Of a stretch of DNA of 64,000 bases, positions 1 through 64,000 are shown piece by piece. The position numbers and the translations under genes were made by a program. The DNA is taken from NCBI GenBank assembly GCA_032620915.1, contig CP136052.1:2022501-2086500 (forward strand), given 5' to 3'. The DNA is from Oscillospiraceae bacterium NTUH-002-81. Its GTDB lineage: Bacteria > Bacillota > Clostridia > Lachnospirales > Lachnospiraceae. Each line of letters begins with the position of its first letter. The first letter of the stretch is position 1. The notes below the pieces were generated by a model that did no database searches, was not told the origin of the DNA, and saw only the letters and a list, made by a program, of their open reading frames with translations.

Positions 1-338
1 TTGGCGTTGGTCAGGTAATCCTTGACGCATTTGATCTGCATATCCCCGCGTTTTTCAATGATCTGCGCCACCTTGTCGATATCCTCCACAAACTGACAGA
101 TGATACGGATGCCTGCGATATCCTCCATCTCCTCCTCGATCATCTCGAAGGGAATCTTTTTCTTCTGTGCTTTTTCCAGAATACTGGATACGGATTTTAC
201 CCGCCCATCCACCCGCAGGAACGGACAATAGCGCCCGTGCTCCCGGTATTCCGTCATCAGATGGTCAAATTTCAGTGAAAGTTCTCTGACAGCCAGCTCA
301 TACGGCTCCAGAATTTCTCTCCACAGTTGTATCTCCAT
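1..338 (-). CDS. relQ: Small alarmone synthetase RelQ/YjbM (C-terminus beyond window)
   Basis: This GTP pyrophosphokinase would make (p)ppGpp from ATP and GTP/GDP in the cytoplasm. The 112 visible N-terminal residues follow the RelQ/YjbM pattern: an N-terminal helix with WREILEPYELAVREL, then GRVKSVSSILEKAQKK, then EEMEDIAGIRIICQFVEDI, the opening of the RelA/SpoT synthetase fold. No HD hydrolase domain precedes it, so it is a small synthetase rather than a bifunctional Rel. The rest lies beyond base 1. The ATG at 338-336 follows AGGGG. The gene is preceded by a structured leader repeat and a TATAAT box (see 401-496). Family assignment is secure; RelQ versus RelP rests on the N-terminal similarity. 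Confidence 0.88.
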   Translation of the reverse strand, partial: MEIQLWREILEPYELAVRELSLKFDHLMTEYREHGRYCPFLRVDGRVKSVSSILEKAQKKKIPFEMIEEEMEDIAGIRIICQFVEDIDKVAQIIEKRGDMQIKCVKDYLTNA

Positions 339-400
339 AAAACTACCCCTTTATAATTGTTTCAATACAGACTCATGAACCCGCACTGACGTGCTCACTT

Positions 401-483
401 GCCTGCTGACGCAGGCGGTTCGTGCGTTAATGGCGCAAGAAAAGGAAATGCCGCTTGCAGCGTCGCTCCCTTTTCTTTTGCGC
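401..483 (-). ncRNA. Candidate structured leader RNA / dispersed repeat A, copy 1
   Basis: Read on the minus strand, the element starts with GCGCAAAAGAAAAGG, which pairs with CCTTTTCTTGCGC to form a long hairpin. That hairpin is topped by an inner CGCT-GCA-AGCG stem. A linker leads to a second hairpin, GCCTGC-GTCA-GCAGGC. A close copy lies at 8988-9071, where the inner stem is CGTC-GAA-GACG, so two base pairs have changed together. A TATAAT box lies 7 nt upstream of the first GCGC, so transcription would begin about at the foot of hairpin 1. In this copy another small hairpin, GCAC-GTCA-GTGC, follows before relQ. No known RNA family is recognised. Confidence 0.6.
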
Positions 484-490
484 TCATTAC

Positions 491-496
491 ATTATA
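491..496 (-). promoter_or_regulatory. -10 box of relQ leader promoter
   Basis: The minus strand reads TATAAT, a perfect sigma-A -10 box, 7 nt before the leader repeat. The -35 is weak: GAGACA or GACAAA at 17-19 bp spacing. The same -10 and spacing recur at repeat copy 2. Confidence 0.55.
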
Positions 497-530
497 GCAT
501 ATCTTTTCTCTGTTTTGTCTCAGAAATTAT

Positions 531-1466
531 TTATGGCTCCATATATTCCACATATTTGAGCACAGGATACGGATTGACGGCCAGTTCTGCCACCGCGTCT
601 GTCCGCACATAGATGCCCACATGTAAATGTACCGGGAATTTGCCGGTGGTGCCTTCCTCCCCGTAGCCGGTATCGCCCATATACCCCAGGATGTCTCCTG
701 CTGCCACAGCGTCTCCCGGCTGAAAGTCCTTCGCATAGGAGGATAAATGGGCATAATAAAAATACCCGCCGCCGGGCGCACGGACACCGATGCGGTAGCC
801 GCCCTTGGTCAGCCAGCCGATGGCCTCCACCACGCCGTCCGTCATGCTGACCACCGGATAATAATCCCGCCTTGCAGACACAGGAAAGAGATCCGTCCCC
901 TCATGTCCCCGTTTGCCGCCGAAATTTCGCTCAAACATCCAGGAATCTTCATAGGAAACGTTTGCCGCAGAAAATACCGGTGCCACAGATCCCATTGATA
1001 TCCCGGATCCCTGCCCGGAATCCATACGCGGCTGTCCCACCGGGAAACAGACCACATCGGAAAAAATCTGGTTATAAAAAGCTTTCGCCCGGGAAAAGGC
1101 TTCCGGCTGCAGCTGCCGATATCCCTCTGCCCGCAGGGCATCCTTTGCAAAAGCATCTGCTGTGTATTCCTCCTGCAGAAAGCCCTGATCCAGCATTGCT
1201 GCTGTCAGCACCGACAGCCAGTCCGGTTCCTGCTGTCCGCACAGCTGCTGTAATGACAGCAGCCCATCCGGAGAAACATCCAGTCTTCGCACCCTTGCAG
1301 CCGTCTCCGTAAACGTTGCTGCCCGCCAGTAGGAAGCCCGTTGTTTTAGATCCTTTTGTATGTGCACAACCGCGATTGCCAGGAGCACAGCAACAGGCAC
1401 CCAGGTAAAGAAGCTGCATGTGAGCTGTTCCAGTGCATTTTGATAATGCTGTCTGATCTGTCTCAT
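531..1466 (-). CDS. M23 family metallopeptidase, membrane anchored
   Basis: This is a predicted peptidoglycan endopeptidase of the LytM/M23 type, 311 residues long. One membrane segment (about residues 20-36) would anchor it with the rest outside the membrane. A linker of some 140 residues leads to the C-terminal M23 domain. The zinc ligands are visible: H188 and D192 in GHEGTDLF, and the HLH motif at 280-282. Typical M23 glycine-rich turns lie between them. The ATG at 1466 has only a weak purine-rich upstream stretch. It sits downstream of leuS beyond a terminator, so it is probably transcribed alone from a TATAAT near 1501-1506. Whether it serves growth or sporulation cannot be told from sequence. 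Confidence 0.85.
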   Translation of the reverse strand: MRQIRQHYQNALEQLTCSFFTWVPVAVLLAIAVVHIQKDLKQRASYWRAATFTETAARVRRLDVSPDGLLSLQQLCGQQEPDWLSVLTAAMLDQGFLQEEYTADAFAKDALRAEGYRQLQPEAFSRAKAFYNQIFSDVVCFPVGQPRMDSGQGSGISMGSVAPVFSAANVSYEDSWMFERNFGGKRGHEGTDLFPVSARRDYYPVVSMTDGVVEAIGWLTKGGYRIGVRAPGGGYFYYAHLSSYAKDFQPGDAVAAGDILGYMGDTGYGEEGTTGKFPVHLHVGIYVRTDAVAELAVNPYPVLKYVEYMEP

Positions 1467-1532
1467 CTCATTCTTCTATTTTTTTTAAGGCTCTTTTGTG
1501 ATTATATGCAGCTCATATGATTTTCAGTACAT

Positions 1533-1560
1533 GAAAAAGAGGCAGTCCGCAGACTGCCCC
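1533..1560 (-). terminator. Rho-independent terminator after leuS
   Basis: The minus strand reads GGGGCAGTC-TGCG-GACTGCCTC followed by TTTTT, a strong GC stem with a U-run 40 nt after the leuS stop. Confidence 0.85.
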
Positions 1561-1599
1561 TTGCATATTTATTGAGGATATGAAATTTTACAATTCCAT

Positions 1600-4011
1600 T
1601 TATTTTGCAACGATATTGACGATACGTCCCGGTACGTAGATCTCCTTGATGATATTGCCGGTGAGACGGCCGCCCAGTGTCTCCTTGGCAATGGCCAGCA
1701 CATCGTCCTTGGAAATATCTGCAGGCACGTTGATGACACATTTGGTCTTGCCGTTGATCTGTACGGCGATCTCCTTCTCGTCGTCTGCCATGTGTGCTTC
1801 CACATATTTCGGCCAGGTGTTCTTGAAGACGCTCTCGGTATGGCCCATCTGCTGCCACAGCTCCTCTGCGATATGCGGTGCAAAGGGCGCCAGCATGATG
1901 ACCATGGTCTCCAGGCTCTCTTTGTCCACGCCGCCCTCTTTCTTGGCGATGTCGATGAACTTGTTGTTGTACTCCATGAAGCCGGATACAACGGTGTTCA
2001 GGCTGAAGCTTTCCAGACGGTTGGTGATGTCGTACATCATCTTATGTCTCGTCTTGAGCATGTTCTTGGAGGCCGGGATGTTCTTATCCTTGTTGTCCAT
2101 GACCAGTGTCCATACACGGTTCAGGTAACGGTTGACGCCGTCGATGCCTCTGTCATCCCACTCGGCATCCAGTTCCGGCGGGCCCACGAACAGCTCGTAC
2201 ATCCGCAGGGAATCGCAGCCGTAATCGCGCACCAGATCATCCGGGGAAATAACGTTGCCCTTGGATTTACTCATCTTGATGCCGTTTTTGCCGGTGATCA
2301 TACCCTGGTTGAACAGTTTGGTGAAGGGCTCATCAAAGTCGATGACACCGATGTCACACAGGAACTTGGTATAAAATCTGGAATACAGAAGATGCAGCAC
2401 GGCATGCTCCACGCCACCGATATACATATCGACAGGCAGATATTTGTCTGCTTTCTCTCTGGAAACCAGTTCGTTGTCATTGTGGCTGTCCACGTAACGC
2501 AGGAAGTACCAGGAAGAACCGGCCCACTGAGGCATGGTGTTGGTTTCTCTCTTGGCCGGAGCGCCACAGCACGGGCAGGTGGTATTCACCCACTCATCGA
2601 TGGCAGCCAGCGGGGATTCGCCGGTGCCTGTAGGCTGATAGCTCTCCACGTCAGGCAGGGTCAGCGGCAGCTGATCTTCCGGTACCGGTACGTTGCCGCA
2701 TTTCGGGCAGTGTACGATGGGGATCGGCTCGCCCCAGTAACGCTGTCTGGAGAATACCCAGTCACGCAGCTTGTAGTTGGTGGTCTTGCGGCCCAGGCCC
2801 TTCTCTTCCATGATGAACGGCGCTTTCTCCTTCAACTCGGAGGACTTCATGCCGTTCCAGTCACCAGAATTGATCATGATGCCTGCGCCGGTATATGCCT
2901 CTGTCATGTTCTCCACCGGGTTGCCGTCGGGGGAAATAACAGGGATGATCGGCAGGTCAAATTTCTTCGCAAACTCAAAGTCACGGTCGTCATGGGCAGG
3001 TACGCACATGATGGCGCCGGTACCGTAGTCGGACAGCACGTAGTCGGACAGCCAGATCGGGATCTTCTTGCCGTTCAGCGGGTTTACCGCATAGCTGCCG
3101 GTGAATACGCCGGTCTTCTCCTTATCCTGAAGGCGGTCAACAGAGGAACGCATGGAGGATTTGAAAATGTAATCCTCAACGGCGGCTCTTGTCTCGTCGG
3201 TTGCCAGATCTTTTGCCAGCGCGTGCTCCGGTGCCAGTACCATGAAGGTAGCGCCGTGGAGCGTATCCGGACGGGTGGTATATACGGTGATGGACTTGTC
3301 GGTGCCGTCCACGGTAAAGTCTACCTCTGCGCCGTGGCTCTTGCCGATCCAGTCAGTCTGCATCTTCTTTACCTTCTCCGGCCAGTCCAGCTTGTCCAGA
3401 TCAGCCAGCAGACGGTCAGCGTATGCCGTGATCTTCAGCATCCACTGTCTTAAATTCTTCTTCGTTACCGGTGTGCCGCAGCGCTCGCAGCAGCCATTGA
3501 CAACTTCCTCGTTGGCAAGGCCGGTCTTACAGGACGGGCACCAGTTGATGGGGAACTCCTTCTCGTAGGCAAGTCCCTTCTTGAACATCTGTACGAAGAT
3601 CCACTGGGTCCATTTATAAAACTTGGGGTCTGTGGTGTTGACTTCCATATCCCAGTCATAAATAGAAGCGATCTCGTTGATCTGCCGCTTGATATTCTTG
3701 ATGTTGGCAGCGGTGGAAACTGCCGGATGGCTGCCGGTCTTGATCGCATAGTTCTCTGCCGGAAGGCCGAACGCATCCCATCCCATGGGATGGATCAGAT
3801 AATATCCCTGGAGCATCTTGTAACGGCTCCACACATCAGAGATTACATAGCCTCTCCAGTGTCCCACATGCAGTCCGTTGCCGGACGGATACGGGAACAT
3901 ATCCAGACAGTAGTATTTCGGCTTCTTGCCGTCATTGACATTTACCGGGTGTTCTTCCCAGATCTTACGCCATTTCTGTTCGGTTGCCTTATGATTATAA
4001 GGTATTGCCAT
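1600..4011 (-). CDS. leuS: Leucine--tRNA ligase
   Basis: This class I aminoacyl-tRNA synthetase charges tRNA-Leu in the cytoplasm. At 803 residues it has the usual bacterial LeuRS length. The HIGH motif appears as HVGH at residues 48-51 and KMSKS near residue 578. The CP1 editing domain has its threonine-rich TTRPDT near residue 250. Zinc-knuckle cysteines (CPSC, CCERC) follow near residue 160 and again near 435. The ATG follows AAAGGAGGAATTCACC. It stands alone between its own promoter (4088-4115) and a terminator at 1533. Unlike many Firmicutes synthetase genes it has only a short leader with a single hairpin and no visible T-box. Confidence 0.98.
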   Translation of the reverse strand: MAIPYNHKATEQKWRKIWEEHPVNVNDGKKPKYYCLDMFPYPSGNGLHVGHWRGYVISDVWSRYKMLQGYYLIHPMGWDAFGLPAENYAIKTGSHPAVSTAANIKNIKRQINEIASIYDWDMEVNTTDPKFYKWTQWIFVQMFKKGLAYEKEFPINWCPSCKTGLANEEVVNGCCERCGTPVTKKNLRQWMLKITAYADRLLADLDKLDWPEKVKKMQTDWIGKSHGAEVDFTVDGTDKSITVYTTRPDTLHGATFMVLAPEHALAKDLATDETRAAVEDYIFKSSMRSSVDRLQDKEKTGVFTGSYAVNPLNGKKIPIWLSDYVLSDYGTGAIMCVPAHDDRDFEFAKKFDLPIIPVISPDGNPVENMTEAYTGAGIMINSGDWNGMKSSELKEKAPFIMEEKGLGRKTTNYKLRDWVFSRQRYWGEPIPIVHCPKCGNVPVPEDQLPLTLPDVESYQPTGTGESPLAAIDEWVNTTCPCCGAPAKRETNTMPQWAGSSWYFLRYVDSHNDNELVSREKADKYLPVDMYIGGVEHAVLHLLYSRFYTKFLCDIGVIDFDEPFTKLFNQGMITGKNGIKMSKSKGNVISPDDLVRDYGCDSLRMYELFVGPPELDAEWDDRGIDGVNRYLNRVWTLVMDNKDKNIPASKNMLKTRHKMMYDITNRLESFSLNTVVSGFMEYNNKFIDIAKKEGGVDKESLETMVIMLAPFAPHIAEELWQQMGHTESVFKNTWPKYVEAHMADDEKEIAVQINGKTKCVINVPADISKDDVLAIAKETLGGRLTGNIIKEIYVPGRIVNIVAK

Positions 4012-4035
4012 GGTGAATTCCTCCTTTTATCTGAA

Positions 4036-4066
4036 AGAGGGTGTCCGCTCATCAGCGGCACCCTCT
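4036..4066 (-). other. Leader hairpin of leuS
   Basis: The minus strand reads AGAGGGTG-CCGCT-GATG-AGCGG-A-CACCCTCT, a near-perfect 13 bp stem with one bulge in the leuS leader. It ends about 25 nt before the start codon and is not followed by a U-run, so it is not an obvious terminator. No T-box consensus is seen. Confidence 0.55.
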
Positions 4067-4087
4067 ACCAATTCTGAACCACTCTAT

Positions 4088-4115
4088 ATTTTAGCATATC
4101 CCGCATATTTGTCAA
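4088..4115 (-). promoter_or_regulatory. Sigma-A promoter of leuS
   Basis: The minus strand has TTGACA (4115-4110), a 16 bp spacer and TAAAAT (4093-4088), close to consensus. Confidence 0.75.
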
Positions 4116-4143
4116 TACGCGTTACGTCGCGGAAATCGCCGGA

Positions 4144-4938
4144 TCAACCAAGGATCGCCTTGTCGTTGGTGAACTCCTCTCCGCTGACCTCCTCGAACTT
4201 GTGCAGCAGATCCTCCACCGTCAGGCGCTTCTTCTCCTCGCCCCGGATATCCAGGATGATATTGCCGTCCATCATCATGATCAGCCGGTTGCCGTGGATG
4301 ATGGCATCCTTCATGTTGTGGGTGATCATCAGTGTGGTCAGGTGATCCCGGTTGACGATCATATCCGTGGTGGCCAGTACCTTGGCTGCGGTCTTGGGAT
4401 CCAGCGCCGCAGTGTGCTCATCCAGAAGCAGAAGCTTCGGCTTCTTCAATGTAGCCATCAGAAGGGTAAGCGCCTGCCGCTGTCCGCCGGAAAGCAGACC
4501 CACCTTGGCCGTCATCCGGTCTTCCAGCCCTAAGCCCAGCGGCTTTAACAGCTCCTTATATTCTTCCCGCTCTGCCGCCTTGATGCCCTTTTTCAGCGTA
4601 CGCATCTTGCCCCGGCGGCTGGCCAGCGCCAGATTCTCGTCAATGCCAAGGGTGGCTGCGGTGCCATTCATGGGATCCTGGAACACCCGGCCCAGGAAAG
4701 CCGCCCGGCGATGCTCCGGCAGCTTTGTCACATCCTGCCCGTCAATGAGGATCTGTCCCGCATCAATGGGCCATACCCCGGCGATGGCATTTAAAAGGGT
4801 GGATTTTCCGGCGCCGTTGCCGCCGATGACGGTAACGAAATCGCCCTCCTCCAGTGTCAGGCTGACACCCTTTAAGGCTCTTTTTTCATTGATGGTTCCC
4901 GGATTGAAGGTTTTATAAATATCACGTACTTCCAGCAT
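4144..4938 (-). CDS. ABC transporter ATP-binding protein (COG1101 type)
   Basis: This is the cytoplasmic ATPase of an importer, 264 residues. The Walker A GGNGAGKST is at 39-47, the signature is LSGGQRQ near 150, and the Walker B is LLLLDEHTAALD with the switch histidine in MITHN. Its start overlaps the permease stop by one base (TAATG), and AGGAGGGG precedes the ATG. With the permease and solute-binding gene upstream it forms a complete operon. Systems with this COG1101/4120/2984 layout include the streptococcal TrpXYZ-like importers; the substrate here is not readable from sequence. Confidence 0.9.
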   Translation of the reverse strand: MLEVRDIYKTFNPGTINEKRALKGVSLTLEEGDFVTVIGGNGAGKSTLLNAIAGVWPIDAGQILIDGQDVTKLPEHRRAAFLGRVFQDPMNGTAATLGIDENLALASRRGKMRTLKKGIKAAEREEYKELLKPLGLGLEDRMTAKVGLLSGGQRQALTLLMATLKKPKLLLLDEHTAALDPKTAAKVLATTDMIVNRDHLTTLMITHNMKDAIIHGNRLIMMMDGNIILDIRGEEKKRLTVEDLLHKFEEVSGEEFTNDKAILG

Positions 4939-5873
4939 TATGCTTCCCCTCCTTTTCCTTTTTTCGCAGCGCTTTTACCGCCGGAAAAATAACGGCTCTT
5001 CCAGGTCGGAATTGCCAGGAAGACAGCAACCACAAGGGCCGTCAGCAGCTTCAGCAGATCTGTGTCAATGCCTCTCCAGATGACAGCCTGCACCACCAGA
5101 TAATAAATGATGGAACCGAATACCAGGCTCAGCAGGCGAAGGGCGAAGTTGCGGAAGATCCGGCCAAAAATGGCCTCGCCGATGATGACGGCTGCCAGTC
5201 CGATGACGATGGCGCCTCTGCCCATGTTGATGTCTGCAAATCCCTGATACTGGGAAAGCAGGGCGCCGGACAGGGCAACCAGCCCGTTGGAGATCATCAG
5301 GCCCAGCACCCGGTTAAAATCGGTATTGATGCCCTGGGCTCTTGCCATGCGGTCGTTACAGCCGGTGGCACGGATGGCACTTCCCAGCTCGGTACCGAAG
5401 AACCAGTACAGGATCGCAATGAGGATCACGATGGCCACTGCCACCACGAAGATGGTATTTTTTGTCAGGGCAACGCCTTTGACAAAACGAAGGGAAACCA
5501 GCAGTTTGTATTTATCCACGTTAATGGCCTGGTTGGCTTTTCCCATGATTTTCAGATTCACAGACCACAGCCCCAGCTGGGTCAGAATACCGGACAGGAT
5601 GGCCGGAATGCCCATGAAGGTGTGGAACAGGCCGGTGACAAGACCTGCCGCCATGCCTGCCAGCAGGGAACAAAGCAGGGCAACCCATACGTTCTGTCCG
5701 CCGAGCATCATCATAATGCAGACGGCACCGCCGGTACACAGGCTTCCGTCTACGGTAAGATCCGCGATATCCAGCACGCGGAAGGTAATATATACGCCGA
5801 TGGCCATGATACCCCAGATCAGGCCCTGGGCAGCTGCGCCGGGAAGCGCATTGATCAGATTCATAATGTTCAT
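4938..5873 (-). CDS. ABC transporter permease (COG4120 type)
   Basis: This is the integral membrane subunit of the importer, 311 residues with about eight or nine hydrophobic segments. The N-terminal GLIWGIMAIGVYITFRVLDIADLTVDG pattern is characteristic of this branched-chain-type permease family. The cytoplasmic tail is basic (KSAAKKGKGGEA). The ATG is preceded by GAGGTGA. It is separated from the solute-binding gene by 131 nt containing a stem-loop and is translationally coupled to the ATPase gene downstream. Confidence 0.88.
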   Translation of the reverse strand: MNIMNLINALPGAAAQGLIWGIMAIGVYITFRVLDIADLTVDGSLCTGGAVCIMMMLGGQNVWVALLCSLLAGMAAGLVTGLFHTFMGIPAILSGILTQLGLWSVNLKIMGKANQAINVDKYKLLVSLRFVKGVALTKNTIFVVAVAIVILIAILYWFFGTELGSAIRATGCNDRMARAQGINTDFNRVLGLMISNGLVALSGALLSQYQGFADINMGRGAIVIGLAAVIIGEAIFGRIFRNFALRLLSLVFGSIIYYLVVQAVIWRGIDTDLLKLLTALVVAVFLAIPTWKSRYFSGGKSAAKKGKGGEA

Positions 5874-5934
5874 AATACGATCACCTCAGTTATTATAGTT
5901 GCTTATCGTTGCTGAAAAATCATGTATCACAAAC

Positions 5935-5966
5935 GGCAGCGAAACAGATTGTGCCGTTCCGCTGCC
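5935..5966 (-). other. Intercistronic stem-loop in ABC operon
   Basis: The minus strand folds as GGCAGCG-G-AAC ... GTT-T-CGCTGCC, an 11 bp stem with one mismatch, between the solute-binding gene and the permease gene. It has no U-run. Such hairpins may stabilise the upstream message and favour the binding protein; this role is inferred. Confidence 0.45.
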
Positions 5967-6004
5967 AGTCATTGCTTATGTGTGTATTTGTGATTGCCGA
6001 ACGC

Positions 6005-7040
6005 TTACTGCTCGATTGCTACATAGTCGTCCGGAACGGTGATGCCCAGATCCTCGCAGATCGCAGCATTGTATTTCTTGGTGAACTGCGGAGCGTACTC
6101 GATGGGCATGGTGGAAATATCCTCGCCGTTTAAGATCTTTGCAGCCATCTTACCGGTAGCGGTACCCAGATCATAGTAGCTGATGGAAAGGGTTGCCACG
6201 CCGCAGCCTGCACAGATACCTTCCTCGCCTGCGATTACCGGAACCTTTGCCGGACGGCAGATGTTGTCAAGGATGGCAGTATTGGAAGCTACGGTATTGT
6301 CTGTCGGAACGTAGATCACATCGCTCTCGGAAGCAGCGGTGGTTGCTACGGAAGACAGATCGTTGGAATCAGAGAAGGAGTACATCTTGCAGGTGTATCC
6401 CAGCTCTTTCAGATAACCCTGGATGGTCTCTACCTGATACAGAGAGTTGGGCTCTGCGGAGCAGTACAGAAGGCCGATGTTCTTGGCATCCGGGAACAGC
6501 TCATGGAGCATATCAGCCTGTCCGTCCAGCGGAGCCAGGTCGGAGGTTCCGGAAATGTTGCCGCCTACGGTGCCGTCGAAATCAGACAGCTCCAGGGCAA
6601 CGCCGTACTCGGTAACAGCGGTTCCCAGGATCGGGATCTCGTTGGTGCCTGCTGCTGCTGCCTGCAGGGATGCAGTTGCGTTTGCCAGGATCAGGTCTAC
6701 ATTGTTGGATACAAATCCGTTGATAATCGTGGAACAGGTGTTGGAATCACCCTGTGCGTTCTGCTCGTCGAACTTCACGCCGTCCTCACCGAACTCCTCT
6801 ACAAGGGCATCCTCAAAACCTTTGGTTGCGGCATCCAGTGCCTCGTGCTGTACCAGCTGGCAGATACCGATATTGAATACTTTGTCAGAAGCGGCGCTAT
6901 CAGATGCGCTCTCCTCTTCTGCTGTGTCCTCTGCGGTTGTATTATCAGCTGCAGAAGTGTCTTCCCTTTGTGCTGCTGCCACATGCAGTGACGCTGACGC
7001 ACATCGTTGCTGCCAGAAGCAGCGCTGCTAACTTTTTCAT
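6005..7040 (-). CDS. ABC transporter substrate-binding lipoprotein (TrpX/COG2984 type), +1 frameshift in this sequence
   Basis: This extracellular solute-binding protein belongs to the ABC_sub_bind family. The N-terminus from ATG 7040 (after GGAGGAG) is a lipoprotein signal, MKKLAALLLAATMCVSVTAC, with the lipid-anchor cysteine at residue 20. That frame stops after 12 more codons. The body (FNIGICQLVQHEALDAATKGFEDAL..., ending in DDYVAIEQ) is read in the next frame. Removing one G from the GGG at 6964-6966 joins them as ...GSSTKEDTSAADNT..., giving about 344 residues. An acid- and Ser/Thr-rich linker precedes the two-lobed domain. The break is probably a sequencing error. The first gene of the importer operon, it has its own promoter at 7097-7125. 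Confidence 0.87.
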
Positions 7041-7096
7041 GACTTCTCCTCCATTTTTCAGCAATGTTTTACGCTATAAATATATATAGCATTAAC

Positions 7097-7125
7097 ATCA
7101 TAGCGCTTTAACGCGAAAAAGTCAA
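7097..7125 (-). promoter_or_regulatory. Sigma-A promoter of the ABC importer operon
   Basis: The minus strand has TTGACT (7125-7120), 17 bp, TATGAT (7102-7097), about 57 nt before the ATG of the solute-binding gene. Confidence 0.7.
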
Positions 7126-7158
7126 CGGGAAAATCTATTTTTTTCGTCATTATGCTTA

Positions 7159-7320
7159 TTTCAGTTCACTTGTATATCAGTGTGGCCAGATTGCATGCTT
7201 GCATGTAAAGCTGGCTGCAATGATATACAAAGGGAGCGCCTGTTCATGAGCAAAAATGAGCTGCAAAGCAGCGGGAAGCATCGAAGATGCGATTTTGCGA
7301 ATGGCGCGGGTGAACTGAAA
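7159..7320 (+). repeat. Dispersed repeat B, copy 1 (terminal inverted repeats, nested palindrome)
   Basis: The element is bounded by perfect 11 bp inverted repeats, TTTCAGTTCAC and GTGAACTGAAA. Internally GCGCC pairs with GGCGC and encloses hairpins GCTGC-AAA-GCAGC and GCATC-GAA-GATGC. A second copy lies inverted at 59068-59174. This copy contains an extra 59 nt palindromic insert at 7171-7229. It occupies most of the 324-base gene-free stretch 7041-7364; the rest holds the importer promoter and a 17 bp duplicate of the right end at 7334-7350. A short open frame (MSKNELQSSG...) inside is probably not a gene. Confidence 0.8.
7171..7229. repeat. Palindromic element nested in repeat B copy 1
   Basis: Ends are TGTATATCA and TGATATACA, a perfect 9 bp inverted repeat. 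Inner pairing continues with GCCAG/CTGGC and GCATGC/GCATG. It is absent from copy 2, so it was inserted into, or lost from, the host element. A related sequence may occur near 45006-45032. Confidence 0.65.
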
Positions 7321-7364
7321 AATGCAACCTTTCGAATGGCGCGGGTGAACGGTCAGCTCTTCTG

Positions 7365-8957
7365 TTATTTTAATGTATCCGCCGGACTCACATCGCTGCC
7401 GGGGCTGTAGGTGAAGGAAATAAAATCCCCCTCCCGGAACCGGATGATCTGCGGGAATTCTGCCACAGGGAAATCATAGATGGTCTCATCCCCTGCAAGC
7501 ATGAGGTAATAATAGGTGTTGCCCTCCAGCGTCACAGGCGCCAGATGCTCGATGGTGCCGGATTTTTCCAGGGCGTCCGTCGTTCCCTGGGAGGTGATGC
7601 CGTTGGTGGCCAGCAGTGCCCGGTAAGATTTCTCACAGTCTTTCACCGTATCGCCGATGGCAACCCACTGGTATTTCTGAATGTTGACCATGGCATATTT
7701 TTTCACCAGACCGGCGTCGTCCTTCAGGGCGATAAAATAGGTGGGCTCATTGGCAATGTTCATGAGCAGCGGAAAGCTGGCCCGGTAGCCTAAGTTCTGT
7801 ACCTGTCCCTCTGCGGAGGACATGGCGGAATCCTCGATGGCGCCCTCAATGGCATAAAATCTTGTCTCCATGGTACGCTGGTTCATGAGAACGAAGCCCA
7901 CGTTGGACTGGTCGGTGTTGACCGACGTAATACCCGTGTACACCCACACGTCGTCATCCAGGGCAATATAGTTATAGCCGTTGGTCGTCTGCAGGCAGTC
8001 CTTCTGTCCCAGCACGCTGTTCAGGAAGCCGTGCTTCAATGTGCCGTGATAATCGTACAGATTCACCAGCAGATCCGCGGAATAGACCCGGTCTACCCAG
8101 GTAGGTACATTTTCCACGTCGTACAGGGTGGTCTCGCCGGTCTGGGCGTTGCACAGCACCACTTTTCCCACCGTCTGGCCGCCGAACAGGCCGATGTTGA
8201 ATTTTTTCACCGGTGCGATCCAGTAAGGCGTGCCGTTATCGTCGATCTCAAAATTGATGTCGTCAAAAATGTACGTGGGATACCGGAAACGCAGGTGCCG
8301 GTAAATGTTACGGTTGAAATATTCGGACTCGGAATAGCGGATGGCATCCGAAAGCTTCACCAGCTCCGTGTTCTGGGTCGTCATATCAATCAAAATATAG
8401 GCCGGAATGCCATCTGCCTGGTTGGTGAGCCATTTGATGGGGCTGGCGTACACCAGAGGTGATACCCGCACCGGCTTGTCCTGATAGTTGATCTGGGAAT
8501 AAAGGTCACTCACCTCAAACTGGGACACCATGTCCACCATGCTGCCCATTTTCCGATTGCCCAGCAGCATGGCCGTGGAGCGGTCCAGCAGCGGGATCTT
8601 GTCGTAGGACACCTGCTTGATATCCTCCGTGAATTCCCGGTCGTCCACCTGCATGAGCTGCTGATATTTCTTCGCATTGATGATGGGCGAAGACAGCAAG
8701 CTTCCCACCATGTACACGGCTGCCACCGCCGCGATCAGCAGGATCACGGTTTTTACCGGCTTGCTGGTTTTTAACTCCTCCGGGTGTGACAGATGCGGAA
8801 AAGCCTTCATCAGCAGCACGACCACCAGAATAAAGATCAGCGCCGACCAGAAACCGCCGGCGTGAATGTTGATGGCGGGTAACGTGACGTAATAATAAAT
8901 CCCCAATACCAGCACGAGGATCAGCGCCCCGATCCCGTACTTTTTCTTTTTGCTCAT
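7365..8957 (-). CDS. Conserved membrane protein of unknown function
   Basis: This 530-residue protein matches no family I can name with confidence. It begins KKKKYGIGALILVLVLGIYYYV, followed by a second hydrophobic segment (about 37-55) and a third (about 70-90). A large domain of some 430 residues, presumably extracytoplasmic, follows. It is rich in Tyr and Asp and in beta-type alternation (for example FNIGLFGGQTVGKVVLCNAQTGETTLYDV). The ATG at 8957 is chosen because GGAGG lies 6 nt upstream; an ATG at 8963 directly abuts the Shine-Dalgarno. Its leader carries structured repeat A copy 2, shared with relQ. Unlinked in function to its neighbours as far as I can see. Confidence 0.75.
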   Translation of the reverse strand: MSKKKKYGIGALILVLVLGIYYYVTLPAINIHAGGFWSALIFILVVVLLMKAFPHLSHPEELKTSKPVKTVILLIAAVAAVYMVGSLLSSPIINAKKYQQLMQVDDREFTEDIKQVSYDKIPLLDRSTAMLLGNRKMGSMVDMVSQFEVSDLYSQINYQDKPVRVSPLVYASPIKWLTNQADGIPAYILIDMTTQNTELVKLSDAIRYSESEYFNRNIYRHLRFRYPTYIFDDINFEIDDNGTPYWIAPVKKFNIGLFGGQTVGKVVLCNAQTGETTLYDVENVPTWVDRVYSADLLVNLYDYHGTLKHGFLNSVLGQKDCLQTTNGYNYIALDDDVWVYTGITSVNTDQSNVGFVLMNQRTMETRFYAIEGAIEDSAMSSAEGQVQNLGYRASFPLLMNIANEPTYFIALKDDAGLVKKYAMVNIQKYQWVAIGDTVKDCEKSYRALLATNGITSQGTTDALEKSGTIEHLAPVTLEGNTYYYLMLAGDETIYDFPVAEFPQIIRFREGDFISFTYSPGSDVSPADTLK

Positions 8958-8987
8958 AATCATCCTCCTTCATATAACATAACCTAT

Positions 8988-9071
8988 GCCTGCTGTCGCA
9001 GGCGGTTCGTTCGATAAAGGCGCAAGAAAAGTAAATGCCGTCTTCGACGTCGCTTCCTTTTTCTTTTGCGC
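8988..9071 (-). ncRNA. Candidate structured leader RNA / dispersed repeat A, copy 2
   Basis: This is the same two-hairpin element as 401-483: GCGCAAAAGAAAAAGG pairing with CTTTTCTTGCGC, an inner CGTC-GAA-GACG stem, then GCCTGC-GACA-GCAGGC. It lies between a TATAAT box and the ribosome binding site of the 530-residue membrane protein gene. The 7 nt between TATAAT and GCGC is the same as in copy 1. Confidence 0.6.
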
Positions 9072-9078
9072 TTTTTAT

Positions 9079-9084
9079 ATTATA
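9079..9084 (-). promoter_or_regulatory. -10 box upstream of leader repeat copy 2
   Basis: The minus strand reads TATAAT, 7 nt before the repeat. I see no good -35, so an activator or extended contacts may be needed. Confidence 0.5.
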
Positions 9085-9146
9085 CTATATATCCGTGTTC
9101 CTCGCATAGACTATATTGATCAGTATTGTCCCGGGAGTGGAAAGAA

Positions 9147-10148
9147 ATGCCTGTGAAGCACATTTTTTTGAACAACGCATGGAAAAATACGCTGGCGGCG
9201 GTGGGGCTTCTCTCCGTGTTTGCACTGCTGGTCTGTTTTCCGTCTGTGGCTTCCGCGGGCGCCTCTCAGGGCCTTCTGCTCTGGTTCCAGGTGCTGATCC
9301 CGTCCTTGCTGCCATTTTTCCTGCTGTCCGGTTTCCTGATCCGCAGCGGCCTCATCTCCTCCGTCAGCACCGTGACTTATCCTCTGCTGGGGCGGTTCTT
9401 CCACACCACACCGGAGGGGGCCACCTGCATTCTCATCGGCTTCCTGTGCGGCTATCCGCTGGGGGCCCGGACGGTGGCGGATCTGTATGAACGAAAGCAG
9501 CTGTCCAGACCGGAAGCCACCTATCTTCTGTGCCTCACCAACAACGTCAGCCCCGGGTTTCTGTCCGGTTTTGTCATCAGCAGCTGTTTTCGGCGGCGGG
9601 AACTGCTGCTTCCGGCACTGCTGTGCGTCTACGGACTGCCTGTTGTCTGCAGCGGAATTCTCAGACGGGGACTGTCTATTGACCGGTATCGCAGCAACCA
9701 TAGGAACGCAGAAGAACAGACCCGGCAGCTTTCCACACAAAGCATTTCCCACACCGGTCATGCAATCCAGGCCCCCAACCTCTCCTTCGCCGTCATCGAT
9801 GAGACGATCCGCAGCAGCCTCGCATCCATGGCCATGCTGGGCGGTTATGTGATCCTGTTTCGCATCCTCATGCAGTTTCTGTTTGCGGCGCCGCTATCCG
9901 TACATACAAAAACAGCGCTGGCCGGGATACTGGAAATCACTTCCGGGATTCCCATGATCGTTGCCAACGCTGTGTCTTTCACATATGCATTTCCTGCGGT
10001 AATGGCAGTTCTGGCCTTCGGCGGTCTCTCCGGCCTGGCCCAGACCAGATCCGTTCTGTCACAGACAGATCTTTCCATCCGCAGCTATGTGTGCTGGAAG
10101 CTCTTCCTGGCAGTGCTCGCCTGGGGATGCGCTTCCCTCTACTCCTGA
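9147..10148 (+). CDS. ylbJ: YlbJ-like sporulation integral membrane protein
   Basis: This is a multi-spanning membrane protein of the nucleoside-recognition (Gate) fold, about 333 residues. In Bacillus, YlbJ is needed for sporulation. The family pattern LLWFQVLIPSLLPFFLLSG, then GFLCGYPLGA near residue 100 and TNNVSPGFL, is clear. Identification is supported by place: in Bacillus ylbJ adjoins coaD (ylbI) and rsmD (ylbH), which lie next door here on the opposite strand. The ATG at 9147 with GGGAG upstream is preferred over TTG at 9126. Its 3' end overlaps the convergent coiled-coil gene by 10 nt. Confidence 0.82.
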   Translation: MPVKHIFLNNAWKNTLAAVGLLSVFALLVCFPSVASAGASQGLLLWFQVLIPSLLPFFLLSGFLIRSGLISSVSTVTYPLLGRFFHTTPEGATCILIGFLCGYPLGARTVADLYERKQLSRPEATYLLCLTNNVSPGFLSGFVISSCFRRRELLLPALLCVYGLPVVCSGILRRGLSIDRYRSNHRNAEEQTRQLSTQSISHTGHAIQAPNLSFAVIDETIRSSLASMAMLGGYVILFRILMQFLFAAPLSVHTKTALAGILEITSGIPMIVANAVSFTYAFPAVMAVLAFGGLSGLAQTRSVLSQTDLSIRSYVCWKLFLAVLAWGCASLYS

Positions 10149-10750
10149 GGCTCTTCGCTCTCTTCCGGAACGGCTGCGCCTACGGAAGCCAGTGCCTCCT
10201 GGGCCTCCTTATGCTGGGGTGCCAGTTCTCTGCGGTTCATTTCCACCACTTCCAGGCAGTTGTTCAGAGATGTGACAAAATTCTCGTACTTGGCAGCTGC
10301 CGTCTCGGAGGTGTGCTGGATGATCTTGGACAGATTGCCCAGCATCTCATCTGTATACTGGATGGCTGCCAGGCGGTAATTGTTGGCATCCACCGTTGCC
10401 TTGTCCAGGATCTCCTGGGCCTGGCGGGTCGCTTCCTCGATATAGGCATTGGCCTGAGAATAAGCCTGCTGCATAATCTCATGCTCGCTGACCAGCTCTG
10501 TCGTCTGGGCCGTTGCCTGCTGGATCAGGGCGTCAGCCTTGGCCTGTGCATCGGCCATGATGGCATTCTTGTTACTGATGATCTTCTGATACCGCTTGAT
10601 CTCATCCGGTGTCTTCAGGCGGAGCTCTCTTAAAAGCTCCTCGATCTCATCCTTGTTCACGATGATCTTCGTGTTGGAAAATCCCTGAAACTTACAACTG
10701 TCTATATAATCCTCGATCTCATCAATAATCTGTTCAATTCTGCTGCTCAT
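10139..10750 (-). CDS. Coiled-coil protein, DivIVA / ATPase-subunit-like
   Basis: This 203-residue soluble protein is mostly helical, with heptad-rich sequence from about residue 30 to 165 (KNAIMADAQAKADALIQQATAQTTELVSEHEIMQQAY). The C-terminal tail is acidic and Pro-rich. Related proteins next to coaD in Lachnospiraceae tend to be labelled as H+-ATPase subunit H-like or DivIVA-like because of the coiled coil; no catalytic motif is visible, and a scaffolding or division role is only a guess. AGGAGG precedes the ATG. It is the last gene of the rsmD-coaD unit, starting 4 nt after coaD. Confidence 0.7.
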   Translation of the reverse strand: MSSRIEQIIDEIEDYIDSCKFQGFSNTKIIVNKDEIEELLRELRLKTPDEIKRYQKIISNKNAIMADAQAKADALIQQATAQTTELVSEHEIMQQAYSQANAYIEEATRQAQEILDKATVDANNYRLAAIQYTDEMLGNLSKIIQHTSETAAAKYENFVTSLNNCLEVVEMNRRELAPQHKEAQEALASVGAAVPEESEEPQE

Positions 10751-10753
10751 AAT

Positions 10754-11257
10754 TTAATCCTCCTCTGATGATTTCTGATGATTCTTAAATTTATTTCTGA
10801 TCTTGTCCTCCACGTAGGGCGGAACAAAGGTTTTGATATCTGCGTCATACCAGGCCACCTCTTTCACCGTGGTGGAACTGAGGTAAGAGTATTTCAGACT
10901 CGTCATGAGAAACACCGTCTCGATCTCCGGGGCGATGATGTGATTCGTCTGCGCCATATTCAGTTCATATTCAAAATCCGGAATCGCCCGCAGGCCGCGA
11001 ATGAGCACCTGCGCATGCTGCTGTCTTGCAAAATCCACCGTCAGTCCGCCAAAAGACTGCACGGTCACGTTCGGAATGTGCTTCGTCACTTCCCGGAGCA
11101 TATCCTCCCGCTCTTCCACTGTAAACAGCGGTGTCTTTCCGCTGTTGCCGAGGACAGCCACGATCAACTCGTCCACCAGCCGGGCAGCTCTCTCTATCAC
11201 ATCGATGTGACCGTAGGTCACGGGGTCAAAGCTGCCTGCATAAATCCCCTTTTTCAT
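10754..11257 (-). CDS. coaD: Pantetheine-phosphate adenylyltransferase
   Basis: This enzyme adenylates 4'-phosphopantetheine to dephospho-CoA in coenzyme A synthesis. The 167 residues show the nucleotidyltransferase signature [14 protein letters not shown] at 8-21, [12 protein letters not shown] near 90, and [13 protein letters not shown] near 124, all standard for CoaD. It lies between rsmD (82 nt upstream) and the coiled-coil gene. The rsmD-coaD pairing is widely conserved in Firmicutes. Confidence 0.96.
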
Positions 11258-11339
11258 GTCCTTACGTTCTCCTTCTCCTTCCCGCGATCCTGCCGGGCAG
11301 TTCCACGGGCTCCCTTTTTATCCCCAGAACGATTCTGGT

Positions 11340-11891
11340 CTACTGCTTCTGCAAAAACAAATGCAGATTCGTCTTGTATTCCTTCCTCCGCGCAATCCGG
11401 TAGCCATACTCCTCCACATAGGAAAAGTCCGTATGCTTCGATGCTTCCACGATGATCACCGTATCCTCATCCACAAAAGACCTGCCCTGCAGCGCCAGAA
11501 GCACCTGCTTCTCCAGCTCATGATCATAGGGCGGATCCATAAAAATATAATCAAAGGGTGCGGTTCCATCCAGTCTTGCAAGGGCGCCGAACACATCCGC
11601 ATCCATCACCCGCGCCCGGTCGGCAAGCTTCGTAAAAGCAAGATTGGCACGGATACAGGACACCGCTGCCGGTGCCTTCTCCACGAACACCGCCTCCTTC
11701 GCGCCGCGGCTCAGCGCCTCAATGCCGATAGCCCCGCTCCCGGCAAAAAGATCCAGAAACCGGCAATCGCAGATGCCCGTCTGTAACATATTAAAAAGTG
11801 TTTCCTTGATCCGATCCGTCGTCGGCCGGGTGTCCAGTCCTTCTATCGTCTTCAGCGGAAGACTTCCCGCAGTTCCCGCAATCACTCTCAT
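11340..11891 (-). CDS. rsmD: 16S rRNA (guanine(966)-N(2))-methyltransferase
   Basis: This SAM-dependent enzyme methylates G966 of 16S rRNA. The N-terminus MRVIAGTAGSLPLKT...TRPTTDRIKETLFN is the RsmD signature. The SAM loop is FLDLFAGSGAIGIEALSRGA and the catalytic motif is DPPY near residue 120. At 183 residues the length is normal. It is the first gene of the rsmD-coaD unit, behind a consensus promoter and a short hairpin leader. Confidence 0.95.
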   Translation of the reverse strand: MRVIAGTAGSLPLKTIEGLDTRPTTDRIKETLFNMLQTGICDCRFLDLFAGSGAIGIEALSRGAKEAVFVEKAPAAVSCIRANLAFTKLADRARVMDADVFGALARLDGTAPFDYIFMDPPYDHELEKQVLLALQGRSFVDEDTVIIVEASKHTDFSYVEEYGYRIARRKEYKTNLHLFLQKQ

Positions 11892-11908
11892 GTTCTTAAC
11901 TCCTCACT

Positions 11909-11927
11909 GCACATACAGTATATGTGC
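11909..11927 (-). other. Leader hairpin of rsmD
   Basis: GCACATA-5 nt-TATGTGC, a perfect 7 bp inverted repeat 18 nt upstream of the rsmD start codon. It may be an operator or a leader hairpin. Confidence 0.35.
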
Positions 11928-11941
11928 ACTGTTAATAATTA

Positions 11942-11970
11942 ATTATAAATTTTTGCCCATTCGATGTCAA
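11942..11970 (-). promoter_or_regulatory. Consensus sigma-A promoter of rsmD-coaD
   Basis: The minus strand has TTGACA (11970-11965), exactly 17 bp, TATAAT (11947-11942): full consensus. Confidence 0.85.
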
Positions 11971-12014
11971 TAAATTTCGTTATCAAAATATGTTATTTTT
12001 TGCAGGAACTGCTA

Positions 12015-12043
12015 GTTTAAGAACGCGGCTTTTTCACATACTA
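12015..12043 (+). promoter_or_regulatory. Putative sigma-G promoter of the SASP gene
   Basis: GTTTA at 12015-12019, 17 bp, CATACTA at 12037-12043. The -10 matches the forespore sigma-G pattern cAtnnTA and the -35 matches gnATR at four of five positions. Forespore control is expected for a SASP gene. Confidence 0.5.
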
Positions 12044-12095
12044 ACAGCGTAATCAAAACAAATGATTGCAAAAAACACAAAAGGAGGAAACAATC

Positions 12096-12302
12096 ATGAC
12101 AAACAGTTCTTCTAATAAGATGAATGTCCCGGAGGCCAAGAGCGCCATGGACAAGTTTAAATTCGAGGTAGCCAGCGAGCTGGGTGTGCCGTTATCCGAC
12201 GGATACAACGGAAACCTGACATCCAAGGAAAACGGTTCTGTCGGCGGCTATATGGTCAAGAAGATGATCGAGGCCCAGGAACGCCAGATGGCCGGCAAAT
12301 AA
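12096..12302 (+). CDS. Alpha/beta-type small acid-soluble spore protein
   Basis: This DNA-binding spore protein coats and protects forespore DNA and is degraded by GPR protease at germination. The 68 residues include KFEVASELGVPL, which contains the GPR cleavage region, and the DNA-binding C-terminal signature GNLTSKENGSVGGYMVKKMI. The ATG at 12096 follows AAGGAGG; upstream in-frame TTG codons lack such a site. It is monocistronic, flanked by a likely sigma-G promoter and a terminator. Confidence 0.95.
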   Translation: MTNSSSNKMNVPEAKSAMDKFKFEVASELGVPLSDGYNGNLTSKENGSVGGYMVKKMIEAQERQMAGK

Positions 12303-12318
12303 CCAGGCCACAGACACA

Positions 12319-12352
12319 AAAAAGATGGGGAACTCTCTTCTCCATCTTTTTT
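12319..12352 (+). terminator. Terminator between SASP gene and atp operon
   Basis: AAAGATGGGGA-ACTCTCT-TCTCCATCTTT followed by T's. A-rich on the left as well, so it may serve both the SASP gene and the convergent atp operon. Confidence 0.75.
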
Positions 12353-12358
12353 GCTGCC

Positions 12359-12775
12359 CTATTTTCTGTCGCCATACCGGCTGGTCATTTTCAGCCGCGC
12401 CATGGCCCGGGCAAGATTTGCTTTGTTCAGTTCATATTCAATCATGCTGTTTTTCTGCCGGAGCTGTTCCCGGGCCCGGTCATAGGCATCCTGCGCCCGC
12501 TGCCGGTCGATATCCTCGGGCCGTTCCACGGTATCCACGATCATCAGGGCGCGGTTATGGATGATCTGCAGAAAACCGGCGCCCGTGACGCCCTCCAGCC
12601 ATTGGCCATCCTCTTTCTGGATACGCAGTGTCCCGGCATATACGGCAATGACCATATTTTCGTGATGCGGCATCACGCCGTACATGCCGTCAGAGGCGGT
12701 GAACTGGATCTGCCGGCATCTGCCCTGAAAAAAGATCCGGTCCATCTCCGTTACATTCAGATAAAAGGTTTCCAT
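12359..12775 (-). CDS. atpC: ATP synthase F1 subunit epsilon
   Basis: This is the rotor-associated epsilon subunit, 138 residues. The N-terminal beta-sandwich has GMYGVMPHHENMVIAVYAGTL, corresponding to the usual G.lGilpgH.p pattern. A C-terminal helical hairpin (residues 85-130) follows, which in many bacteria regulates ATP hydrolysis. It is the last gene of the atp operon, 7 nt after atpD, and ends beside the shared terminator. Confidence 0.95.
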   Translation of the reverse strand: METFYLNVTEMDRIFFQGRCRQIQFTASDGMYGVMPHHENMVIAVYAGTLRIQKEDGQWLEGVTGAGFLQIIHNRALMIVDTVERPEDIDRQRAQDAYDRAREQLRQKNSMIEYELNKANLARAMARLKMTSRYGDRK

Positions 12776-12782
12776 GAAGCCG

Positions 12783-14192
<1,410 letters not shown>

Positions 14193-14196
<4 letters not shown>

Positions 14197-15092
14197 CTGT
14201 TTTCCTCCTTTAACGCCCGGGCGCCTCCTGCCACCTCCGTGATCTCCTGGGTGATGGAAGACTGCCGGATGCGGTTGCAGCTGATCCGCAGGGAACGGAT
14301 CATGTCATCCGCACTTTCTGTTGCAGAGCGCATGGCATTCATCCGGGCATTCTGTTCGCTGGAATAAGCCTCTACCAGCGCACTGTATATATAACCGGCC
14401 ACGTAATTCGGCACGATACTTTCCAACGCCGCCTCCGGGGATGGCAGATAAGTCATCTCCTCCCCGTAGGAAGAAAGGCCGGGCTGATCAAAATGTGCCC
14501 GGTGCAGCGGCAGCAGCTGCTGGAGCTTTGCCTCGCTTTCCATTGCATTTTTCATCTGGGTATAAATGATCAGAACCTCCGTCAGCGCACCGGCACGGTA
14601 CTGGGAAAGCAGGGTCTGTGCAATGACCCTTGCCCGGTGCATGGTCGGTTTCTGGATCGTATAGTGGAACTGGCTGTCGAAAGGGATTCTGCGCTGCTCA
14701 AAATAGGCCCGGCCGATCTCTCCCACCACATACAGGGCAGGTTTTTCTGCTCCCGCTTCTTCCCGCTGCCGGATCGTCTCCTGTGCAACCTTTAACACGT
14801 TCTGGTTATAGGCACCTGCCATCCCTTTGTCTGCCGTGATCACCAGAATGCCTGTTTTTTCACTGTTCCGGGACGGATCCTCCTTTTCCAGATACTGATT
14901 TTCGATGTCCGGCACATGCCGCAGCAACCGGGCCACCGCATTCTGCAGCGTAAAAAAATACGGTTCCGTATCTGCCAGCCGCTGCTTCGCCCGTTTCATT
15001 TTGGAAGAAGAGATCAGGTACATGGCATTGGTGATTTTTCGGGTTTCTTCAATGCTCTCCATTCTGGCCTTCAGTTCTGTCTCGTTTGCCAT
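14193..15092 (-). CDS. atpG: ATP synthase F1 subunit gamma
   Basis: This is the central rotor shaft, 299 residues. The N-terminal helix [30 protein letters not shown] and the C-terminal [17 protein letters not shown]...[15 protein letters not shown] are the conserved gamma helices that pass through the alpha-beta ring. The ATG at 15092 overlaps the stop of the delta-alpha gene (TGATG), implying translational coupling; a GTG three codons earlier is less likely. Confidence 0.95.
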
Positions 15093-17108
15093 CAGGACCA
15101 CCCGCCTTTGAATTCCCGGATGGCTTCCAGCAGGGCCGTCTTCGTCTCTTCCTCCAGCCGTCCTGTCTCTTGGATGGTATGAAGAAGCTCCCCATGACAG
15201 CGCCGCATCCAGTCCAGCAGCTCTGTCTGGAACCGTTTCACATCCTTCACCGGCACGTCCACCAGCACTCTTTCCACCGCCGCTGTCAGGGAAACCACCT
15301 GTTCCGGCATGGACAGCGGATGGTTCCTGGGCTGTTTTAACAGCTCCATCAGGGTGCTGCCGTAGGCCAGCTGTGCCCTTGTATTCTCATCCAGATCGGA
15401 ATCAAACTGGGTAAATACCTCCATTTCCCGGTACTGGGCCAGGTCGATCCGGAGGCTACCGGACGTCTGCTTCATGGCTTTCGTCTGGGCCGCGCCGCCC
15501 ACACGGGAAACGGACAGCCCCACGTTGACAGCCGGACGCATGCCGGAGAAGAACAGGCTGCTTTCCAGGAAGATCTGTCCGTCGGTGATGGAAATCACGT
15601 TGGTGGGGATATAGGCCGACACATCCCCTGACTGGGTCTCAATGATGGGCAGTGCGGTGATGGAACCGCCGCCCAGCTCTTTCTTCAAGCAGCTGGAACG
15701 CTCCAGCAGGCGGGAATGCAGATAAAACACATCGCCGGGATAGGCTTCCCGTCCCGGGGATCGGCCAATCAGCAGGGAAATGGCCCGGTAGGCCACCGCA
15801 TGCTTGGAAAGGTCATCGTATACGATGAGCACATCCTTTCCCTGATGCATGAAATATTCCGCCATGGATGTGCCCGCGTAGGGCGCTGCGTACTGTAGGG
15901 ACGCCGGATCGCTGGCCGTTGCCGCCACCACGATAGAGTAAGGAAGCGCACCGTAGGTTTTCAGCGTCTGTACCACGCTGGCCACCGTGGAGGCCTTCTG
16001 GCCGATGGCCACATAAATGCAGATCACCCCTTTCCCCTTCTGGTTCAGCATCGTATCAAGGGCAATGGATGTCTTACCGGTCTGCCGGTCTCCGATGATC
16101 AGCTCCCGCTGTCCTCTGCCGATGGGGAACATGGAATCAATGGATAAAATACCGGTCTCCATGGGCCTGGTCACCGGGCTTCTGTCTGCAATGGATGGTG
16201 CCTCCCGTTCCATCGGATAAAAGTCTGCCGCTTCGATGGCGCCCTGGCCGTCCATGGGTTCCCCCAGTGCATTAACCACTCTGCCGAGAAAGGCTTCGCC
16301 CACAGGAATGCCGGCCCGTTTTTTCGTGCGGATGACCCGACTGCCTTCTCCGATGCCGCGGTCTCTGCCAAAAAGGATACAGCGGATCGTATCCCTTCGG
16401 ATATCCTGTACCATGCCCTTTTCGCCGTTGTCAAACTGGACAACCTCGCCGTACATGGCATGATCCAGCCCGTCAATGGATACGATGCCGTCGCCTGCGG
16501 TCCGCACGGTTCCCACTTCATGAATGGTCTCATCAAAATCGCTGTCCCGCACCGTTTCCCGCAGAACGGAGATCACTCCCGACAGGCTGTCAGACTGCCC
16601 GGCCTGCTGCGCCATCTTCTGTTTTAATGCCTGCAGCTTTCCTTCATAACTCCAGTCGTATTCCTTTCCGTCCACCTGCAGCCGGAAACCGCCGATGAGG
16701 GAGGCATCTTTTCTGACAGAAAGAACAAGGGTTCTGCCCGGATACTGCTTCTGTACACAGGCCAGAAGTCTCTCCCTGACCGCTTCCTCCGGTTCGGTAA
16801 CACACGTCAGCGTCACCTGCAGGGAACTGTCTTCTCCTTCCCGGGGTCTTGCCTGAAACTGTTCTGCGATCTCCCGGAACCGGTCCATGTCCTGGTTATC
16901 ACAGAGCAGCCGGATCAGATCCCTGACAGACGTGGGAAACAGCTTCTCTGCCGCTGCATGTTTTTTTCTCCACTGCTATGGACGGATCACAGAAAAATGC
17001 CTCGATCTCCGGCACCAGCGTCAGGAGCTCCGCAGCGCTCTTCACATCTTCTTTTGGAATCTTTAATTGTTCCAGCATGGTTACATAATCGGCTGTGCTT
17101 CGACTCAT
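15092..17108 (-). CDS. atpH-atpA: ATP synthase delta-alpha fusion protein, +1 frameshift in this sequence
   Basis: One reading frame carries the C-terminal half of subunit delta (VLSVRKDASLIGGFRLQVDGKEYDW...GKLQALKQKM) and runs without a stop into subunit alpha (ETIHEVGTVRTAGDGIVSIDGL..., Walker A GDRQTGKT). The N-terminal 47 residues of delta, from ATG 17108, are in the preceding frame. Removing one A from the A7 run at 16961-16967 restores EKKHAAAEKLFPTSVRDLIRLL and gives a 671-residue product, the sum of a normal delta and alpha. No ribosome binding site or plausible alpha start is seen at the junction. Delta is the peripheral-stalk connector and alpha the non-catalytic nucleotide-binding subunit. 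The start overlaps atpF by 4 nt (ATGA). Confidence 0.88.
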
Positions 17109-17590
17109 TGTTCCTCACCCGCTTTTTTCAGAAATTGTTCATAAATCTGTTCGTCTGTTTTCACCCCGGTACACTGTCCCAGGATCTGGCTGGCCGTATC
17201 CGCTGCCAGTCCCGCGATCTGCGTCCGGGCTTCTCTTAACATCTGCTCTTTTTCCCGGGCAGCTGCTTTGCGCGCCTCTTCCTTTACCCGGGCGCTCTCT
17301 TCCTGCGCCGTTTGCATGGTACGCGCATAGGCCGCATCCGCGTCCTCCTTTGCTTTTCGCAGCACATTTTCCGCCTCGGTCTTTGCATCGTGCATGGATG
17401 CTTCATACTGTTCTTTTTCCTGCTGTGCTGCTTCCTTCAGGCTTTTGGCCTGGGCCATCTCCTCTGCAATGAGCTTCTGCCGTTCATCCAGGATCCGATG
17501 TACCGGCCCGAACAGGAATTTTTTCATGAGAAAGTAAAAAATCAGCAGATTGATGATCACATAAACGAGGCTGATATTTAAACTGAGCAT
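17105..17590 (-). CDS. atpF: ATP synthase F0 subunit b
   Basis: This is the peripheral-stalk subunit, 161 residues. The N-terminal membrane segment (about 8-22, VYVIINLLIFYFLMKKFLF) is followed by a long charged coiled coil, rich in Ala, Glu and Lys, to about residue 140. AAGGAGG precedes the ATG. It overlaps the delta-alpha start by 4 nt, which fits the two products contacting each other in the stalk. Confidence 0.94.
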   Translation of the reverse strand: MLSLNISLVYVIINLLIFYFLMKKFLFGPVHRILDERQKLIAEEMAQAKSLKEAAQQEKEQYEASMHDAKTEAENVLRKAKEDADAAYARTMQTAQEESARVKEEARKAAAREKEQMLREARTQIAGLAADTASQILGQCTGVKTDEQIYEQFLKKAGEEQ

Positions 17591-17623
17591 GCTCGTTTCC
17601 TCCTTTTTCCATACATCCGTTTC

Positions 17624-17848
17624 CTATGCCAGGAAGAGGATGATCAGAATGGCGATGACGAAGCCGAAGATGGCCGTTCCCTCTGCCAGCGCACAGCCAA
17701 GGATGAAAAGCTTGCTGATCTTGCTCTCTGCTTCCGGCTGTCTTGCCACTGCCTCTGTTGCCTTTCCGGTTGCGATACCAATGCCGATACCTGCGCCGAT
17801 ACCTGTTAAAATTGCAATGCCTGCTCCAATCGCGATAAGTGCTGTCAT
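17624..17848 (-). CDS. atpE: ATP synthase F0 subunit c
   Basis: This is the ring-forming proteolipid, 74 residues in two hydrophobic helices joined by the polar loop ARQPEA. The ion-binding carboxylate is E56 in LAEGTAIF. Compared with known Na+-type c subunits, the helix-1 glutamine is replaced by Ile (GIGIGIA) and the serine after the glutamate by Gly, so proton coupling seems more likely. This is inferred from the motif only. Confidence 0.96.
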   Translation of the reverse strand: MTALIAIGAGIAILTGIGAGIGIGIATGKATEAVARQPEAESKISKLFILGCALAEGTAIFGFVIAILIILFLA

Positions 17849-17876
17849 ATCTGTTCTCCTTTTCTTTCTATAAGAT

Positions 17877-18563
17877 TTAATTGATTTTTTCCTGAATAAA
17901 CATGGATGTCAGGAACGTGAATACATAGGCCTGTAAGAGCCCGTCAAAAATATCAAAATAAAGACTGAATGGCACCGGCAGCGCCACTGGCAGCAGCTGT
18001 TTGATCAGTTCCATGATCACAAATGCGCCCAGCACATTGCCGAACAGCCGCATGCACAGCGACAGCGGACGGATGATCACTTCCAGAAGGTTCATGGGGG
18101 CGATGACCGGCGACGGATCCGCGAAGCTTTTCAGCCAGCCTTTCAGGCCTTTTGACCGGATGCCCGATGTTTCCACGAGGATGATGCTCATCAGTGCCAG
18201 CGCCGCCGTCACATTCAGATCTTTGGTGGGCGGCTTGAGGCCAAACAGGCCGATGATATTGGACACACCGATGTACAGCAGCACGGTCACCATGTACGGG
18301 ACATACCGCCGTCCCTTCTCACCGAGAATGCCATCAAAAATATGCTCCAGTCCGGTGACTGCCGTTTCCAGTGCCACCTGTCTTCTAGTGGGTTCCGTCA
18401 CCCGCAGATGCCTGGTCAGCACGATGGACAACACAACGAGAACGCCCATGATGATCCAGGAAACGGCCACAGATTCTGCGATGGGAATGCCGCCAAACAC
18501 CGGAATGGTAAAAGCTGTCTTGCAGGTAAGCTCTTCCATGATCCTCGATGCAAGATCTCCCAT
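17877..18563 (-). CDS. atpB: ATP synthase F0 subunit a
   Basis: This is the stator channel subunit, 228 residues with five or six membrane helices. The essential arginine is R172 in SLCMRLFGNVLGAFVIMEL. A further conserved pattern is PTKDLNVTAALAL. It is the first gene of the operon; no atpI precedes it. AAAGGAGCTGACAATCT precedes the ATG. The upstream 155 bp are shared with the divergent lysR and contain a TATAAT at 18633-18638. Confidence 0.95.
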   Translation of the reverse strand: MGDLASRIMEELTCKTAFTIPVFGGIPIAESVAVSWIIMGVLVVLSIVLTRHLRVTEPTRRQVALETAVTGLEHIFDGILGEKGRRYVPYMVTVLLYIGVSNIIGLFGLKPPTKDLNVTAALALMSIILVETSGIRSKGLKGWLKSFADPSPVIAPMNLLEVIIRPLSLCMRLFGNVLGAFVIMELIKQLLPVALPVPFSLYFDIFDGLLQAYVFTFLTSMFIQEKIN

Positions 18564-18632
18564 AGATTGTCAGCTCCTTTCTTTTGTATCTGTTACGATA
18601 TCGCTCAGGGATTGTTTTTTCCTGATTCTTGC

Positions 18633-18638
18633 ATTATA
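18633..18638 (-). promoter_or_regulatory. -10 box of the atp operon promoter
   Basis: The minus strand reads TATAAT, about 70 nt before the atpB start. The -35 region is T-rich and poor (ATTTTT-like), so activation may be needed. Confidence 0.5.
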
Positions 18639-18676
18639 CTCATACGTGAAGAAAAATAAAAATGCTATTTTTGCGA

Positions 18677-18703
18677 TTATCCATACGTTATATACATGGA
18701 TAA
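18677..18703. promoter_or_regulatory. Putative LysR operator
   Basis: TTATCCAT-N11-ATGGATAA, a perfect 8 bp inverted repeat with the 11 bp spacer typical of LysR-type boxes, ending 15 bp before the lysR ATG. It lies between lysR and the divergent atp operon, so it could mediate autoregulation and perhaps act on atpB. Confidence 0.5.
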
Positions 18704-18718
18704 AAGAAAGGGAAAAAG

Positions 18719-19618
18719 ATGTCAGTCAGCTATGATTATTACAAAATCTTTTATTATGTGGCGAAATACAGAAATATTACAGCCGCAGCCAATGCGCTCT
18801 TCCTGTCCCAGCCTACCGTCAGCCGCACGATCCAGAATCTGGAAACAGAGCTGGGCTGTCAGCTGTTTATTCGCAGCAAAAAAGGCGTCGTCCTGACGCC
18901 GGAGGGAGAAATCCTGTACCGTTATGTGAGCCGGGCCCACCGCAGCATCACCCAGGCAGAGGAGGCGCTCACGGAGGCACGTTCCCTGAACAAAGGGGTG
19001 CTCCGGATCGCAGCCACGGAGATGACCATGCAGAACTTTCTCATGCCCTATCTGAAACGCTATCACAGCCTGTATCCGTCCATCAAGCTGGAGATTTCCA
19101 ATGGGACGACCAGTGAAGGGCTGCTGATGCTGGGTTCCAATCTGGCAGACCTGGCCGTGATCACCTCCCCCATCCCGGAGAATGACCAGCTGCTGGTGCA
19201 GAAGCTGCGGCCCATCAATGACGTGTGCATTGCCGGGAAACAATATGAACACCTGAAAGAGCGCCCGCTCTCGCTGGCAGATCTGGGACAATACCCTCTG
19301 ATCTGTCTGAAAAAGGGACTGACCACCCGGATCTTCCTGGATCATGTGTTTGAGTCCTGCGGGTTGCTTCTGGATCCGGACATTGAGATCGCCTCCTCGG
19401 AGCTCATCACGCCCATGGTCGTGTTAAATATGGGCATCGGCATTGTGCCATTGCGGCTGGCCCGGCCGGAGATCGAGAAAGGGAATGTCTTCTGCCTTTC
19501 TATCAAAGAAAAATTTCCGCCCCGCGACCTCTGCCTGGTGTCTCATGTGGAGTACCCGCCATCTGCCGCAGCGCGGAAATTTGAAGATCTTCTGATGGAT
19601 GATTCCATCTCCGAATAA
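18719..19618 (+). CDS. LysR family transcriptional regulator
   Basis: This DNA-binding regulator has 299 residues. The N-terminal winged helix-turn-helix (about 1-60) has NITAAANALFLSQPTVSRTIQNLETELGCQLFIRSKKGVVLTPEGE. A LysR substrate-binding domain follows (about 90-290). The inducer is unknown. The ATG follows AAAGAAAGGGAAAAAG. It is divergent from the ATP synthase operon, with a palindrome of LysR type just upstream. LysR proteins often control the divergent neighbour, but regulation of atp genes by one would be unusual. Confidence 0.9.
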   Translation: MSVSYDYYKIFYYVAKYRNITAAANALFLSQPTVSRTIQNLETELGCQLFIRSKKGVVLTPEGEILYRYVSRAHRSITQAEEALTEARSLNKGVLRIAATEMTMQNFLMPYLKRYHSLYPSIKLEISNGTTSEGLLMLGSNLADLAVITSPIPENDQLLVQKLRPINDVCIAGKQYEHLKERPLSLADLGQYPLICLKKGLTTRIFLDHVFESCGLLLDPDIEIASSELITPMVVLNMGIGIVPLRLARPEIEKGNVFCLSIKEKFPPRDLCLVSHVEYPPSAAARKFEDLLMDDSISE

Positions 19619-19633
19619 AAAACGTTTTTCTGT

Positions 19634-21691
19634 TTACAGGTTCAGATTGCCCAGATCATACCGCATATAGGCAGCCAGCCGTTTTTTCAGCGGCTGGTAT
19701 TTTTCCAGGGAAAGCTCCGGGTCTTCCTCGAACACTGCCGTCACCGCATCGTTGGCTTCTTTCAGAATCCCGGCATCTGTGAAAATATCCCCGATCCGAA
19801 ATTCCAGCAGGCCGCTCTGGCGGATGCCGAACATATCCCCGGGCCCCCGCAGCTTCAGATCCTCACTGGCAATATAAAATCCGTCGTTGGAGCGGTTCAG
19901 CGTCTGGAGTCGTTTCAGCGTATCCTTACTCTTCGTGTCGGACACAAAAATACAGTAGGACTGATGGGCGCCGCGCCCCACCCGGCCCCGGAGCTGATGG
20001 AGCTGGGCCAGGCCGAAGCGCTCGGCGTTCTCCACCATCATCACCGTGGCGTTGGGCACGTTGACTCCCACCTCGATGACCGTGGTGGACACCAGCACCT
20101 GGATCTCTCCGGCCAGAAACCGCTCCATGATCTCATTTTTTTCTTTGGGCTTCATTTTGCCGTGGAGATAAGCCGTGTGGATATCCCCCGGCAGCACTTC
20201 CCGCAGCTTTTTCTCATAATCCATGACGTTGGTCACGCCGTCCATGGTTTCATTTTCCTCCACCATGGGGCAGATCACATAGGCCTGTCGGCCTTCCCGT
20301 ACCTGATTTTCGATGAATTTGTAGGCCGTGGCATGGTAGCTGCTGTTCACCACGCAGTTTTTGATGGGCAGCCGGTTGGCCGGCAGCTCATCGATGACCG
20401 AAATATCCAGATCCCCGTACAAGATGATGGCCAGCGTCCGGGGAATGGGGGTGGCACTCATGACCAGGATATGGGGATGGGCTCCTTTGTCGGACAGGGC
20501 TTCCCGCTGCCGCACGCCAAACCGGTGCTGCTCGTCCGTCACCACCAGCGCCAGATTCCGAAACTGCACCTTGTCCTGGATAAGGGCGTGGGTGCCGATG
20601 ACAATGTCCGCCTCTCCCGCCTCAATGCGGGCATAGGCCTCCCGCTTCTCCTTTGCCGTCATGGAGCCGATGAGCAGGATCGGCGTCAACGGGATATGAT
20701 GCGCCCCGAACAGCTCCTGCATGGACTCCATATGCTGTCTGGCCAGCACCTCCGTGGGCACCATGAGAGCTCCCTGCAGTCCATTGAGGCAGACGGTCAT
20801 CAGCGCCAGAATGGCAATGATCGTCTTGCCGGAGCCCACGTCTCCCTGGACAAGACGGCTCATGACATAAGGCTTCTGCAGATCCGCCTCGATCTCCTGC
20901 CACACTTTTGTCTGGGCGCCGGTGAGTTCGTAGGGCAGCCCTTCGATAAAAGCCGCCACCTCCGGCCGTTTCTCAATGGAGAAATCATTGGTCAGCCGCT
21001 CTTCTGAAGTTTTCAGCTGACGAAGGGAAGCGATAAACAGGAAAAACTCATCGAACACCAGCCGTTTCCGGGCCTGAAGCAGCAGCTCCCGGTCTTTTGG
21101 AAAATGAATGTTCGTCAGGGCAAAGTTATACTCCGGCAGGGTGTGGCGCTGCCGGAAATCCACCGGGTAAAATTCCCGCTTGCTGCCATAGTTGCTCACG
21201 GCCTGGGCCATGGCTTTCGTCAGCATCTTGTTGGACACTCCGGCAGTCAGCGGATAGATGGGCAGAAGCCGTCCCATCTGTTCTTCATATTTCTCCGGTG
21301 CAAACACCTCCGGCTGGATCATCTGCAGATTTTTGCCGGATAATTTCACACGGCCGCGAAACACATACGTGCTCCCGGCCGTGAGATTGTTCTTCATAAA
21401 CAGTGCATTGAACCAGGTGGCCGTCATGGTGCCGCCGGGATCGGATACCGACACGGTCACAAGAACCATGCCCCGGATCCGCCGGGCATTCACCGGGCCA
21501 TCCACCCGTCCCATGATGCTGACCACCTCTGTCCCGTCCGGATGCACCTCCGAAGTCAGGACTGGCTGTTGATATTCTTCATAATCTCTCGGGTAATAGT
21601 CGAGAAGCTCTTCCACCGTGGTAATGCCCAAGCGTGCAAAAGATTTCGCTGTCTTCTCGCCGATCCCCTTCAAAGAACTGATTGGATTCAT
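19634..21691 (-). CDS. recG: ATP-dependent DNA helicase RecG
   Basis: This helicase remodels stalled replication forks and Holliday junctions. Of 685 residues, the N-terminal wedge/OB domain (about 1-170) is followed by helicase motifs: Walker A GDVGSGKT, the DEQH box in VVTDEQHRFGVRQ, SATPIPRTL, and the C-terminal AERFGLAQLHQLRGRVGRG typical of RecG. It is convergent with lysR (15 bp apart) and follows the fakA-like gene by 7 nt, as in many Firmicutes. Confidence 0.97.
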   Translation of the reverse strand: MNPISSLKGIGEKTAKSFARLGITTVEELLDYYPRDYEEYQQPVLTSEVHPDGTEVVSIMGRVDGPVNARRIRGMVLVTVSVSDPGGTMTATWFNALFMKNNLTAGSTYVFRGRVKLSGKNLQMIQPEVFAPEKYEEQMGRLLPIYPLTAGVSNKMLTKAMAQAVSNYGSKREFYPVDFRQRHTLPEYNFALTNIHFPKDRELLLQARKRLVFDEFFLFIASLRQLKTSEERLTNDFSIEKRPEVAAFIEGLPYELTGAQTKVWQEIEADLQKPYVMSRLVQGDVGSGKTIIAILALMTVCLNGLQGALMVPTEVLARQHMESMQELFGAHHIPLTPILLIGSMTAKEKREAYARIEAGEADIVIGTHALIQDKVQFRNLALVVTDEQHRFGVRQREALSDKGAHPHILVMSATPIPRTLAIILYGDLDISVIDELPANRLPIKNCVVNSSYHATAYKFIENQVREGRQAYVICPMVEENETMDGVTNVMDYEKKLREVLPGDIHTAYLHGKMKPKEKNEIMERFLAGEIQVLVSTTVIEVGVNVPNATVMMVENAERFGLAQLHQLRGRVGRGAHQSYCIFVSDTKSKDTLKRLQTLNRSNDGFYIASEDLKLRGPGDMFGIRQSGLLEFRIGDIFTDAGILKEANDAVTAVFEEDPELSLEKYQPLKKRLAAYMRYDLGNLNL

Positions 21692-21698
21692 GTCACTC

Positions 21699-23363
21699 TT
21701 ACTCTACGCTGACTACATAGTAGTAGATAGGCTGTCCGCCGAAATGTACCTCGATATCACAGTCGGGATATTCTTTCTCCAGCCAGGATGCCAGCGCATT
21801 CGCATCCTCTTCCTTCATGTCCTCGCCGTAGTAAACGCTAATCAGCTCTGAGTCCTCGTCCACCATCTGGGCGATCATGTCCTTGGTGGTCTGGGCAATA
21901 TCACGGCCCACAGACAGGATCGTCTTGTCGCCGATGCCCATAATGTCGCCCTCATGGATATCCTTGTCATCAATGTGGGTATCCCGCACAGCGTAGGTCA
22001 CCTGACCGGTCTTCACGTTCTCAATGCCCTCCATCATGGCAGAAGCATTCTCCTCCACCGGACGGTCCGGAACAAAATTGATCAGCGCCGCAATACCCTG
22101 GGGCACGGTCTTGGTGGGAATGACGAACACATTCTTGTCCTTGGTCAGGGACTGGGCCTGATTGGCTGCCAGAATGATGTTCTTATTATTCGGGAAAATG
22201 AAAATATTCTGCGCATTTACCTTCTCGATGGCGTTGAGCATGTCCTCGGTGCTGGGGTTCATGGTCTGGCCGCCCTCAATAAGGTAGTCTACCCCCAGTC
22301 CTTTGAAGATCTCACCGATACCGGCACCGATGGATACGGAGATAAAACCGCACTCTTTCTTGGGTGCTTTCGCTGCCTCGGCTTCCTGCTTCTGCTGCTC
22401 GGCCAGCTTGGCTGCGTCCTTGATCAGCTTCTCCTGGTGTTCCTCACGCATATTGTCGATCTTCATTCTGGAAAGTGCGCCATACGTCAGAGCCTTCTGG
22501 ATCGCCAGACCCGGATCGTTCGTATGTACGTGCACCTTCACGATATCGTCATCGGACACGACCACGATGGAATCCCCGATGGACTCCAGATAGCTCTTGA
22601 ACTCATGTTCCTTCTCTTCGTTATATCCCTTGTTCAGCATAACGATGAACTCGGTGCAGTAGCCGAACTTGATGTCCGCCTCTGCCTGGGCACCGGGCTT
22701 GGTCACGGTCGCTGCCGGGCCTGCCTCGATGGTGTAGTCGATCTCCTTGCCCATGAACGCATCAAATGCGCCTTTCAGTACCTGCACAAGACCCTGTCCG
22801 CCGGAATCCACCACGCCTGCTTCCTTCAGCACCGGCAGCATGTCCGGGGTTCTGGACAGCACTTCATCCGCATACTCGATGATGGCGCGGAAGAACATCT
22901 CCAGATCATCTGCGCTCTCTGCCAGCTCGCATGCCTTGTCTGCGGCGCCTCTGGCAACGGTCAGGATCGTTCCCTCCTTCGGCTTCATCACGGCCTTATA
23001 TGCGGTCTCCACACCCTTCTCCATGGCATTGGCGATGAGCACCGCATCCAGCTCCTTATATTCCTTAATCCCCTTCGTAAATCCACGAAGCAGCTGAGAG
23101 AGAATGACACCGGAATTGCCCCGCGCACCACGCAAGGATCCGCTGGAAATGGCCTTGGCAAGCTCTCCCATCTCGATCTGTTCCATGCCGCCGACTTCCC
23201 GGGCTGCGGACATGATGGTGAGCGTCATGTTCGTTCCGGTATCTCCATCGGGAACCGGGAATACATTCAGCTCATTGATCCATTCCTTCTTCGCCTCTAA
23301 GTTCTTCGCTCCGCCCAGAAACATCTTTGCGACCATTTCGGCGTTAATTGTATTGATAGCCAC
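21699..23363 (-). CDS. DAK2 domain protein, FakA/YloV-like fatty acid kinase
   Basis: This 554-residue protein has an N-terminal dihydroxyacetone-kinase-like (DhaL) domain, about 1-200, with the nucleotide motif VPDGDTGTNMT and GARGNSGVILSQ. A DegV-related C-terminal region follows. Homologues (YloV, FakA) phosphorylate fatty acids presented by FakB/DegV carriers. The start codon is GTG after AAGGAGGAGC. The arrangement Gls24 gene, fakA-like gene, recG is the conserved yloU-yloV-recG block. Confidence 0.88.
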   Translation of the reverse strand: MAINTINAEMVAKMFLGGAKNLEAKKEWINELNVFPVPDGDTGTNMTLTIMSAAREVGGMEQIEMGELAKAISSGSLRGARGNSGVILSQLLRGFTKGIKEYKELDAVLIANAMEKGVETAYKAVMKPKEGTILTVARGAADKACELAESADDLEMFFRAIIEYADEVLSRTPDMLPVLKEAGVVDSGGQGLVQVLKGAFDAFMGKEIDYTIEAGPAATVTKPGAQAEADIKFGYCTEFIVMLNKGYNEEKEHEFKSYLESIGDSIVVVSDDDIVKVHVHTNDPGLAIQKALTYGALSRMKIDNMREEHQEKLIKDAAKLAEQQKQEAEAAKAPKKECGFISVSIGAGIGEIFKGLGVDYLIEGGQTMNPSTEDMLNAIEKVNAQNIFIFPNNKNIILAANQAQSLTKDKNVFVIPTKTVPQGIAALINFVPDRPVEENASAMMEGIENVKTGQVTYAVRDTHIDDKDIHEGDIMGIGDKTILSVGRDIAQTTKDMIAQMVDEDSELISVYYGEDMKEEDANALASWLEKEYPDCDIEVHFGGQPIYYYVVSVE

Positions 23364-23386
23364 TGCAAGCTCCTCCTTATAATACC

Positions 23387-23743
23387 CTAATCAATGACGC
23401 GAACGCCCTCTACATAAATATTGATCTTCTCGATCTCCATACCGGTAAATTCCTCTACCTGATACTTGACGGTACTGATCAGATTGTCCGCAACGGAAGA
23501 AATGTTCACACCGTACACAACAATCACATGAAAATCCAGCGTGATCCGGTTGTCATTGAGCTCTACGCTGATGCCGTGGGTCAGGCTGTCCTTCTTCAGA
23601 AGCTTTACCAATCCGTCTTTCATATTGACAGACGCCATCCCGACGATACCAAAGCACTCAACGGCAACAGAACCGGCATACTTGGCGATAACATCGGTAT
23701 CTATTAAAACTTCACCCATCTGCGTATTCATATGTCCCTTCAT
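23387..23743 (-). CDS. Asp23/Gls24 family envelope stress protein (YloU-like)
   Basis: This 118-residue Gls24-family protein has the pattern GEVLIDTDVIAKYAGSVAVECFGIVGMASV and LDFHVIVVYGVNISSVADNLISTVKYQVEEFTG. Family members often associate with the membrane or fatty-acid handling and are stress-linked; the function here is not established. The first ATG at 23743 has GGAGG 7 nt upstream. It leads the yloU-yloV-recG block. The upstream region holds a TATAAT at 23814-23819 (minus) and a GCCGCAG/CTGCGGC stem at 23771-23797. Confidence 0.88.
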   Translation of the reverse strand: MKGHMNTQMGEVLIDTDVIAKYAGSVAVECFGIVGMASVNMKDGLVKLLKKDSLTHGISVELNDNRITLDFHVIVVYGVNISSVADNLISTVKYQVEEFTGMEIEKINIYVEGVRVID

Positions 23744-23881
23744 CCTGGCACCTCCACACTTTTCTGGCTCGCCGCAGGAAAAGAAAAAGGCTGCGGCAGA
23801 GCATCCTGTGCATATTATACCCTCTTTGTGAAAAAAAGGAAACTAAATTTTTAATTAATTTCTTTTTTTTCAAAAATGCAC

Positions 23882-23910
23882 TTGCAAAAACAACGGTTAT
23901 CTGCTAGAAT
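23882..23910 (+). promoter_or_regulatory. Sigma-A promoter of rpmB
   Basis: TTGCAA at 23882-23887, 17 bp, TAGAAT at 23905-23910, about 55 nt before the ATG. Confidence 0.75.
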
Positions 23911-23965
23911 ACTTTTTGTTGTGAGTTTTTATGTAGACTTAATCTGGTTTTAGGGAGGTGCAATC

Positions 23966-24151
23966 ATGGCAAAATGCGCTATCTGTGAGAAAGGTGCCCA
24001 CTTCGGACATGCAGTGAGCCATTCTAATAGAAAAACTAACAAGATGTGGAAATCCAACGTAAAGTCTGTAAGAGTGAAAGTGAACGGAGCAGCTCAGAGA
24101 ATGTACGTATGTACTTCCTGCCTGAAGTCCGGCAAAGTAGAGAGAGCTTAA
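23966..24151 (+). CDS. rpmB: 50S ribosomal protein L28
   Basis: This 61-residue large-subunit protein starts MAKCAICEKGAHFGHAVSHSNRKTNKMWKSN. Cysteines at 4, 7, 49 and 52 form the two CxxC pairs of the zinc-binding L28 type. GGGAGGTG precedes the ATG. It is a single-gene unit with its own promoter and terminator. Its position opposite yloU is the usual Firmicutes arrangement. Confidence 0.97.
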   Translation: MAKCAICEKGAHFGHAVSHSNRKTNKMWKSNVKSVRVKVNGAAQRMYVCTSCLKSGKVERA

Positions 24152-24186
24152 GTCTCCTCTTCTGATTTCCAAACATGAATGCGGCG

Positions 24187-24218
24187 AAAAAGGACGATTG
24201 ATCGATCGTCCTTTTTTT
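24187..24218 (+). terminator. Terminator of rpmB
   Basis: GGACGAT-TGATCG-ATCGTCC flanked by AAAA and TTTTTTT. The A-run on the left also allows function for the convergent small gene at 24229-24366. Confidence 0.85.
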
Positions 24219-24228
24219 GTGCCTGCAT

Positions 24229-24366
24229 TTAACATCCGAATAACTCATATCCGATAATGAAAAAAAGTATCATCAGGATCCACTGCATGACAACGCTGGG
24301 CAGCAGCAGGCCGACAAGAATGCCCACTGCCGTCCAGAACAGTGTATAGCCGATCAGTCGCCTCAT
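24229..24366 (-). CDS. Small hydrophobic membrane peptide, 45 residues
   Basis: The frame from ATG 24366 reads MRRLIGYTLFWTAVGILVG, then LLLPSVVMQWILMILFFIIGY, ending ELFGC. Two membrane helices with a positive N-terminus are predicted. Similar tiny proteins are common in Lachnospiraceae, as far as I recall. The upstream region has AGGAGAGG, unusually far (about 15 nt) from the ATG, and a run of six T's directly before it. The function is unknown. Confidence 0.6.
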   Translation of the reverse strand: MRRLIGYTLFWTAVGILVGLLLPSVVMQWILMILFFIIGYELFGC

Positions 24367-24443
24367 AAAAAAGCCCCGCCCTCTCCTGCCATTTTTCAAA
24401 GAAATCGCTTTCTTCTATATATAATATATGACAGAGGGGCGGG
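24367..24443 (-). other. Terminator-like stem before the 45-residue membrane peptide
   Basis: On the minus strand CCCGCCCCTCT (24443-24433) can pair with AGAGGGCGGGG (24384-24374), followed by GCTTTTTT and then the ATG at 24366. The 48 nt loop is long. It could be an attenuator or the end of an upstream transcript; a TA-rich -10-like stretch lies inside the loop. Confidence 0.35.
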
Positions 24444-24458
24444 ATATTGCATCAAATG

Positions 24459-24596
24459 TTACCAGCTGCTATCCGCAAACTTATTCTGCATGGCAATAGC
24501 CGTCTCCATCGCCCGTTCATCCAGCATAGCGGCAGCCTCCTCCTCATATTGAAACAACGGGCAGATGAGGGCTTTCGCAAACTGTTCTCCCGCCAT
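24459..24596 (-). CDS. Possible small open frame or gene remnant, 45 codons
   Basis: ATG 24596 to TAA 24459 encodes MAGEQFAKALICPLFQYEEE, then a Met/Ala/Glu-rich tail ending FADSSW. There is no convincing ribosome binding site and no family match. It lies just beyond the terminator of the Rpn gene and may be a remnant. Confidence 0.22.
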   Translation of the reverse strand: MAGEQFAKALICPLFQYEEEAAAMLDERAMETAIAMQNKFADSSW

Positions 24597-24612
24597 TGTC
24601 AGGGGTTTAAAA

Positions 24613-24649
24613 GACACGGCAAACCAACTTTCCCGTCAGTTACCGTGTC
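24613..24649 (-). terminator. Terminator after Rpn-family gene
   Basis: The minus strand reads GACACGGTAAC ... GTTTGCCGTGTC followed by TTTT, 25 nt after the stop codon. Confidence 0.65.
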
Positions 24650-24674
24650 CCTTCTTTTCTAGTTCAACAAAATG

Positions 24675-25683
24675 TTAATTGATACCATATTCTTTCAGCA
24701 GGCAATCCCGAAATACCGGATCATCCAACGCACGTTTTAAGTCTTCCAATCGTTCATCTGCCAAGAGCTGCTTTGTCAGTTCCTCTTTCCTCTTAGCATC
24801 TTTTACTTCCTGCTTTGCCGTCTCAGCAAGCTGTTCCGCAACTTTCGCTCTTTTTCTTCTCTTGCTCCGCAATTTGCCGCTCTCGCTCTGCATTTTTTCG
24901 TTCCTGCTCTGCAATTTTCCGTTCTCGTTCCGCACTTTCCTGCGCGTCTTTGCGCCCCTGTTCACGGCCTTCCTCATACATCATCTGATCATGCTCAAAC
25001 CATTTCATATATCGTAATGAAACCTCCCCGTCCCGTTTGACCTGATCTACCATCTGCTGGATGTCTCTCAGATCTTCATTGATCGCATTGTTCTGGTTCG
25101 TGTTCTCCATATAGCTGAGCAGCTGACGCAAACTTTCCGAGATGTTTCCTTTTTTGCCCCGGGTATACAGCACCCAGGTTTCCGCATCATCCTCATACGG
25201 CATTGTCGGCTCTTCCAGGCATCTGTTCTTTATCGTGTATAACACCCGATCATAGCCGAAAGGATCATAATCGCAGATAAAGATCACGTACACCTTTTTC
25301 ATTTTGCCAAAATGCTCTCCGGCTTTCAGGCTTCTTCTGTCGATCATCGCATGATAAAACCTGGCTCGCTTCGGAAATGCTTTGATCTCCGCGTTCTTAT
25401 GGTTATGGTCCGGTTCCACATCGTAGACAGTGGGGATTTCGTCTCCATTGATCTGCACGCTTCCGTCTTCCTCGATATAGACATCCAGCCTTGCGCCACG
25501 AAGATCCGTATTCACTCCCGCAAACGACTCCTGCGCACGGATTTTCAGGTGCGGAAATTTCCGATCAAACAATGTTTCCAGCAGTTTGCGGATAAACGCT
25601 TCCCCCGTATCCGGATACGCCAGCATGGCATGAAACAGGAAATCATCCAACAGGTTCAATTCTTCCAGTTTTCTTCTCTGCAT
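24675..25683 (-). CDS. Rpn family recombination-promoting nuclease / PD-(D/E)XK transposase-like, +1 frameshift in this sequence
   Basis: The N-terminal domain (residues 1-220) has the PDDEXK_2 pattern: LLDDFLFHAMLAYPDTGEAFIRKLLETLF, ARLDVYIEEDGSVQINGDEIPTVYDVEPDH, RARFYHAMIDRRSLKAGE and VYVIFICDYDPFG. A charged coiled-coil tail with repeated AEQERK units follows. The frame breaks near residue 277; removing one A from the A5 run at 24851-24855 restores EKKRAKVAEQLAETAKQEV and the end DCLLKEYGIN, giving 335 residues. The ATG at 25683 follows AAGGAGG. Such proteins are scattered, recently mobile-looking genes; some cut DNA and raise recombination. Confidence 0.83.
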
Positions 25684-25836
25684 TCGCAACTTCCTCCTTG
25701 TGATGGCAGAGAAAATGGAATACGCACTGTCAAAGCCGCTGCATGTCCGCTCTCACGCTCTCCGCCATATTTTTTGTTTTCGCATATGGGGATTGAGTGG
25801 CTGAACAGCCAAGAACTTTCCCAGATATGTAATTGT

Positions 25837-25865
25837 AGTGTAGCAAATGTCTGCTTTTCTGTCAA
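25837..25865 (-). promoter_or_regulatory. Sigma-A promoter of the Rpn-family gene
   Basis: The minus strand has TTGACA (25865-25860), 17 bp, TACACT (25842-25837). It leaves an unusually long leader of about 145 nt in which I see no further structure. Confidence 0.65.
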
Positions 25866-25944
25866 TGCTTAAGCCGAAAATATCCCTCGATTGAGATTAC
25901 AAACTTTCTTTAAAATACCTTGTTCGTTTTGTAAATGGTTCACA

Positions 25945-26346
25945 TCATATGTCCAGCTGTTTTACCACATATTCAAAATCATAAAATAAATCAATATATT
26001 TCTCTACAATCACCGTACAATGTGTTTTCACGATTTCACAGTCATAATCATGTATGAGCGCATTGCGCACTTTCAACATATCCATCCATGCATCATCAGA
26101 GATCAGATTTGCCTTATACGCTTCCCGAAGTACTTCTCTCGGAGAACCGGTTACAAAACCGGTGATAGCATAATATTGTACCAGAATGTCTTTCATCACT
26201 TTCCAGGCAAGATCAAAAGTGATACTGAATTTTGCACCGGTTCCGCTCAATACAAAGGAATCCGCAAGGTCACGCTGCCTTGCCTCCGCCAATGCATCGA
26301 GAGAATTGCAAAAAGATTGAAAACGTTTGTTAAATTTTGCGTCCAT
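25945..26346 (-). CDS. hepT: HepT-like toxin (HI0074 family)
   Basis: This 133-residue all-helical protein belongs to the nucleotidyltransferase substrate-binding family HI0074. It carries the RX4HXY motif of HepT toxins as RNALIHDY near residue 100. In characterised MNT-HepT pairs, HepT is an RNase-type toxin that is silenced when MntA AMPylates the tyrosine of this motif. It overlaps the mntA gene upstream by 17 nt, the usual order for this system. Confidence 0.87.
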   Translation of the reverse strand: MDAKFNKRFQSFCNSLDALAEARQRDLADSFVLSGTGAKFSITFDLAWKVMKDILVQYYAITGFVTGSPREVLREAYKANLISDDAWMDMLKVRNALIHDYDCEIVKTHCTVIVEKYIDLFYDFEYVVKQLDI

Positions 26347-26599
26347 ATTTTCTGATATCCTCCAATAACAGTTGATTTCTGCACGTATCCATATTCACCA
26401 GATCGACACTGTAGAGCGTCGGCAATTCTTCTACCTGTTCACGAAGCTCGTCAAAATTATTTACCCCTGCCACTGCCACATCAATGTCACTGCGTTCCCG
26501 CGCCGTACCTTTGGCTCTGGAACCATATAAAATCACTTCTTTTGCGCCAAAATTTCTGCAAAGCCTTGCAGTTTCCCGGATAACCTCATCAGCTTTCAT
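26330..26599 (-). CDS. mntA: MntA-like nucleotidyltransferase antitoxin
   Basis: This 89-residue minimal nucleotidyltransferase has the catalytic GSX10DXD motif in VILYGSRAKG...SDIDVAV. It is expected to transfer AMP to, and so neutralise, the HepT partner encoded directly downstream. The pair lies between the LprI-like lipoprotein gene and the Rpn gene, in a stretch that looks accessory. Confidence 0.87.
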   Translation of the reverse strand: MKADEVIRETARLCRNFGAKEVILYGSRAKGTARERSDIDVAVAGVNNFDELREQVEELPTLYSVDLVNMDTCRNQLLLEDIRKYGRKI

Positions 26600-26644
26600 G
26601 CCTGTTCCCTGCCCTTTTCTTCATCGTAACATTTTTCTCAATTC

Positions 26645-27724
26645 CTATCTTCCATTATTGAGCATTTCTTTCAGCTCGTATACTCTTTCTTTCGTAAGTT
26701 CAGCGGCCTCATCATATTCCAGCATAGGCTGCAGAGAACCACCTGCCGCTTCTGCTCCAGCTTCTTCCACAGCCTGTTCCTTGCGGCTGATCCACGTCCG
26801 CTCTTCGGCTCTTAAAGATTCTTTTTCTTCTTCCGGAAGAAGGGTCATGAGAATCTTCCATTCCTCATTCAGGGTATTATCCCACAGCCGAAACCGATTC
26901 CGGGCATTTTCTGTCATGTCGCCCTGGGTCTCAAGGTTCTGCAATTCATCCAGATAGTATTGCTCTGTCTCCTCACAGGAAGTAAGATGGTTCAGCCATT
27001 GGTCCACCTGGTTGTAGCTATAGAAAGCCTCTTCTTCCGCCGGATTGTAGAGACATACAAAATCAAGCTCATGCACCGGATTACAGTTTTCATCCACCAT
27101 TGCTTGAGAAACCCAGCTGAGACAATCTTCAGACAGTTTTTCGCGCCTGGTTCCCGGCAGATAAAAGGTAAGCGTGCCCGCCTGATCCAGCCCGTAGGCC
27201 TCTGAATAAATATAACGGATACCATCCTCATAAGCTTCTTCCCCCACTGGATCTGCATAGGAAATCGTCAACAGATCTGCCGTGTACGTGAGATCATCTA
27301 CTTTGGTGAGTGACCCAAGCTGCCCGCTGAATTTACAGTAATACATAGTGCCGTTGGGATATCCCTCTCCGGTATCATTATCAGAATCTGTATAAAGCCC
27401 CTGGAAAGATCCGTCTGCATCAATGGTCAGCGTGGTACCCCAAGCGCCGGCGCCGCTGGCGAAAAGAAACTCCGTTTCCGACAGATCCGCATAAGAAAAA
27501 TCTGTCTTCACAGCAGTTTCATCGGAGGCTCCATCCGGTGTTTCTTCGTCTGTATTTTTGCCCTGTGCTTCTGTTTCCATGTCCGCGTCCACATCTGCGT
27601 CTGTTTCTGTATGGGTGCCGCCATTGCTGGCAGTATTCGTATCCTCCGTGCCTGAAGTGGTACGCTGGCAGCCCATCAGCAGCATGCCTGCCATGAGCAG
27701 TGACAAATAGATTCCCTTTTTCAT
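26645..27724 (-). CDS. Lipoprotein with C-terminal LprI-like domain
   Basis: This is a predicted secreted lipoprotein of 359 residues. The signal is MKKGIYLSLLMAGMLLMGC, with lipobox LMGC and the anchor cysteine at 19. A low-complexity Thr/Asp/Glu linker (20-70) follows, then a middle domain of beta character with no family assigned (75-220). The C-terminal region (about 250-355) has the LprI/DUF1311 pattern LDNTLNEEWKILMTLLPEEEKESLRAEERTWISRKE and ERVYEL. LprI of mycobacteria is reported to inhibit lysozyme; that role here is only suggested by the domain. Confidence 0.78.
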   Translation of the reverse strand: MKKGIYLSLLMAGMLLMGCQRTTSGTEDTNTASNGGTHTETDADVDADMETEAQGKNTDEETPDGASDETAVKTDFSYADLSETEFLFASGAGAWGTTLTIDADGSFQGLYTDSDNDTGEGYPNGTMYYCKFSGQLGSLTKVDDLTYTADLLTISYADPVGEEAYEDGIRYIYSEAYGLDQAGTLTFYLPGTRREKLSEDCLSWVSQAMVDENCNPVHELDFVCLYNPAEEEAFYSYNQVDQWLNHLTSCEETEQYYLDELQNLETQGDMTENARNRFRLWDNTLNEEWKILMTLLPEEEKESLRAEERTWISRKEQAVEEAGAEAAGGSLQPMLEYDEAAELTKERVYELKEMLNNGR

Positions 27725-27756
27725 ACCCGTTTCTCCTTCTGTTTATATGAGACAGT

Positions 27757-28668
27757 TTAAAACAAATCCAGCGTATTGTCCAGATAAATGGCCTCTCTTA
27801 CGCGCAGCTGATATTCCGGCTTTGTCATATAATAGAGTAAAAATTCCAGGATCAGGGCACTTCCCAGGCTGCGCCCCTCGATCTTAAAATGAGAGAATCC
27901 CATCGGTACATAAATACTTTGTATATCTTCGATGCTGATAAAGCCGGGATTTTCCATAGCCACAGAAAAGCGATACCCGCTGCCCGCTCCCGGTGCCTGA
28001 CAATGATGCACCGGCCCGGCCTCTCCCAGCTGCTGACGGCTTACCGCCTCATAGCAACGCTTCCGCTCCTGACAGCCAAACCAGCAGCATTCGTTGCACA
28101 GGAATTCTACTTTCTCTTTCTGTTCCTTCGACAGGGCTTTCAGCTGATCGAGGGCTTTGTTCAGGCGAAAATCCGGCACCACATACCGAAACTCCGGCCT
28201 GTCAATTTCCTGTACCAGTCGGGGAAAATCCGTCAGCACCTTGGTGGTGGATGAGACGAAATAAAGCCCGGGATAGTTGTTTTTCAGGTAATCCAGCAGA
28301 AGGTCGGAATGCACGATCACGCCATTTGGAACATTTCCCGCCTGTGCAAACAGGGTACAGAGCCGGTTGCATTGTTTATCCGCCAGGTGTTTTTCCCTAA
28401 GCAGAGAATTGCTGAAGGTGAGCCGGGCAGAGATGCCATATTCCTTCGTAAGCGCCAGCACCTCCCGGGCATCCCCATCTCCAAAACCGACGCGGCCGCC
28501 GCCCCAGAGGCAGTCCACCGGGGCGCCATAAATGGAACCAATATCGCACCAGTCATAAAAGTATTCCCGATGTTCCCGGAACAGGGGTAAAAACAGCCGG
28601 TACAGCTCATAAAATTCAAACAGCCCCGGCAAATGATACCATACCTTCGTCTTATTTCCACTGGTCAT
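27757..28668 (-). CDS. U32-peptidase-like protein with a cysteine cluster, function unknown
   Basis: This 303-residue protein resembles the U32/UbiV TIM-barrel group: it has GAPVDCLWGGGRVGFGD, SLLREKHL, and near the end GFSHFKIEGRSLGSALILEF, comparable with the SFKIEGRM motif of U32 proteins. A cluster, CNECCWFGCQERKRC, plus a later HHCQ could bind an iron-sulphur centre as in UbiU/V. The ATG at 28668 has AGGAG 8 nt upstream; an ATG 35 codons earlier lacks this. It lies 130 nt after gerW. The reaction is unknown. Confidence 0.6.
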   Translation of the reverse strand: MTSGNKTKVWYHLPGLFEFYELYRLFLPLFREHREYFYDWCDIGSIYGAPVDCLWGGGRVGFGDGDAREVLALTKEYGISARLTFSNSLLREKHLADKQCNRLCTLFAQAGNVPNGVIVHSDLLLDYLKNNYPGLYFVSSTTKVLTDFPRLVQEIDRPEFRYVVPDFRLNKALDQLKALSKEQKEKVEFLCNECCWFGCQERKRCYEAVSRQQLGEAGPVHHCQAPGAGSGYRFSVAMENPGFISIEDIQSIYVPMGFSHFKIEGRSLGSALILEFLLYYMTKPEYQLRVREAIYLDNTLDLF

Positions 28669-28798
28669 AACCGATGCTCCTCCCCATTTTCGCCGTTTCT
28701 CATGTTTTCCGCGCAAATAATTTTCTGTCATATAAGAAAAGCCCCACGCCTCTCCTTTCCCGGATGCTGGCATGAGACTTTTCGTCAGAAATACTTCT

Positions 28799-29206
28799 TT
28801 ATTCTTCGCTCTTTTCTTCGGTTCCGGCCTGTGCGGCTTTCAACACTTCCTCATCGGACATCATGTCTTTCTTGCCGGCAGCGAACCGGTCAACGAAATC
28901 CGGCACCATGTCCAGGATCTTGGTCACGGAATCCTGATTCTTGATGTTCACCAGCTTGGTGTGCCCGTCCTTGATGACGAGGATGGCGCTGGGGGTGATC
29001 TTACCGCCCATACCGCCGCCGCTGTTGTTCTTCTTATCTGCACTGGAAGTGCCGGCACCCACACCGAAGGTCACGTCAACCAGCGGTAAAATGATCGTGT
29101 CTCCCACCGTAATCGCATCTCCCACCACTGTCTTGGATGTCAGAAAGCCATCCATTCCCCGGAATAAGGATTCCAGTGAGGTCTTAAAATTGTTGTCTGC
29201 CGACAT
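28799..29206 (-). CDS. gerW: GerW family sporulation protein (YtfJ)
   Basis: This 135-residue protein matches YtfJ/GerW: SLESLFRGMDGFLTSKTVVGDAITVGDTIILPLVDVTFGVGAG, then a Gly-rich stretch GGGMGGKITPSAILVIKDGHTKLVNI. In Bacillus it is needed for normal germination. It follows the ytfI-like gene by 40 nt, reproducing the Bacillus ytfI-ytfJ order. Confidence 0.92.
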   Translation of the reverse strand: MSADNNFKTSLESLFRGMDGFLTSKTVVGDAITVGDTIILPLVDVTFGVGAGTSSADKKNNSGGGMGGKITPSAILVIKDGHTKLVNIKNQDSVTKILDMVPDFVDRFAAGKKDMMSDEEVLKAAQAGTEEKSEE

Positions 29207-29246
29207 GCTATCTTCCTCCTTACGTTCTTACGTTCATGGTATCTTC

Positions 29247-30410
29247 TCAGCGGTTTCTGACTCTTCGGATCAGGCCGCGTACATTGGCATCTGTGATGAT
29301 CTGCAGACCATAGAAAAACATGGCTGCCAGACGGATCCTTCCCCGCAGAGAAACCTTTCCCTGAAAAACGGCATTGTCAAAATCCGGCTGGATCTGCACC
29401 CGGAACCGGTGCACCGGGCATGCCATGCAGTACAGGCCGTAAAGCTGTCCGGTCAGTGCCGGATCGCCAGTACCTGCGGTAAACTGCCCCCGGAGTTTTC
29501 GCGGAGCCGCATGACACACCATCCTGAACAGCTGCCGTTTGCATTTGTCCAGGGCTGCCTGGGTCTCCTCCTGCCGGAGAAATTCCATCAATTCCCGGAC
29601 ACGCGCTCTCTTATGGCATATTTTAACATAAATTCTTCGAATTGTATATCCAAGTTTCTGAAAGAAGCCCCTGATCTTCCGCGCAACCACAAAGGGCAGC
29701 CGGATCAGCAGCCAAACCAGATGCCAGATCGTCAGGACAAGTTTTTTTATCAGACGGAAAAATTCTTTGTTTTCCTGCTCTCCATTACCGTAGTCTGCCC
29801 CTGCAGGCCGTTTCTCATGCAATCGCGCCTGATGCTCCATCCCCAACGATTCGTGCGCATCCCGGTCTCCCGACGATGCCGTCTGCAGCTCTTCCGGCAG
29901 CAGATCCATGCGCTGTCCCTGTTCTTCCAGCAGTTCCCGTTCCAACTCGGTTTCCAGTCTTGCCCGTTCCGCCTGCTCCGACGTCAGCCCCTGCGTGACA
30001 TCTTCCTGTGCCGCGATACGCTTTCCGTCAGCAGTGCCGATTTTCTCTTTATCCGCCTGCCAGTTGTCCTCCTTCGTGACATTCCCGCTTCCGTCACGGG
30101 TTCCCTGTTTTTTTCGTCCCTGACGCTTTGCACCCTTGTCCTTCGACGGATACAGGGTGATCAGCGGCAGCCAGAACAGCTTTAAACGCACCCGCGGTTT
30201 TCCGTCCCGGTAATCGGCGGTAATGCCAAAGGCCCGCAGCAGCCAGTCCGCCTGGATGCGCCCTGTGATGCCTTCCTCCCCGGAAACCAGCCGCATCCGG
30301 TAGCGCAGGGGAACAAATAGCACCAGCAGAAGGAGCAGCAGCAGAAGGCCGATAATCCCGCCCAGGATCAGGGCGATCCATTTCAATATGAGCAATAAAA
30401 TGTGCAGCAT
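29247..30410 (-). CDS. DUF2953 domain protein (YtfI-like)
   Basis: This 387-residue protein has an N-terminal membrane segment (MLHILLLILKWIALILGGIIGLLLLLLLLVLFVPLRY pattern, residues 1-37). The conserved YRMRLVSGEEGITGRIQADWLLRAFGITADYRDGKPRVRLKLF follows. A long charged, low-complexity middle and a C-terminal domain with GTGDPALTGQLYGL complete it, the usual DUF2953 layout. The ATG at 30410 follows AGGAG. Its place before gerW supports a sporulation link. Confidence 0.83.
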   Translation of the reverse strand: MLHILLLILKWIALILGGIIGLLLLLLLLVLFVPLRYRMRLVSGEEGITGRIQADWLLRAFGITADYRDGKPRVRLKLFWLPLITLYPSKDKGAKRQGRKKQGTRDGSGNVTKEDNWQADKEKIGTADGKRIAAQEDVTQGLTSEQAERARLETELERELLEEQGQRMDLLPEELQTASSGDRDAHESLGMEHQARLHEKRPAGADYGNGEQENKEFFRLIKKLVLTIWHLVWLLIRLPFVVARKIRGFFQKLGYTIRRIYVKICHKRARVRELMEFLRQEETQAALDKCKRQLFRMVCHAAPRKLRGQFTAGTGDPALTGQLYGLYCMACPVHRFRVQIQPDFDNAVFQGKVSLRGRIRLAAMFFYGLQIITDANVRGLIRRVRNR

Positions 30411-30414
30411 TGCC

Positions 30415-30738
30415 TCACTCCTGCCTGTTCTCCAAATATTTCCGGATATCCGGGGTACCGGTGGCCGCCAGGGCATCCGCCAGCATGTCCTGCACCCGGT
30501 CAAGGGCGTCCTCGTAGCTGCCCGCCACCCCGACGATCATGGGAAGACGCCGCCGGATCACCCGCTGCTTTAGCTCAGCCGCCGATACAATGTCCAGCTG
30601 CATGCCGGAACTGGTGCTTATGGTCACCAGATAAAGGCGAAAGCTTCCGGCCCCGTGCTCCAGCCGCCAGCGGATACGGTTGATTTTCTTTTCCATTCCC
30701 GCATCCATATAGAGCGGATCCCGCCATGTCAGTCCCAT
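30415..30738 (-). CDS. Conserved hypothetical protein before ytfI
   Basis: This 107-residue protein is without signal or membrane segment. It contains FRLYLVTISTSSGMQLDIVSAAELKQRVIRRR and a helical C-terminus (YEDALDRVQDMLADALAATG). I do not recognise the family. It ends 4 nt before the ytfI-like gene and is probably cotranscribed, so a sporulation role is possible by association. Confidence 0.68.
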   Translation of the reverse strand: MGLTWRDPLYMDAGMEKKINRIRWRLEHGAGSFRLYLVTISTSSGMQLDIVSAAELKQRVIRRRLPMIVGVAGSYEDALDRVQDMLADALAATGTPDIRKYLENRQE

Positions 30739-30768
30739 CCCTGATGCTCCTCCCGATCATGATATTGA

Positions 30769-32337
30769 TTATCTGTTCATTCGCGCTTCCAGCGCTTCCA
30801 CTACGGTCCTCAGCACTTTGATCCGCGCATAATATTTGGAATCTGCTTCCACAATGGTCCATGGTGCATAGGTGGTGGAGGTACGGATCAGCATCTCATC
30901 CACCGCTTTCTCATAAGCATCCCACTTGGCGCGGTTCCGCCAGTCCTCATCCGTGATCTTCCAGCGCTTCTCCGGTGTGTTCATGCGCTCGTTAAACCGC
31001 CGCTCCTGCTCATCCTTGTCGATCTGCAGCCAGAATTTCAGCACGATGGCACCGGCATTCACCCAGGTGGCCTCACTGTCATTGATCTCTTTGTAAGCCC
31101 GCTTCCACTCCTGCTCGCTGCAGAAGCCCTCGATCCGTTCCACCATGACACGGCCATACCAGGTACGGTCAAAGATCGCCACATGGCCGCCCTTGGGCAG
31201 ATTTTTCCAGAAGCGCCACAGATAATGGTGAGCCTTCTCGATATCGTTGGGGGACGCCGTCGGATGCACCTCGTAGCCTCTGGGATCCATGGCCTGGGTC
31301 AGGCGCTTGATGGCGCCGCCTTTTCCGGCCGCATCCCAGCCCTCGAAGGCCAGGATCACCGGGATCCTCGTCCGGTAAAGCTCGCTGTGCAGAAGCGCCA
31401 GCCGGTGCTGCAGGTCTTTTAACTGCTCCTGGTACTCTTTTTTATCCATGGTTTTCGTCAGATCCACAGATGCCAGACGGGAAGACCGCAGGGAAGTCTC
31501 ACAGGAAGGTGCCTGATCGGTGTGCTCTTTTTTCACGGATTCTGCTCCGGCATCCTCTGCTGCGTCCGCAGTCACCCGGTGCTTATCATCCGCGCTTTCC
31601 GCCTCTTTCTCTTCCTGCGCTGCTTTCTTCGCCTCCAACGCCTCTTCCAGCCGCCGGACAGCCTCTGTCAGGATCTTGATCGCCGCAAACCGACGGTCAT
31701 TGGCCTCCACAAGGAACCAGGGTGCATAGTCCGTGTCGGTCTTTTCCAGCATTTCCTCATTCATCCGCAGGAACTTCCGGTATTCCCTGTTGCGCTTCTG
31801 ATCCCCCTTCGTCACCCGCCAGGCGGTCTGGGAATTGTCCAGCAGTTTTTCAAACCGCTTCTTCTGCTCTTCCTTCGTGATGGCCAGGAAAAATTTGACG
31901 ATCACTGTGCCATCCTCGCTGAGCTGCCGCTCAAAGGCGTTGATCTCCTCGTAGGCGTGGGGAAGCTCTTCCTCTTTCGTCAGTCCGTCAAAACGATCTG
32001 TCAGCACCCGCTCATACCAGCTGTGATCAAAAACCGCGATCCGCCCCCGCTGCGGCGTCTTTGTCCAGAACCGCCACAGATATGGGCGAAGAGCCTCTTC
32101 CTCCGTCGGTTTTCCCGGCGCATATACCTGAAAGCCCCGGGGATCCAGCCCGTAGATCAGCTCATTGATCTGAGTGCCCTTTCCCGAAGCGCCGAAGCCC
32201 TCAAACACGAACATCACCGGGATGCCCGCATCCTTGCACGCCCGCTGCAGTTCACCCAGCCGCATACTTAAGGCGTCTTTCCTTTTCTTATATTCCTCTT
32301 TGTCCAGCTTCTGATCCAGTTTCATATTTTCCAGCAT
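30769..32337 (-). CDS. pap: Polyphosphate:AMP phosphotransferase (two-domain PPK2)
   Basis: This 522-residue protein is made of two PPK2 domains, the layout of polyphosphate:AMP phosphotransferase, which makes ADP from AMP and polyphosphate. Domain 1 has Walker A GFGASGKGTQ and domain 2 has GWDAAGKGGAI; each continues with RPYLWRFW/HHYLWRFW, the DHSWYERV/DRTWYGRV lid motif and YAPW. A Lys/Glu/Ala-rich linker of about 60 residues separates them. In a characterised homologue the second domain carries the activity. The ATG at 32337 follows GGAGGG; an earlier frame extension lacks a site. Confidence 0.88.
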   Translation of the reverse strand: MLENMKLDQKLDKEEYKKRKDALSMRLGELQRACKDAGIPVMFVFEGFGASGKGTQINELIYGLDPRGFQVYAPGKPTEEEALRPYLWRFWTKTPQRGRIAVFDHSWYERVLTDRFDGLTKEEELPHAYEEINAFERQLSEDGTVIVKFFLAITKEEQKKRFEKLLDNSQTAWRVTKGDQKRNREYRKFLRMNEEMLEKTDTDYAPWFLVEANDRRFAAIKILTEAVRRLEEALEAKKAAQEEKEAESADDKHRVTADAAEDAGAESVKKEHTDQAPSCETSLRSSRLASVDLTKTMDKKEYQEQLKDLQHRLALLHSELYRTRIPVILAFEGWDAAGKGGAIKRLTQAMDPRGYEVHPTASPNDIEKAHHYLWRFWKNLPKGGHVAIFDRTWYGRVMVERIEGFCSEQEWKRAYKEINDSEATWVNAGAIVLKFWLQIDKDEQERRFNERMNTPEKRWKITDEDWRNRAKWDAYEKAVDEMLIRTSTTYAPWTIVEADSKYYARIKVLRTVVEALEARMNR

Positions 32338-32396
32338 AACGATCCCTCCGGTCCGGTGAAAAAAGGACGGACGCATCACGCCGCCCGCCCCTTGAC

Positions 32397-32850
32397 TCAA
32401 AAGTACTTTTTATTTCCCCACAGATTACTCTTTTTCAGATCCAGATACTCATTATAGGCTTTCTCAAGAATCTGCTTCTCATTCGCAAATTTCAGAAGAT
32501 GGTACGCCTCATGGTACTTGTAATATCCGGAATCCACAAAATATTCCTCCCGCTGCGGTTTGCTGTAGTAGCTGTCGGACATCATCAGATACCAGTGGAC
32601 ATCCTTCTCCACGGTGTCCTCCGGAATGCTGAACGAATACTCGCTTTTGCCCACGTATTTGATAATCGAGGCGGCCACGCCGGTCTCCTCTCTCACCTCA
32701 CGAATCGCGGTATCCTTATACTCCTCGCCCGCTTCCACAGTTCCCCTTCGGTAAAACCCAACCTTCGTATTTGTTTCGGTAATTCTTATATAAAAGAAGA
32801 ATCTTACCACGAAAAATAACCACACCGCCACAGCTTGTTGCTTCAATCAT
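32397..32850 (-). CDS. NUDIX hydrolase, +1 frameshift in this sequence
   Basis: The Nudix box is complete: GTVEAGEEYKDTAIREVREETGV fits GX5EX7REUXEEXGU. The N-terminus from ATG 32850 (after AGGAGGG) reads MIEATSCGGVVIFRGKILLLYKNYRNKYEGWVLPKG, then the frame breaks. Removing one G from the G4 run at 32743-32746 restores WVLPKGTVEAGEE and a 150-residue enzyme. The substrate is unknown; the LPKG start resembles diadenosine-polyphosphate-type Nudix proteins. It stops just inside the neighbouring PPK2 reading frame region. Confidence 0.85.
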
Positions 32851-32916
32851 TGCAATCCCTCCTGCTTGGTGTATTGAACTATATTCAGTATACCCCTTTG
32901 CAGGAACGCATGCAAG

Positions 32917-34476
32917 CTAATTGTAGTAAGCGTCAAAGATTTTTTTTGCGATGGGCACCGCATACTCGCTTCCGGAGCCTGCCTCCTCCACGATCACGGT
33001 CACCACCAGATCCGGGGAGCCCACATTGGAAAATCCGGTAAACCAGGCATGGCTTTTGGACTTGTCACTGGAAAACTCCGCAGTTCCCGTTTTGCCTGCG
33101 GCGGTATAGCTCTGGCCGGAAAGCTTGGATGCCGTTCCGTCGCTGACAACCGCCTCCATCAGATCCGTCAGCACAGATGCCTCCTCCGCCGTCATCAGCT
33201 TCCCGTAGGCCGTGGGCGTATATTTTTTCACGGAATCGCCGGTGTAATTCTGCACCTCCGTCACCAGATAGGGCTTCATGAGCACGCCACCATTGGCGAT
33301 GGAGGACGTGATCAGCGCCATATGCAGCGGCGATACCATGGTCTTACCCTGTCCCATGGCCGTCATCATGGCCAGGCTGTTCTCCGCATCATCCGTCAGG
33401 GCAAAATTGCTCTTGGAATAAGGCAGCGCAGACGGGAGCTCCATATTAAACAGCAGATCCCTGCACGTCTGCCGGAAGGAATTCCGATCCAGTCCCAGTC
33501 CGATGCTGGCGAAGGCCGAGTTACACGATTTGGCAAAGGCCCGGGTAAAATCCTCTTCCCCGTGCTTGTTGCCGTGATAGCAGTTGATGGTATAACCGCT
33601 GTCCGTAAAGCTGCCGGTGCAGTCAAAGGAAAAGCTGTCATAATCCGGATGCTCCCGGATATATTCCAGCGCGGTGACGATCTTAAATACCGATCCCGGC
33701 GTATATTGTCCCTGGGTAGCCCGGTTCAGCAGCTCGCTGTCCGAAGAGTTTAAGAGTGTCTGCCAGTTGGCACTGACTGCCCCCGGATCATAGTCGGGTT
33801 TGGACACCATGGCCAGGATTTTCCCGGTGGACGGCTCCATGGCCACCACCGCCCCCTTGTGGCTGCCCAGTGCATCATAGGCCACCTGCTGCAGCTTCAC
33901 ATTCAGGGAAGTGATCACATTGTCCCCGATATTTTTCTCTTCCCGCAGCTCCTTCATGATCCGCTCCCCGAAGAAAGCGTTGGACATCAGCAGGTGGAAG
34001 TTGGCGATGGACTCCACCCCGGCTTTGCCGTTGGTATCGTAGCCCACCACATGGGCGAACATATTGGCGTAGGGATAGCTTCTCGTCTCGGTTCCGTCAG
34101 AAGCCACCTTCGTCTCGGCCAGCACCTCCCCGTCGGCGCTGTAGATCTTGCCCCGGATGACCCGGTCGGCAAAGGTATCCTGTCTGGTATTGTAGGGGCT
34201 GTTGATCACATCGGCGCTCTGGAACACATTAAAATACACCAGATATAAGAGCAGGCAGGCAAAAATCCCCGCGAACAGGTAGGTGATCCGCAGATATTCC
34301 CGGTTACCGCCCTTCCTGTCTCTGCCCTTGGGCCGGGTGCCTCTTCGGTCCGGCAGCTTTTTCTTCTCTTCTTCGTTTTCCAGATCCAGAATTTCCAGTT
34401 CCTCCGGCAGCTGTCCGCTTTTTCCTGCCGGATGCTTTCTGTTGTTTGGGCTCTCTTTCAACCTCTTCACCTTCAT
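32917..34476 (-). CDS. Class B penicillin-binding protein (PBP2-like transpeptidase)
   Basis: This peptidoglycan transpeptidase of 519 residues has a charged N-terminal tail, a membrane segment at about 62-85 (TYLFAGIFACLLLYLVYF), a dimerisation domain (RVIRGKIYSADGEVLAET) and a catalytic domain. Active-site motifs are SVFK (in YTPGSVFKIV), SCN and KTGTAEF. It is encoded directly after the SEDS glycosyltransferase gene, its expected partner. The only start with a ribosome binding site (GAGGGAAG) lies inside the end of the upstream gene, so the two frames overlap by 173 nt; see findings. Confidence 0.92.
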   Translation of the reverse strand: MKVKRLKESPNNRKHPAGKSGQLPEELEILDLENEEEKKKLPDRRGTRPKGRDRKGGNREYLRITYLFAGIFACLLLYLVYFNVFQSADVINSPYNTRQDTFADRVIRGKIYSADGEVLAETKVASDGTETRSYPYANMFAHVVGYDTNGKAGVESIANFHLLMSNAFFGERIMKELREEKNIGDNVITSLNVKLQQVAYDALGSHKGAVVAMEPSTGKILAMVSKPDYDPGAVSANWQTLLNSSDSELLNRATQGQYTPGSVFKIVTALEYIREHPDYDSFSFDCTGSFTDSGYTINCYHGNKHGEEDFTRAFAKSCNSAFASIGLGLDRNSFRQTCRDLLFNMELPSALPYSKSNFALTDDAENSLAMMTAMGQGKTMVSPLHMALITSSIANGGVLMKPYLVTEVQNYTGDSVKKYTPTAYGKLMTAEEASVLTDLMEAVVSDGTASKLSGQSYTAAGKTGTAEFSSDKSKSHAWFTGFSNVGSPDLVVTVIVEEAGSGSEYAVPIAKKIFDAYYN

Positions 34477-35770
34477 CTTCCCTCAGGATATACATTCCCT
34501 GAATCACAGCAAACATCATCAGTGTACTGAGCATGGAGCTTCCGCCCATGCTGATCAGCGGCAGGGTCACACCGGTGAGCGGAATGAACTTGATGCCGCC
34601 GCCGATGGTCAGAAATACCTGAAACGCATAAGACACGCCCAGACCCAGAGCGACCAGCTGATAAAACTCATCCTTTAACTGGATGGAAATATTCACAAAC
34701 ATGACAAAACAGCTCAGGCAGATAAGGATCAGGCAGATGCCGAAGATCCCGCCCATCTCCTCCACAATGGCGGAAAAGATAAAATCCTTCTTCACCACCG
34801 GGATCTTGGAGGGGGAACCCTGGAACAGGCCCATACCGAACCATCCGCCGGTACCGATGGCGAACAGCGACTGGGCCACCTGATAGCCGCCATTGTCATA
34901 GTTGCCAAAGGGATCCTTCCACACCTGTACCCGCACCCGCACATGGGAAAACAGATGATATGCCGCCACGGAAGCCACGCCGCCGCCCAGCAGTCCCGCC
35001 GCCGTCAGCGGTTTGTTCTTTGTTCCCGCATAAAGCATGGACATGTACACCACAAAAAAGATCAGCGCCATTCCCAGATCCCGGGAAAGCACCAGGATGA
35101 TCACATGCAGTGCCGCCACCGCGGAGGTGATGAGCACGTCTTTCAGCTCCTTGGACTTCTGGAACCGGGATGCCACGAAAAAGACAAACAGCAGCTTCAC
35201 AAATTCCGACGGCTGCACCGTGACACCGGCAATCGTAAAGGAAAGATTGGCCCCGTAGCTGGTGAAACCGAAAAGGGCCACAATGCCCAGTGCCGCCACG
35301 CCCACGCCCGCGTACAGCCATTCCATGGAACGGAACACGCGTACCCGGCGGATCAGCGCGGGGATCACCGCGCTGATGACAGCCGATGCCACCACGATAC
35401 GGAACTGCCGCACCGAGGAGTCAAAATCAATGCGCGTCAGAATGATAAAGCTGATGGTCAGCAGCATGCAGACGTTGTTGGTCAGCAGCCTTGAGCTGCG
35501 CTTATATACTAGTGCATAAAACAGCAGCATCCCCGCCAGCAGCACCACTTGTGCCCCGTAGAATACCCATACCTTCAAATCATCGGTCTTGATGTAGATG
35601 ACAAGATACCCCATCAGGTGCATGAGAAACATCAGATAATTCTGATTCAGGAAAATTTTATTCTGTTTTCGGATATCATGTGTGCGAAATACATTGAAGC
35701 TCTGATAGGTATAAAAACAGATCAGCACGATAAAAATGTATTTCGCCAGTTCCACGATCAGATTGGTCAT
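34304..35770 (-). CDS. FtsW/RodA/SpoVE family SEDS glycosyltransferase
   Basis: This membrane protein polymerises lipid II into glycan strands. Of 488 residues, about 430 form the usual ten-helix SEDS core, with GVTVQPSEFVKLLFVFF, SRDLGMALIFF, GTGGWFGMGLFQGS, DFIFSAIVEEMG and FIPLTGVTLPLISMGGSS. The last 55 residues (from DEGEEVEREP) are basic and Gly-rich and overlap the start of the PBP gene in another frame. The ATG follows GGAGGATTCG. It lies 14 nt after the U32 peptidase gene. Confidence 0.92.
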   Translation of the reverse strand: MTNLIVELAKYIFIVLICFYTYQSFNVFRTHDIRKQNKIFLNQNYLMFLMHLMGYLVIYIKTDDLKVWVFYGAQVVLLAGMLLFYALVYKRSSRLLTNNVCMLLTISFIILTRIDFDSSVRQFRIVVASAVISAVIPALIRRVRVFRSMEWLYAGVGVAALGIVALFGFTSYGANLSFTIAGVTVQPSEFVKLLFVFFVASRFQKSKELKDVLITSAVAALHVIILVLSRDLGMALIFFVVYMSMLYAGTKNKPLTAAGLLGGGVASVAAYHLFSHVRVRVQVWKDPFGNYDNGGYQVAQSLFAIGTGGWFGMGLFQGSPSKIPVVKKDFIFSAIVEEMGGIFGICLILICLSCFVMFVNISIQLKDEFYQLVALGLGVSYAFQVFLTIGGGIKFIPLTGVTLPLISMGGSSMLSTLMMFAVIQGMYILREDEGEEVEREPKQQKASGRKKRTAAGGTGNSGSGKRRREEKAAGPKRHPAQGQRQEGR

Positions 35771-35784
35771 CGAATCCTCCTGTC

Positions 35785-38055
35785 CTAATCCACGCCGCGG
35801 CGAAAATGTCCTCTTGTATATTCTCTACAGAGCGTTCCGGGATCCACGGTCTTTCCTTTCAGAAACGCATCCGTACATGCCTGCAGCACCTGTCTTGTTT
35901 CTTTCGCATTTTCCTGGCTGAACGCCAGACGGATGCTTTTCGGTGCGATCTTTTCAATGGCGGGCACCAAGTCCAGAAGCACCAGCGGCGTGCTGTTGTA
36001 AATGATGTTCATACAGACGGAACAGTCCTTTTTCACCGGGAACTGCTTCTGGTAACGATCCACCAGCATCCGCGTCTCTTCCTTCTGGCTGCAGCGGCGC
36101 AGCGTCTGGTTCACACACTGGGCCGACACCATCAGCGGCAGATAGCCGTAAACGATCATCTCGCTGGCCGACGCATCCGTGTGGCGCAGCTCCTTCTCGT
36201 TGGCCTCCACAGAAAGGGTTGTCCGTGACACATAGCGCTGCATCACTGCATTTGCTTCCCGATTCATAACATAGGCAGACGCATCCGACCGGAGTTCTCC
36301 CTGACAGCCGCCTTCCCTGCACCATTCCAGCTCATCCATGCCGTGAACGAGAACGCCGTCAAATCCGGCCTCCCGAAGCGTAGGAATCAGTTGCGCGTAC
36401 TGGGAAACCATCTCCTCACGGAAAATCTCCGGCATCGTGTAAAAGCACTGTTTTCCGGCCCGGTGCACCTGTTCGCCGTACATCTGGAAAAGAGCGGTTT
36501 CCGGGTGCTGTCCCCGCTTTGCCTCTGTCGGGAAAAATAACCGGCTGGACAGATACACGTCGGCAATGTCCGGTGTTTCCAGCACTGCCTGCAGCTGCGC
36601 TGCTGTCTCCACAGAAGCGGTAAGCACCGGAACCCAGCAACCATCTGTCTCATTTGCCTGTCGTTTATCGCTCCGTTTCACACATATGGATGACCGATCG
36701 ACACCGGCCATTCTGTTTGCCGCTTCCATGTGACCGGCAGGCCGCACCCGCCGCCATCCGGCCAGCAGCTTTGTCTCCAGCTGCTCCAGGGCAGTTCTTC
36801 GCAGGGCATTTAACTCCTGCACAGGCAGGAACACATCCGGCTCCATATCCAGCGTCAGCTCCGCAAAAGCAAATGTAGTTCCGCCGGTCTTCGTCAGCTG
36901 GCTTCTAACCTTTTCTTCCGATAAAGGCTGTTTCATGGCCTGCTGTACCACCGCGCCCTCTCCCCGGGCACCCACCTCCCGGCACCGCACCTCCAGCGTC
37001 ACCGGCTGGCCTTTTCGCACCACGGCATGTCCGCTCACCGGCAGCTGCACGGTTTTCCCCTCATACAGCGCCCGGAACTTTTCAAAAAGTGCTTCATCTG
37101 CCGGGGCATAATCCGGTTTGGAAGCAGTGATCATGGCTGCGCCGTTATGCTGATGCGCATAGCCTTCGGAGAATCCGCTTCTCGTATATAATTTTTCCAG
37201 AAGTTCCATATCTTTCGGATCCACCCGGTAACCGGCGCGGCCCGCTTTCCCATAGAGATCCATGTATTTCCGATAAATATGCACGACCCCTGCTGTATAT
37301 TCTGCCCGCTTCATGCGCCCCTCAATCTTAAAAGAGGTTACCCCTGCGTCGATGAGCTCCGGCAGCAGCGGCAGCAGACAGATATCCCTGGGACTTAACA
37401 CATAGGGCGCATCCTTTTTGTTCAGACGCTTGCTGCCATCCGTCACCTGATACGGCAGACGGCAGGGCTGGGCACAGCGTCCCCGGTTGCCGCTTCTGCC
37501 GCCCAGCAGGCTGCTCATGAGGCACTGCCCGGAATAACAGTAACAGAGCGCCCCGTGGACGAAGCACTCGATCTCCATATCGGTATGGTGACAGATCTCT
37601 GCAATCTCCCGGACGGACAGTTCTCTTGCCAGCACCGTCCGTTTCACACCCATCTGCTCCAGAAAACGGATCCCGGAAAGGCCGGTAATGGTCATCTGCG
37701 TGCTGGCATGCAGCGCCAGTCCCGGGAAAGTCCTGCGCAGATATTCCAGCACCCCCAGATCCTGAATGATCACGCCATCCAGGCCCTGCTCATACAGGGG
37801 ACCGATATAATCCGCAACCGCGTCCATCTCCTGATTTTTCAGCAGGGTATTCAGCGTCAGATACAGCTTTTTCCCCTGCAGATGCAGTTCGTCTATCGCC
37901 TGCAGCAGCTGCTCTTCCGAAAGGTTCCTGGCAAATGCCCGGGCACTGAACTTCGTTCCGCCGGTGTAGACGGCATCCGCCCCTGCGGCAGCGGCGGCCT
38001 TCACCCCTTCATAGGAGCCTGCCGGTGCCAGAAGCTCCGGTTGTCCTTTCCTCAT
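35785..38055 (-). CDS. U32 family peptidase with DUF3656 (RlhA-like)
   Basis: This 756-residue protein has an N-terminal U32 domain: ELLAPAGSYEGVKAAAAAGADAVYTGG, ECFVHGALCYCYSGQCLMSSLLGGRSGNRGRCAQPCR and VTSFKIEGRMKRAEY, with the conserved cysteines of the iron-sulphur site. The DUF3656 region follows. E. coli proteins of this architecture (RlhA) hydroxylate a 23S rRNA cytidine, so an RNA-modifying role is likelier than collagen cleavage. The second ATG (38055) is chosen because GGGAGG is 6 nt upstream; the first abuts it. Confidence 0.87.
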   Translation of the reverse strand: MRKGQPELLAPAGSYEGVKAAAAAGADAVYTGGTKFSARAFARNLSEEQLLQAIDELHLQGKKLYLTLNTLLKNQEMDAVADYIGPLYEQGLDGVIIQDLGVLEYLRRTFPGLALHASTQMTITGLSGIRFLEQMGVKRTVLARELSVREIAEICHHTDMEIECFVHGALCYCYSGQCLMSSLLGGRSGNRGRCAQPCRLPYQVTDGSKRLNKKDAPYVLSPRDICLLPLLPELIDAGVTSFKIEGRMKRAEYTAGVVHIYRKYMDLYGKAGRAGYRVDPKDMELLEKLYTRSGFSEGYAHQHNGAAMITASKPDYAPADEALFEKFRALYEGKTVQLPVSGHAVVRKGQPVTLEVRCREVGARGEGAVVQQAMKQPLSEEKVRSQLTKTGGTTFAFAELTLDMEPDVFLPVQELNALRRTALEQLETKLLAGWRRVRPAGHMEAANRMAGVDRSSICVKRSDKRQANETDGCWVPVLTASVETAAQLQAVLETPDIADVYLSSRLFFPTEAKRGQHPETALFQMYGEQVHRAGKQCFYTMPEIFREEMVSQYAQLIPTLREAGFDGVLVHGMDELEWCREGGCQGELRSDASAYVMNREANAVMQRYVSRTTLSVEANEKELRHTDASASEMIVYGYLPLMVSAQCVNQTLRRCSQKEETRMLVDRYQKQFPVKKDCSVCMNIIYNSTPLVLLDLVPAIEKIAPKSIRLAFSQENAKETRQVLQACTDAFLKGKTVDPGTLCREYTRGHFRRGVD

Positions 38056-38084
38056 GGTCATCCTCCCAAATGTTTTATGTAACG

Positions 38085-38108
38085 AAAAAAGGCCCTCAGG
38101 CCCTTTTT
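38085..38108 (-). terminator. Terminator between zapA and the U32 gene
   Basis: The minus strand reads AAAAAGGGCCTGAGGGCCTTTTTT, a stem of about 10 bp with a U-run. It implies partial termination inside the cluster. Confidence 0.7.
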
Positions 38109-38125
38109 ACCGGTTATTTCACAGG

Positions 38126-38560
38126 TTATTTCTTCGGTACGCCCGCACCGCCGGCCGCATTGGCACTGGCAAGCTCTGTCTCCAGCCGCACCAGCTTCTT
38201 CTGCAGACTGTCGATCTCCTGCTTCAGATTCCGGTTCTTCTTCTCCGTCTCCTCGTATTTCAACCGGGAAGCCACCAGATCGTGTTTCAGGTCATAGATC
38301 TCCTTATCCTTGCCCTCATACTCCTTCATGAGCGTATCGGCCTGCTTCTTTGCCTTGAAATAATCATCGGCAATGTTCAGCTCGATGAGCAGATTGCGGT
38401 AATCCAGTGACTGCCGCTTGAAGCCATCCAGCTCATTGAATTCATTGATCTTCCCATTTATGTAAGAGGCGATCTTCTGGAGATATTCCGCACTCTCATA
38501 TCCGCTTAATTTGACAATCTTTCCGCCGATCAGTACCTCAGCAATGTTCTTTGATATCAT
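38126..38560 (-). CDS. zapA: Cell division protein ZapA
   Basis: This FtsZ-ring-associated protein has 144 residues. The N-terminal ZapA globular part reads KNIAEVLIGGKIVKLSGYESAEYLQKIASYINGKINEF. A long coiled coil follows to about 135 (YDLKHDLVASRLKYEETEKKNRNLKQEIDSLQKKL). The ATG at 38560 has GGAG 8 nt upstream. It is encoded after ruvB and before the U32 gene; zapA next to a U32 gene is common in Clostridia. Confidence 0.88.
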   Translation of the reverse strand: MISKNIAEVLIGGKIVKLSGYESAEYLQKIASYINGKINEFNELDGFKRQSLDYRNLLIELNIADDYFKAKKQADTLMKEYEGKDKEIYDLKHDLVASRLKYEETEKKNRNLKQEIDSLQKKLVRLETELASANAAGGAGVPKK

Positions 38561-38656
38561 AAAAGACACTCCGTATTCTTCTTGTATGTTAGTTCTATTA
38601 TAAACGAATTTACAGGAAAAACAATCACAAATTTATAATTACCGCTGTCTGAGCCG

Positions 38657-39661
38657 TCAGGCCTGCTCCGGCGCCGGAAGTCCGAGACGCTGATAGGCCA
38701 GCGCCGTCACTGCCCGGCCTCTGGGCGTGCGGTTCAGGTAGCCGTTCTTGATGAGGTACGGTTCATACACCTCTTCCAGCGTTCCCGCATCCTCCCCGAT
38801 GGCCGCCGCCAGCGTATCCAGCCCGGCCGGGCCGCCTGCAAACTTCTCAATGAGCGTCAGCAAAATGTTCCGGTCGATGTGATCCAGACCATATTTGTCC
38901 ACCTCCAAAAGATCCAGGGCAAACTTTGCCACCTCTTCGGTGATGACGCCGTCATACTTGATCTGGGCAAAATCCCGCACCCGCTTTAACAGGCGGTTGG
39001 CCAGACGCGGCGTTCCCCGGGAACGTCTCGCCAGCTCATAGGCGCCATTTTCCTCAATGGGCACCTGCAGCACCTGGGCAGAACGCAGAATGATGGTTTT
39101 CAACTCTTCGGTGGTATAAAATTCCAGCCGGTGAATGACGCCGAAACGATCCCGCAGCGGCGCAGTCAGCATGCCCGCCCGGGTGGTGGCGCCCACCAGC
39201 GTAAATTTCGGCAGATCCAGACGGACAGACCGGGCGGAAGCCCCTTTGCCGATCATGATGTCGATGGCAAAATCCTCCATGGCCGGATAGAGCACCTCCT
39301 CCACCTGCCGGTTCAGCCGGTGGATCTCATCCACAAACAGCACATCCCCCTCCTGGAGGTTATTCAGGATGGCTGCCATCTCCCCCGGCTTTTCGATGGC
39401 CGGGCCAGAGGTGATCTTCATGTTCACGCCCATCTCATTGGCGATGATGCCTGCCAGCGTCGTTTTGCCCAGTCCCGGCGGGCCGTAGAACAGCACGTGA
39501 TCCAGCGCCTCTCCTCTGGCCTTGGCCGCATCAATATAAATGCGCAGATTTGTCCGCGCCTTTTCCTGTCCGATATAATCCTTCAAAAGCTGCGGCCGCA
39601 GATGATTCTCCATCGGGAGCTCTTCTGTGATCGCCTCTGTTGTGATAATTCTTCGTGCCAT
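38657..39661 (-). CDS. ruvB: Holliday junction branch migration helicase RuvB
   Basis: This AAA+ motor drives branch migration with RuvA. Of 334 residues, [19 protein letters not shown], Walker [11 protein letters not shown], Walker B DEIHRL, sensor 1 GATTRAG and the C-terminal winged helix TPRGRAVT are all canonical. It lies 27 nt after ruvA in the expected order. Confidence 0.98.
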
Positions 39662-39688
39662 ATATCCTCTTTTCCCAAACCATAAATA

Positions 39689-40306
39689 TTAGAACAGCGC
39701 CATCTGTTTTAAGGCAAGCTTTAAAATGCCTTCGGTATCCAGCCCGGTAGTATCCCCGGCCTTCTTCACTGCCAGCACCGCGTCCGCGTTGGAATATCCC
39801 AGTGCCACCAGTGCCTGGATGGCCTCGTTTTTCGCTGTGGCGCCTCCTGCTTCTGTCGGCACACCGCCTCCTGTCAGCGGCTCTCCCTCGGAGAAGAAAT
39901 CCGGCAGGGACAGCTTGTCCTTCAATTCCAGAATGATGCGCTGTGCGGTTCTGGTGCCGATGCCCGGTGCCCGGCAGATAGCCTTGGCATCCCCGGAAGC
40001 CACGGCAAACCGCAGTTCGTCCGCCGAAAGCGCAGAAAGCAACGCCAGCGCCCCCTTGGGGCCGATGCCGCTGACGCCGATGACCAGCTTGAACACCGCC
40101 AGCTCATCCCGGGTGGGAAACCCGAAAAGGGAGATCCCGTCCTCTCTCACCTGCATGTATGTGTGCAGTTTCACCTTCCCCGGCTGTGCCCCCAGCAGTT
40201 CGCAGGCCGCCGCCGTGGTATTTATTTCGTAGCCAATGCCATTCACATCCAGGATCAGCAGATTCTCTCCCGTCTCTGCCACCTCTCCATATAAATATGA
40301 GATCAT
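39689..40306 (-). CDS. ruvA: Holliday junction branch migration protein RuvA
   Basis: This 205-residue junction-binding protein starts MISYLYGEVAETGENLLILDVNGIGYEI. Two helix-hairpin-helix motifs follow (VSGIGPKGALALLS and PGIGTRTAQRIILELK), and the C-terminal UBA-like domain binds RuvB (IQALVALGYSNADA). The ATG at 40306 with GAGAGG upstream gives the normal length; a longer frame upstream lacks homology. Confidence 0.97.
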   Translation of the reverse strand: MISYLYGEVAETGENLLILDVNGIGYEINTTAAACELLGAQPGKVKLHTYMQVREDGISLFGFPTRDELAVFKLVIGVSGIGPKGALALLSALSADELRFAVASGDAKAICRAPGIGTRTAQRIILELKDKLSLPDFFSEGEPLTGGGVPTEAGGATAKNEAIQALVALGYSNADAVLAVKKAGDTTGLDTEGILKLALKQMALF

Positions 40307-40403
40307 ATTTTCATCCTCTCCTATCAGCCACTCCTGTCCGCTTTCTTTCCGGAATGCATCCCTGCGCAGCCGTATCTGCCCGATCTTCCCTGATCTTTCT
40401 CCA

Positions 40404-40913
40404 TCAATCTTCCTGCCGTCCGGCATTCATGCCTAGCAGACGGCGCTTTACCTCCCCGGCGGCAATGCCGATGAGGCAGCCGGTAATAACACCGGAAATA
40501 AGAAGAACCGGCATGTAATAGGCAATGCTCATATTCTCCACCACCACCATAGCTACCAGGATCTGCCCCACATTGTGGAAAATGCCGCCGCAGATGCTCA
40601 CCCCGGCAATGCTCAGTTTCCCGGTCTTCTTCACCAGCGCCATCACCAGCAGGCTCAACACGCCACCGGCCAGGCTGTACAAAATGCTGTACAGGTTGCC
40701 GAACAGAAATCCCGCCAGAAATACTCTGGCACAGGACAGCACCATGGCAGGGCCAAATCCCAGCTGATAAAGCACCAGGACAATGACCAGATTCGTCAGT
40801 CCCAGCTTCACCCCGGGGATACCAAAATAAAACGGAATCAGCGATTCCACATAACTTAAGATCAGGGCCAGCGCCAGATAAACGCCAAAATAGGCCGGAT
40901 GATATTTCTTCAT
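40404..40913 (-). CDS. Gx transporter family membrane protein (PF07456 type)
   Basis: This 169-residue membrane protein with five or six helices resembles the family once named heptaprenyl diphosphate synthase component I and now called Gx transporter: FGIPGVKLGLTNLVIVLVLYQLG, GFLFGNLYSILYSLAGG and GGIFHNVGQILVA. It follows the NusG-II gene by 58 nt. In many Firmicutes this pair travels with ApbE and FMN-binding proteins, so a role in flavin-linked redox at the membrane is suggested but unproven. Confidence 0.82.
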   Translation of the reverse strand: MKKYHPAYFGVYLALALILSYVESLIPFYFGIPGVKLGLTNLVIVLVLYQLGFGPAMVLSCARVFLAGFLFGNLYSILYSLAGGVLSLLVMALVKKTGKLSIAGVSICGGIFHNVGQILVAMVVVENMSIAYYMPVLLISGVITGCLIGIAAGEVKRRLLGMNAGRQED

Positions 40914-40971
40914 GCGGAGTATCCTCCCTCTGTACTTTTTATCTTTCTAAGTCAGCAGCCACCACTTCAAA

Positions 40972-41328
40972 CTACTTTGCGATAGAGTCAAAGGCAGGCT
41001 CCTCTGCCCCTGTCACTTCCACCACCACGCGGTTGGGCAGGCAGACGATGGTCTCCCGGTCTCTGGAAATCGCCCGCTGGTGGACACAAAGCTTGTCCGG
41101 GCAGTCTGCATCCGTCATATCCGCCTCTCCGTCATGGATAGACAGGTGATTCGTTCCGTTGATGTCGATCTCATGTGCCTCCGCCAGGGAATACGTGCCA
41201 TATACGTCTCCATCCACCGTCACCGTCACGCTGGCGCCGGAAGAATGGATGACAAAACTGTTGATCAGATAAAAGGCAAGGGCGATCACCAGCACACCCC
41301 CGGCCAGTATCCAGTCATTTTTCCTCAT
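40972..41328 (-). CDS. NusG domain II-containing protein
   Basis: This 118-residue protein has an N-terminal membrane anchor (DWILAGGVLVIALAFYLINSFVI) and an extracytoplasmic NusG-II domain: VTVDGDVYGTYSLAEAHEI and the cysteine motif DADCPDKLCVHQRAIS, then IVCLPNRVVVEV. AAGGAG precedes the ATG at 41328. It is divergent from apbE and cotranscribed with the Gx gene. It is unrelated in function to transcription factor NusG. Confidence 0.86.
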   Translation of the reverse strand: MRKNDWILAGGVLVIALAFYLINSFVIHSSGASVTVTVDGDVYGTYSLAEAHEIDINGTNHLSIHDGEADMTDADCPDKLCVHQRAISRDRETIVCLPNRVVVEVTGAEEPAFDSIAK

Positions 41329-41465
41329 AGTCTGCTCCTTGTATGATATATCGATCAGTGCGGTGTTTTCTGTCAACACCAAAAACTGACTTTTGCTCTC
41401 AACTTCCTTATCATAACACAACCGAAAATGCAAGGCAACCACATGTTCGTTTTTTTTTCTCCCGC

Positions 41466-41494
41466 TTGCACACTCCCTGAAAATATATTATACT
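41466..41494 (+). promoter_or_regulatory. Sigma-A promoter of apbE
   Basis: TTGCAC at 41466-41471, 17 bp, TATACT at 41489-41494, 24 nt before the first ATG. Confidence 0.7.
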
Positions 41495-41518
41495 CTCCTA
41501 AGAATAAGAAGGGAGCGT

Positions 41519-42557
41519 ATGACCGCCATGCACATATATAAAAAAAAGAAACGCCGCTGCGGCGCTTTTTCTGTCTTTCTCTGTTCTCCTGCCGACACTG
41601 CTCACCGGCTGTTCCGGGCAAAGTTCCAAAACGGTATCTCAGGACCCGGTTTCCCGCACAGATATCCTGTTTGATACCGTTGTCACCATCACCCTGTACG
41701 GGGACGATCAGGAGCAGCATCTGGAGGACTGCTTTTCTCTCGGGAAAAAATATGAGAATCTCCTGAGCCGCACCATCGACACCAGTGAAGTCAGCCAGAT
41801 CAACCAGGCGAAAGGGCAGCCGGTGACCGTATCGGACGAGACGCTGGAGCTCATCGAAAAAGGACTGTACTACAGTGAGCTTTCCGGTGGCGCCTTTGAC
41901 ATCACCATCGCACCGGTCAGCAGCCTGTGGGATTTCAAAGCAGAAAATCCTGCCGTCCCGGACAGCGCCGTCCTGGAAGAGGCCGTCTCCCATGTGGACT
42001 ATCATCAGGTGCAGATCGACGGCAACCAGGTATGGCTCACCGATCCCGATGCCGGGATTGATCTGGGTGGCATCGCCAAGGGGTTCATCGCAGACAAATT
42101 CAAGGAATATCTGACCGGTCAGGGTGTCACCTCCGGCATCATCAACCTGGGTGGAAACGTGCTGACCATCGGGGAAAAGCCCGACGGCTCCGCTTATACC
42201 ATCGGTATCCAGAATCCTTTCCGGGAAGAACGGGGTCCCATCACTGCCCTGGAAGTCCGGGACTGCTCCATCGTATCCTCCGGCATCTATGAGCGGTATT
42301 TCCGGGTGGATGACAAGCTGTATCACCACATCCTGAATCCCGCCACCGGATATCCTTACGAAAATAACCTGCTGGGCGTCACCATCATTTCCAAGGCTTC
42401 CGTGGACGGAGACGGCCTCTCCACCACCTGCTTCGCCCTGGGACTGGACAAAGGGCTGGAACTGATCCGCAGCATCGACGGCGTGGAGGCCATCTTTATC
42501 ACCGACGATTATGAGCTGCACTACAGTAACGAAGATGCTTTGAAAATCGTACAATAA
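41519..42557 (+). CDS. apbE: FAD:protein FMN transferase ApbE, +1 frameshift in this sequence
   Basis: This extracytoplasmic lipoprotein attaches FMN to Thr/Ser of target proteins. From ATG 41519 (or 41528) the frame is disrupted in the A8 run at 41540-41547; with one A removed it reads MHIYKKRNAAAALFLSF, then a hydrophobic stretch ending in lipobox LTGC. The body has DLGGIAKGFIAD, SSGIYERYF and HHILNPATGYPY, the FAD/Mg2+-binding motifs, for about 345 residues. Likely targets RnfG and RnfD are encoded nearby. Taking the body alone from a GTG at 41823 would drop the conserved N-terminal domain. Confidence 0.88.
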
Positions 42558-42571
42558 AAAATGATACTGAT

Positions 42572-42612
42572 AAGAGAGGAACCGTGCTCATTACACGAAA
42601 CCTCTCTTTTTT
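42572..42612 (+). terminator. Terminator of apbE
   Basis: AAGAGAGG-AAC-CGTG ... CACG-AAA-CCTCTCTT followed by TTTT; it probably also serves the convergent class A PBP gene. Confidence 0.8.
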
Positions 42613-42641
42613 AATCACCGCTCTATCTTATTTATTTTTTC

Positions 42642-44870
42642 CTACTGTTGTCCCTTTACATAGGCGATCTTCGTCTCCACCTCTCCGCTCACTGTCCGGC
42701 CAAAGATCTGCCCTTTCAGTGCTTCTGCCTGAGTGATGAGATCGCTCTTCTTCGACGCATCGGTCTCTTCCATGGCCTGATTCAGCAGCACGTCGATCTG
42801 GTCTGCCAGCATATGATCCTGTCGGTAATTGGCTACCGTATATCCGGGGCTTAATTCCTCCGCATCGTCTCTGCCCGGCAGATAGGAATCATAGGCGCCC
42901 ACTTCTTTGGAAAATGTCAGGTCTTCCTCTGCAATGGTTTTCTGGAAGGCGGCAAAATTCGTGACCTTCGGGGCATCATCCAGCTGTTCGATAACCCCCT
43001 TGACGATGGTCAGCGGATAGCTGCCTCCGGACAATCCGGGCACCCGCTGTGGATTGTCACAGCCAACCCAGACACTGACCGTATAATCCGGGATCATGCA
43101 GCAAAACCATCCATCCTTGTTATCGTTTGTTGTTCCCGTTTTGCCGGCTCTCGGCACCTGGGAATTCTGCCCCAGTCTGCGGGCCGTACCGGACTGTACC
43201 ACACCTTCCAGCAGTCGGATCATCTCCTGGGAAGCTTTTGCCGTATACACCTCTGTCTCCTTTTCTTCTGTCCACAGCTCTTTGCCATCATAAATCACAG
43301 AAGTAATACAGGTTGGATCCACATGGGAGCCTCCTGCGGCAAAACTCCGGTAAGCGCCTGCCATCTCAATAACGTTGGTGCCATAGGTAAATCCTCCCAG
43401 TGCAGATACGATATTCTGATCAGAATACATCAGTCTGGAAAAATGCATTTTCTCCAGATAAGAAAGACCGTTGGACACGCCAATCTGCTTTAACAGCCAG
43501 CAGGCCGGTCCGTTTTCCGATTTGTATAAGGCCACATCCAGCTGCATGGGAGATCCGGTCAGTTCCCCGGACGGATTCTTTTTCAGTTCCTCTACGGATA
43601 TGTTCTGCAGCACAGAAGATGCGCTGTAACCCTTTTCCAGCGCCGGTCCGTATACCAGCAATGGTTTGATACTGCTTCCGGGCTGTCGGAAACTCTGATA
43701 AGCCCGGTTCAGCGTGTGGCTCTCACTGAGCGTCTGGCTTCTTCCACCCACCACAGCCACCACTTTTCCTGTTGCATTGTCAATGACTGTTCCTGCAGAT
43801 TGCAGCACATATACACCGTCATCCCCTACGTCCGTGAATTTTGTCAGCGTATTGTCCGTCTGTTCCTGCAAAAGATTCTGTATCCCGCTGTTCAGCGATG
43901 TATAGATTTTGAATTTTCCCCGGTAAATCCGTTCTTTTTCTTTTTCATAGGCCTGCTCATAAGCCGCCTTGTAATCCCTGTATTCCTCATCACTGGAAAA
44001 ATACCAGACAAAGGTAAAACCGCTGTCTTTCATCAGATACCGCACCGCACAGTCCAGGGCATAGCTGGAGGGATCGTTCTTCCACTCGCTCTTCTTTTCC
44101 AGGATCACCGGTGTCTCCGCCTGTGCCACATCCAGCTCCTGGGTGGTGATATAGCCCTGCTCCTGCATGTTTTTCAGGATCTTATCCCGCCGCATGAGCG
44201 TGTGATCCAGGTGTGCCCGGGGATCATACCAGGTGGGAGAATTGGGAATTGCGCACAGAAGCGCCACCTCTGCCACGTCCAGCTGGGCACTGGATCTGCC
44301 AAAATAGCTCTGGGCTGCAGCCTCAATACCGTAATTACCGTTGGCAAAATATACATTGTTGATGTAAAATTCCAGGATATCCTCCTTGGAATACCGGGCT
44401 TCCAGTGCCATCGCCAGGAAAATCTCCTTCACCTTTCGCTCAATCGTCACTTCGTTGCTTAAGAAGACAGTCCGTGCCAGCTGCTGGGTGATGGTACTGC
44501 CGCCCTGGATGGTACTGCCGCCGGATCTCACATATACAACCATACTTCTTAAAATGCCCATCACATCCACGCCCGGATGGGCATAGAACCGCCGGTCCTC
44601 TACCGCCACAAAGGCCTGCACCACCGCCTCCGGGATCTGATCATACTCCAGATATACCCGATCCTCCCCTGTGTTCAGTTTGGCCAGCACCTGACCATCA
44701 TCCCCGTATATATAAGAATTCTCTTTCTCTGAAAAAATCGTCCTGCCGCTTTCTTTCACAATAGCAGATGCTTTTACGAAACCAATTCCGAAAATCCCCG
44801 CACAAATAAGAATGCCTCCCAGGAAAAGCACTGCAAGAATCCGTATCGCTTTCTTCTTTCTCTTTTTCAT
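42642..44870 (-). CDS. Class A penicillin-binding protein (PBP1A-type)
   Basis: This bifunctional peptidoglycan glycosyltransferase/transpeptidase has 742 residues. A basic N-terminus and membrane helix (about 7-30) are followed by the GT51 domain with VEDRRFYAHPGVDVMGI, GGSTITQQLAR and EILEFYINNVYFANG. The transpeptidase has SSIK in RQPGSSIKPLL, a TYGTN region and KTGTTNDNKDGWF. The ATG at 44870 has GGGAG 8 nt upstream, preferred over ATGs further up. It is monocistronic with a good promoter at 44933-44962. Confidence 0.94.
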   Translation of the reverse strand: MKKRKKKAIRILAVLFLGGILICAGIFGIGFVKASAIVKESGRTIFSEKENSYIYGDDGQVLAKLNTGEDRVYLEYDQIPEAVVQAFVAVEDRRFYAHPGVDVMGILRSMVVYVRSGGSTIQGGSTITQQLARTVFLSNEVTIERKVKEIFLAMALEARYSKEDILEFYINNVYFANGNYGIEAAAQSYFGRSSAQLDVAEVALLCAIPNSPTWYDPRAHLDHTLMRRDKILKNMQEQGYITTQELDVAQAETPVILEKKSEWKNDPSSYALDCAVRYLMKDSGFTFVWYFSSDEEYRDYKAAYEQAYEKEKERIYRGKFKIYTSLNSGIQNLLQEQTDNTLTKFTDVGDDGVYVLQSAGTVIDNATGKVVAVVGGRSQTLSESHTLNRAYQSFRQPGSSIKPLLVYGPALEKGYSASSVLQNISVEELKKNPSGELTGSPMQLDVALYKSENGPACWLLKQIGVSNGLSYLEKMHFSRLMYSDQNIVSALGGFTYGTNVIEMAGAYRSFAAGGSHVDPTCITSVIYDGKELWTEEKETEVYTAKASQEMIRLLEGVVQSGTARRLGQNSQVPRAGKTGTTNDNKDGWFCCMIPDYTVSVWVGCDNPQRVPGLSGGSYPLTIVKGVIEQLDDAPKVTNFAAFQKTIAEEDLTFSKEVGAYDSYLPGRDDAEELSPGYTVANYRQDHMLADQIDVLLNQAMEETDASKKSDLITQAEALKGQIFGRTVSGEVETKIAYVKGQQ

Positions 44871-44932
44871 AATCCTGTCTCCCATTCTTTTCTTACTCGC
44901 AAGGATACAACAGTACCTGCCTTTTTTCAAGT

Positions 44933-44962
44933 ATTTTAAACGATTCTTAATAAATCTGTCAA
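44933..44962 (-). promoter_or_regulatory. Sigma-A promoter of the class A PBP gene
   Basis: The minus strand has TTGACA (44962-44957), 18 bp, TAAAAT (44938-44933). Confidence 0.7.
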
Positions 44963-44983
44963 CAACGTCCAGTCATCCTATTA

Positions 44984-45051
44984 GTAACAATTCAGTCATC
45001 CTCCATGTAGCCAGATTTCGTGTCTGCATGAATATTCGAGTGAACTTAACC
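44984..45051. repeat. Possible degenerate copy of repeat B
   Basis: TTCGAGTGAACT matches the end of repeat B, and the adjacent GTAGCCAGATT...CTGCATG resembles the palindrome nested in copy 1. The other end (GTAACAATTCAG) is only loosely like the terminal repeat. It lies between the PBP promoter and the rnf terminator. Confidence 0.35.
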
Positions 45052-45053
45052 AC

Positions 45054-45096
45054 AAAAAGAGAGCACAGACTACACTTCTGTAATCCGTACTCTCTT
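45054..45096 (-). terminator. Terminator of the rnf operon
   Basis: The minus strand reads AGAGAGTACGGATTACA-GAAG-TGTAGTCTGTGCTCTCT followed by TTTTT, a long imperfect stem about 40 nt after the rnfB stop. Confidence 0.8.
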
Positions 45097-45135
45097 CCTC
45101 ATACTTCTTCTGTTCTCAGTAAATTTCTGAGAAGC

Positions 45136-46062
45136 TTAAGCCTCCGGCTTCTGCTCTGCAGCAGCGGCCTGAGCGGCAGCAGCCTTTGCAGCGGCAGCTT
45201 CTTTTGCCTTTGCAGCAGCTTCTGCTTTTTTCTTGGCATCAATCTCTTTGATCTTGTGTGCCTTAGCATTCATGGTTATGATACCCTTCGGACACTTGGC
45301 CGCACAGATACCACAGCTGATACATTTCTCGTAATCGATATGGGCGATATTGTTTTCTACAGTGATCGCCTGTTTCGGGCACTGCTTTGCACAAATGCCG
45401 CAGCCGATACAGCCGACAGTGCAGACTGCCATAACGTCCTTACCCTTATCCTGAGAGCTGCACTCTACACGGCACTCAGCAGGCTCAGGGATGAGCTCGA
45501 TCAGGTGTTTCGGGCAGGCAGCTACGCACTTGCCACAGGCCTTACAAGCTTCTCTGTCTACAACAGCGATACCATCTACTACATGAATGGCATCAAACGG
45601 GCAGGCAGCCACACAGGAACCATAGCCCATACATCCGTAGGAACATCCTTTGGAGCCTGCACCCGGAAGTGCTGCAGCCATAGAACAATCCTGTACGCCT
45701 GTATATTTGTATTTTTCTTTTGCTTTCTCACAGGTACCTGCGCATTTAACGAAAGCAACCTGTCTTACGCCTTCACCTGCGGAAACGCCCATGATAGAAG
45801 CGATCTTGTTGTGTACATCAGAGCTGCACACCGGGCAGGCACTTACCGGAGCGGTTCCGGCAGCAATTGCTTCTGCCAGAGCATCACAGCCTGCAAATCC
45901 ACAACCACCACAGTTTGCACCGGGCAGTTCCTCACGGATCGCAACTGCACGCTCATCTACTTCTACTTCAAATTTTACACCGGCGATTCCGAGGAATATA
46001 CCGATAAATAAGCCAACCCCTGCGATAACAGCGGTAGCAATGATAATTGCGGTTACATTCAT
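45136..46062 (-). CDS. rnfB: Rnf electron transport complex subunit RnfB
   Basis: This iron-sulphur subunit takes electrons from ferredoxin. Of 308 residues, an N-terminal membrane helix is followed by the Fe-S domain LPGANCGGCGFAGCDAL...CPVC and then four further cysteine motifs, including CKACGKCVAACPK, CIGCGICAKQCPK and CISCGICAAKCPK. This multi-cluster form is like that of acetogens. The C-terminus is a Lys/Ala-rich tail of about 40 residues of unknown use. Last gene of rnfCDGEAB. Confidence 0.96.
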   Translation of the reverse strand: MNVTAIIIATAVIAGVGLFIGIFLGIAGVKFEVEVDERAVAIREELPGANCGGCGFAGCDALAEAIAAGTAPVSACPVCSSDVHNKIASIMGVSAGEGVRQVAFVKCAGTCEKAKEKYKYTGVQDCSMAAALPGAGSKGCSYGCMGYGSCVAACPFDAIHVVDGIAVVDREACKACGKCVAACPKHLIELIPEPAECRVECSSQDKGKDVMAVCTVGCIGCGICAKQCPKQAITVENNIAHIDYEKCISCGICAAKCPKGIITMNAKAHKIKEIDAKKKAEAAAKAKEAAAAKAAAAQAAAAEQKPEA

Positions 46063-46077
46063 CTTGTTCGTTCCCCC

Positions 46078-46653
46078 TTAAATGATGCCGGAAAATCCGA
46101 AGAAAGCGATAGACATAAGAGCTGCGGTAACAACAACAATCGGAGAGCCCTTGAATGCCGGCGGGAAATCATTGAATTCCATTTTCTCACGGATACCTGC
46201 CATGATTGTGATTGCAATTGCAAAACCAAGCGCAGTTGCAAAACCGTTTACAATACTCTCAAGAATATTGTAGCTCTTCTGTACGTTGGTCAGAGCAACA
46301 CCAAGCACTGCACAGTTTGTTGTGATCAGCGGAAGGTATACACCGAGTGCATTGTACAGAGACGGCATAGATTTTTTAAGGAACATTTCCACGAACTGTA
46401 CGAGTGCGGCAATGACAAGGATAAATACGATCGTCTGCAGATACTCAACACCAAGCGGAACCATAATAAAATCATAAACAATAATTGTAATAGCGGAAGC
46501 AAGGGTAATAACAAAGATAACGGCAGCGCCCATACCCATTGCGGTGTCTACCTTCTTGGATACACCAAGGAAGGGACAAATTCCGAGGAACTGGCTCAAA
46601 ACAACGTTACTTACAAGCGCAGATCCAATAGCGATAATTAATAAACTTCCCAT
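46078..46653 (-). CDS. rnfA: Rnf complex subunit RnfA
   Basis: This integral membrane subunit has 191 residues and six helices. Conserved stretches are VLSQFLGICPFLGVSKK in helix 1 and YLPLITTNCAVLGVAL; the paired cysteines C25 and near C113 are those proposed to hold a membrane Fe-S cluster between RnfA and RnfE. It lies 15 nt after rnfE and 15 nt before rnfB. Confidence 0.96.
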   Translation of the reverse strand: MGSLLIIAIGSALVSNVVLSQFLGICPFLGVSKKVDTAMGMGAAVIFVITLASAITIIVYDFIMVPLGVEYLQTIVFILVIAALVQFVEMFLKKSMPSLYNALGVYLPLITTNCAVLGVALTNVQKSYNILESIVNGFATALGFAIAITIMAGIREKMEFNDFPPAFKGSPIVVVTAALMSIAFFGFSGII

Positions 46654-46667
46654 TTGTCAGCACCCTC

Positions 46668-47318
46668 CTACTCTGCTTTCGCAGCGGCTTCCTTAGCAGC
46701 CTTTGCTTTCTTTGCATTATTGAGATTGATCTTGTTCTGAGCAGCCACAAGGAATGCCAGTACAAGGAATGCTCCCGGAGCCAGGATGAAGATGGTGATC
46801 GGCTCATATACAGATTCAGGAAGTACCTGGATGCCGAACAGCTGGCCTGCACCGATCAGCTCACGGATAGCGCCGATGATGGTCAGAGCAACGGTAAATC
46901 CAAGTCCCATGCCGATGCCGTCAAACATGGACAGCATAACCGGATTCTTGCAGGCATATGCCTCTGCACGGCCCATGATAATACAGTTTACAACGATCAG
47001 CGGGATATATAAGCCCAGTGCGTCGTTCAGAGCCGGAAGGAATGCGGACAGCAAAAGCTGTGTCAGTGTTACGAAAGATGCGATAACTACGATAAATCCC
47101 GGGATACGTACTTTATCCGGAATGAAGTTACGCAGTGCTGCAATCAGCATATTACATAAAATCAATACCACTGTTGTGGTCAGGCCCATACCTACGCCGT
47201 TGATGGCAGATGTCGTAACAGCCAGTGTCGGACACATACCAAGCATGATCACAAAGGTGGGGTTCTCTTTGATGATACCATTATAAACACGTTCAATATA
47301 CTTATTCATACTTCCCAA
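46668..47318 (-). CDS. rnfE: Rnf complex subunit RnfE
   Basis: This integral membrane subunit of 216 residues is homologous to RnfA, with an inverted topology: NPTFVIMLGMCPTLAVTTSAINGVGMG and YIPLIVVNCIIMGRAEAYACKN, again with a cysteine in each half. The C-terminal tail is Ala/Lys-rich. It lies 4 nt after rnfG. Confidence 0.96.
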   Translation of the reverse strand: MGSMNKYIERVYNGIIKENPTFVIMLGMCPTLAVTTSAINGVGMGLTTTVVLILCNMLIAALRNFIPDKVRIPGFIVVIASFVTLTQLLLSAFLPALNDALGLYIPLIVVNCIIMGRAEAYACKNPVMLSMFDGIGMGLGFTVALTIIGAIRELIGAGQLFGIQVLPESVYEPITIFILAPGAFLVLAFLVAAQNKINLNNAKKAKAAKEAAAKAE

Positions 47319-47322
47319 CCCC

Positions 47323-47916
47323 CTATTTCATACTGTTATAAAATGCGATTGCCGCATTTGTACCATTTGTCATGGCGTTGGTCGTAACGGTTGCACCACT
47401 CAGGGCATCGATCTTGCCCTCTTCACCGGTCTTTGTGTACTCCAGATTGCCGGTAGCCGGAAGGCCAACGAACTGCTCCTGGAAGTCTGCATTCTTGGCT
47501 TTCATACCAAGACCTGCTGTCTCACCGATGGAAAGGATAGAAATACCTGTCAGAGTGTCGTCTGTGGATACACCAACAGAGAACTGAATGTCTCCGCCGT
47601 ATCCTTCATGGTCGGTAACAGTGATGACATAACCCACTGTCTCTCCGCCCTTCTTTGCCTCATATGCCTCATTGACATCTGCCTTGCCAGTCAGACCTGC
47701 GCTCTCCAGTGCATCAGCTGCACCGGACAGATCCTCGATGGCTGCGAAATCATCCGCATCGGCAAATACAGCCTTGCAGGCCTCAGCTTTTGCTTTCGCT
47801 TCCTGCTGGGCAATAGGCTCTTTGGTGATCTCGTTGACGAGACCTAATGCGAAACCGGCAACGAGAGTAATAAGGGTAATACGTACAGTATCTTTCGCAA
47901 TCGTATTCTTCTTCAT
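47323..47916 (-). CDS. rnfG: Rnf complex subunit RnfG
   Basis: This flavoprotein has 197 residues, with one N-terminal membrane helix and an extracytoplasmic FMN-binding domain. The covalent FMN site is the threonine of SGAT in DALSGATVTTNAM near residue 180, the motif recognised by ApbE. VGVSTDDTLTGISILSIGETAGLG is also typical. It overlaps rnfD by one base. Confidence 0.96.
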   Translation of the reverse strand: MKKNTIAKDTVRITLITLVAGFALGLVNEITKEPIAQQEAKAKAEACKAVFADADDFAAIEDLSGAADALESAGLTGKADVNEAYEAKKGGETVGYVITVTDHEGYGGDIQFSVGVSTDDTLTGISILSIGETAGLGMKAKNADFQEQFVGLPATGNLEYTKTGEEGKIDALSGATVTTNAMTNGTNAAIAFYNSMK

Positions 47917-48866
47917 TATTTCTCGCCTCCTTTACCGAATGCTTTCGGAATGGTCAGTCTCTCGATCAGCGGAACAAGAAGGTTGGAGAAGATGATCGCA
48001 TAGGAAACACCCTCTGCGGAACCGCCGAAGATACGGAACAGGCCGGTCAGACATCCGAGGATGATACCGTAAACGATCTGTCCCTTCTTGGTAATGGGGC
48101 TTGTCACATAGTCGGTAGCCATAAAGAATGCACCGAGCATCAGTCCGCCGCCTGCCAGCTCTGCACACACGTAGTTGAGATCAAATCCGTGTCCGCCGAA
48201 CAGCAGTGCAAAAATAGCGAAGGTAACAATATATGTACCGGGGATCCGAAGATCAATGACATCCATCCAGATCAGGAAAATCGCACCGATCACGATGGCG
48301 ATCACGGAAGTCTCACCGATGGTTCCGGGGATCCGACCAATGACCATGTCAAGAACGTTCACGCTCTCTCCTGCTTTCAGAAGAGCCAGCGGTGTAGCAC
48401 CGGTGATTCCATCATAGGTGAAGGAAGTCATTCTTCCGGTGAAGGAAATGAGCAGGAAGCATCTTGCACCCAGAGCCGGGTTCATGAAGTTCTGTCCAAG
48501 TCCGCCAAACAGCTGTTTTACAATGATGATAGCGAAAACACTGCCGAGGATGCCGAGCAGGCACATACGGATCACATTCTCTGTTCCATAAGGACAGGGA
48601 AGGTTCAGTGCAAGCAGAAGACCGGTTACGGCAGCTGACCAGTCGCTGATCGTATTCGGCTTGTGCATTGCTTTCTCGTACAGGTACTCTGTCAGTACAC
48701 TGGCAGCCACTGTAACAGCAATAACGATTAACGCGTTGATTCCAAAATTATAAATACCAAAAATACTCGCAGGCATCAGGGCAATGAAAACATACCGCAT
48801 GATCTTTTCTGTCGTATCTTTGGAACGAACGTGTGGTGAGGATGATACATTCAATAATCCACTCAC
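47916..48866 (-). CDS. rnfD: Rnf complex subunit RnfD
   Basis: This integral membrane flavoprotein has 316 residues with nine or ten helices. The TGAT in YDGITGATPLALL (near residue 160) is the covalent FMN site. NPALGARCFLLISF and FFMATDYVTSPITKKGQ are conserved quinone-reductase-B-like motifs. It would conduct electrons and take part in ion translocation. It lies 27 nt after rnfC. Confidence 0.96.
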   Translation of the reverse strand: MSGLLNVSSSPHVRSKDTTEKIMRYVFIALMPASIFGIYNFGINALIVIAVTVAASVLTEYLYEKAMHKPNTISDWSAAVTGLLLALNLPCPYGTENVIRMCLLGILGSVFAIIIVKQLFGGLGQNFMNPALGARCFLLISFTGRMTSFTYDGITGATPLALLKAGESVNVLDMVIGRIPGTIGETSVIAIVIGAIFLIWMDVIDLRIPGTYIVTFAIFALLFGGHGFDLNYVCAELAGGGLMLGAFFMATDYVTSPITKKGQIVYGIILGCLTGLFRIFGGSAEGVSYAIIFSNLLVPLIERLTIPKAFGKGGEK

Positions 48867-48893
48867 AGCTTTACACCTCTTTCTCTAGATTCT

Positions 48894-50210
48894 TTATTTT
48901 CTCTTGCTTGCGATGACTGTTTTCTTCATGGAACGGATTGCCTGTGCCAGCGGGCGCTTAGCAGGACATACGAAGCTGCAGCTTCCGCACTCGATACATT
49001 CCAGGCCTTCCCATTTCTCAAACAGCTCCGGTACTCCATTCTGTGAATAATCCGCAAGTCTGGAGGGAACAATACGGGACGGGCAGACACTGACACAGCG
49101 TCCGCAGTTGATACATGCGGTCTCCGCATATCTGGATACTTCATCCTCCGTGAAAGCAAGCAGTGCGGAAGAGGTCTTTGTTACAGGACAGTCTGTGCTG
49201 TACATAGCAAATCCCATCATCGGTCCGCCGGAGATCAGCTTCTCAGGCTCGCTCTTGTATCCGCCGGCAGCTTCGATCAGCTCGTTGAAGTTCATGCCGA
49301 TCGGTGCAAGGAAGTTCTTCGGATCCGTGATTGCCTGACCGGTGATGGTCACAACACGGGAAGTCAGAGGCTTGCCCTCTGCCACTGCACGGTAAATGGA
49401 AATAACAGTCTCTACGTTGTCCACGATACATCCTGCATCAGCGGGGAGCATCTTGGAATTGATGGCGCGTCCGGTGGTCGCATAGATCAGCTGACGCTCA
49501 GCACCCTGCGGGTACTTGGTCTTCAGTGCCAGCACCTCGATGTTGGGCTCGTCTTTGGTGAGCTCCTGCAGATGCTTCACGCAATCCATCTTGTTGTCCT
49601 CAATGCCGATGATTCCCTTTGCATTCGGGAACAGGCTTAAGGAAATCTTCAGTCCTGCCACCAGCTTGTCGCCGTTCTCCAGCATTCTTCTGTAGTCTGC
49701 TGTGATGTAAGGCTCACACTCAGCTGCATTGACGATGACATACTCGATCTTCTCGGGTTCCTTCGGAGACAGCTTTACATGTGTCGGGAATCCGGCACCG
49801 CCCATACCAACAATACCAGCTTCTTTGATAATGTTGATCTTCTCCTCTCTTGTCATCTCTTCCAGCGGTTTCACAGGAAGGCCTTCAGCCTCCTCATATT
49901 GTCCATCATTCTCAACGATGATGGAGTTCACCATAGATCCGGTGCTTACCAGCTTGGGCTCGATTGCCTTTACGGTACCGGAAACAGATGCATACACCGG
50001 CGCAGATACAAATCCGCCGGCCTCGGCGATCTTCTGATTCACCAGTACTCTGTCGCCCACGGCTACGATTGGTTTCGCCGGAGCGCCGATGTGCTGTGAC
50101 AGCGGATATACCAGATTGCCCTTCGGCTGAACTTCAAGGATGGGTTTATCCTTGGATAAGTCTTTACCGTCATAGGGGTGGACACCGCCTTTGAATGTCA
50201 ATAACGCCAT
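48894..50210 (-). CDS. rnfC: Rnf complex subunit RnfC
   Basis: This peripheral NADH/FMN subunit has 438 residues. The N-terminal KGGVHPYDGKDLSKDKPI is typical of Firmicutes RnfC. The nucleotide/FMN region has GIVGMGGAGFPTHVKL, and two [4Fe-4S] motifs are at the end: CINCGRCVSVCP and CIECGSCSFVCP. First gene of the rnf operon, about 175 nt upstream-spaced from ispH-rpsA. Confidence 0.96.
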   Translation of the reverse strand: MALLTFKGGVHPYDGKDLSKDKPILEVQPKGNLVYPLSQHIGAPAKPIVAVGDRVLVNQKIAEAGGFVSAPVYASVSGTVKAIEPKLVSTGSMVNSIIVENDGQYEEAEGLPVKPLEEMTREEKINIIKEAGIVGMGGAGFPTHVKLSPKEPEKIEYVIVNAAECEPYITADYRRMLENGDKLVAGLKISLSLFPNAKGIIGIEDNKMDCVKHLQELTKDEPNIEVLALKTKYPQGAERQLIYATTGRAINSKMLPADAGCIVDNVETVISIYRAVAEGKPLTSRVVTITGQAITDPKNFLAPIGMNFNELIEAAGGYKSEPEKLISGGPMMGFAMYSTDCPVTKTSSALLAFTEDEVSRYAETACINCGRCVSVCPSRIVPSRLADYSQNGVPELFEKWEGLECIECGSCSFVCPAKRPLAQAIRSMKKTVIASKRK

Positions 50211-50306
50211 AAACTTATACCCTCTTTCTCTCCAAAATATATTTCAAGCAGACTTTCCTGGTGCATAGGAATTCTGCCTTGAATTCTCTCATTAGACAAC
50301 TCAAAA

Positions 50307-50336
50307 CAATAGAAAGTGGATAACCACTTTCTATTG
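50307..50336 (-). terminator. Terminator of ispH-rpsA
   Basis: CAATAGAAAGTGG-4 nt-CCACTTTCTATTG, a perfect 13 bp stem followed on the minus strand by TTTT, about 50 nt after the stop. Confidence 0.75.
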
Positions 50337-50386
50337 CTTATCATTCATCGTGTCAGCATAACCCATACTGAACATTGCGTATTCGA

Positions 50387-52300
50387 TTACTCTTCGTCTC
50401 TGTCTTCCTGTGCGTTCTCAAGAGCCTTCATGCTCAGGCTGATCTTTCTGTCAGCCTCGTTCAGATCTACAACCTTGGCTGTGATCACCTCGCCTGCCTT
50501 CAGAACATCAGACGGCTTCTCCACATGCTCTCTGGAGATCTGGGAAACATGAAGCAGTGCGTCTACGCCGGGCTCCAGCTCTACGAATGCGCCGAAGTCT
50601 GTCATACGTGCAACTCTTCCCTCTACCACGTTGCCTACTGCATACTTCTCAGCAGCGTGTAACCAAGGATTGGTCTCCGGGAACTTCAAGCTCAGGGCGA
50701 TCTTGTCATCATGGATATCCTTGATGAGAACAGTTACCTGCTCGCCAACCTTGAAGATCTTCTTCGGATTTTCAACTCTGCCCCAGGACATCTCGGAGAT
50801 GTGGAGCAGTCCATCAGCACCACCCAGGTCGATGAATGCGCCGAAGTCTGTCACGTTCTTGACAGTTCCCTCAACCACATCGCCTGCATGGATGCGCTCA
50901 AACAGTTCCTTCTGCAGCTCTGCCTTCTTGGCAACAAGCAGCTGCTTGCGGTCGCCGATAATTCTTCTTCTCTTCGGATTGAACTCTGTGATTACGAACT
51001 CAATCTCCTGTCCTGCGTACTTCTCCAGGTTCTTCTCGTATGTGTCGGATACGAGGCTTGCCGGGATGAAGATCCGGGACTCATCAATGATCACGCTTAA
51101 GCCGCCGTCCAGTACCTGTGCAACCTTGGCTGTCAGCACTTCTTTATTCTCAAACGCTTCTTCCAGACGCTTGCTGCCCTTCTCGGCTGCCAGACGCTTG
51201 TAGGTCAGCGCAACCTGTCCCTCGCCGTCGTTTACCTTCAGGACTTTTGCTTCCATCGTGTCGCCAACGGAAACAAGCTTGGTAAGATCAGCACTGGAAT
51301 CGTTCGTATACTCGCTGCGGGTAATGATACCGTCTGACTTGTAACCAATATTTAAGATGATCTCATCTTCTTTCACACCGATAACCGTGCCTTCGACTAC
51401 CTCTCCTGTACGTATTGTTTTTAATGATTCCTCCAGCATTTGTTCAAAACTAACTTCTGACATTCCTTTTTGAACCTCCTCAATTATTTTCTTTGGGGTG
51501 GATGCCCCTGCGGTAATACCTACATTATCGATGGACTGTAATTGGTTTAGATCCAAGTCAACAAGTGTTTGTATATAGTAAGTATTGGTGCATTCCTTTT
51601 TACATATTTCAAATAGTTTCTGCGTATTCGAGCTGTGGCTTCCTCCGATGACGATCATGGCATCCGACACGGCCGCAATGGCTTTTGCCTCCGTCTGGCG
51701 TTCTTCCGTCGCTCGGCAAATCGTATTTAAAACAATTACATCATAACGCTTTTTCGAAATAATTTCAACTAATTCTTTAAATTTATTGTAGTTAAATGTC
51801 GTTTGGGAAACAATACAGAATTTGGAATCTATATCCGCGGTGAAATCCCGGGCCTCCTGTACCGATTCGATGATGGTCACCGGCGTGAGGCTGTGCCCCC
51901 GGATTCCCTCTACTTCCGGGTGTTTTGCGTTGCCGATGATGATGATCCGCCGGCCGGCCGCGCTCTCCTTCTCCACAATTTTGTGAATTTTCAGCACATA
52001 GGGACAGGTGGCATCCACGCACGTCAGTCCCTGCGCTTCCAGCTGCCGGTACACGTCCCTGCCCACCCCGTGGGAACGGATGATGACCGTCCCTTCCTTT
52101 ACCCGGGAAAGTGCCTCCTCATCTTCCAGCACCTGCACGCCTCTGGCCTCCAGATCCTTCACCACCTCTTCGTTGTGGATGATGGGTCCGAACGTATAGA
52201 TGGGCCCGACGCCCCTGGCCGCCTGTTCATATACTTTGTTTACCGCCCGTTCCACACCGAAGCAGAACCCGGCGGTCTTTGCCACCCGGATGGTCTTCAT
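50387..52300 (-). CDS. ispH-rpsA: Bifunctional IspH reductase / ribosomal protein S1
   Basis: This 637-residue fusion is known in Clostridia. Residues 1 to about 280 are IspH, the last enzyme of the MEP isoprenoid pathway, with cluster-binding cysteines in AGFCFGVERA, DATCPYVLKIH and NTICRATEERQ, plus GSHSSNTQKL. From about 300 there are four S1 RNA-binding domains; the last two are most typical (VEGTVKNVTDFGAFIDLGGADGLLHISEMSW and VEGRVARMTDFGAFVELEPGVDALLHVSQIS). It overlaps cmk by 4 nt. Confidence 0.96.
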   Translation of the reverse strand: MKTIRVAKTAGFCFGVERAVNKVYEQAARGVGPIYTFGPIIHNEEVVKDLEARGVQVLEDEEALSRVKEGTVIIRSHGVGRDVYRQLEAQGLTCVDATCPYVLKIHKIVEKESAAGRRIIIIGNAKHPEVEGIRGHSLTPVTIIESVQEARDFTADIDSKFCIVSQTTFNYNKFKELVEIISKKRYDVIVLNTICRATEERQTEAKAIAAVSDAMIVIGGSHSSNTQKLFEICKKECTNTYYIQTLVDLDLNQLQSIDNVGITAGASTPKKIIEEVQKGMSEVSFEQMLEESLKTIRTGEVVEGTVIGVKEDEIILNIGYKSDGIITRSEYTNDSSADLTKLVSVGDTMEAKVLKVNDGEGQVALTYKRLAAEKGSKRLEEAFENKEVLTAKVAQVLDGGLSVIIDESRIFIPASLVSDTYEKNLEKYAGQEIEFVITEFNPKRRRIIGDRKQLLVAKKAELQKELFERIHAGDVVEGTVKNVTDFGAFIDLGGADGLLHISEMSWGRVENPKKIFKVGEQVTVLIKDIHDDKIALSLKFPETNPWLHAAEKYAVGNVVEGRVARMTDFGAFVELEPGVDALLHVSQISREHVEKPSDVLKAGEVITAKVVDLNEADRKISLSMKALENAQEDRDEE

Positions 52301-52965
52301 GCGCCCCGCTCCTTTGCCAGACGGATGATCTCCTCCGTCACCTCTTCAATGGTCATATGGGAGGAATCGATGAACACGGCGTCCTTCGCCTGCACCAGGG
52401 GCGCGGTATCCCGGTGCATATCCCGGTCATCCCGGATGCGGATCTCTTCCTCGATCTCTTCCAGTACGGCCGGAATTCCTTTTTCCTCATATTCCAGGAA
52501 CCGGCGTCTGGCTCTCGTCTCCACACTGGCGGTGAGATAGATCTTCAGGTTGGCATCCGGCAGCACGCAGGTGCCGATGTCCCGGCCATCCATGACCACA
52601 TCCTTTTCTCGGGCCAGCTTCTGCTGCAGCACCATCAGCTTCTTTCGCACATCCGGGTTCACGGAAGTGACGGAAGCCATGCTGCTCACCGCTTCTGTCC
52701 GGATCCGGTCGTTCACATTTTTTCCGTCCAGCAAAACAACCTGCTCGCCATTCTCATAGGCAATGGTGATGTCCGCATGGACACATTCCCGGCTCAGTGC
52801 CTCCTGATCCTTCGGGTCGATGCCCTGCTGCGCCACATACAAGGCCATGGCGCGGTACATGGCGCCCGTGTCCACATATATATAGGATAATTCTCCCGAA
52901 ACCTTCTTTGCTATCGTGCTTTTTCCGGCTCCCGCCGGTCCGTCAATGGCGATGTTAAATCCCAT
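52297..52965 (-). CDS. cmk: Cytidylate kinase
   Basis: This enzyme phosphorylates CMP/dCMP. The 222 residues contain the P-loop GPAGAGKST, YVDTGAMYRAMALY and DGRDIGTCVLPDANLKIYLTAS, all standard. It lies between the HI0933-type flavoprotein gene (24 nt) and ispH-rpsA (4 nt overlap), a conserved clostridial order. Confidence 0.96.
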   Translation of the reverse strand: MGFNIAIDGPAGAGKSTIAKKVSGELSYIYVDTGAMYRAMALYVAQQGIDPKDQEALSRECVHADITIAYENGEQVVLLDGKNVNDRIRTEAVSSMASVTSVNPDVRKKLMVLQQKLAREKDVVMDGRDIGTCVLPDANLKIYLTASVETRARRRFLEYEEKGIPAVLEEIEEEIRIRDDRDMHRDTAPLVQAKDAVFIDSSHMTIEEVTEEIIRLAKERGA

Positions 52966-52989
52966 CTGGTTCCACTCTCCTTATTTGTC

Positions 52990-54219
52990 TTAATACATGC
53001 TCCGTCCCGCCGCTGCACCGGTGGCCCAGGCCACCTGCAGGTTAAAGCCGCCGGTCAGGGCATCCAGATCCAGCACTTCCCCGATAAAGTAAAGTCCCGG
53101 AATCTTCTTGCATTCCATATTGCCCGGCCGGATCTCCTTCACAGAGACGCCGCCCTTGGTGATGATGGCTTCCGCAAACCCTCTGGGGCTTTTTACCGTC
53201 ATGGGCAGATGCTTGAACAGATGCACCAGCACTTCCCGCTCCTGCTTTGTCACCAGGTTCACCGGCTTGTCCGGATCAATGCCGGACAGGCGGATCATCA
53301 CCGGGATCATTTTTGCCGGCAGCAAATGGCCCAGCACATTTTTAAACTGTTTATTCTTTCCGGCATCAAAATCCCGCAGAATCCGGGCGTCCAGCGTCTT
53401 CTCCGACAGCGCCGGTTTCAGATCCACGGTGAGAGTGACCAGTTCTTTTCCCAGGCGATCGGTCACATAACTGCTGGCGCTCAACACCAGAGGCCCGCTG
53501 ACACCGAAATGGGTGAAGAGCATTTCTCCTAACTCCTCATAGAGCACTTTGCCGTTCTGCACGGCCTGCAGGGATACATTTCGAAGAGACAGGCCCATCA
53601 GCTCTTTTGGCCAGTCCTCCTCTGTCTCCAGCGGCACCAGCGCCGGAAAAACCTCCGTCACATCCACGCCGCATGCCCTCGCCAGACGGATGCCGCTGCC
53701 GTCGGAGCCGGTGGACGCGTAAGAACTGCCGCCCGCCGCCACCGCCACATAATCTGCATGCTCTTCATGGCCACCCATGAGCCGCACACCGGTGACGCCG
53801 TTTTCATCTGTGAGGATGTCCTTCACCTCCGTGTGCAGATGGACGCGCACGCCTCTGCGGCGCATGGCCTTCTCCAGCGTCCGGATCACATCCGAGGAAT
53901 GGTCGGATGCCGGAAACACCCGGTTGCCCCGCTCAGTCTTGATGGTCAGTCCTTCTTCCTCAAAAAAGGCCATCACATCCTGGCTGGTGCAGGCGCGAAA
54001 GGCACTGTACAGAAATTTCTCATTCCGGCACTGATTGCGCAGCAGCGTCTCCACATCGCAGGCGTTGGTCAGATTGCACCGCCCTTTTCCCGTGATAAAA
54101 AGCTTCTTGCCCAGTTTTTCATTTTTCTCATACAGGTGCACCTCACAGCCGTTGTCCGCCGCCGCAATGGCCGCGTACATCCCCGCCGCGCCGCCGCCGA
54201 TGATGATTGCTTTTCCCAT
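52990..54219 (-). CDS. HI0933-family FAD/NAD(P)-dependent oxidoreductase
   Basis: This flavoprotein has 409 residues. The N-terminal Rossmann motif is GGGAAGMYAAIAAADNGCEVHLYEKNEKLGKKLFITGKGRCNLTN and the C-terminal FAD motif is GLYFIGEVLDLDALTGGFNLQVAWATGAAAG, both diagnostic of HI0933/YtfP proteins. The physiological substrate is unknown; some relatives reduce bile acid intermediates (BaiN). It probably forms a unit with rpiR, cmk and ispH-rpsA. Confidence 0.9.
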   Translation of the reverse strand: MGKAIIIGGGAAGMYAAIAAADNGCEVHLYEKNEKLGKKLFITGKGRCNLTNACDVETLLRNQCRNEKFLYSAFRACTSQDVMAFFEEEGLTIKTERGNRVFPASDHSSDVIRTLEKAMRRRGVRVHLHTEVKDILTDENGVTGVRLMGGHEEHADYVAVAAGGSSYASTGSDGSGIRLARACGVDVTEVFPALVPLETEEDWPKELMGLSLRNVSLQAVQNGKVLYEELGEMLFTHFGVSGPLVLSASSYVTDRLGKELVTLTVDLKPALSEKTLDARILRDFDAGKNKQFKNVLGHLLPAKMIPVMIRLSGIDPDKPVNLVTKQEREVLVHLFKHLPMTVKSPRGFAEAIITKGGVSVKEIRPGNMECKKIPGLYFIGEVLDLDALTGGFNLQVAWATGAAAGRSMY

Positions 54220-54249
54220 GCTTCTTTATCCTTTCCGGCCGTTTCCCGG

Positions 54250-55161
54250 TCAATCCTTTCGAAATCCGAACCGGATGCTGTCATCCAGCGGATCGATCTC
54301 GTCATTGGTATACACCTGATACTCGTCCCAGATCTTCTCCAGATCCTCCAATGTGCCCACCACCGCTGCCTGCCGTTTCATGCACAGTGCCGCGATCAGC
54401 GCATGGATAACGCTCAACGGGGCCACCAGGGAATCTGCGATGGACGCCGTGTCACTGGCTGCAATGAGATTGCAGGAGGAATACAGGTTCATGGGGGAAT
54501 GGATGCTGTCGGTGATGGTGATGACCTTGGCATTCCGGTCGTTGGCATATTCCAGTGCTTTCAGCGTCCGCATAGAATACCGGGGAAAGCTGATGCCGAT
54601 GAGCACATCCTCCTGGTTGATCCGCAGCATCTGTTCAAAAATCTCACTGGCGCTGTTGGTGCGGATGCACCGCACATCGTCGATGACCAGGTTCAAATAG
54701 AAGGTCAGAAACGCCGCCAGCGGCTCACAGCTCCGGATACCGATAACATACACCCGTCTGGCATGCAGGATCGTATCCACCGCCGCCTCAAAGGCCGTCT
54801 CATCGATGGTATCCAGTGTCGTCTGGATCTTCTCCATATCCTCCCGGAGCACGCTGGACAGCACCTGGCTCTCCGGCATCCGCCCGCAGGCCGCCTCCAC
54901 CCGCTGGGCGGTGTTCAGCTTCGTGCGCACCAGCTCTCCCAGTGCTTTCTGAAACTCCGGGTAGCCCTTGTAGCCCAGCCGGATGGCAAAGCGGACCACG
55001 GTGGACTCGCTGACGCCCACCTCTTCTCCCAGCTTTTCTGCCGTCCAGAAGGCCGCTTTGTCATAGTTATCGGTAATGTAAGCCGACAGCCGCTTCTGCC
55101 CCTTGCTCAGCTTCGCATAGCTGCTATTGATGCGGTTCAGTAATTCATTTGTGTTCGACAT
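54250..55161 (-). CDS. MurR/RpiR family transcriptional regulator
   Basis: This 303-residue regulator has an N-terminal helix-turn-helix (about 1-77; EKLGEEVGVSESTVVRFAIRLGYKGYPEFQKAL) and a SIS sugar-phosphate-binding domain (about 125-270; RVYVIGIRSCEPLAAFL, DVLIGISFPRYSMRTLKALEYA). Members usually sense phosphosugars. No sugar gene lies nearby, so the target cannot be inferred. It is 30 nt upstream of the HI0933-type gene. Confidence 0.9.
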   Translation of the reverse strand: MSNTNELLNRINSSYAKLSKGQKRLSAYITDNYDKAAFWTAEKLGEEVGVSESTVVRFAIRLGYKGYPEFQKALGELVRTKLNTAQRVEAACGRMPESQVLSSVLREDMEKIQTTLDTIDETAFEAAVDTILHARRVYVIGIRSCEPLAAFLTFYLNLVIDDVRCIRTNSASEIFEQMLRINQEDVLIGISFPRYSMRTLKALEYANDRNAKVITITDSIHSPMNLYSSCNLIAASDTASIADSLVAPLSVIHALIAALCMKRQAAVVGTLEDLEKIWDEYQVYTNDEIDPLDDSIRFGFRKD

Positions 55162-55203
55162 ATCGGCATAAACCTCTCATTTCCCATTTCATTCTTCCAG
55201 CCA

Positions 55204-56622
55204 TTATAGCATAGATCCGCCCCGGCTGTAAACGAGCAGATATTTTCCCAGCACCCGGGTAAAACACCAGGAAAAGTCACAGACTTCGACGCTGTTGGCG
55301 GTGTACACCGGATATTCTGCCAGCACCAGATCGCCCAGCACATAGCGCAGTCTTCCCACCTCTGTGCCCTTTTTTACCGGTGCGGCTATCTGCCGTTTTC
55401 CCTCATAGACCACTTTCACTGATTCCTCCGGCCCGAGCAGCACCGGCAGTGTCTGTTCCTCCGCCGGCACCAGAAGCTCTGTCGGCACCGTCTGCGGCCG
55501 CACCCACATGCCATCTGCAGGCGCTCCGCCGGTCACCGCAACCGGCTCCGGCTGCCAGTTTTTCTCGTACACATCCCGGTATGTATAATGATCCAGCCCG
55601 TACTGCATGAGCGTTCTCGTATCCGCCCATTTATACGTTTTGTTGTTAGGCCAGCCGCAGGCCAGAAGCGCCACGATGAATGTCCGCTTCTCCCGCTGCA
55701 GCGCTCCCACATAGCAGTAGCCCGCCTTTGCTGTAAATCCCGTTTTCCCGGTAAGGGCGCCTTCCATCATGTGCAGAAACTGATTGTGGTTCGTACAGGA
55801 AAAGCTTCGTTTTCCCGCCACATCCGAAAACGTATAGGAGGCAGTCCGGGTAATGGCAAGAAATTCCTCCCGTTTGGGAGATTCTATGATGCAGTACCGC
55901 AGGATCGCCGCCAGCTCCGCCGCTGTGGTGCTGTGGGCCTTCTTCGTGCCATCCGCCAGTTCTTCCTCCCCGTCCAGCCCGTTGGGCGTGACGAAATACG
56001 TGTGGGACAGGCCCAGCGTGGCGGCCTTTTCATTCATTTTGGACACAAAGGCGTGCACGGCGGTTTTACTATCTATTGAATGCGCCTGGTTCCCGGTCTT
56101 TGGCGCATTTGATTCCTGCTCATCCGATACCTGCCCGCGCTCTCCTTCTTTCAGTAACCGTCTCCCGATGGTCTCCGCAATGCACACCGCCGTGTCGTTG
56201 TGGGATTCCAGCATCAGGGAATAATAGAGATCAGAAAGATAAAACTGCTCTCCCGCCTGCATGCCCAGCCGCACCTTGGACTGTCCCGCCGCATAGGCGG
56301 AAGCCTCGGCGATCTCCCCTTCCTGTGCCAACTCCAGCGCCGTGATCAGCGTCATGATCTTCGTGGTACTGGCCATAGGCATGGGCGTCTCCCCATCCTT
56401 ATCATAAAGAATACGCCCGGTGTCTGCATCCATCAGAACCGCAGACCGGGCGTACAGTGTCAGCTCCTGCCGGGGTTCCCCGCTTCCTTCCCGGAAAGTC
56501 TCCGCCGGGGATGATACCCTGTCATACATGGTTTTTCCGGACAGCGCCAGGAACACCAGCACCACCAGCACGGCATACAGGCCTTTTTTCTTTTCCAAAG
56601 GGCATTTTCCTCTCCCTGCCAT
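55204..56622 (-). CDS. D-alanyl-D-alanine carboxypeptidase (peptidase S11, DacA/DacF type)
   Basis: This is a secreted penicillin-binding carboxypeptidase that trims pentapeptides. Of 472 residues, an N-terminal signal/anchor (about 12-30) precedes the catalytic domain with STTK in MASTTKIMTLI, SHN in MLESHNDTAV and KTG in LTGKTGFTAKAGYC. A Ser/Gln-rich insert of about 30 residues (near 150-180) and a C-terminal beta-rich domain follow. The ATG at 56622 lacks a clear ribosome site; a TTG at 56598 with GAGAGG upstream is an alternative start. Confidence 0.92.
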   Translation of the reverse strand: MAGRGKCPLEKKKGLYAVLVVLVFLALSGKTMYDRVSSPAETFREGSGEPRQELTLYARSAVLMDADTGRILYDKDGETPMPMASTTKIMTLITALELAQEGEIAEASAYAAGQSKVRLGMQAGEQFYLSDLYYSLMLESHNDTAVCIAETIGRRLLKEGERGQVSDEQESNAPKTGNQAHSIDSKTAVHAFVSKMNEKAATLGLSHTYFVTPNGLDGEEELADGTKKAHSTTAAELAAILRYCIIESPKREEFLAITRTASYTFSDVAGKRSFSCTNHNQFLHMMEGALTGKTGFTAKAGYCYVGALQREKRTFIVALLACGWPNNKTYKWADTRTLMQYGLDHYTYRDVYEKNWQPEPVAVTGGAPADGMWVRPQTVPTELLVPAEEQTLPVLLGPEESVKVVYEGKRQIAAPVKKGTEVGRLRYVLGDLVLAEYPVYTANSVEVCDFSWCFTRVLGKYLLVYSRGGSML

Positions 56623-56670
56623 TGATAAATGGTATGGAAAACGCCGGAAAAATATGCAAAAATCAGTCCC

Positions 56671-57897
56671 TCAGCCCTCGTAATTGCCCATAATGCACAC
56701 CGATGCCTGTTCCACATCGGCCCACTGCTCCATAAAAGCAGAAATATCCGCCTCGGTCACCCGTGTAAGGCCTGCCAGCGTCTCCTCCGGGGAGATCACC
56801 CGCCCGTAGCAAAGCACCGATTTTGCCAGATTGTCCATCCGGGCCTGGGGGCTTTCGTTGCCCAGGATCACCTCCGCCCGCAGCTCCCGCTTTGCCTGGG
56901 TAAGCTCTGCAGGGGTGACGCCCTCCTTTTTCATCTGCCGGATCAGAGAAAAGGTATCCTCCATGGCCAGATCCAGCTGCCCTGCATTGGTGGCCGCATA
57001 GATCTGCCATAAGCCTGCCTTGCAGAAATTGCTGCCATAGGAATAAATGCTGTAGGCCCGGCCCTCTTCCTCCCGGATCTTCTGAAACAGCCGGGAGCTG
57101 ACGCTTCCGCCCAGAATGCTGTTGGCCAGGGAAAAGGCGTACCGCTCCGGGGCATCCACCGTCAGTCCCGGCATGGCGATATCCAGATGCACCTGTTCGA
57201 TCTCCCGGAACCGACGGAAATGTTTCACGCCGTACACCGGCACCGTCAGTTCATTGCCCTGCCGTCCGGACGGGATATCCCCGAAATACCGCTCCAGCTG
57301 ATCCTGAAAACCAGCCTCATCGATATGGCCTGCCGCGCAGATCAGCATCCGGCCCGCAGTATAGTACGTCCGCCAGAAATCCATGATCTCCTGCCGGGTA
57401 AATGCCCGCACCGTCCGTTTTTTCCCGGAAATGATATAGCCCAGCGGGTGATTTTTCCATACCTTTTTCTGCAGCTTCTCATGCACCATATCCTCGCAGG
57501 AATCGTTGTACATGCTGATCTCGTCAATGACCACCTGTTTTTCCGTAGCCAGCTGCTCCTCCCGGAAAGCAGACGCTTTCAGCATATCGCTGATGAGATC
57601 CATGGACGGCTCCAGCTGATCGTCCAGCGTTTTCAGATAATAGGCAGTGTATTCCTTTCCGGTATAGGCGTTCAGATTGCCGCCCAGCGCTGCCGTCTCA
57701 TCGGCAATGTCCCCGGCGGTACGGATATCCGTTCCCTTGAACAGCATATGCTCGATCACATGGGAAATGCCGTTATTTTCCTTCGTCTCATAGGCGGAGC
57801 CCACCTGTACCCAGACGCCGAACGACACCGTCCGCACCTGCTCCATGGGCTCATATACCACATGCAGCCCGTTATGCAAATAAAATTCTCTGACCAT
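56671..57897 (-). CDS. M16 family zinc metallopeptidase
   Basis: This 408-residue pitrilysin-type protease carries the inverted zinc motif HVIEH (HXXEH) near residue 45 and the distal glutamate in EKQVVIDEISMYND. The YmxG/MlpA-like GVWVQVGSAYE opening and GRAYSIYSYGSNF are conserved. Homologues in Firmicutes are linked to spore or regulatory proteolysis; the substrate is not known. It follows the CFI-box gene by 109 nt. Confidence 0.93.
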   Translation of the reverse strand: MVREFYLHNGLHVVYEPMEQVRTVSFGVWVQVGSAYETKENNGISHVIEHMLFKGTDIRTAGDIADETAALGGNLNAYTGKEYTAYYLKTLDDQLEPSMDLISDMLKASAFREEQLATEKQVVIDEISMYNDSCEDMVHEKLQKKVWKNHPLGYIISGKKRTVRAFTRQEIMDFWRTYYTAGRMLICAAGHIDEAGFQDQLERYFGDIPSGRQGNELTVPVYGVKHFRRFREIEQVHLDIAMPGLTVDAPERYAFSLANSILGGSVSSRLFQKIREEEGRAYSIYSYGSNFCKAGLWQIYAATNAGQLDLAMEDTFSLIRQMKKEGVTPAELTQAKRELRAEVILGNESPQARMDNLAKSVLCYGRVISPEETLAGLTRVTEADISAFMEQWADVEQASVCIMGNYEG

Positions 57898-58006
57898 AGT
57901 CCTCCTCTGATTTTTCAGGCAAAAGGAACCCGCTTCAGGCAGCTACATGCGCCGCCCGCCGCAGGTTCCGAAAGATTTCATGTTCTGTTGTGCAAATGCT
58001 TCCTCA

Positions 58007-58975
58007 TCAGGAAGCCTGACGTTCCCGGTGACTTTTTACCCGTTCTGTCAGGAAATACGTCTCCTTCAGCGTCTGTACCATATCAGTGTAAACCTGCTGA
58101 CAGGCAGCCTGATCCCCTTCTTCGATCAGACGGATACAGGGCTTCAGGTACTGGTCATAGATGCCCTGATAAATCGTACCGGCATCTGACCGGCGGCCGA
58201 TCCGCTTCACAATGGTGGGCGCGATGTCATAGTACTCCTGCACCAGCGCTTCTCCCTCCGGGCGCTCCATCAGATAACCGTCCCGGTAATCCCGCAGCAG
58301 ATTCAACTCATAGCAGTCGTCCGGCTTGCCCAGAGACTCGCATACTGCCGTGGTGATATAGCAGAAACGACGCTTAAATCCGGCATTGATCAGCTCGAAG
58401 GTGGACGTCTTGATGTTCGTGTTTTCAAAGGTCTCATTCCACAGGGCCACCATCTGCTCCGGCAGCGCCTGGCTGCTGGAACCCTTATACGCTGCAATGG
58501 CCGGCAGGATATAAACCACCATGGCCATATTATTTTTCAGCTGCTGATCCGCCCGCTGGCTCTTCTTCGTGATGGTGCTCATGCCCTCCTGCGCTCTGCC
58601 GACAAAATCAGCCGCCGCCTGTGCAAGAAACGCCTCCTTGTCCTCTGCCACACAGTAGGCCTTCTCCAGCGCCTCAAAAATATAGCGGTTCCGGTTATAA
58701 TAGTCCTGGAACGTGGTCTCGTAGGTCTGTTTCTTAAATCCCTTCATCGGGTCTTCTATCTTCTCCAGCATGGAGAGGAAGTCTTCCTTCACCTCTCCGT
58801 AAATATCCATACAGGGGACGCTCTCTGCTACGATCCGGTTGTGCTCCGCCAGCGCCCGGACAGCTTCCGCCGTCTCGATCTCCTGTCCGCAGAACATACA
58901 CAGGATCCGCTCCCGGTCCTCCGGCACCTGCAGAAGTTCATGGCATTTCGGGCACATTCCCTCTTTAAATCCCAT
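58007..58975 (-). CDS. Zinc-ribbon protein with CFI-box-like motif
   Basis: This 322-residue protein starts with a zinc ribbon, CPKCHELL ... CMFCGQE (about 7-31). A helical middle follows, and near residue 200 CYITTAVCESLGKPDDCYELNLLRDYRDGYL with a later IVKRIG matches the CFI-box pattern (CFIATA..LR.FRD.YL) of proteins of unknown role. There is no membrane segment. The ATG at 58975 with GGGAGG 7 nt upstream is chosen. Its promoter overlaps a 13 bp palindrome (59012-59040), suggesting tight control. Confidence 0.7.
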   Translation of the reverse strand: MGFKEGMCPKCHELLQVPEDRERILCMFCGQEIETAEAVRALAEHNRIVAESVPCMDIYGEVKEDFLSMLEKIEDPMKGFKKQTYETTFQDYYNRNRYIFEALEKAYCVAEDKEAFLAQAAADFVGRAQEGMSTITKKSQRADQQLKNNMAMVVYILPAIAAYKGSSSQALPEQMVALWNETFENTNIKTSTFELINAGFKRRFCYITTAVCESLGKPDDCYELNLLRDYRDGYLMERPEGEALVQEYYDIAPTIVKRIGRRSDAGTIYQGIYDQYLKPCIRLIEEGDQAACQQVYTDMVQTLKETYFLTERVKSHRERQAS

Positions 58976-59011
58976 TGCTGTACCTCCCAATACGTTTTCT
59001 CGTGATGCTTA

Positions 59012-59048
59012 TAAAGGACAGTATAGCATACTGTCCTTTATTGTTCAA
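59012..59048 (-). promoter_or_regulatory. Promoter with overlapping 13 bp palindrome
   Basis: The minus strand has TTGAAC (59048-59043), 17 bp, TATACT (59025-59020). A perfect inverted repeat TAAAGGACAGTAT-3 nt-ATACTGTCCTTTA spans 59040-59012, covering most of the spacer and the -10. With no U-run, it looks more like an operator than a terminator. Confidence 0.6.
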
Positions 59049-59067
59049 GGAAACAACATTTTCAAAT

Positions 59068-59174
59068 ATTACAGTTCACGCGCGCCATTCGCAAAACCGC
59101 ATCTTCGATACTCTCCGCTGCTCTGCAGCTCATTTTTGCTCATCAAAAGGCGCTCCTTTCGAGTGAACTGTAAT
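59068..59174 (-). repeat. Dispersed repeat B, copy 2
   Basis: Perfect 12 bp terminal inverted repeats ATTACAGTTCAC and GTGAACTGTAAT bound a 107 bp element. Inside on the minus strand are GCTGC-AGA-GCAGC, GTATC-GAA-GATGC and the GCGCC/GGCGC pair, as in copy 1 but inverted in orientation and without the nested palindrome. A 24-codon frame with a ribosome-site-like AAAGGAG lies inside. The right end overlaps the stop codon of the AIM24 gene by one base. Confidence 0.8.
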
Positions 59175-59854
59175 CATGAATTCCCCGTGGGAATATAGGG
59201 CCGCAGGGCGCCCGCCACGTTGGAGATGGGCATGGTCTGCAGCCAGATGTGTCCCGGCCCGGTCACCACCGTGTTGAAAATACCCTCGCCGCCGAACAGC
59301 ATATTTTTCATGCCCGGCACCGCCTGGATATCCATGGAACAGGTGGCGCTCATGGCTGCAATGTAGCCCGTATCCACGATGATCTTCTGACCCGGCTGCA
59401 GCTCATACTCCACCACATGGCCGTCGAACTCCGCAAACACAATGCCGTTTCCTTCCACCTTCTGCATGATAAAGCCCTCGCCGCCAAACAGACCGGCGCC
59501 CAGCTTTTTCTGGAAAAAGACAGACAGTGAAATACCGCTCTCACTGGCAAGAAACGCGTGCTTCTGGAACACCATCTCCCGGCCCGGCCCGATCTCAAAC
59601 GCCCTGATGGAGCCCGGGAAACAGGAAGTAAAAGCGATCATACCACTTCCCTTTGCCGTATAAACATTCTGGAACATTTTTTCCCCGGAAAACATGCGTC
59701 CGAACGCCTTGCCCAGTCCGCCGTTGGTCGTGGTCGCCATCTGCATGTTCGGTGACATCCAGGACATAGCACCGCCTTCCGTGATCATCTGCTCTCCGTC
59801 CTCCAGATGGCAGATCACCACCGGAAGGGTATCCCCTTTGATCTCATAACGCAT
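59174..59854 (-). CDS. AIM24/TIGR00266 family protein
   Basis: This 226-residue protein has the repeated beta pattern of the TIGR00266 family: MRYEIKGDTLPVVICHLEDGEQMITEGGAMSWMSPNM, GEGFIMQKVEGNGIVFAEFDGHVVEYEL and GGEGIFNTVVTGPGHIWLQT. The function is not established. Its promoter has TTGCGG, 17 bp, TATAAT (59904-59909). AGGAGG precedes the ATG. The stop codon lies at the edge of repeat B copy 2. Confidence 0.9.
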   Translation of the reverse strand: MRYEIKGDTLPVVICHLEDGEQMITEGGAMSWMSPNMQMATTTNGGLGKAFGRMFSGEKMFQNVYTAKGSGMIAFTSCFPGSIRAFEIGPGREMVFQKHAFLASESGISLSVFFQKKLGAGLFGGEGFIMQKVEGNGIVFAEFDGHVVEYELQPGQKIIVDTGYIAAMSATCSMDIQAVPGMKNMLFGGEGIFNTVVTGPGHIWLQTMPISNVAGALRPYIPTGNS

Positions 59855-59935
59855 CGCAAAACCTCCTCTCGTCCGAATTATTTGATCATCCTGTTATAGT
59901 TTCATTATACATTCCCAACGGTATCCCCGCAACCA

Positions 59936-59979
59936 TAAAAACCTCCCCTGCTATGGATTTTCCATATACAGGAGAGGTT
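59936..59979 (-). terminator. Terminator of yebC
   Basis: The minus strand reads AACCTCTCCTG ... CAGGGGAGGTT followed by TTTA, about 20 nt after the yebC stop. Confidence 0.75.
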
Positions 59980-60001
59980 CTGCATTTTCATATATCTGAG
60001 A

Positions 60002-60751
60002 TTATTCTTCGTCTTCCTCTTCCGGCGCATCCCAGTTATGGTATACAGCCTGCACGTCATCGTCATCCTCCAGAAGATCCAGGGTTCTCTGGATATTGCG
60101 GACATCTTCCTCTGAGGTCAGCTCCACATAGGTCTGCGGGATCATGGTTACCTCTGCATTTGCCATGGGGATGCCTGCCTCCTCCAGCGCCTTGCGGACA
60201 TCCTCAAATGCATCGGGATCTGTAAGGATCTCAAAGCTGTCCTCTTCCTCGCTGAAGTCCTCAGCACCTGCATCCAGTGCGGTCATCATGAGTTCGTCAG
60301 CATCCATGTCGCATTCTTCCTTATCCACGATGATCTGTCCCTTCTTGTCAAACATGAAGGATACACATCCCTGTGTGCCGACATTTCCCTTGCCCTTGGT
60401 GAAAGCGCTGCGGACGTTGGCTGCAGTACGGTTCTTGTTGTCTGTCAGTGCGTCTACGATGATGGCTGTACCGCTGGGACCGTAGCCCTCGTATGTGACA
60501 TACTCATAGTTGACGGAACCGGAATCGCCTGCTGCACGCTTAATGCCCCGGTCGATGGTATCGTTGGGCATGTTGGCTGCCTTTGCCTTGGCGATGACTG
60601 CCTGCAGCTTGTAGTTGTTGGCCGGATCCGGGCCGCCCTCTTTGACAGCTACGGCAATTTCTCTTCCGATGATGGTAAAGATCTTCCCCTTGGCTGCGTC
60701 GTTTTTCTCTTTTTTATGCTTTATGTTGGCGAACTTCGAATGTCCTGACAT
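60002..60751 (-). CDS. yebC: YebC/PmpR family regulatory protein
   Basis: This 249-residue protein is canonical: MSGHSKFANIKHKKEKNDAAKGKIFTIIGREIAVAVKEGGPDPANN, TYEGYGPSGTAIIVDALTDNKNRTAANVRSAF, ending in an acidic tail. Members act as transcriptional regulators or aid translation of proline stretches. It has a good promoter at 60845-60873 and its own terminator, so it is a single unit. Confidence 0.95.
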   Translation of the reverse strand: MSGHSKFANIKHKKEKNDAAKGKIFTIIGREIAVAVKEGGPDPANNYKLQAVIAKAKAANMPNDTIDRGIKRAAGDSGSVNYEYVTYEGYGPSGTAIIVDALTDNKNRTAANVRSAFTKGKGNVGTQGCVSFMFDKKGQIIVDKEECDMDADELMMTALDAGAEDFSEEEDSFEILTDPDAFEDVRKALEEAGIPMANAEVTMIPQTYVELTSEEDVRNIQRTLDLLEDDDDVQAVYHNWDAPEEEDEE

Positions 60752-60844
60752 AAAATAACACTCCTTTTTCTATTTTTTCTTTTCGTAAGGTTCTTTTCCG
60801 ATGCACGCCGTGTATCAACAACAGACGTGCAAAAACTGCAATCA

Positions 60845-60873
60845 ATTATAACACTGCCTGTACATATTTTCAA
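60845..60873 (-). promoter_or_regulatory. Sigma-A promoter of yebC
   Basis: The minus strand has TTGAAA (60873-60868), 17 bp, TATAAT (60850-60845). Confidence 0.75.
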
Positions 60874-60878
60874 GAAAT

Positions 60879-61745
60879 TTATTCTGTTTCTGTACTTTCC
60901 GGCAGTTTGGACACATGCACTTTCTGGATCACTTTGTTCTGGATGCTCTGCACCGCAAAACGATACCCGGAATGGTTGATGACGATGTGCTCATCGTCCG
61001 CCGGGATCCGGTCCAGAATGGAAATAAGGAATCCGTTCAGCGTCTCGATCTCGTCCTCGCCGAAGGATACGCCCAGCGCCTCCTCCACATCTTCCAGCGG
61101 CGTCACCCCGCGGATGATGAAGGAATGATCCGGCAGCTCCACAATGTCCTCTTCCTCCATGTCGTACTCATCCTGGATATTTCCCACGATCTCCTCAATG
61201 ATATCCTCCATGGTGACCAGACCGGCCGTCTGCCCGTACTCGTCCACCACGATGACAAAATGCAGCTTCTGCTTCTGCATGGTGCGCAGCAGATCGCTGA
61301 TGTTGCGCGTCTCGGGAATAAACCGGGCCGGCCGCAAAATGTTCGGCAACTCCCGGATCATCTTCTCCTGCTCCTTCGGATCGCGGTTGGCTTTCACCGC
61401 ATCCTTGAAATGCAGGAAGCCGATGATATTGTCAATGTTTTCCTCGTATACCGGAAAACGGGAATAGTTCTGATCCAGCATATAGTTCAGGGCATCCTTC
61501 AGCTTCATGGTGCCGTCCACCGCCACAATATTTTTGCGGTGGGTCATGATGTCCCCGGCTTCCTTGTCCCCGTATTCGAAAATATTATGTATCAGTTCTG
61601 TCTCATTGGCTTCCAGAAGGCCCTTCTCATGTCCTTCATTCACCATGGAAATGATTTCTTCCTCCGTCATCTTGTCCGAATTGCCTTTTCCGAATAAACT
61701 TTTCAGATTCTGGAAAAATCCGGGATGACTTCCACCCTCATCCAT
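60879..61745 (-). CDS. CBS-pair / CorC-HlyC domain protein without membrane domain
   Basis: This 288-residue protein has two CBS domains (about 65-190; GDIMTHRKNIVAVD, YSRFPVYEENIDNIIGFLHFKDA, HFVIVVDEYGQTAGLVTMEDIIEEIVGNIQDEYD) and a C-terminal CorC_HlyC domain (about 205-285). The DUF21 membrane domain of YqhB/CorB-type transporters is absent, so it is CorC-like: a soluble protein, perhaps affecting divalent cation efflux. Its promoter seems to lie inside the mazF terminator. Confidence 0.86.
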   Translation of the reverse strand: MDEGGSHPGFFQNLKSLFGKGNSDKMTEEEIISMVNEGHEKGLLEANETELIHNIFEYGDKEAGDIMTHRKNIVAVDGTMKLKDALNYMLDQNYSRFPVYEENIDNIIGFLHFKDAVKANRDPKEQEKMIRELPNILRPARFIPETRNISDLLRTMQKQKLHFVIVVDEYGQTAGLVTMEDIIEEIVGNIQDEYDMEEEDIVELPDHSFIIRGVTPLEDVEEALGVSFGEDEIETLNGFLISILDRIPADDEHIVINHSGYRFAVQSIQNKVIQKVHVSKLPESTETE

Positions 61746-61773
61746 CTGTTCTGCTCCTTTTATCCCACAATTT

Positions 61774-61832
61774 CAAAAATACCGCCGCAGGTTCGTTATT
61801 GAAAATATACCATTCTGCGGCGGTTTCGTCAA
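61774..61832 (-). promoter_or_regulatory. mazF terminator with embedded promoter for the CorC-like gene
   Basis: The minus strand reads ACCGCCGCAG (61824-61815) ... CTGCGGCGGT (61790-61781) then ATTTTTG, a 10 bp stem with a 24 nt loop. TTGACG (61832-61827), 17 bp, TATATT (61809-61804) overlaps the left arm and loop. Confidence 0.55.
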
Positions 61833-61841
61833 GTTTTCCGG

Positions 61842-62192
61842 CTATGTATGCAGATCCAGACTGACCCGCAGGGCTTCGTCCACCGACTGCATCATTTCAT
61901 ATTCCAGATGACAGACTCTGTCCCTGAGCCGCTTTTTGTCAATGGTGCGAAGCTGCTCCAGAAGAACCACCGAATCCTTCATCATCGGATACCGCCCGGA
62001 GGACAGTTCGATGTGCGTTGGGAGCTTCGCCTTGTTCATTTTGGACGTGATGGCCGCAATGATAATGGTAGGGCTATGCCGGTTGCCGCAGTCATTCTGG
62101 ATAACCAGCACCGGCCGCACACCGCCCTGCTCGGATCCCACCACCGGGCGCAGATCCGCATAATAAATGTCGCCTCTTCTGATGATATTCAC
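61842..62192 (-). CDS. mazF: MazF/NdoA endoribonuclease toxin
   Basis: This 116-residue mRNA interferase closely follows Bacillus Ndo[60 protein letters not shown] and [16 protein letters not shown]. The start is taken as GTG 62192 with GGAG upstream, giving the family length; a GTG three codons earlier is too close to it. In Bacillus an antitoxin gene (ndoAI) lies between alr and ndoA; here only 67 nt separate them and no antitoxin is seen. Confidence 0.93.
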
Positions 62193-62259
62193 GCATTTCA
62201 CACTCCGATAACTCTGTTCTTATACGATAGTATTTCCAGGATTATCGGATGTATACACA

Positions 62260-63414
62260 TTACTGCTCCGGTACCGGCACGCCCTTTCTATAATATACGC
62301 GGGGGACGCGCTTGCCGACACAGCAGACAAACTCATAATTGAATCTGCCGGACAGTTCGGACAGAGTCTCCACCGGCAGGAAGGCATCCCCGTCCTGGCC
62401 CACCAGCGTCACCTGGTCATGCTGTCTGGCTTCGGGAATATCCGTCACATCCACCATAAACTGATCCATACACACCCGGCCAAGGATCGGGGCTTTTTTT
62501 CCGTGAATGAGCACCCAGCCTTTGTTGGAAAGCTGTCTCGGATAGCCGTCGCCGTAGCCCACGGGAATGGTTGCCACCCGCAGCTCTTTCTTCGTCTCAT
62601 AGGTGCCGCCGTAGCTGATAAGCCGCCCGGCAGGCAGCGTCTTGATGTAGGCGATATGGCTCTTTAACTCCATCACCGGACGCAGGGGCACCTGGGCCTT
62701 GTTCACTTCTTCCGACGGATACAGACCGTACAGGGTGATCCCGGCCCGCACCGCATCCAGATTCAGCTCCGGCATGTCCACGATGCCCGCACTGTTGGAG
62801 CAGTGCCGCATGGGGATATGGATGCCCCGGTTTTCCAGCATATCCACAAACGCCATATATTTTTCAAACTGTCCCTTGGTAAAGGTCTTATCCGCCTCGT
62901 CTGCCCGGGAAAAATGGGTGAACAGTCCCTCAATGGCAATGCCCGGCAGCGCAGCGATTTCCTGCACCTCATCGGCGCTTTCCTCTGTGGGTTCATAACC
63001 GATACGGCTCATGCCCGTATCCAGCGCAATGTGAACGGGTGCAATCTTTCCCTGTCTCTGTGCTTCGTCTGAGAGAGCCTGTGCCATTTCTTTTGTAAAA
63101 ACAGCCGGGCGAATGTCCAGCCGCACCAGATCGCCGTAGCTTTCCGGAAACGTATAGCCCAGGATCAGGATGGGTTTCGTGATGCCGCCCTTTCGCAGCG
63201 CCTCGCCTTCCTCCGCTGTTGCCACTGCAAAGCCCCAGATATCCTCCATGTGCTCCGCCAGACGGGCGATGGGCAGTGCACCATGTCCGTAACCGTCCGT
63301 CTTGATGACACACACCATCTTCGTCCCTTTTTTCAGATTATCCCGCATGGACTGCAGATTATACTCCACTGCATCCAGATCTATTTTCGCATATACTCTG
63401 CTGTTGCTGCTCAT
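62260..63414 (-). CDS. alr: Alanine racemase
   Basis: This PLP enzyme makes D-alanine for peptidoglycan. The 384 residues contain the PLP lysine in VCVIKTDGYGHGALPIA near residue 38, ALDTGMSRIGY, the catalytic tyrosine in ISYGGTYETKKELRVATIPVGYGDGYPR, and CMDQFMVD. It overlaps nnrD by 4 nt (ATGA), and mazF follows, the alr-mazF neighbourhood seen in Bacillus. Confidence 0.97.
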   Translation of the reverse strand: MSSNSRVYAKIDLDAVEYNLQSMRDNLKKGTKMVCVIKTDGYGHGALPIARLAEHMEDIWGFAVATAEEGEALRKGGITKPILILGYTFPESYGDLVRLDIRPAVFTKEMAQALSDEAQRQGKIAPVHIALDTGMSRIGYEPTEESADEVQEIAALPGIAIEGLFTHFSRADEADKTFTKGQFEKYMAFVDMLENRGIHIPMRHCSNSAGIVDMPELNLDAVRAGITLYGLYPSEEVNKAQVPLRPVMELKSHIAYIKTLPAGRLISYGGTYETKKELRVATIPVGYGDGYPRQLSNKGWVLIHGKKAPILGRVCMDQFMVDVTDIPEARQHDQVTLVGQDGDAFLPVETLSELSGRFNYEFVCCVGKRVPRVYYRKGVPVPEQ

Positions 63415-64000
63415 TTGTTCTGCTCCTTCATTTTTTCATAAAACGCTTCTTCTCTTCCGATGTACCCCAGAAGATCGCCTGCCAGCGTCCCGCGCACGCC
63501 ATTCTCCGCTGCAGATGCCTCGCCTGTCAGGGCATGGAGGCGCACCGCCGCCGCTGCCCCGTCAAAGGCTGGAGCGCCTTTTGCCAGCAGGGCCGCGATG
63601 ATGCCCGTCAGCACATCCCCGCTACCGCCGGTGGCCAGGGCACTGCTTCCTGCGTTGTTGATCCACGTCTGCCCGTCCGGCGCCGCCGTTACCGTTCTGG
63701 CATCCTTCATGACGCACACTGCCTGAAACTTCCGGGCTGCTTTTCGCGCTGCCCCGGGAATGTCCGCCGTGATCTCTCCCACCGTGGTATGCAGAAGTCT
63801 CGCCATTTCTCCAGGATGGGGCGTCAGCACACAGCTGGCCGCCCGGTCGCCAAGGACGTTCTCCGGGAAACCGGCCAGAAGCGTCAGCGCATCCGCATCC
63901 AGCACCAGCGGCCCCTGATAGTGGGCCAGCACCGTCTCCAGCAGCTGCCGGGAAGAAAGATCTGTGCCGATCCCCGGCCCCAGCACCACGGCGTCCGCCC
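63411..64000 (-). CDS. nnrD: NAD(P)H-hydrate dehydratase (N-terminal part beyond window)
   Basis: This repair enzyme dehydrates damaged NAD(P)H hydrate. The visible 195 residues belong to the ribokinase-like C-terminal (YjeF_C/NnrD) domain: VLGPGIGTD, GPLVLDADAL, LTPHPGEMARLL and the catalytic GGSGDVLTGIIAALLAKG. The frame is open to the window end, so an N-terminal epimerase (NnrE) domain, often fused, may lie outside. It overlaps alr by 4 nt. Confidence 0.92.
   Translation of the reverse strand, partial: ADAVVLGPGIGTDLSSRQLLETVLAHYQGPLVLDADALTLLAGFPENVLGDRAASCVLTPHPGEMARLLHTTVGEITADIPGAARKAARKFQAVCVMKDARTVTAAPDGQTWINNAGSSALATGGSGDVLTGIIAALLAKGAPAFDGAAAAVRLHALTGEASAAENGVRGTLAGDLLGYIGREEAFYEKMKEQNK

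Follow-up and report, generated by a model that had tools for sequence, protein, structure and literature searches.

A dispersed repeat of Lachnospiraceae, probably inserted 3′ of TATAATG-like sequences, with two old-looking copies before relQ and a gene of unknown function

The window, a stretch of 64,000 nt of contig CP136052.1 from the 3.62-Mb genome of Oscillospiraceae bacterium NTUH-002-81 (the own genome), contains two copies of a structured element which are probably old members of a dispersed, non-autonomous mobile repeat of Lachnospiraceae (about 75–135 nt), inserted immediately 3′ of TATAATG-like sequences and in one orientation. The repeat forms a family with a common structure, it lies in sense orientation and next to −10 boxes, the promoter is found free of the element at the compared loci, and some copies are near-identical and recent. 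The features of the window are listed below; G003 is a genome of the same genus.

372..489, minus strand: copy 1, full length (hairpin A, then module B), with a covariance-model match at 372–503; letters checked
428..489, minus strand: hairpin A of copy 1, foot TAATG (485–489) paired with CATTA (428–432)
372..426, minus strand: module B of copy 1, a closing stem enclosing two hairpins (401–416 and 383–394)
491..496, minus strand: −10 box TATAAT of relQ, with a TG extension at 498–499; also present without the repeat in G003 and G001
3..338, minus strand: start of the downstream gene, which the window edge truncates; its protein has a RelA_SpoT domain of the relQ type
8986..9078, minus strand: copy 2, shortened, with hairpin A at 9014–9078 and a B hairpin at 8988–9003; it ends after the first B hairpin
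9079..9084, minus strand: TATAAT, the −10 box of the gene that follows copy 2; G003 has it as TAGTATAAT, and G001 and G002 as TAGTATACT, all lacking the repeat
7365..8963, minus strand: gene after copy 2, encoding a 532-aa protein of unknown function

An earlier note on this DNA had placed two related elements at 401–483 and 8988–9071. Both copies are real, with a mean column identity of 86% over 136 columns (85%, E 4.7e-24, in a second comparison by BLAST search of the own genome); copy 1 is longer than had been described and extends to 372, which adds the second hairpin and the closing stem of module B. The inner stem reads CGCT/AGCG in one copy and CGTC/GACG in the other, as had been observed, and the TATAAT boxes at 491–496 and 9079–9084 on the minus strand do lie 7 nt from the ends 483 and 9071. 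The covariance model R1 was built from 13 aligned copies of the own genome; it matches copy 1, which is in its training set, at 372–503 (139.4 bits, E 1.2e-33) and recovers copy 2, without which it was trained, at 8953–9091 (100 bits, E 3.8e-23). The foot stem of hairpin A is TAATG/CATTA in copy 1 and ATAAA/TTTAT in copy 2, and is located between the −10 box and the RNA start predicted in the note. The folding z-scores of the two copies are −4.16 and −2.79, and a perfect box downstream is absent in both. The window copies are diverged and look old, and they may no longer be able to move. Rfam gave 0 matches in the window at the gathering cut-off; at E ≤ 1 in 13 loci it gave seven rows (tRNA, T-box, group II intron pieces and one sub-threshold sRNA match), none at element positions. 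PF04607 matched the relQ-type 270-aa protein (L029:655-1467, minus strand) with E 8.9e-35, and the 532-aa protein after copy 2 has no Pfam match, its relatives being present in 15 of the 37 genomes searched, the own genome included.

The repeat unit consists of hairpin A, with conserved AAGCG/CATTT mismatches, and the three-way module B. BLAST found it at 21 places in the own genome, and RNAalifold on the 13 full-length copies gave 40 pairs, 19 of them with changes on both sides. The two copies of the note belong to a family with 42 R1 matches in the own genome at E ≤ 1e-3 (35 of these at 40 bits or more). Some of the matches are adjacent units within a single locus, and a few belong to a distantly related repeat. 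Relaxing the threshold to E ≤ 10 raises the total to 70 rows, many of which are echoes of the palindrome on the opposite strand. Two subfamilies differ in hairpin A and in the closing stem of module B (GAAC/GTTC and GGTTCC/GGAACC), and units occur singly or in tandem. Divergent relatives in four genomes (G171, G114, G139 and G137) have tandem arrays of units that lie after a TATAAT-like box and ahead of the start codon.

At E ≤ 1e-3, R1 matches were found in 10 of 61 genomes, the own included. At E ≤ 1e-6, with scoring limited to 8 candidates in each genome, 42 of the 397 genomes sampled from the same family had matches. Across the class, 4 of 291 sampled genomes had matches, three of them in the same family and one in the same order. 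The occurrence among sampled genomes is patchy. A pattern scan of named genomes gave at least 118 stretches, 80 of which are listed as loci; among these 80, 34 have an R1 match at E ≤ 1e-3, and by name their records are Lachnospiraceae, genera of that family, or unplaced Clostridia or Bacillota, with no R1 match in a record of another phylum. Plasmids gave no match. An unannotated faecal record labelled Bacteriophage sp. (MT836487.1, L423 2001–2129) carries a copy at 77% identity, and this record may be a bacterial contig. The compensatory changes had been read in the note as selection on RNA pairing, and 96 matches from foreign genomes strongly support selection on pairing, with both-side changes in 36 of the 40 pairs and 97.5% of cells pairing, counts that lean towards the model since the alignment was fitted to it. 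The covariation score of these 96 matches is 0.440, compared with 0.137 when shuffled and at most 0.068 when slid, so covariation is present in the wider family as well.

The start of the repeat lies in or directly after the −10 box. Three sets of copies were used for counting: 35 of the 42 own matches (at least 40 bits), 73 of the 96 foreign matches (weak and second-unit rows dropped), and 34 of 36 pattern-scan rows among the matches listed (second rows of two loci dropped). With genes called by simple hexamer scoring, the downstream gene is co-oriented in 33 of the 34 own copies with a call (35 in total), in 67 of 71 foreign copies (73 in total) and, among the matches listed, in 25 of 29 pattern-scan copies (34 in total). 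The random orientation named in the note as evidence against its reading is thus not seen, with 125 of 134 called copies in sense orientation (pattern-scan part among the matches listed), nor do most copies lie far from promoters. The only own exception, at 900382, has by eye a co-oriented 110-aa cupin-like frame with a ribosome site; the others are L173, L185, L187 and L152, and L308, L269, L300 and L313, of which L185 and L152 look real, and the calls at L173 and L187 are weak. The upstream gene runs in the same direction in 91 of 135 copies (pattern-scan part among the matches listed). Replication strand as the cause of orientation was rejected, since own copies that oppose the majority of their chromosome half (at about 94, 292, 900, 935 and 1136 kb, and at 2621 kb) still point with their gene, a weak rejection because the halves were judged from copy orientation only.

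Within the 25-nt zone before the hairpin core, a −10 box with at most one mismatch was found in 27 of 32 own and 65 of 73 foreign copies, and in 23 of 34 pattern-scan copies, 11 being without one, among the matches listed. An equal zone further upstream has it in 2 of 32, 23 of 73 and 8 of 34 copies, and a zone downstream of the element in 2 of 32, 14 of 73 and 11 of 32, the last figure of each series again among the matches listed. R1 includes the −10 columns, so the own and foreign sets are biased towards TATAAT; the pattern-scan set was picked by a pattern inside the hairpin and afterwards filtered with R1. Another definition of the anchor gave lower counts (18 of 31 own, 40 of 69 foreign and, among the matches listed, 20 of 34 pattern-scan copies), because that anchor fell in the foot. 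The −35 boxes at proper spacing number 36 in 114 copies against 14.4 expected (pattern-scan part among the matches listed), as is expected of host promoters. A TATAAT-like box stands in the left flank of most copies, also in element-free relatives, and stop-codon and terminator sites occur too.

The note had also proposed, as its alternative to regulation, a mobile structured repeat that carries a promoter. The mobile and structured parts of this proposal are supported, while promoter carriage by the window copies was rejected, because element-free relatives have a −10 box at the same place. In G003, which has one weak R1 match elsewhere, relQ is preceded by ATGCTATAATG and then a leader without any element; G001 has ATGCTATAAT without an element, and G002 has no clear −10 box at relQ. 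The box before the gene after copy 2 in G003 shares the left flank ACGGATA with the own locus. Ten further own loci were compared by eye with G003 (tblastn, 0.82 Mb of G003). A clear −10 box was found at the matching place for 659353, 2757781, 1977531, 2550941, 1691408, 1712254 and 925183, and a weak one for 956391; two copies are not at a −10 box, 942771 being directly after a terminator T-run, also present in G003, and 2586120 where a gene ends (3′ side), away from the promoter. The 12 own loci set against this element-free congener therefore comprise 9 with a clear box, both window copies among them, 1 with a weak one and 2 not at such a box, in comparisons between species, partly by eye and over 0.82 Mb of G003, so that loss in G003 is possible locus by locus; 900382, 292095, 1179104 (upstream gene only) and 1136630 (contig edge) are outside the 12. 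On these comparisons, the element probably did not bring the promoter at the window copies. Similarly, for a copy in genome G249 (L142), six siblings (G424, G425, G426, G427, G428 and G429) have a TTGAG-type −35 box and TG(A/G)TATA(A/C)T with no element, and the seventh, G423, shows no such promoter in the stretch read.

Recent movement is indicated by four G249 copies, which have 1–2 differences in 122 nt (a fifth differs by 6–7) and whose near-identity means that some copies moved recently. These recent copies sit directly after TATAAT, and their right end is TATGATATAAT in three of the four and TATGATATATA in the fourth, so insertion there leaves a −10-like box on both sides. Across the sets, an exact TATAAT lies within 28 nt past the element end in 25 of 135 copies, compared with 4 of 135 further on, and with one mismatch allowed the numbers are 58 and 30 (pattern-scan part among the matches listed in both). 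The −10 repeats on the two sides of one copy are more similar (10.33 of 18) than when shuffled (9.64, p 0.0005), which corresponds to direct repeats in part of the copies; in the consensus fold the two ends do not form an overall inverted repeat. The junctions can be placed only to within several nt.

A TATAATG-like sequence may be the target, since in 36 of 142 copies (7 own, 19 foreign and 10 from the pattern scan among the matches listed) the stop codon of the upstream gene lies in the initial 40 nt of the match. These sites are in sense orientation too. At one gene end (L174, in G223) the element follows ATA TAA|TGA, the same codons are present in the element-free G435, and TATAATGA occurs in only 1 of 4 element-free relatives; this single case speaks for a target defined by its sequence and not by being a promoter. 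The own copy at 1410227 ends a frame closing in GGMGGMM, which we take to be the GroEL ending. At 659353 the host −10 variant TATGAT, also in G003, is matched by ATCA in the 3′ arm of the element, and at 1712254 the host TATACTG, also in G003, is matched by ACAG there (both by eye); at 1977531 the 3′ arm has no match to the −10 box.

The folded molecule has G-U at 55 positions and A-C at 21, and this excess indicates that it is the sense strand that folds. Its triloops are GNA in 165 of 201 cases and its tetraloops GNNA in 99 of 133 (67 GNYA and 32 GNRA), against 17 of 174 and 13 of 163 in flanking hairpins, a control set with a longer minimum stem. In DNA, the hairpins d(GCGAAGC) and d(cGNNAg) have exceptional stability, and in RNA the favoured loop is GNRA; the GNA and GNNA loops of the repeat suggest that it folds as single-stranded DNA. 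PMC10527192 describes short DNA hairpins of extraordinary stability.

Taken as a mechanism, the probable course is that the repeat would insert directly 3′ of a TATAATG-like sequence in a single orientation, at a target chosen by sequence, perhaps through pairing of the target TAATG with CATTA of the element in the manner of an IS200/IS605 guide. It may move as folded single-stranded DNA, with a mobilising enzyme that would act in trans. Most surviving copies would then be found at promoter −10 boxes, because such sequences are oriented there with the gene and the insert is tolerated, and others at TATAATG- or TGATG-type stop codons. The gene would retain its own promoter, its transcript would now start at the foot of hairpin A, and the resulting 5′-terminal mRNA hairpin would be a by-product, perhaps with a stabilising effect on the message. 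Descriptions of small bacterial repeats usually place them in intergenic DNA at no particular position; a family linked to −10 boxes and gene direction would offer a simple route by which dozens of genes acquire structured 5′ leaders, and a natural test case for the choice of promoters by a mobile element.

A more specific form of this mechanism, which we put forward tentatively and regard as rather doubtful, is that the folded single-stranded DNA is a parasite of promoters which finds the −10 box by CATTA–TAATG pairing and inserts into the non-template strand where the open promoter complex has melted the DNA, or into paused transcription bubbles; the latter are included because one own copy and another subfamily sit directly after terminators. 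If true, it would explain place, orientation and the covarying foot together, and bacteria would have a counterpart of those retrotransposons whose targets are transcription starts. The subfamily in question (L275, L279, L294 and L298) has the same AAGCG...CATTTG core and lies directly after terminators, and at L275 the terminator is that of a T-box leader (T-box at 6223–6447, element core at 6489).

It could also be that the element inserts anywhere and is retained mainly where its 5′-terminal hairpin protects the message, so that place and direction would reflect selection and not target choice. The orientation, nearly always with the gene, is consistent with this, RNA initiated from the −10 box would have its 5′ end at the foot of hairpin A or close to it, and 5′-terminal structure protects mRNA in Firmicutes. 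However, the stop-codon sites are in sense orientation too, the recent near-identical G249 copies are already directly after TATAAT, and the box starts 21–30 nt before the core in 106 of the 115 box-bearing copies (pattern-scan part among the matches listed), so we consider retention by selection unlikely as the main cause.

The first proposal of the note, a shared cis-regulatory RNA whose transcribed hairpins would regulate relQ and other genes on a common signal, agrees with the conserved hairpins and compensatory changes, with the sense orientation, and with the site between the −10 box and the start codon, including the tandem leader units of the four genomes with divergent relatives. It is not supported by the comparison of genes: 104 of 119 downstream proteins were scanned against Pfam, and of the 160 families none occurs in more than 3 of the 104 (pattern-scan part among the matches listed), which gives no common regulon and speaks against a (p)ppGpp-linked leader, and orthologous genes in close species lack the element. 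In addition, stop codons of upstream genes are overlapped, the foot stem is upstream of the predicted RNA start, GNYA loops are twice as frequent as GNRA, and no Rfam family matches, which together make such a leader very unlikely. HPr kinase and Metalloenzyme each have a count of 2 among the downstream Pfam families, and repeats stand before proteins with like starts in two genome pairs (L166 and L191, L150 and L258), from either inheritance or repeated insertion at one promoter. Searches for riboswitch-like leader motifs in Lachnospiraceae will pick up this repeat, in which a promoter, conserved hairpins, compensatory changes and a start codon come together with no shared regulon.

That a mobile repeat with a promoter of its own is retained as a promoter donor is highly improbable, for although TGnTATAAT adjoins 58 of 108 copies, exact TATAAT is enriched past the element end, TATGATATAAT is common to three of the recent G249 copies and some copies elsewhere have a −10-like box at the right end, the left −10 box is present in element-free relatives, with the same unusual variant (TATGAT, TATACT) at two loci, upstream −35 boxes are enriched, later units of tandem arrays have by eye no perfect −10 box of their own, and neither window copy has a perfect downstream box.

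No mobilising enzyme was found in the search made. Y1_Tnp (PF01797) is present in the own genome as a remnant only, an IS200-type transposase after a recombinase gene (L022); it was matched in 7 of the 10 repeat-holding genomes of the first set and in 8 of 16 element-rich genomes, being absent from the other 8. R1 had no match within 12 loci around Y1 genes. A link to RAYT or Y1 enzymes was rejected for these reasons, and membership in an IS608-type system fails because the enzyme is absent from half of the element-rich genomes. The repeat resembles IS200/IS605 elements (IS608, ISDra2) in having a hairpin with conserved mismatches at the insertion point, and probably in inserting 3′ of a short retained sequence; as far as PMC5934647 describes it, IS608 inserts 3′ of TTAC at a target chosen by base pairing with the transposon, and in the present repeat a comparable role may fall to the pairing of TAATG on the target side with the CATTA next to hairpin A. 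Unlike IS200/IS605, the repeat has a longer target-side box, its pairing partner is 3′ of the hairpin, and some copies have a −10-like box on both sides.

REP and REPIN sequences, thought to be moved as single-stranded DNA by a TnpAY1 protein according to PMC6006769, are likewise small, palindromic and dispersed, but the present repeat is larger, has a three-way fold, is tied to −10 boxes and gene direction, has no RAYT found with it and, by eye, lacks the terminal GTAG or CGTC palindrome that PMC3733652 gives for REP families. In the description of PMC3049150, the pneumococcal BOX, RUP and SPRITE repeats are modular, small, near genes, arranged in arrays and thought to be parasitic; BOX and RUP differ in their terminal inverted repeats and target duplications, and BOX is described there without a link to −10 boxes or a single orientation. 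Correia elements are small repeats near gene starts, one being immediately downstream of the mtrCDE promoter; they carry their own promoters, Neisseria is unrelated, and the likeness is by description only, in the part of PMC10969869 that treats them. A literature search found no description of the repeat, which may be among the 3161 candidate structured RNAs of human microbiomes (250 of them palindromic) that PMC8040213 reports; we would class it as a new family of small mobile repeats whose target is unusual.

Several other repeats were observed near these loci. A subfamily in Acetatifactor, Lachnoclostridium and Lachnospiraceae (L300, L269, L266 and L248) has by eye GGTATAATG-type −10-like boxes on both strands around the hairpin. 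A separate repeat in G032 (L056, L064, L068 and L074), with ends TAACAGTTCAGCC and GGCTGAACTGTTA by eye, has an inner three-way fold of the same style, with distant relatives in the own genome near 1254261, 1467702, 2476854 and 2782447. A short repeat, ATGAGCATAAA...hairpin...CGATATG(C/T)GAATG, is present at L080 and, downstream of the element, at L030 and L034; it follows two own copies and occurs again near 2782447. In G249, a second repeat of about 133 nt (L142 1696–1867) adjoins the element, with some 40 further rows in that genome, most of them 91–99% identical.
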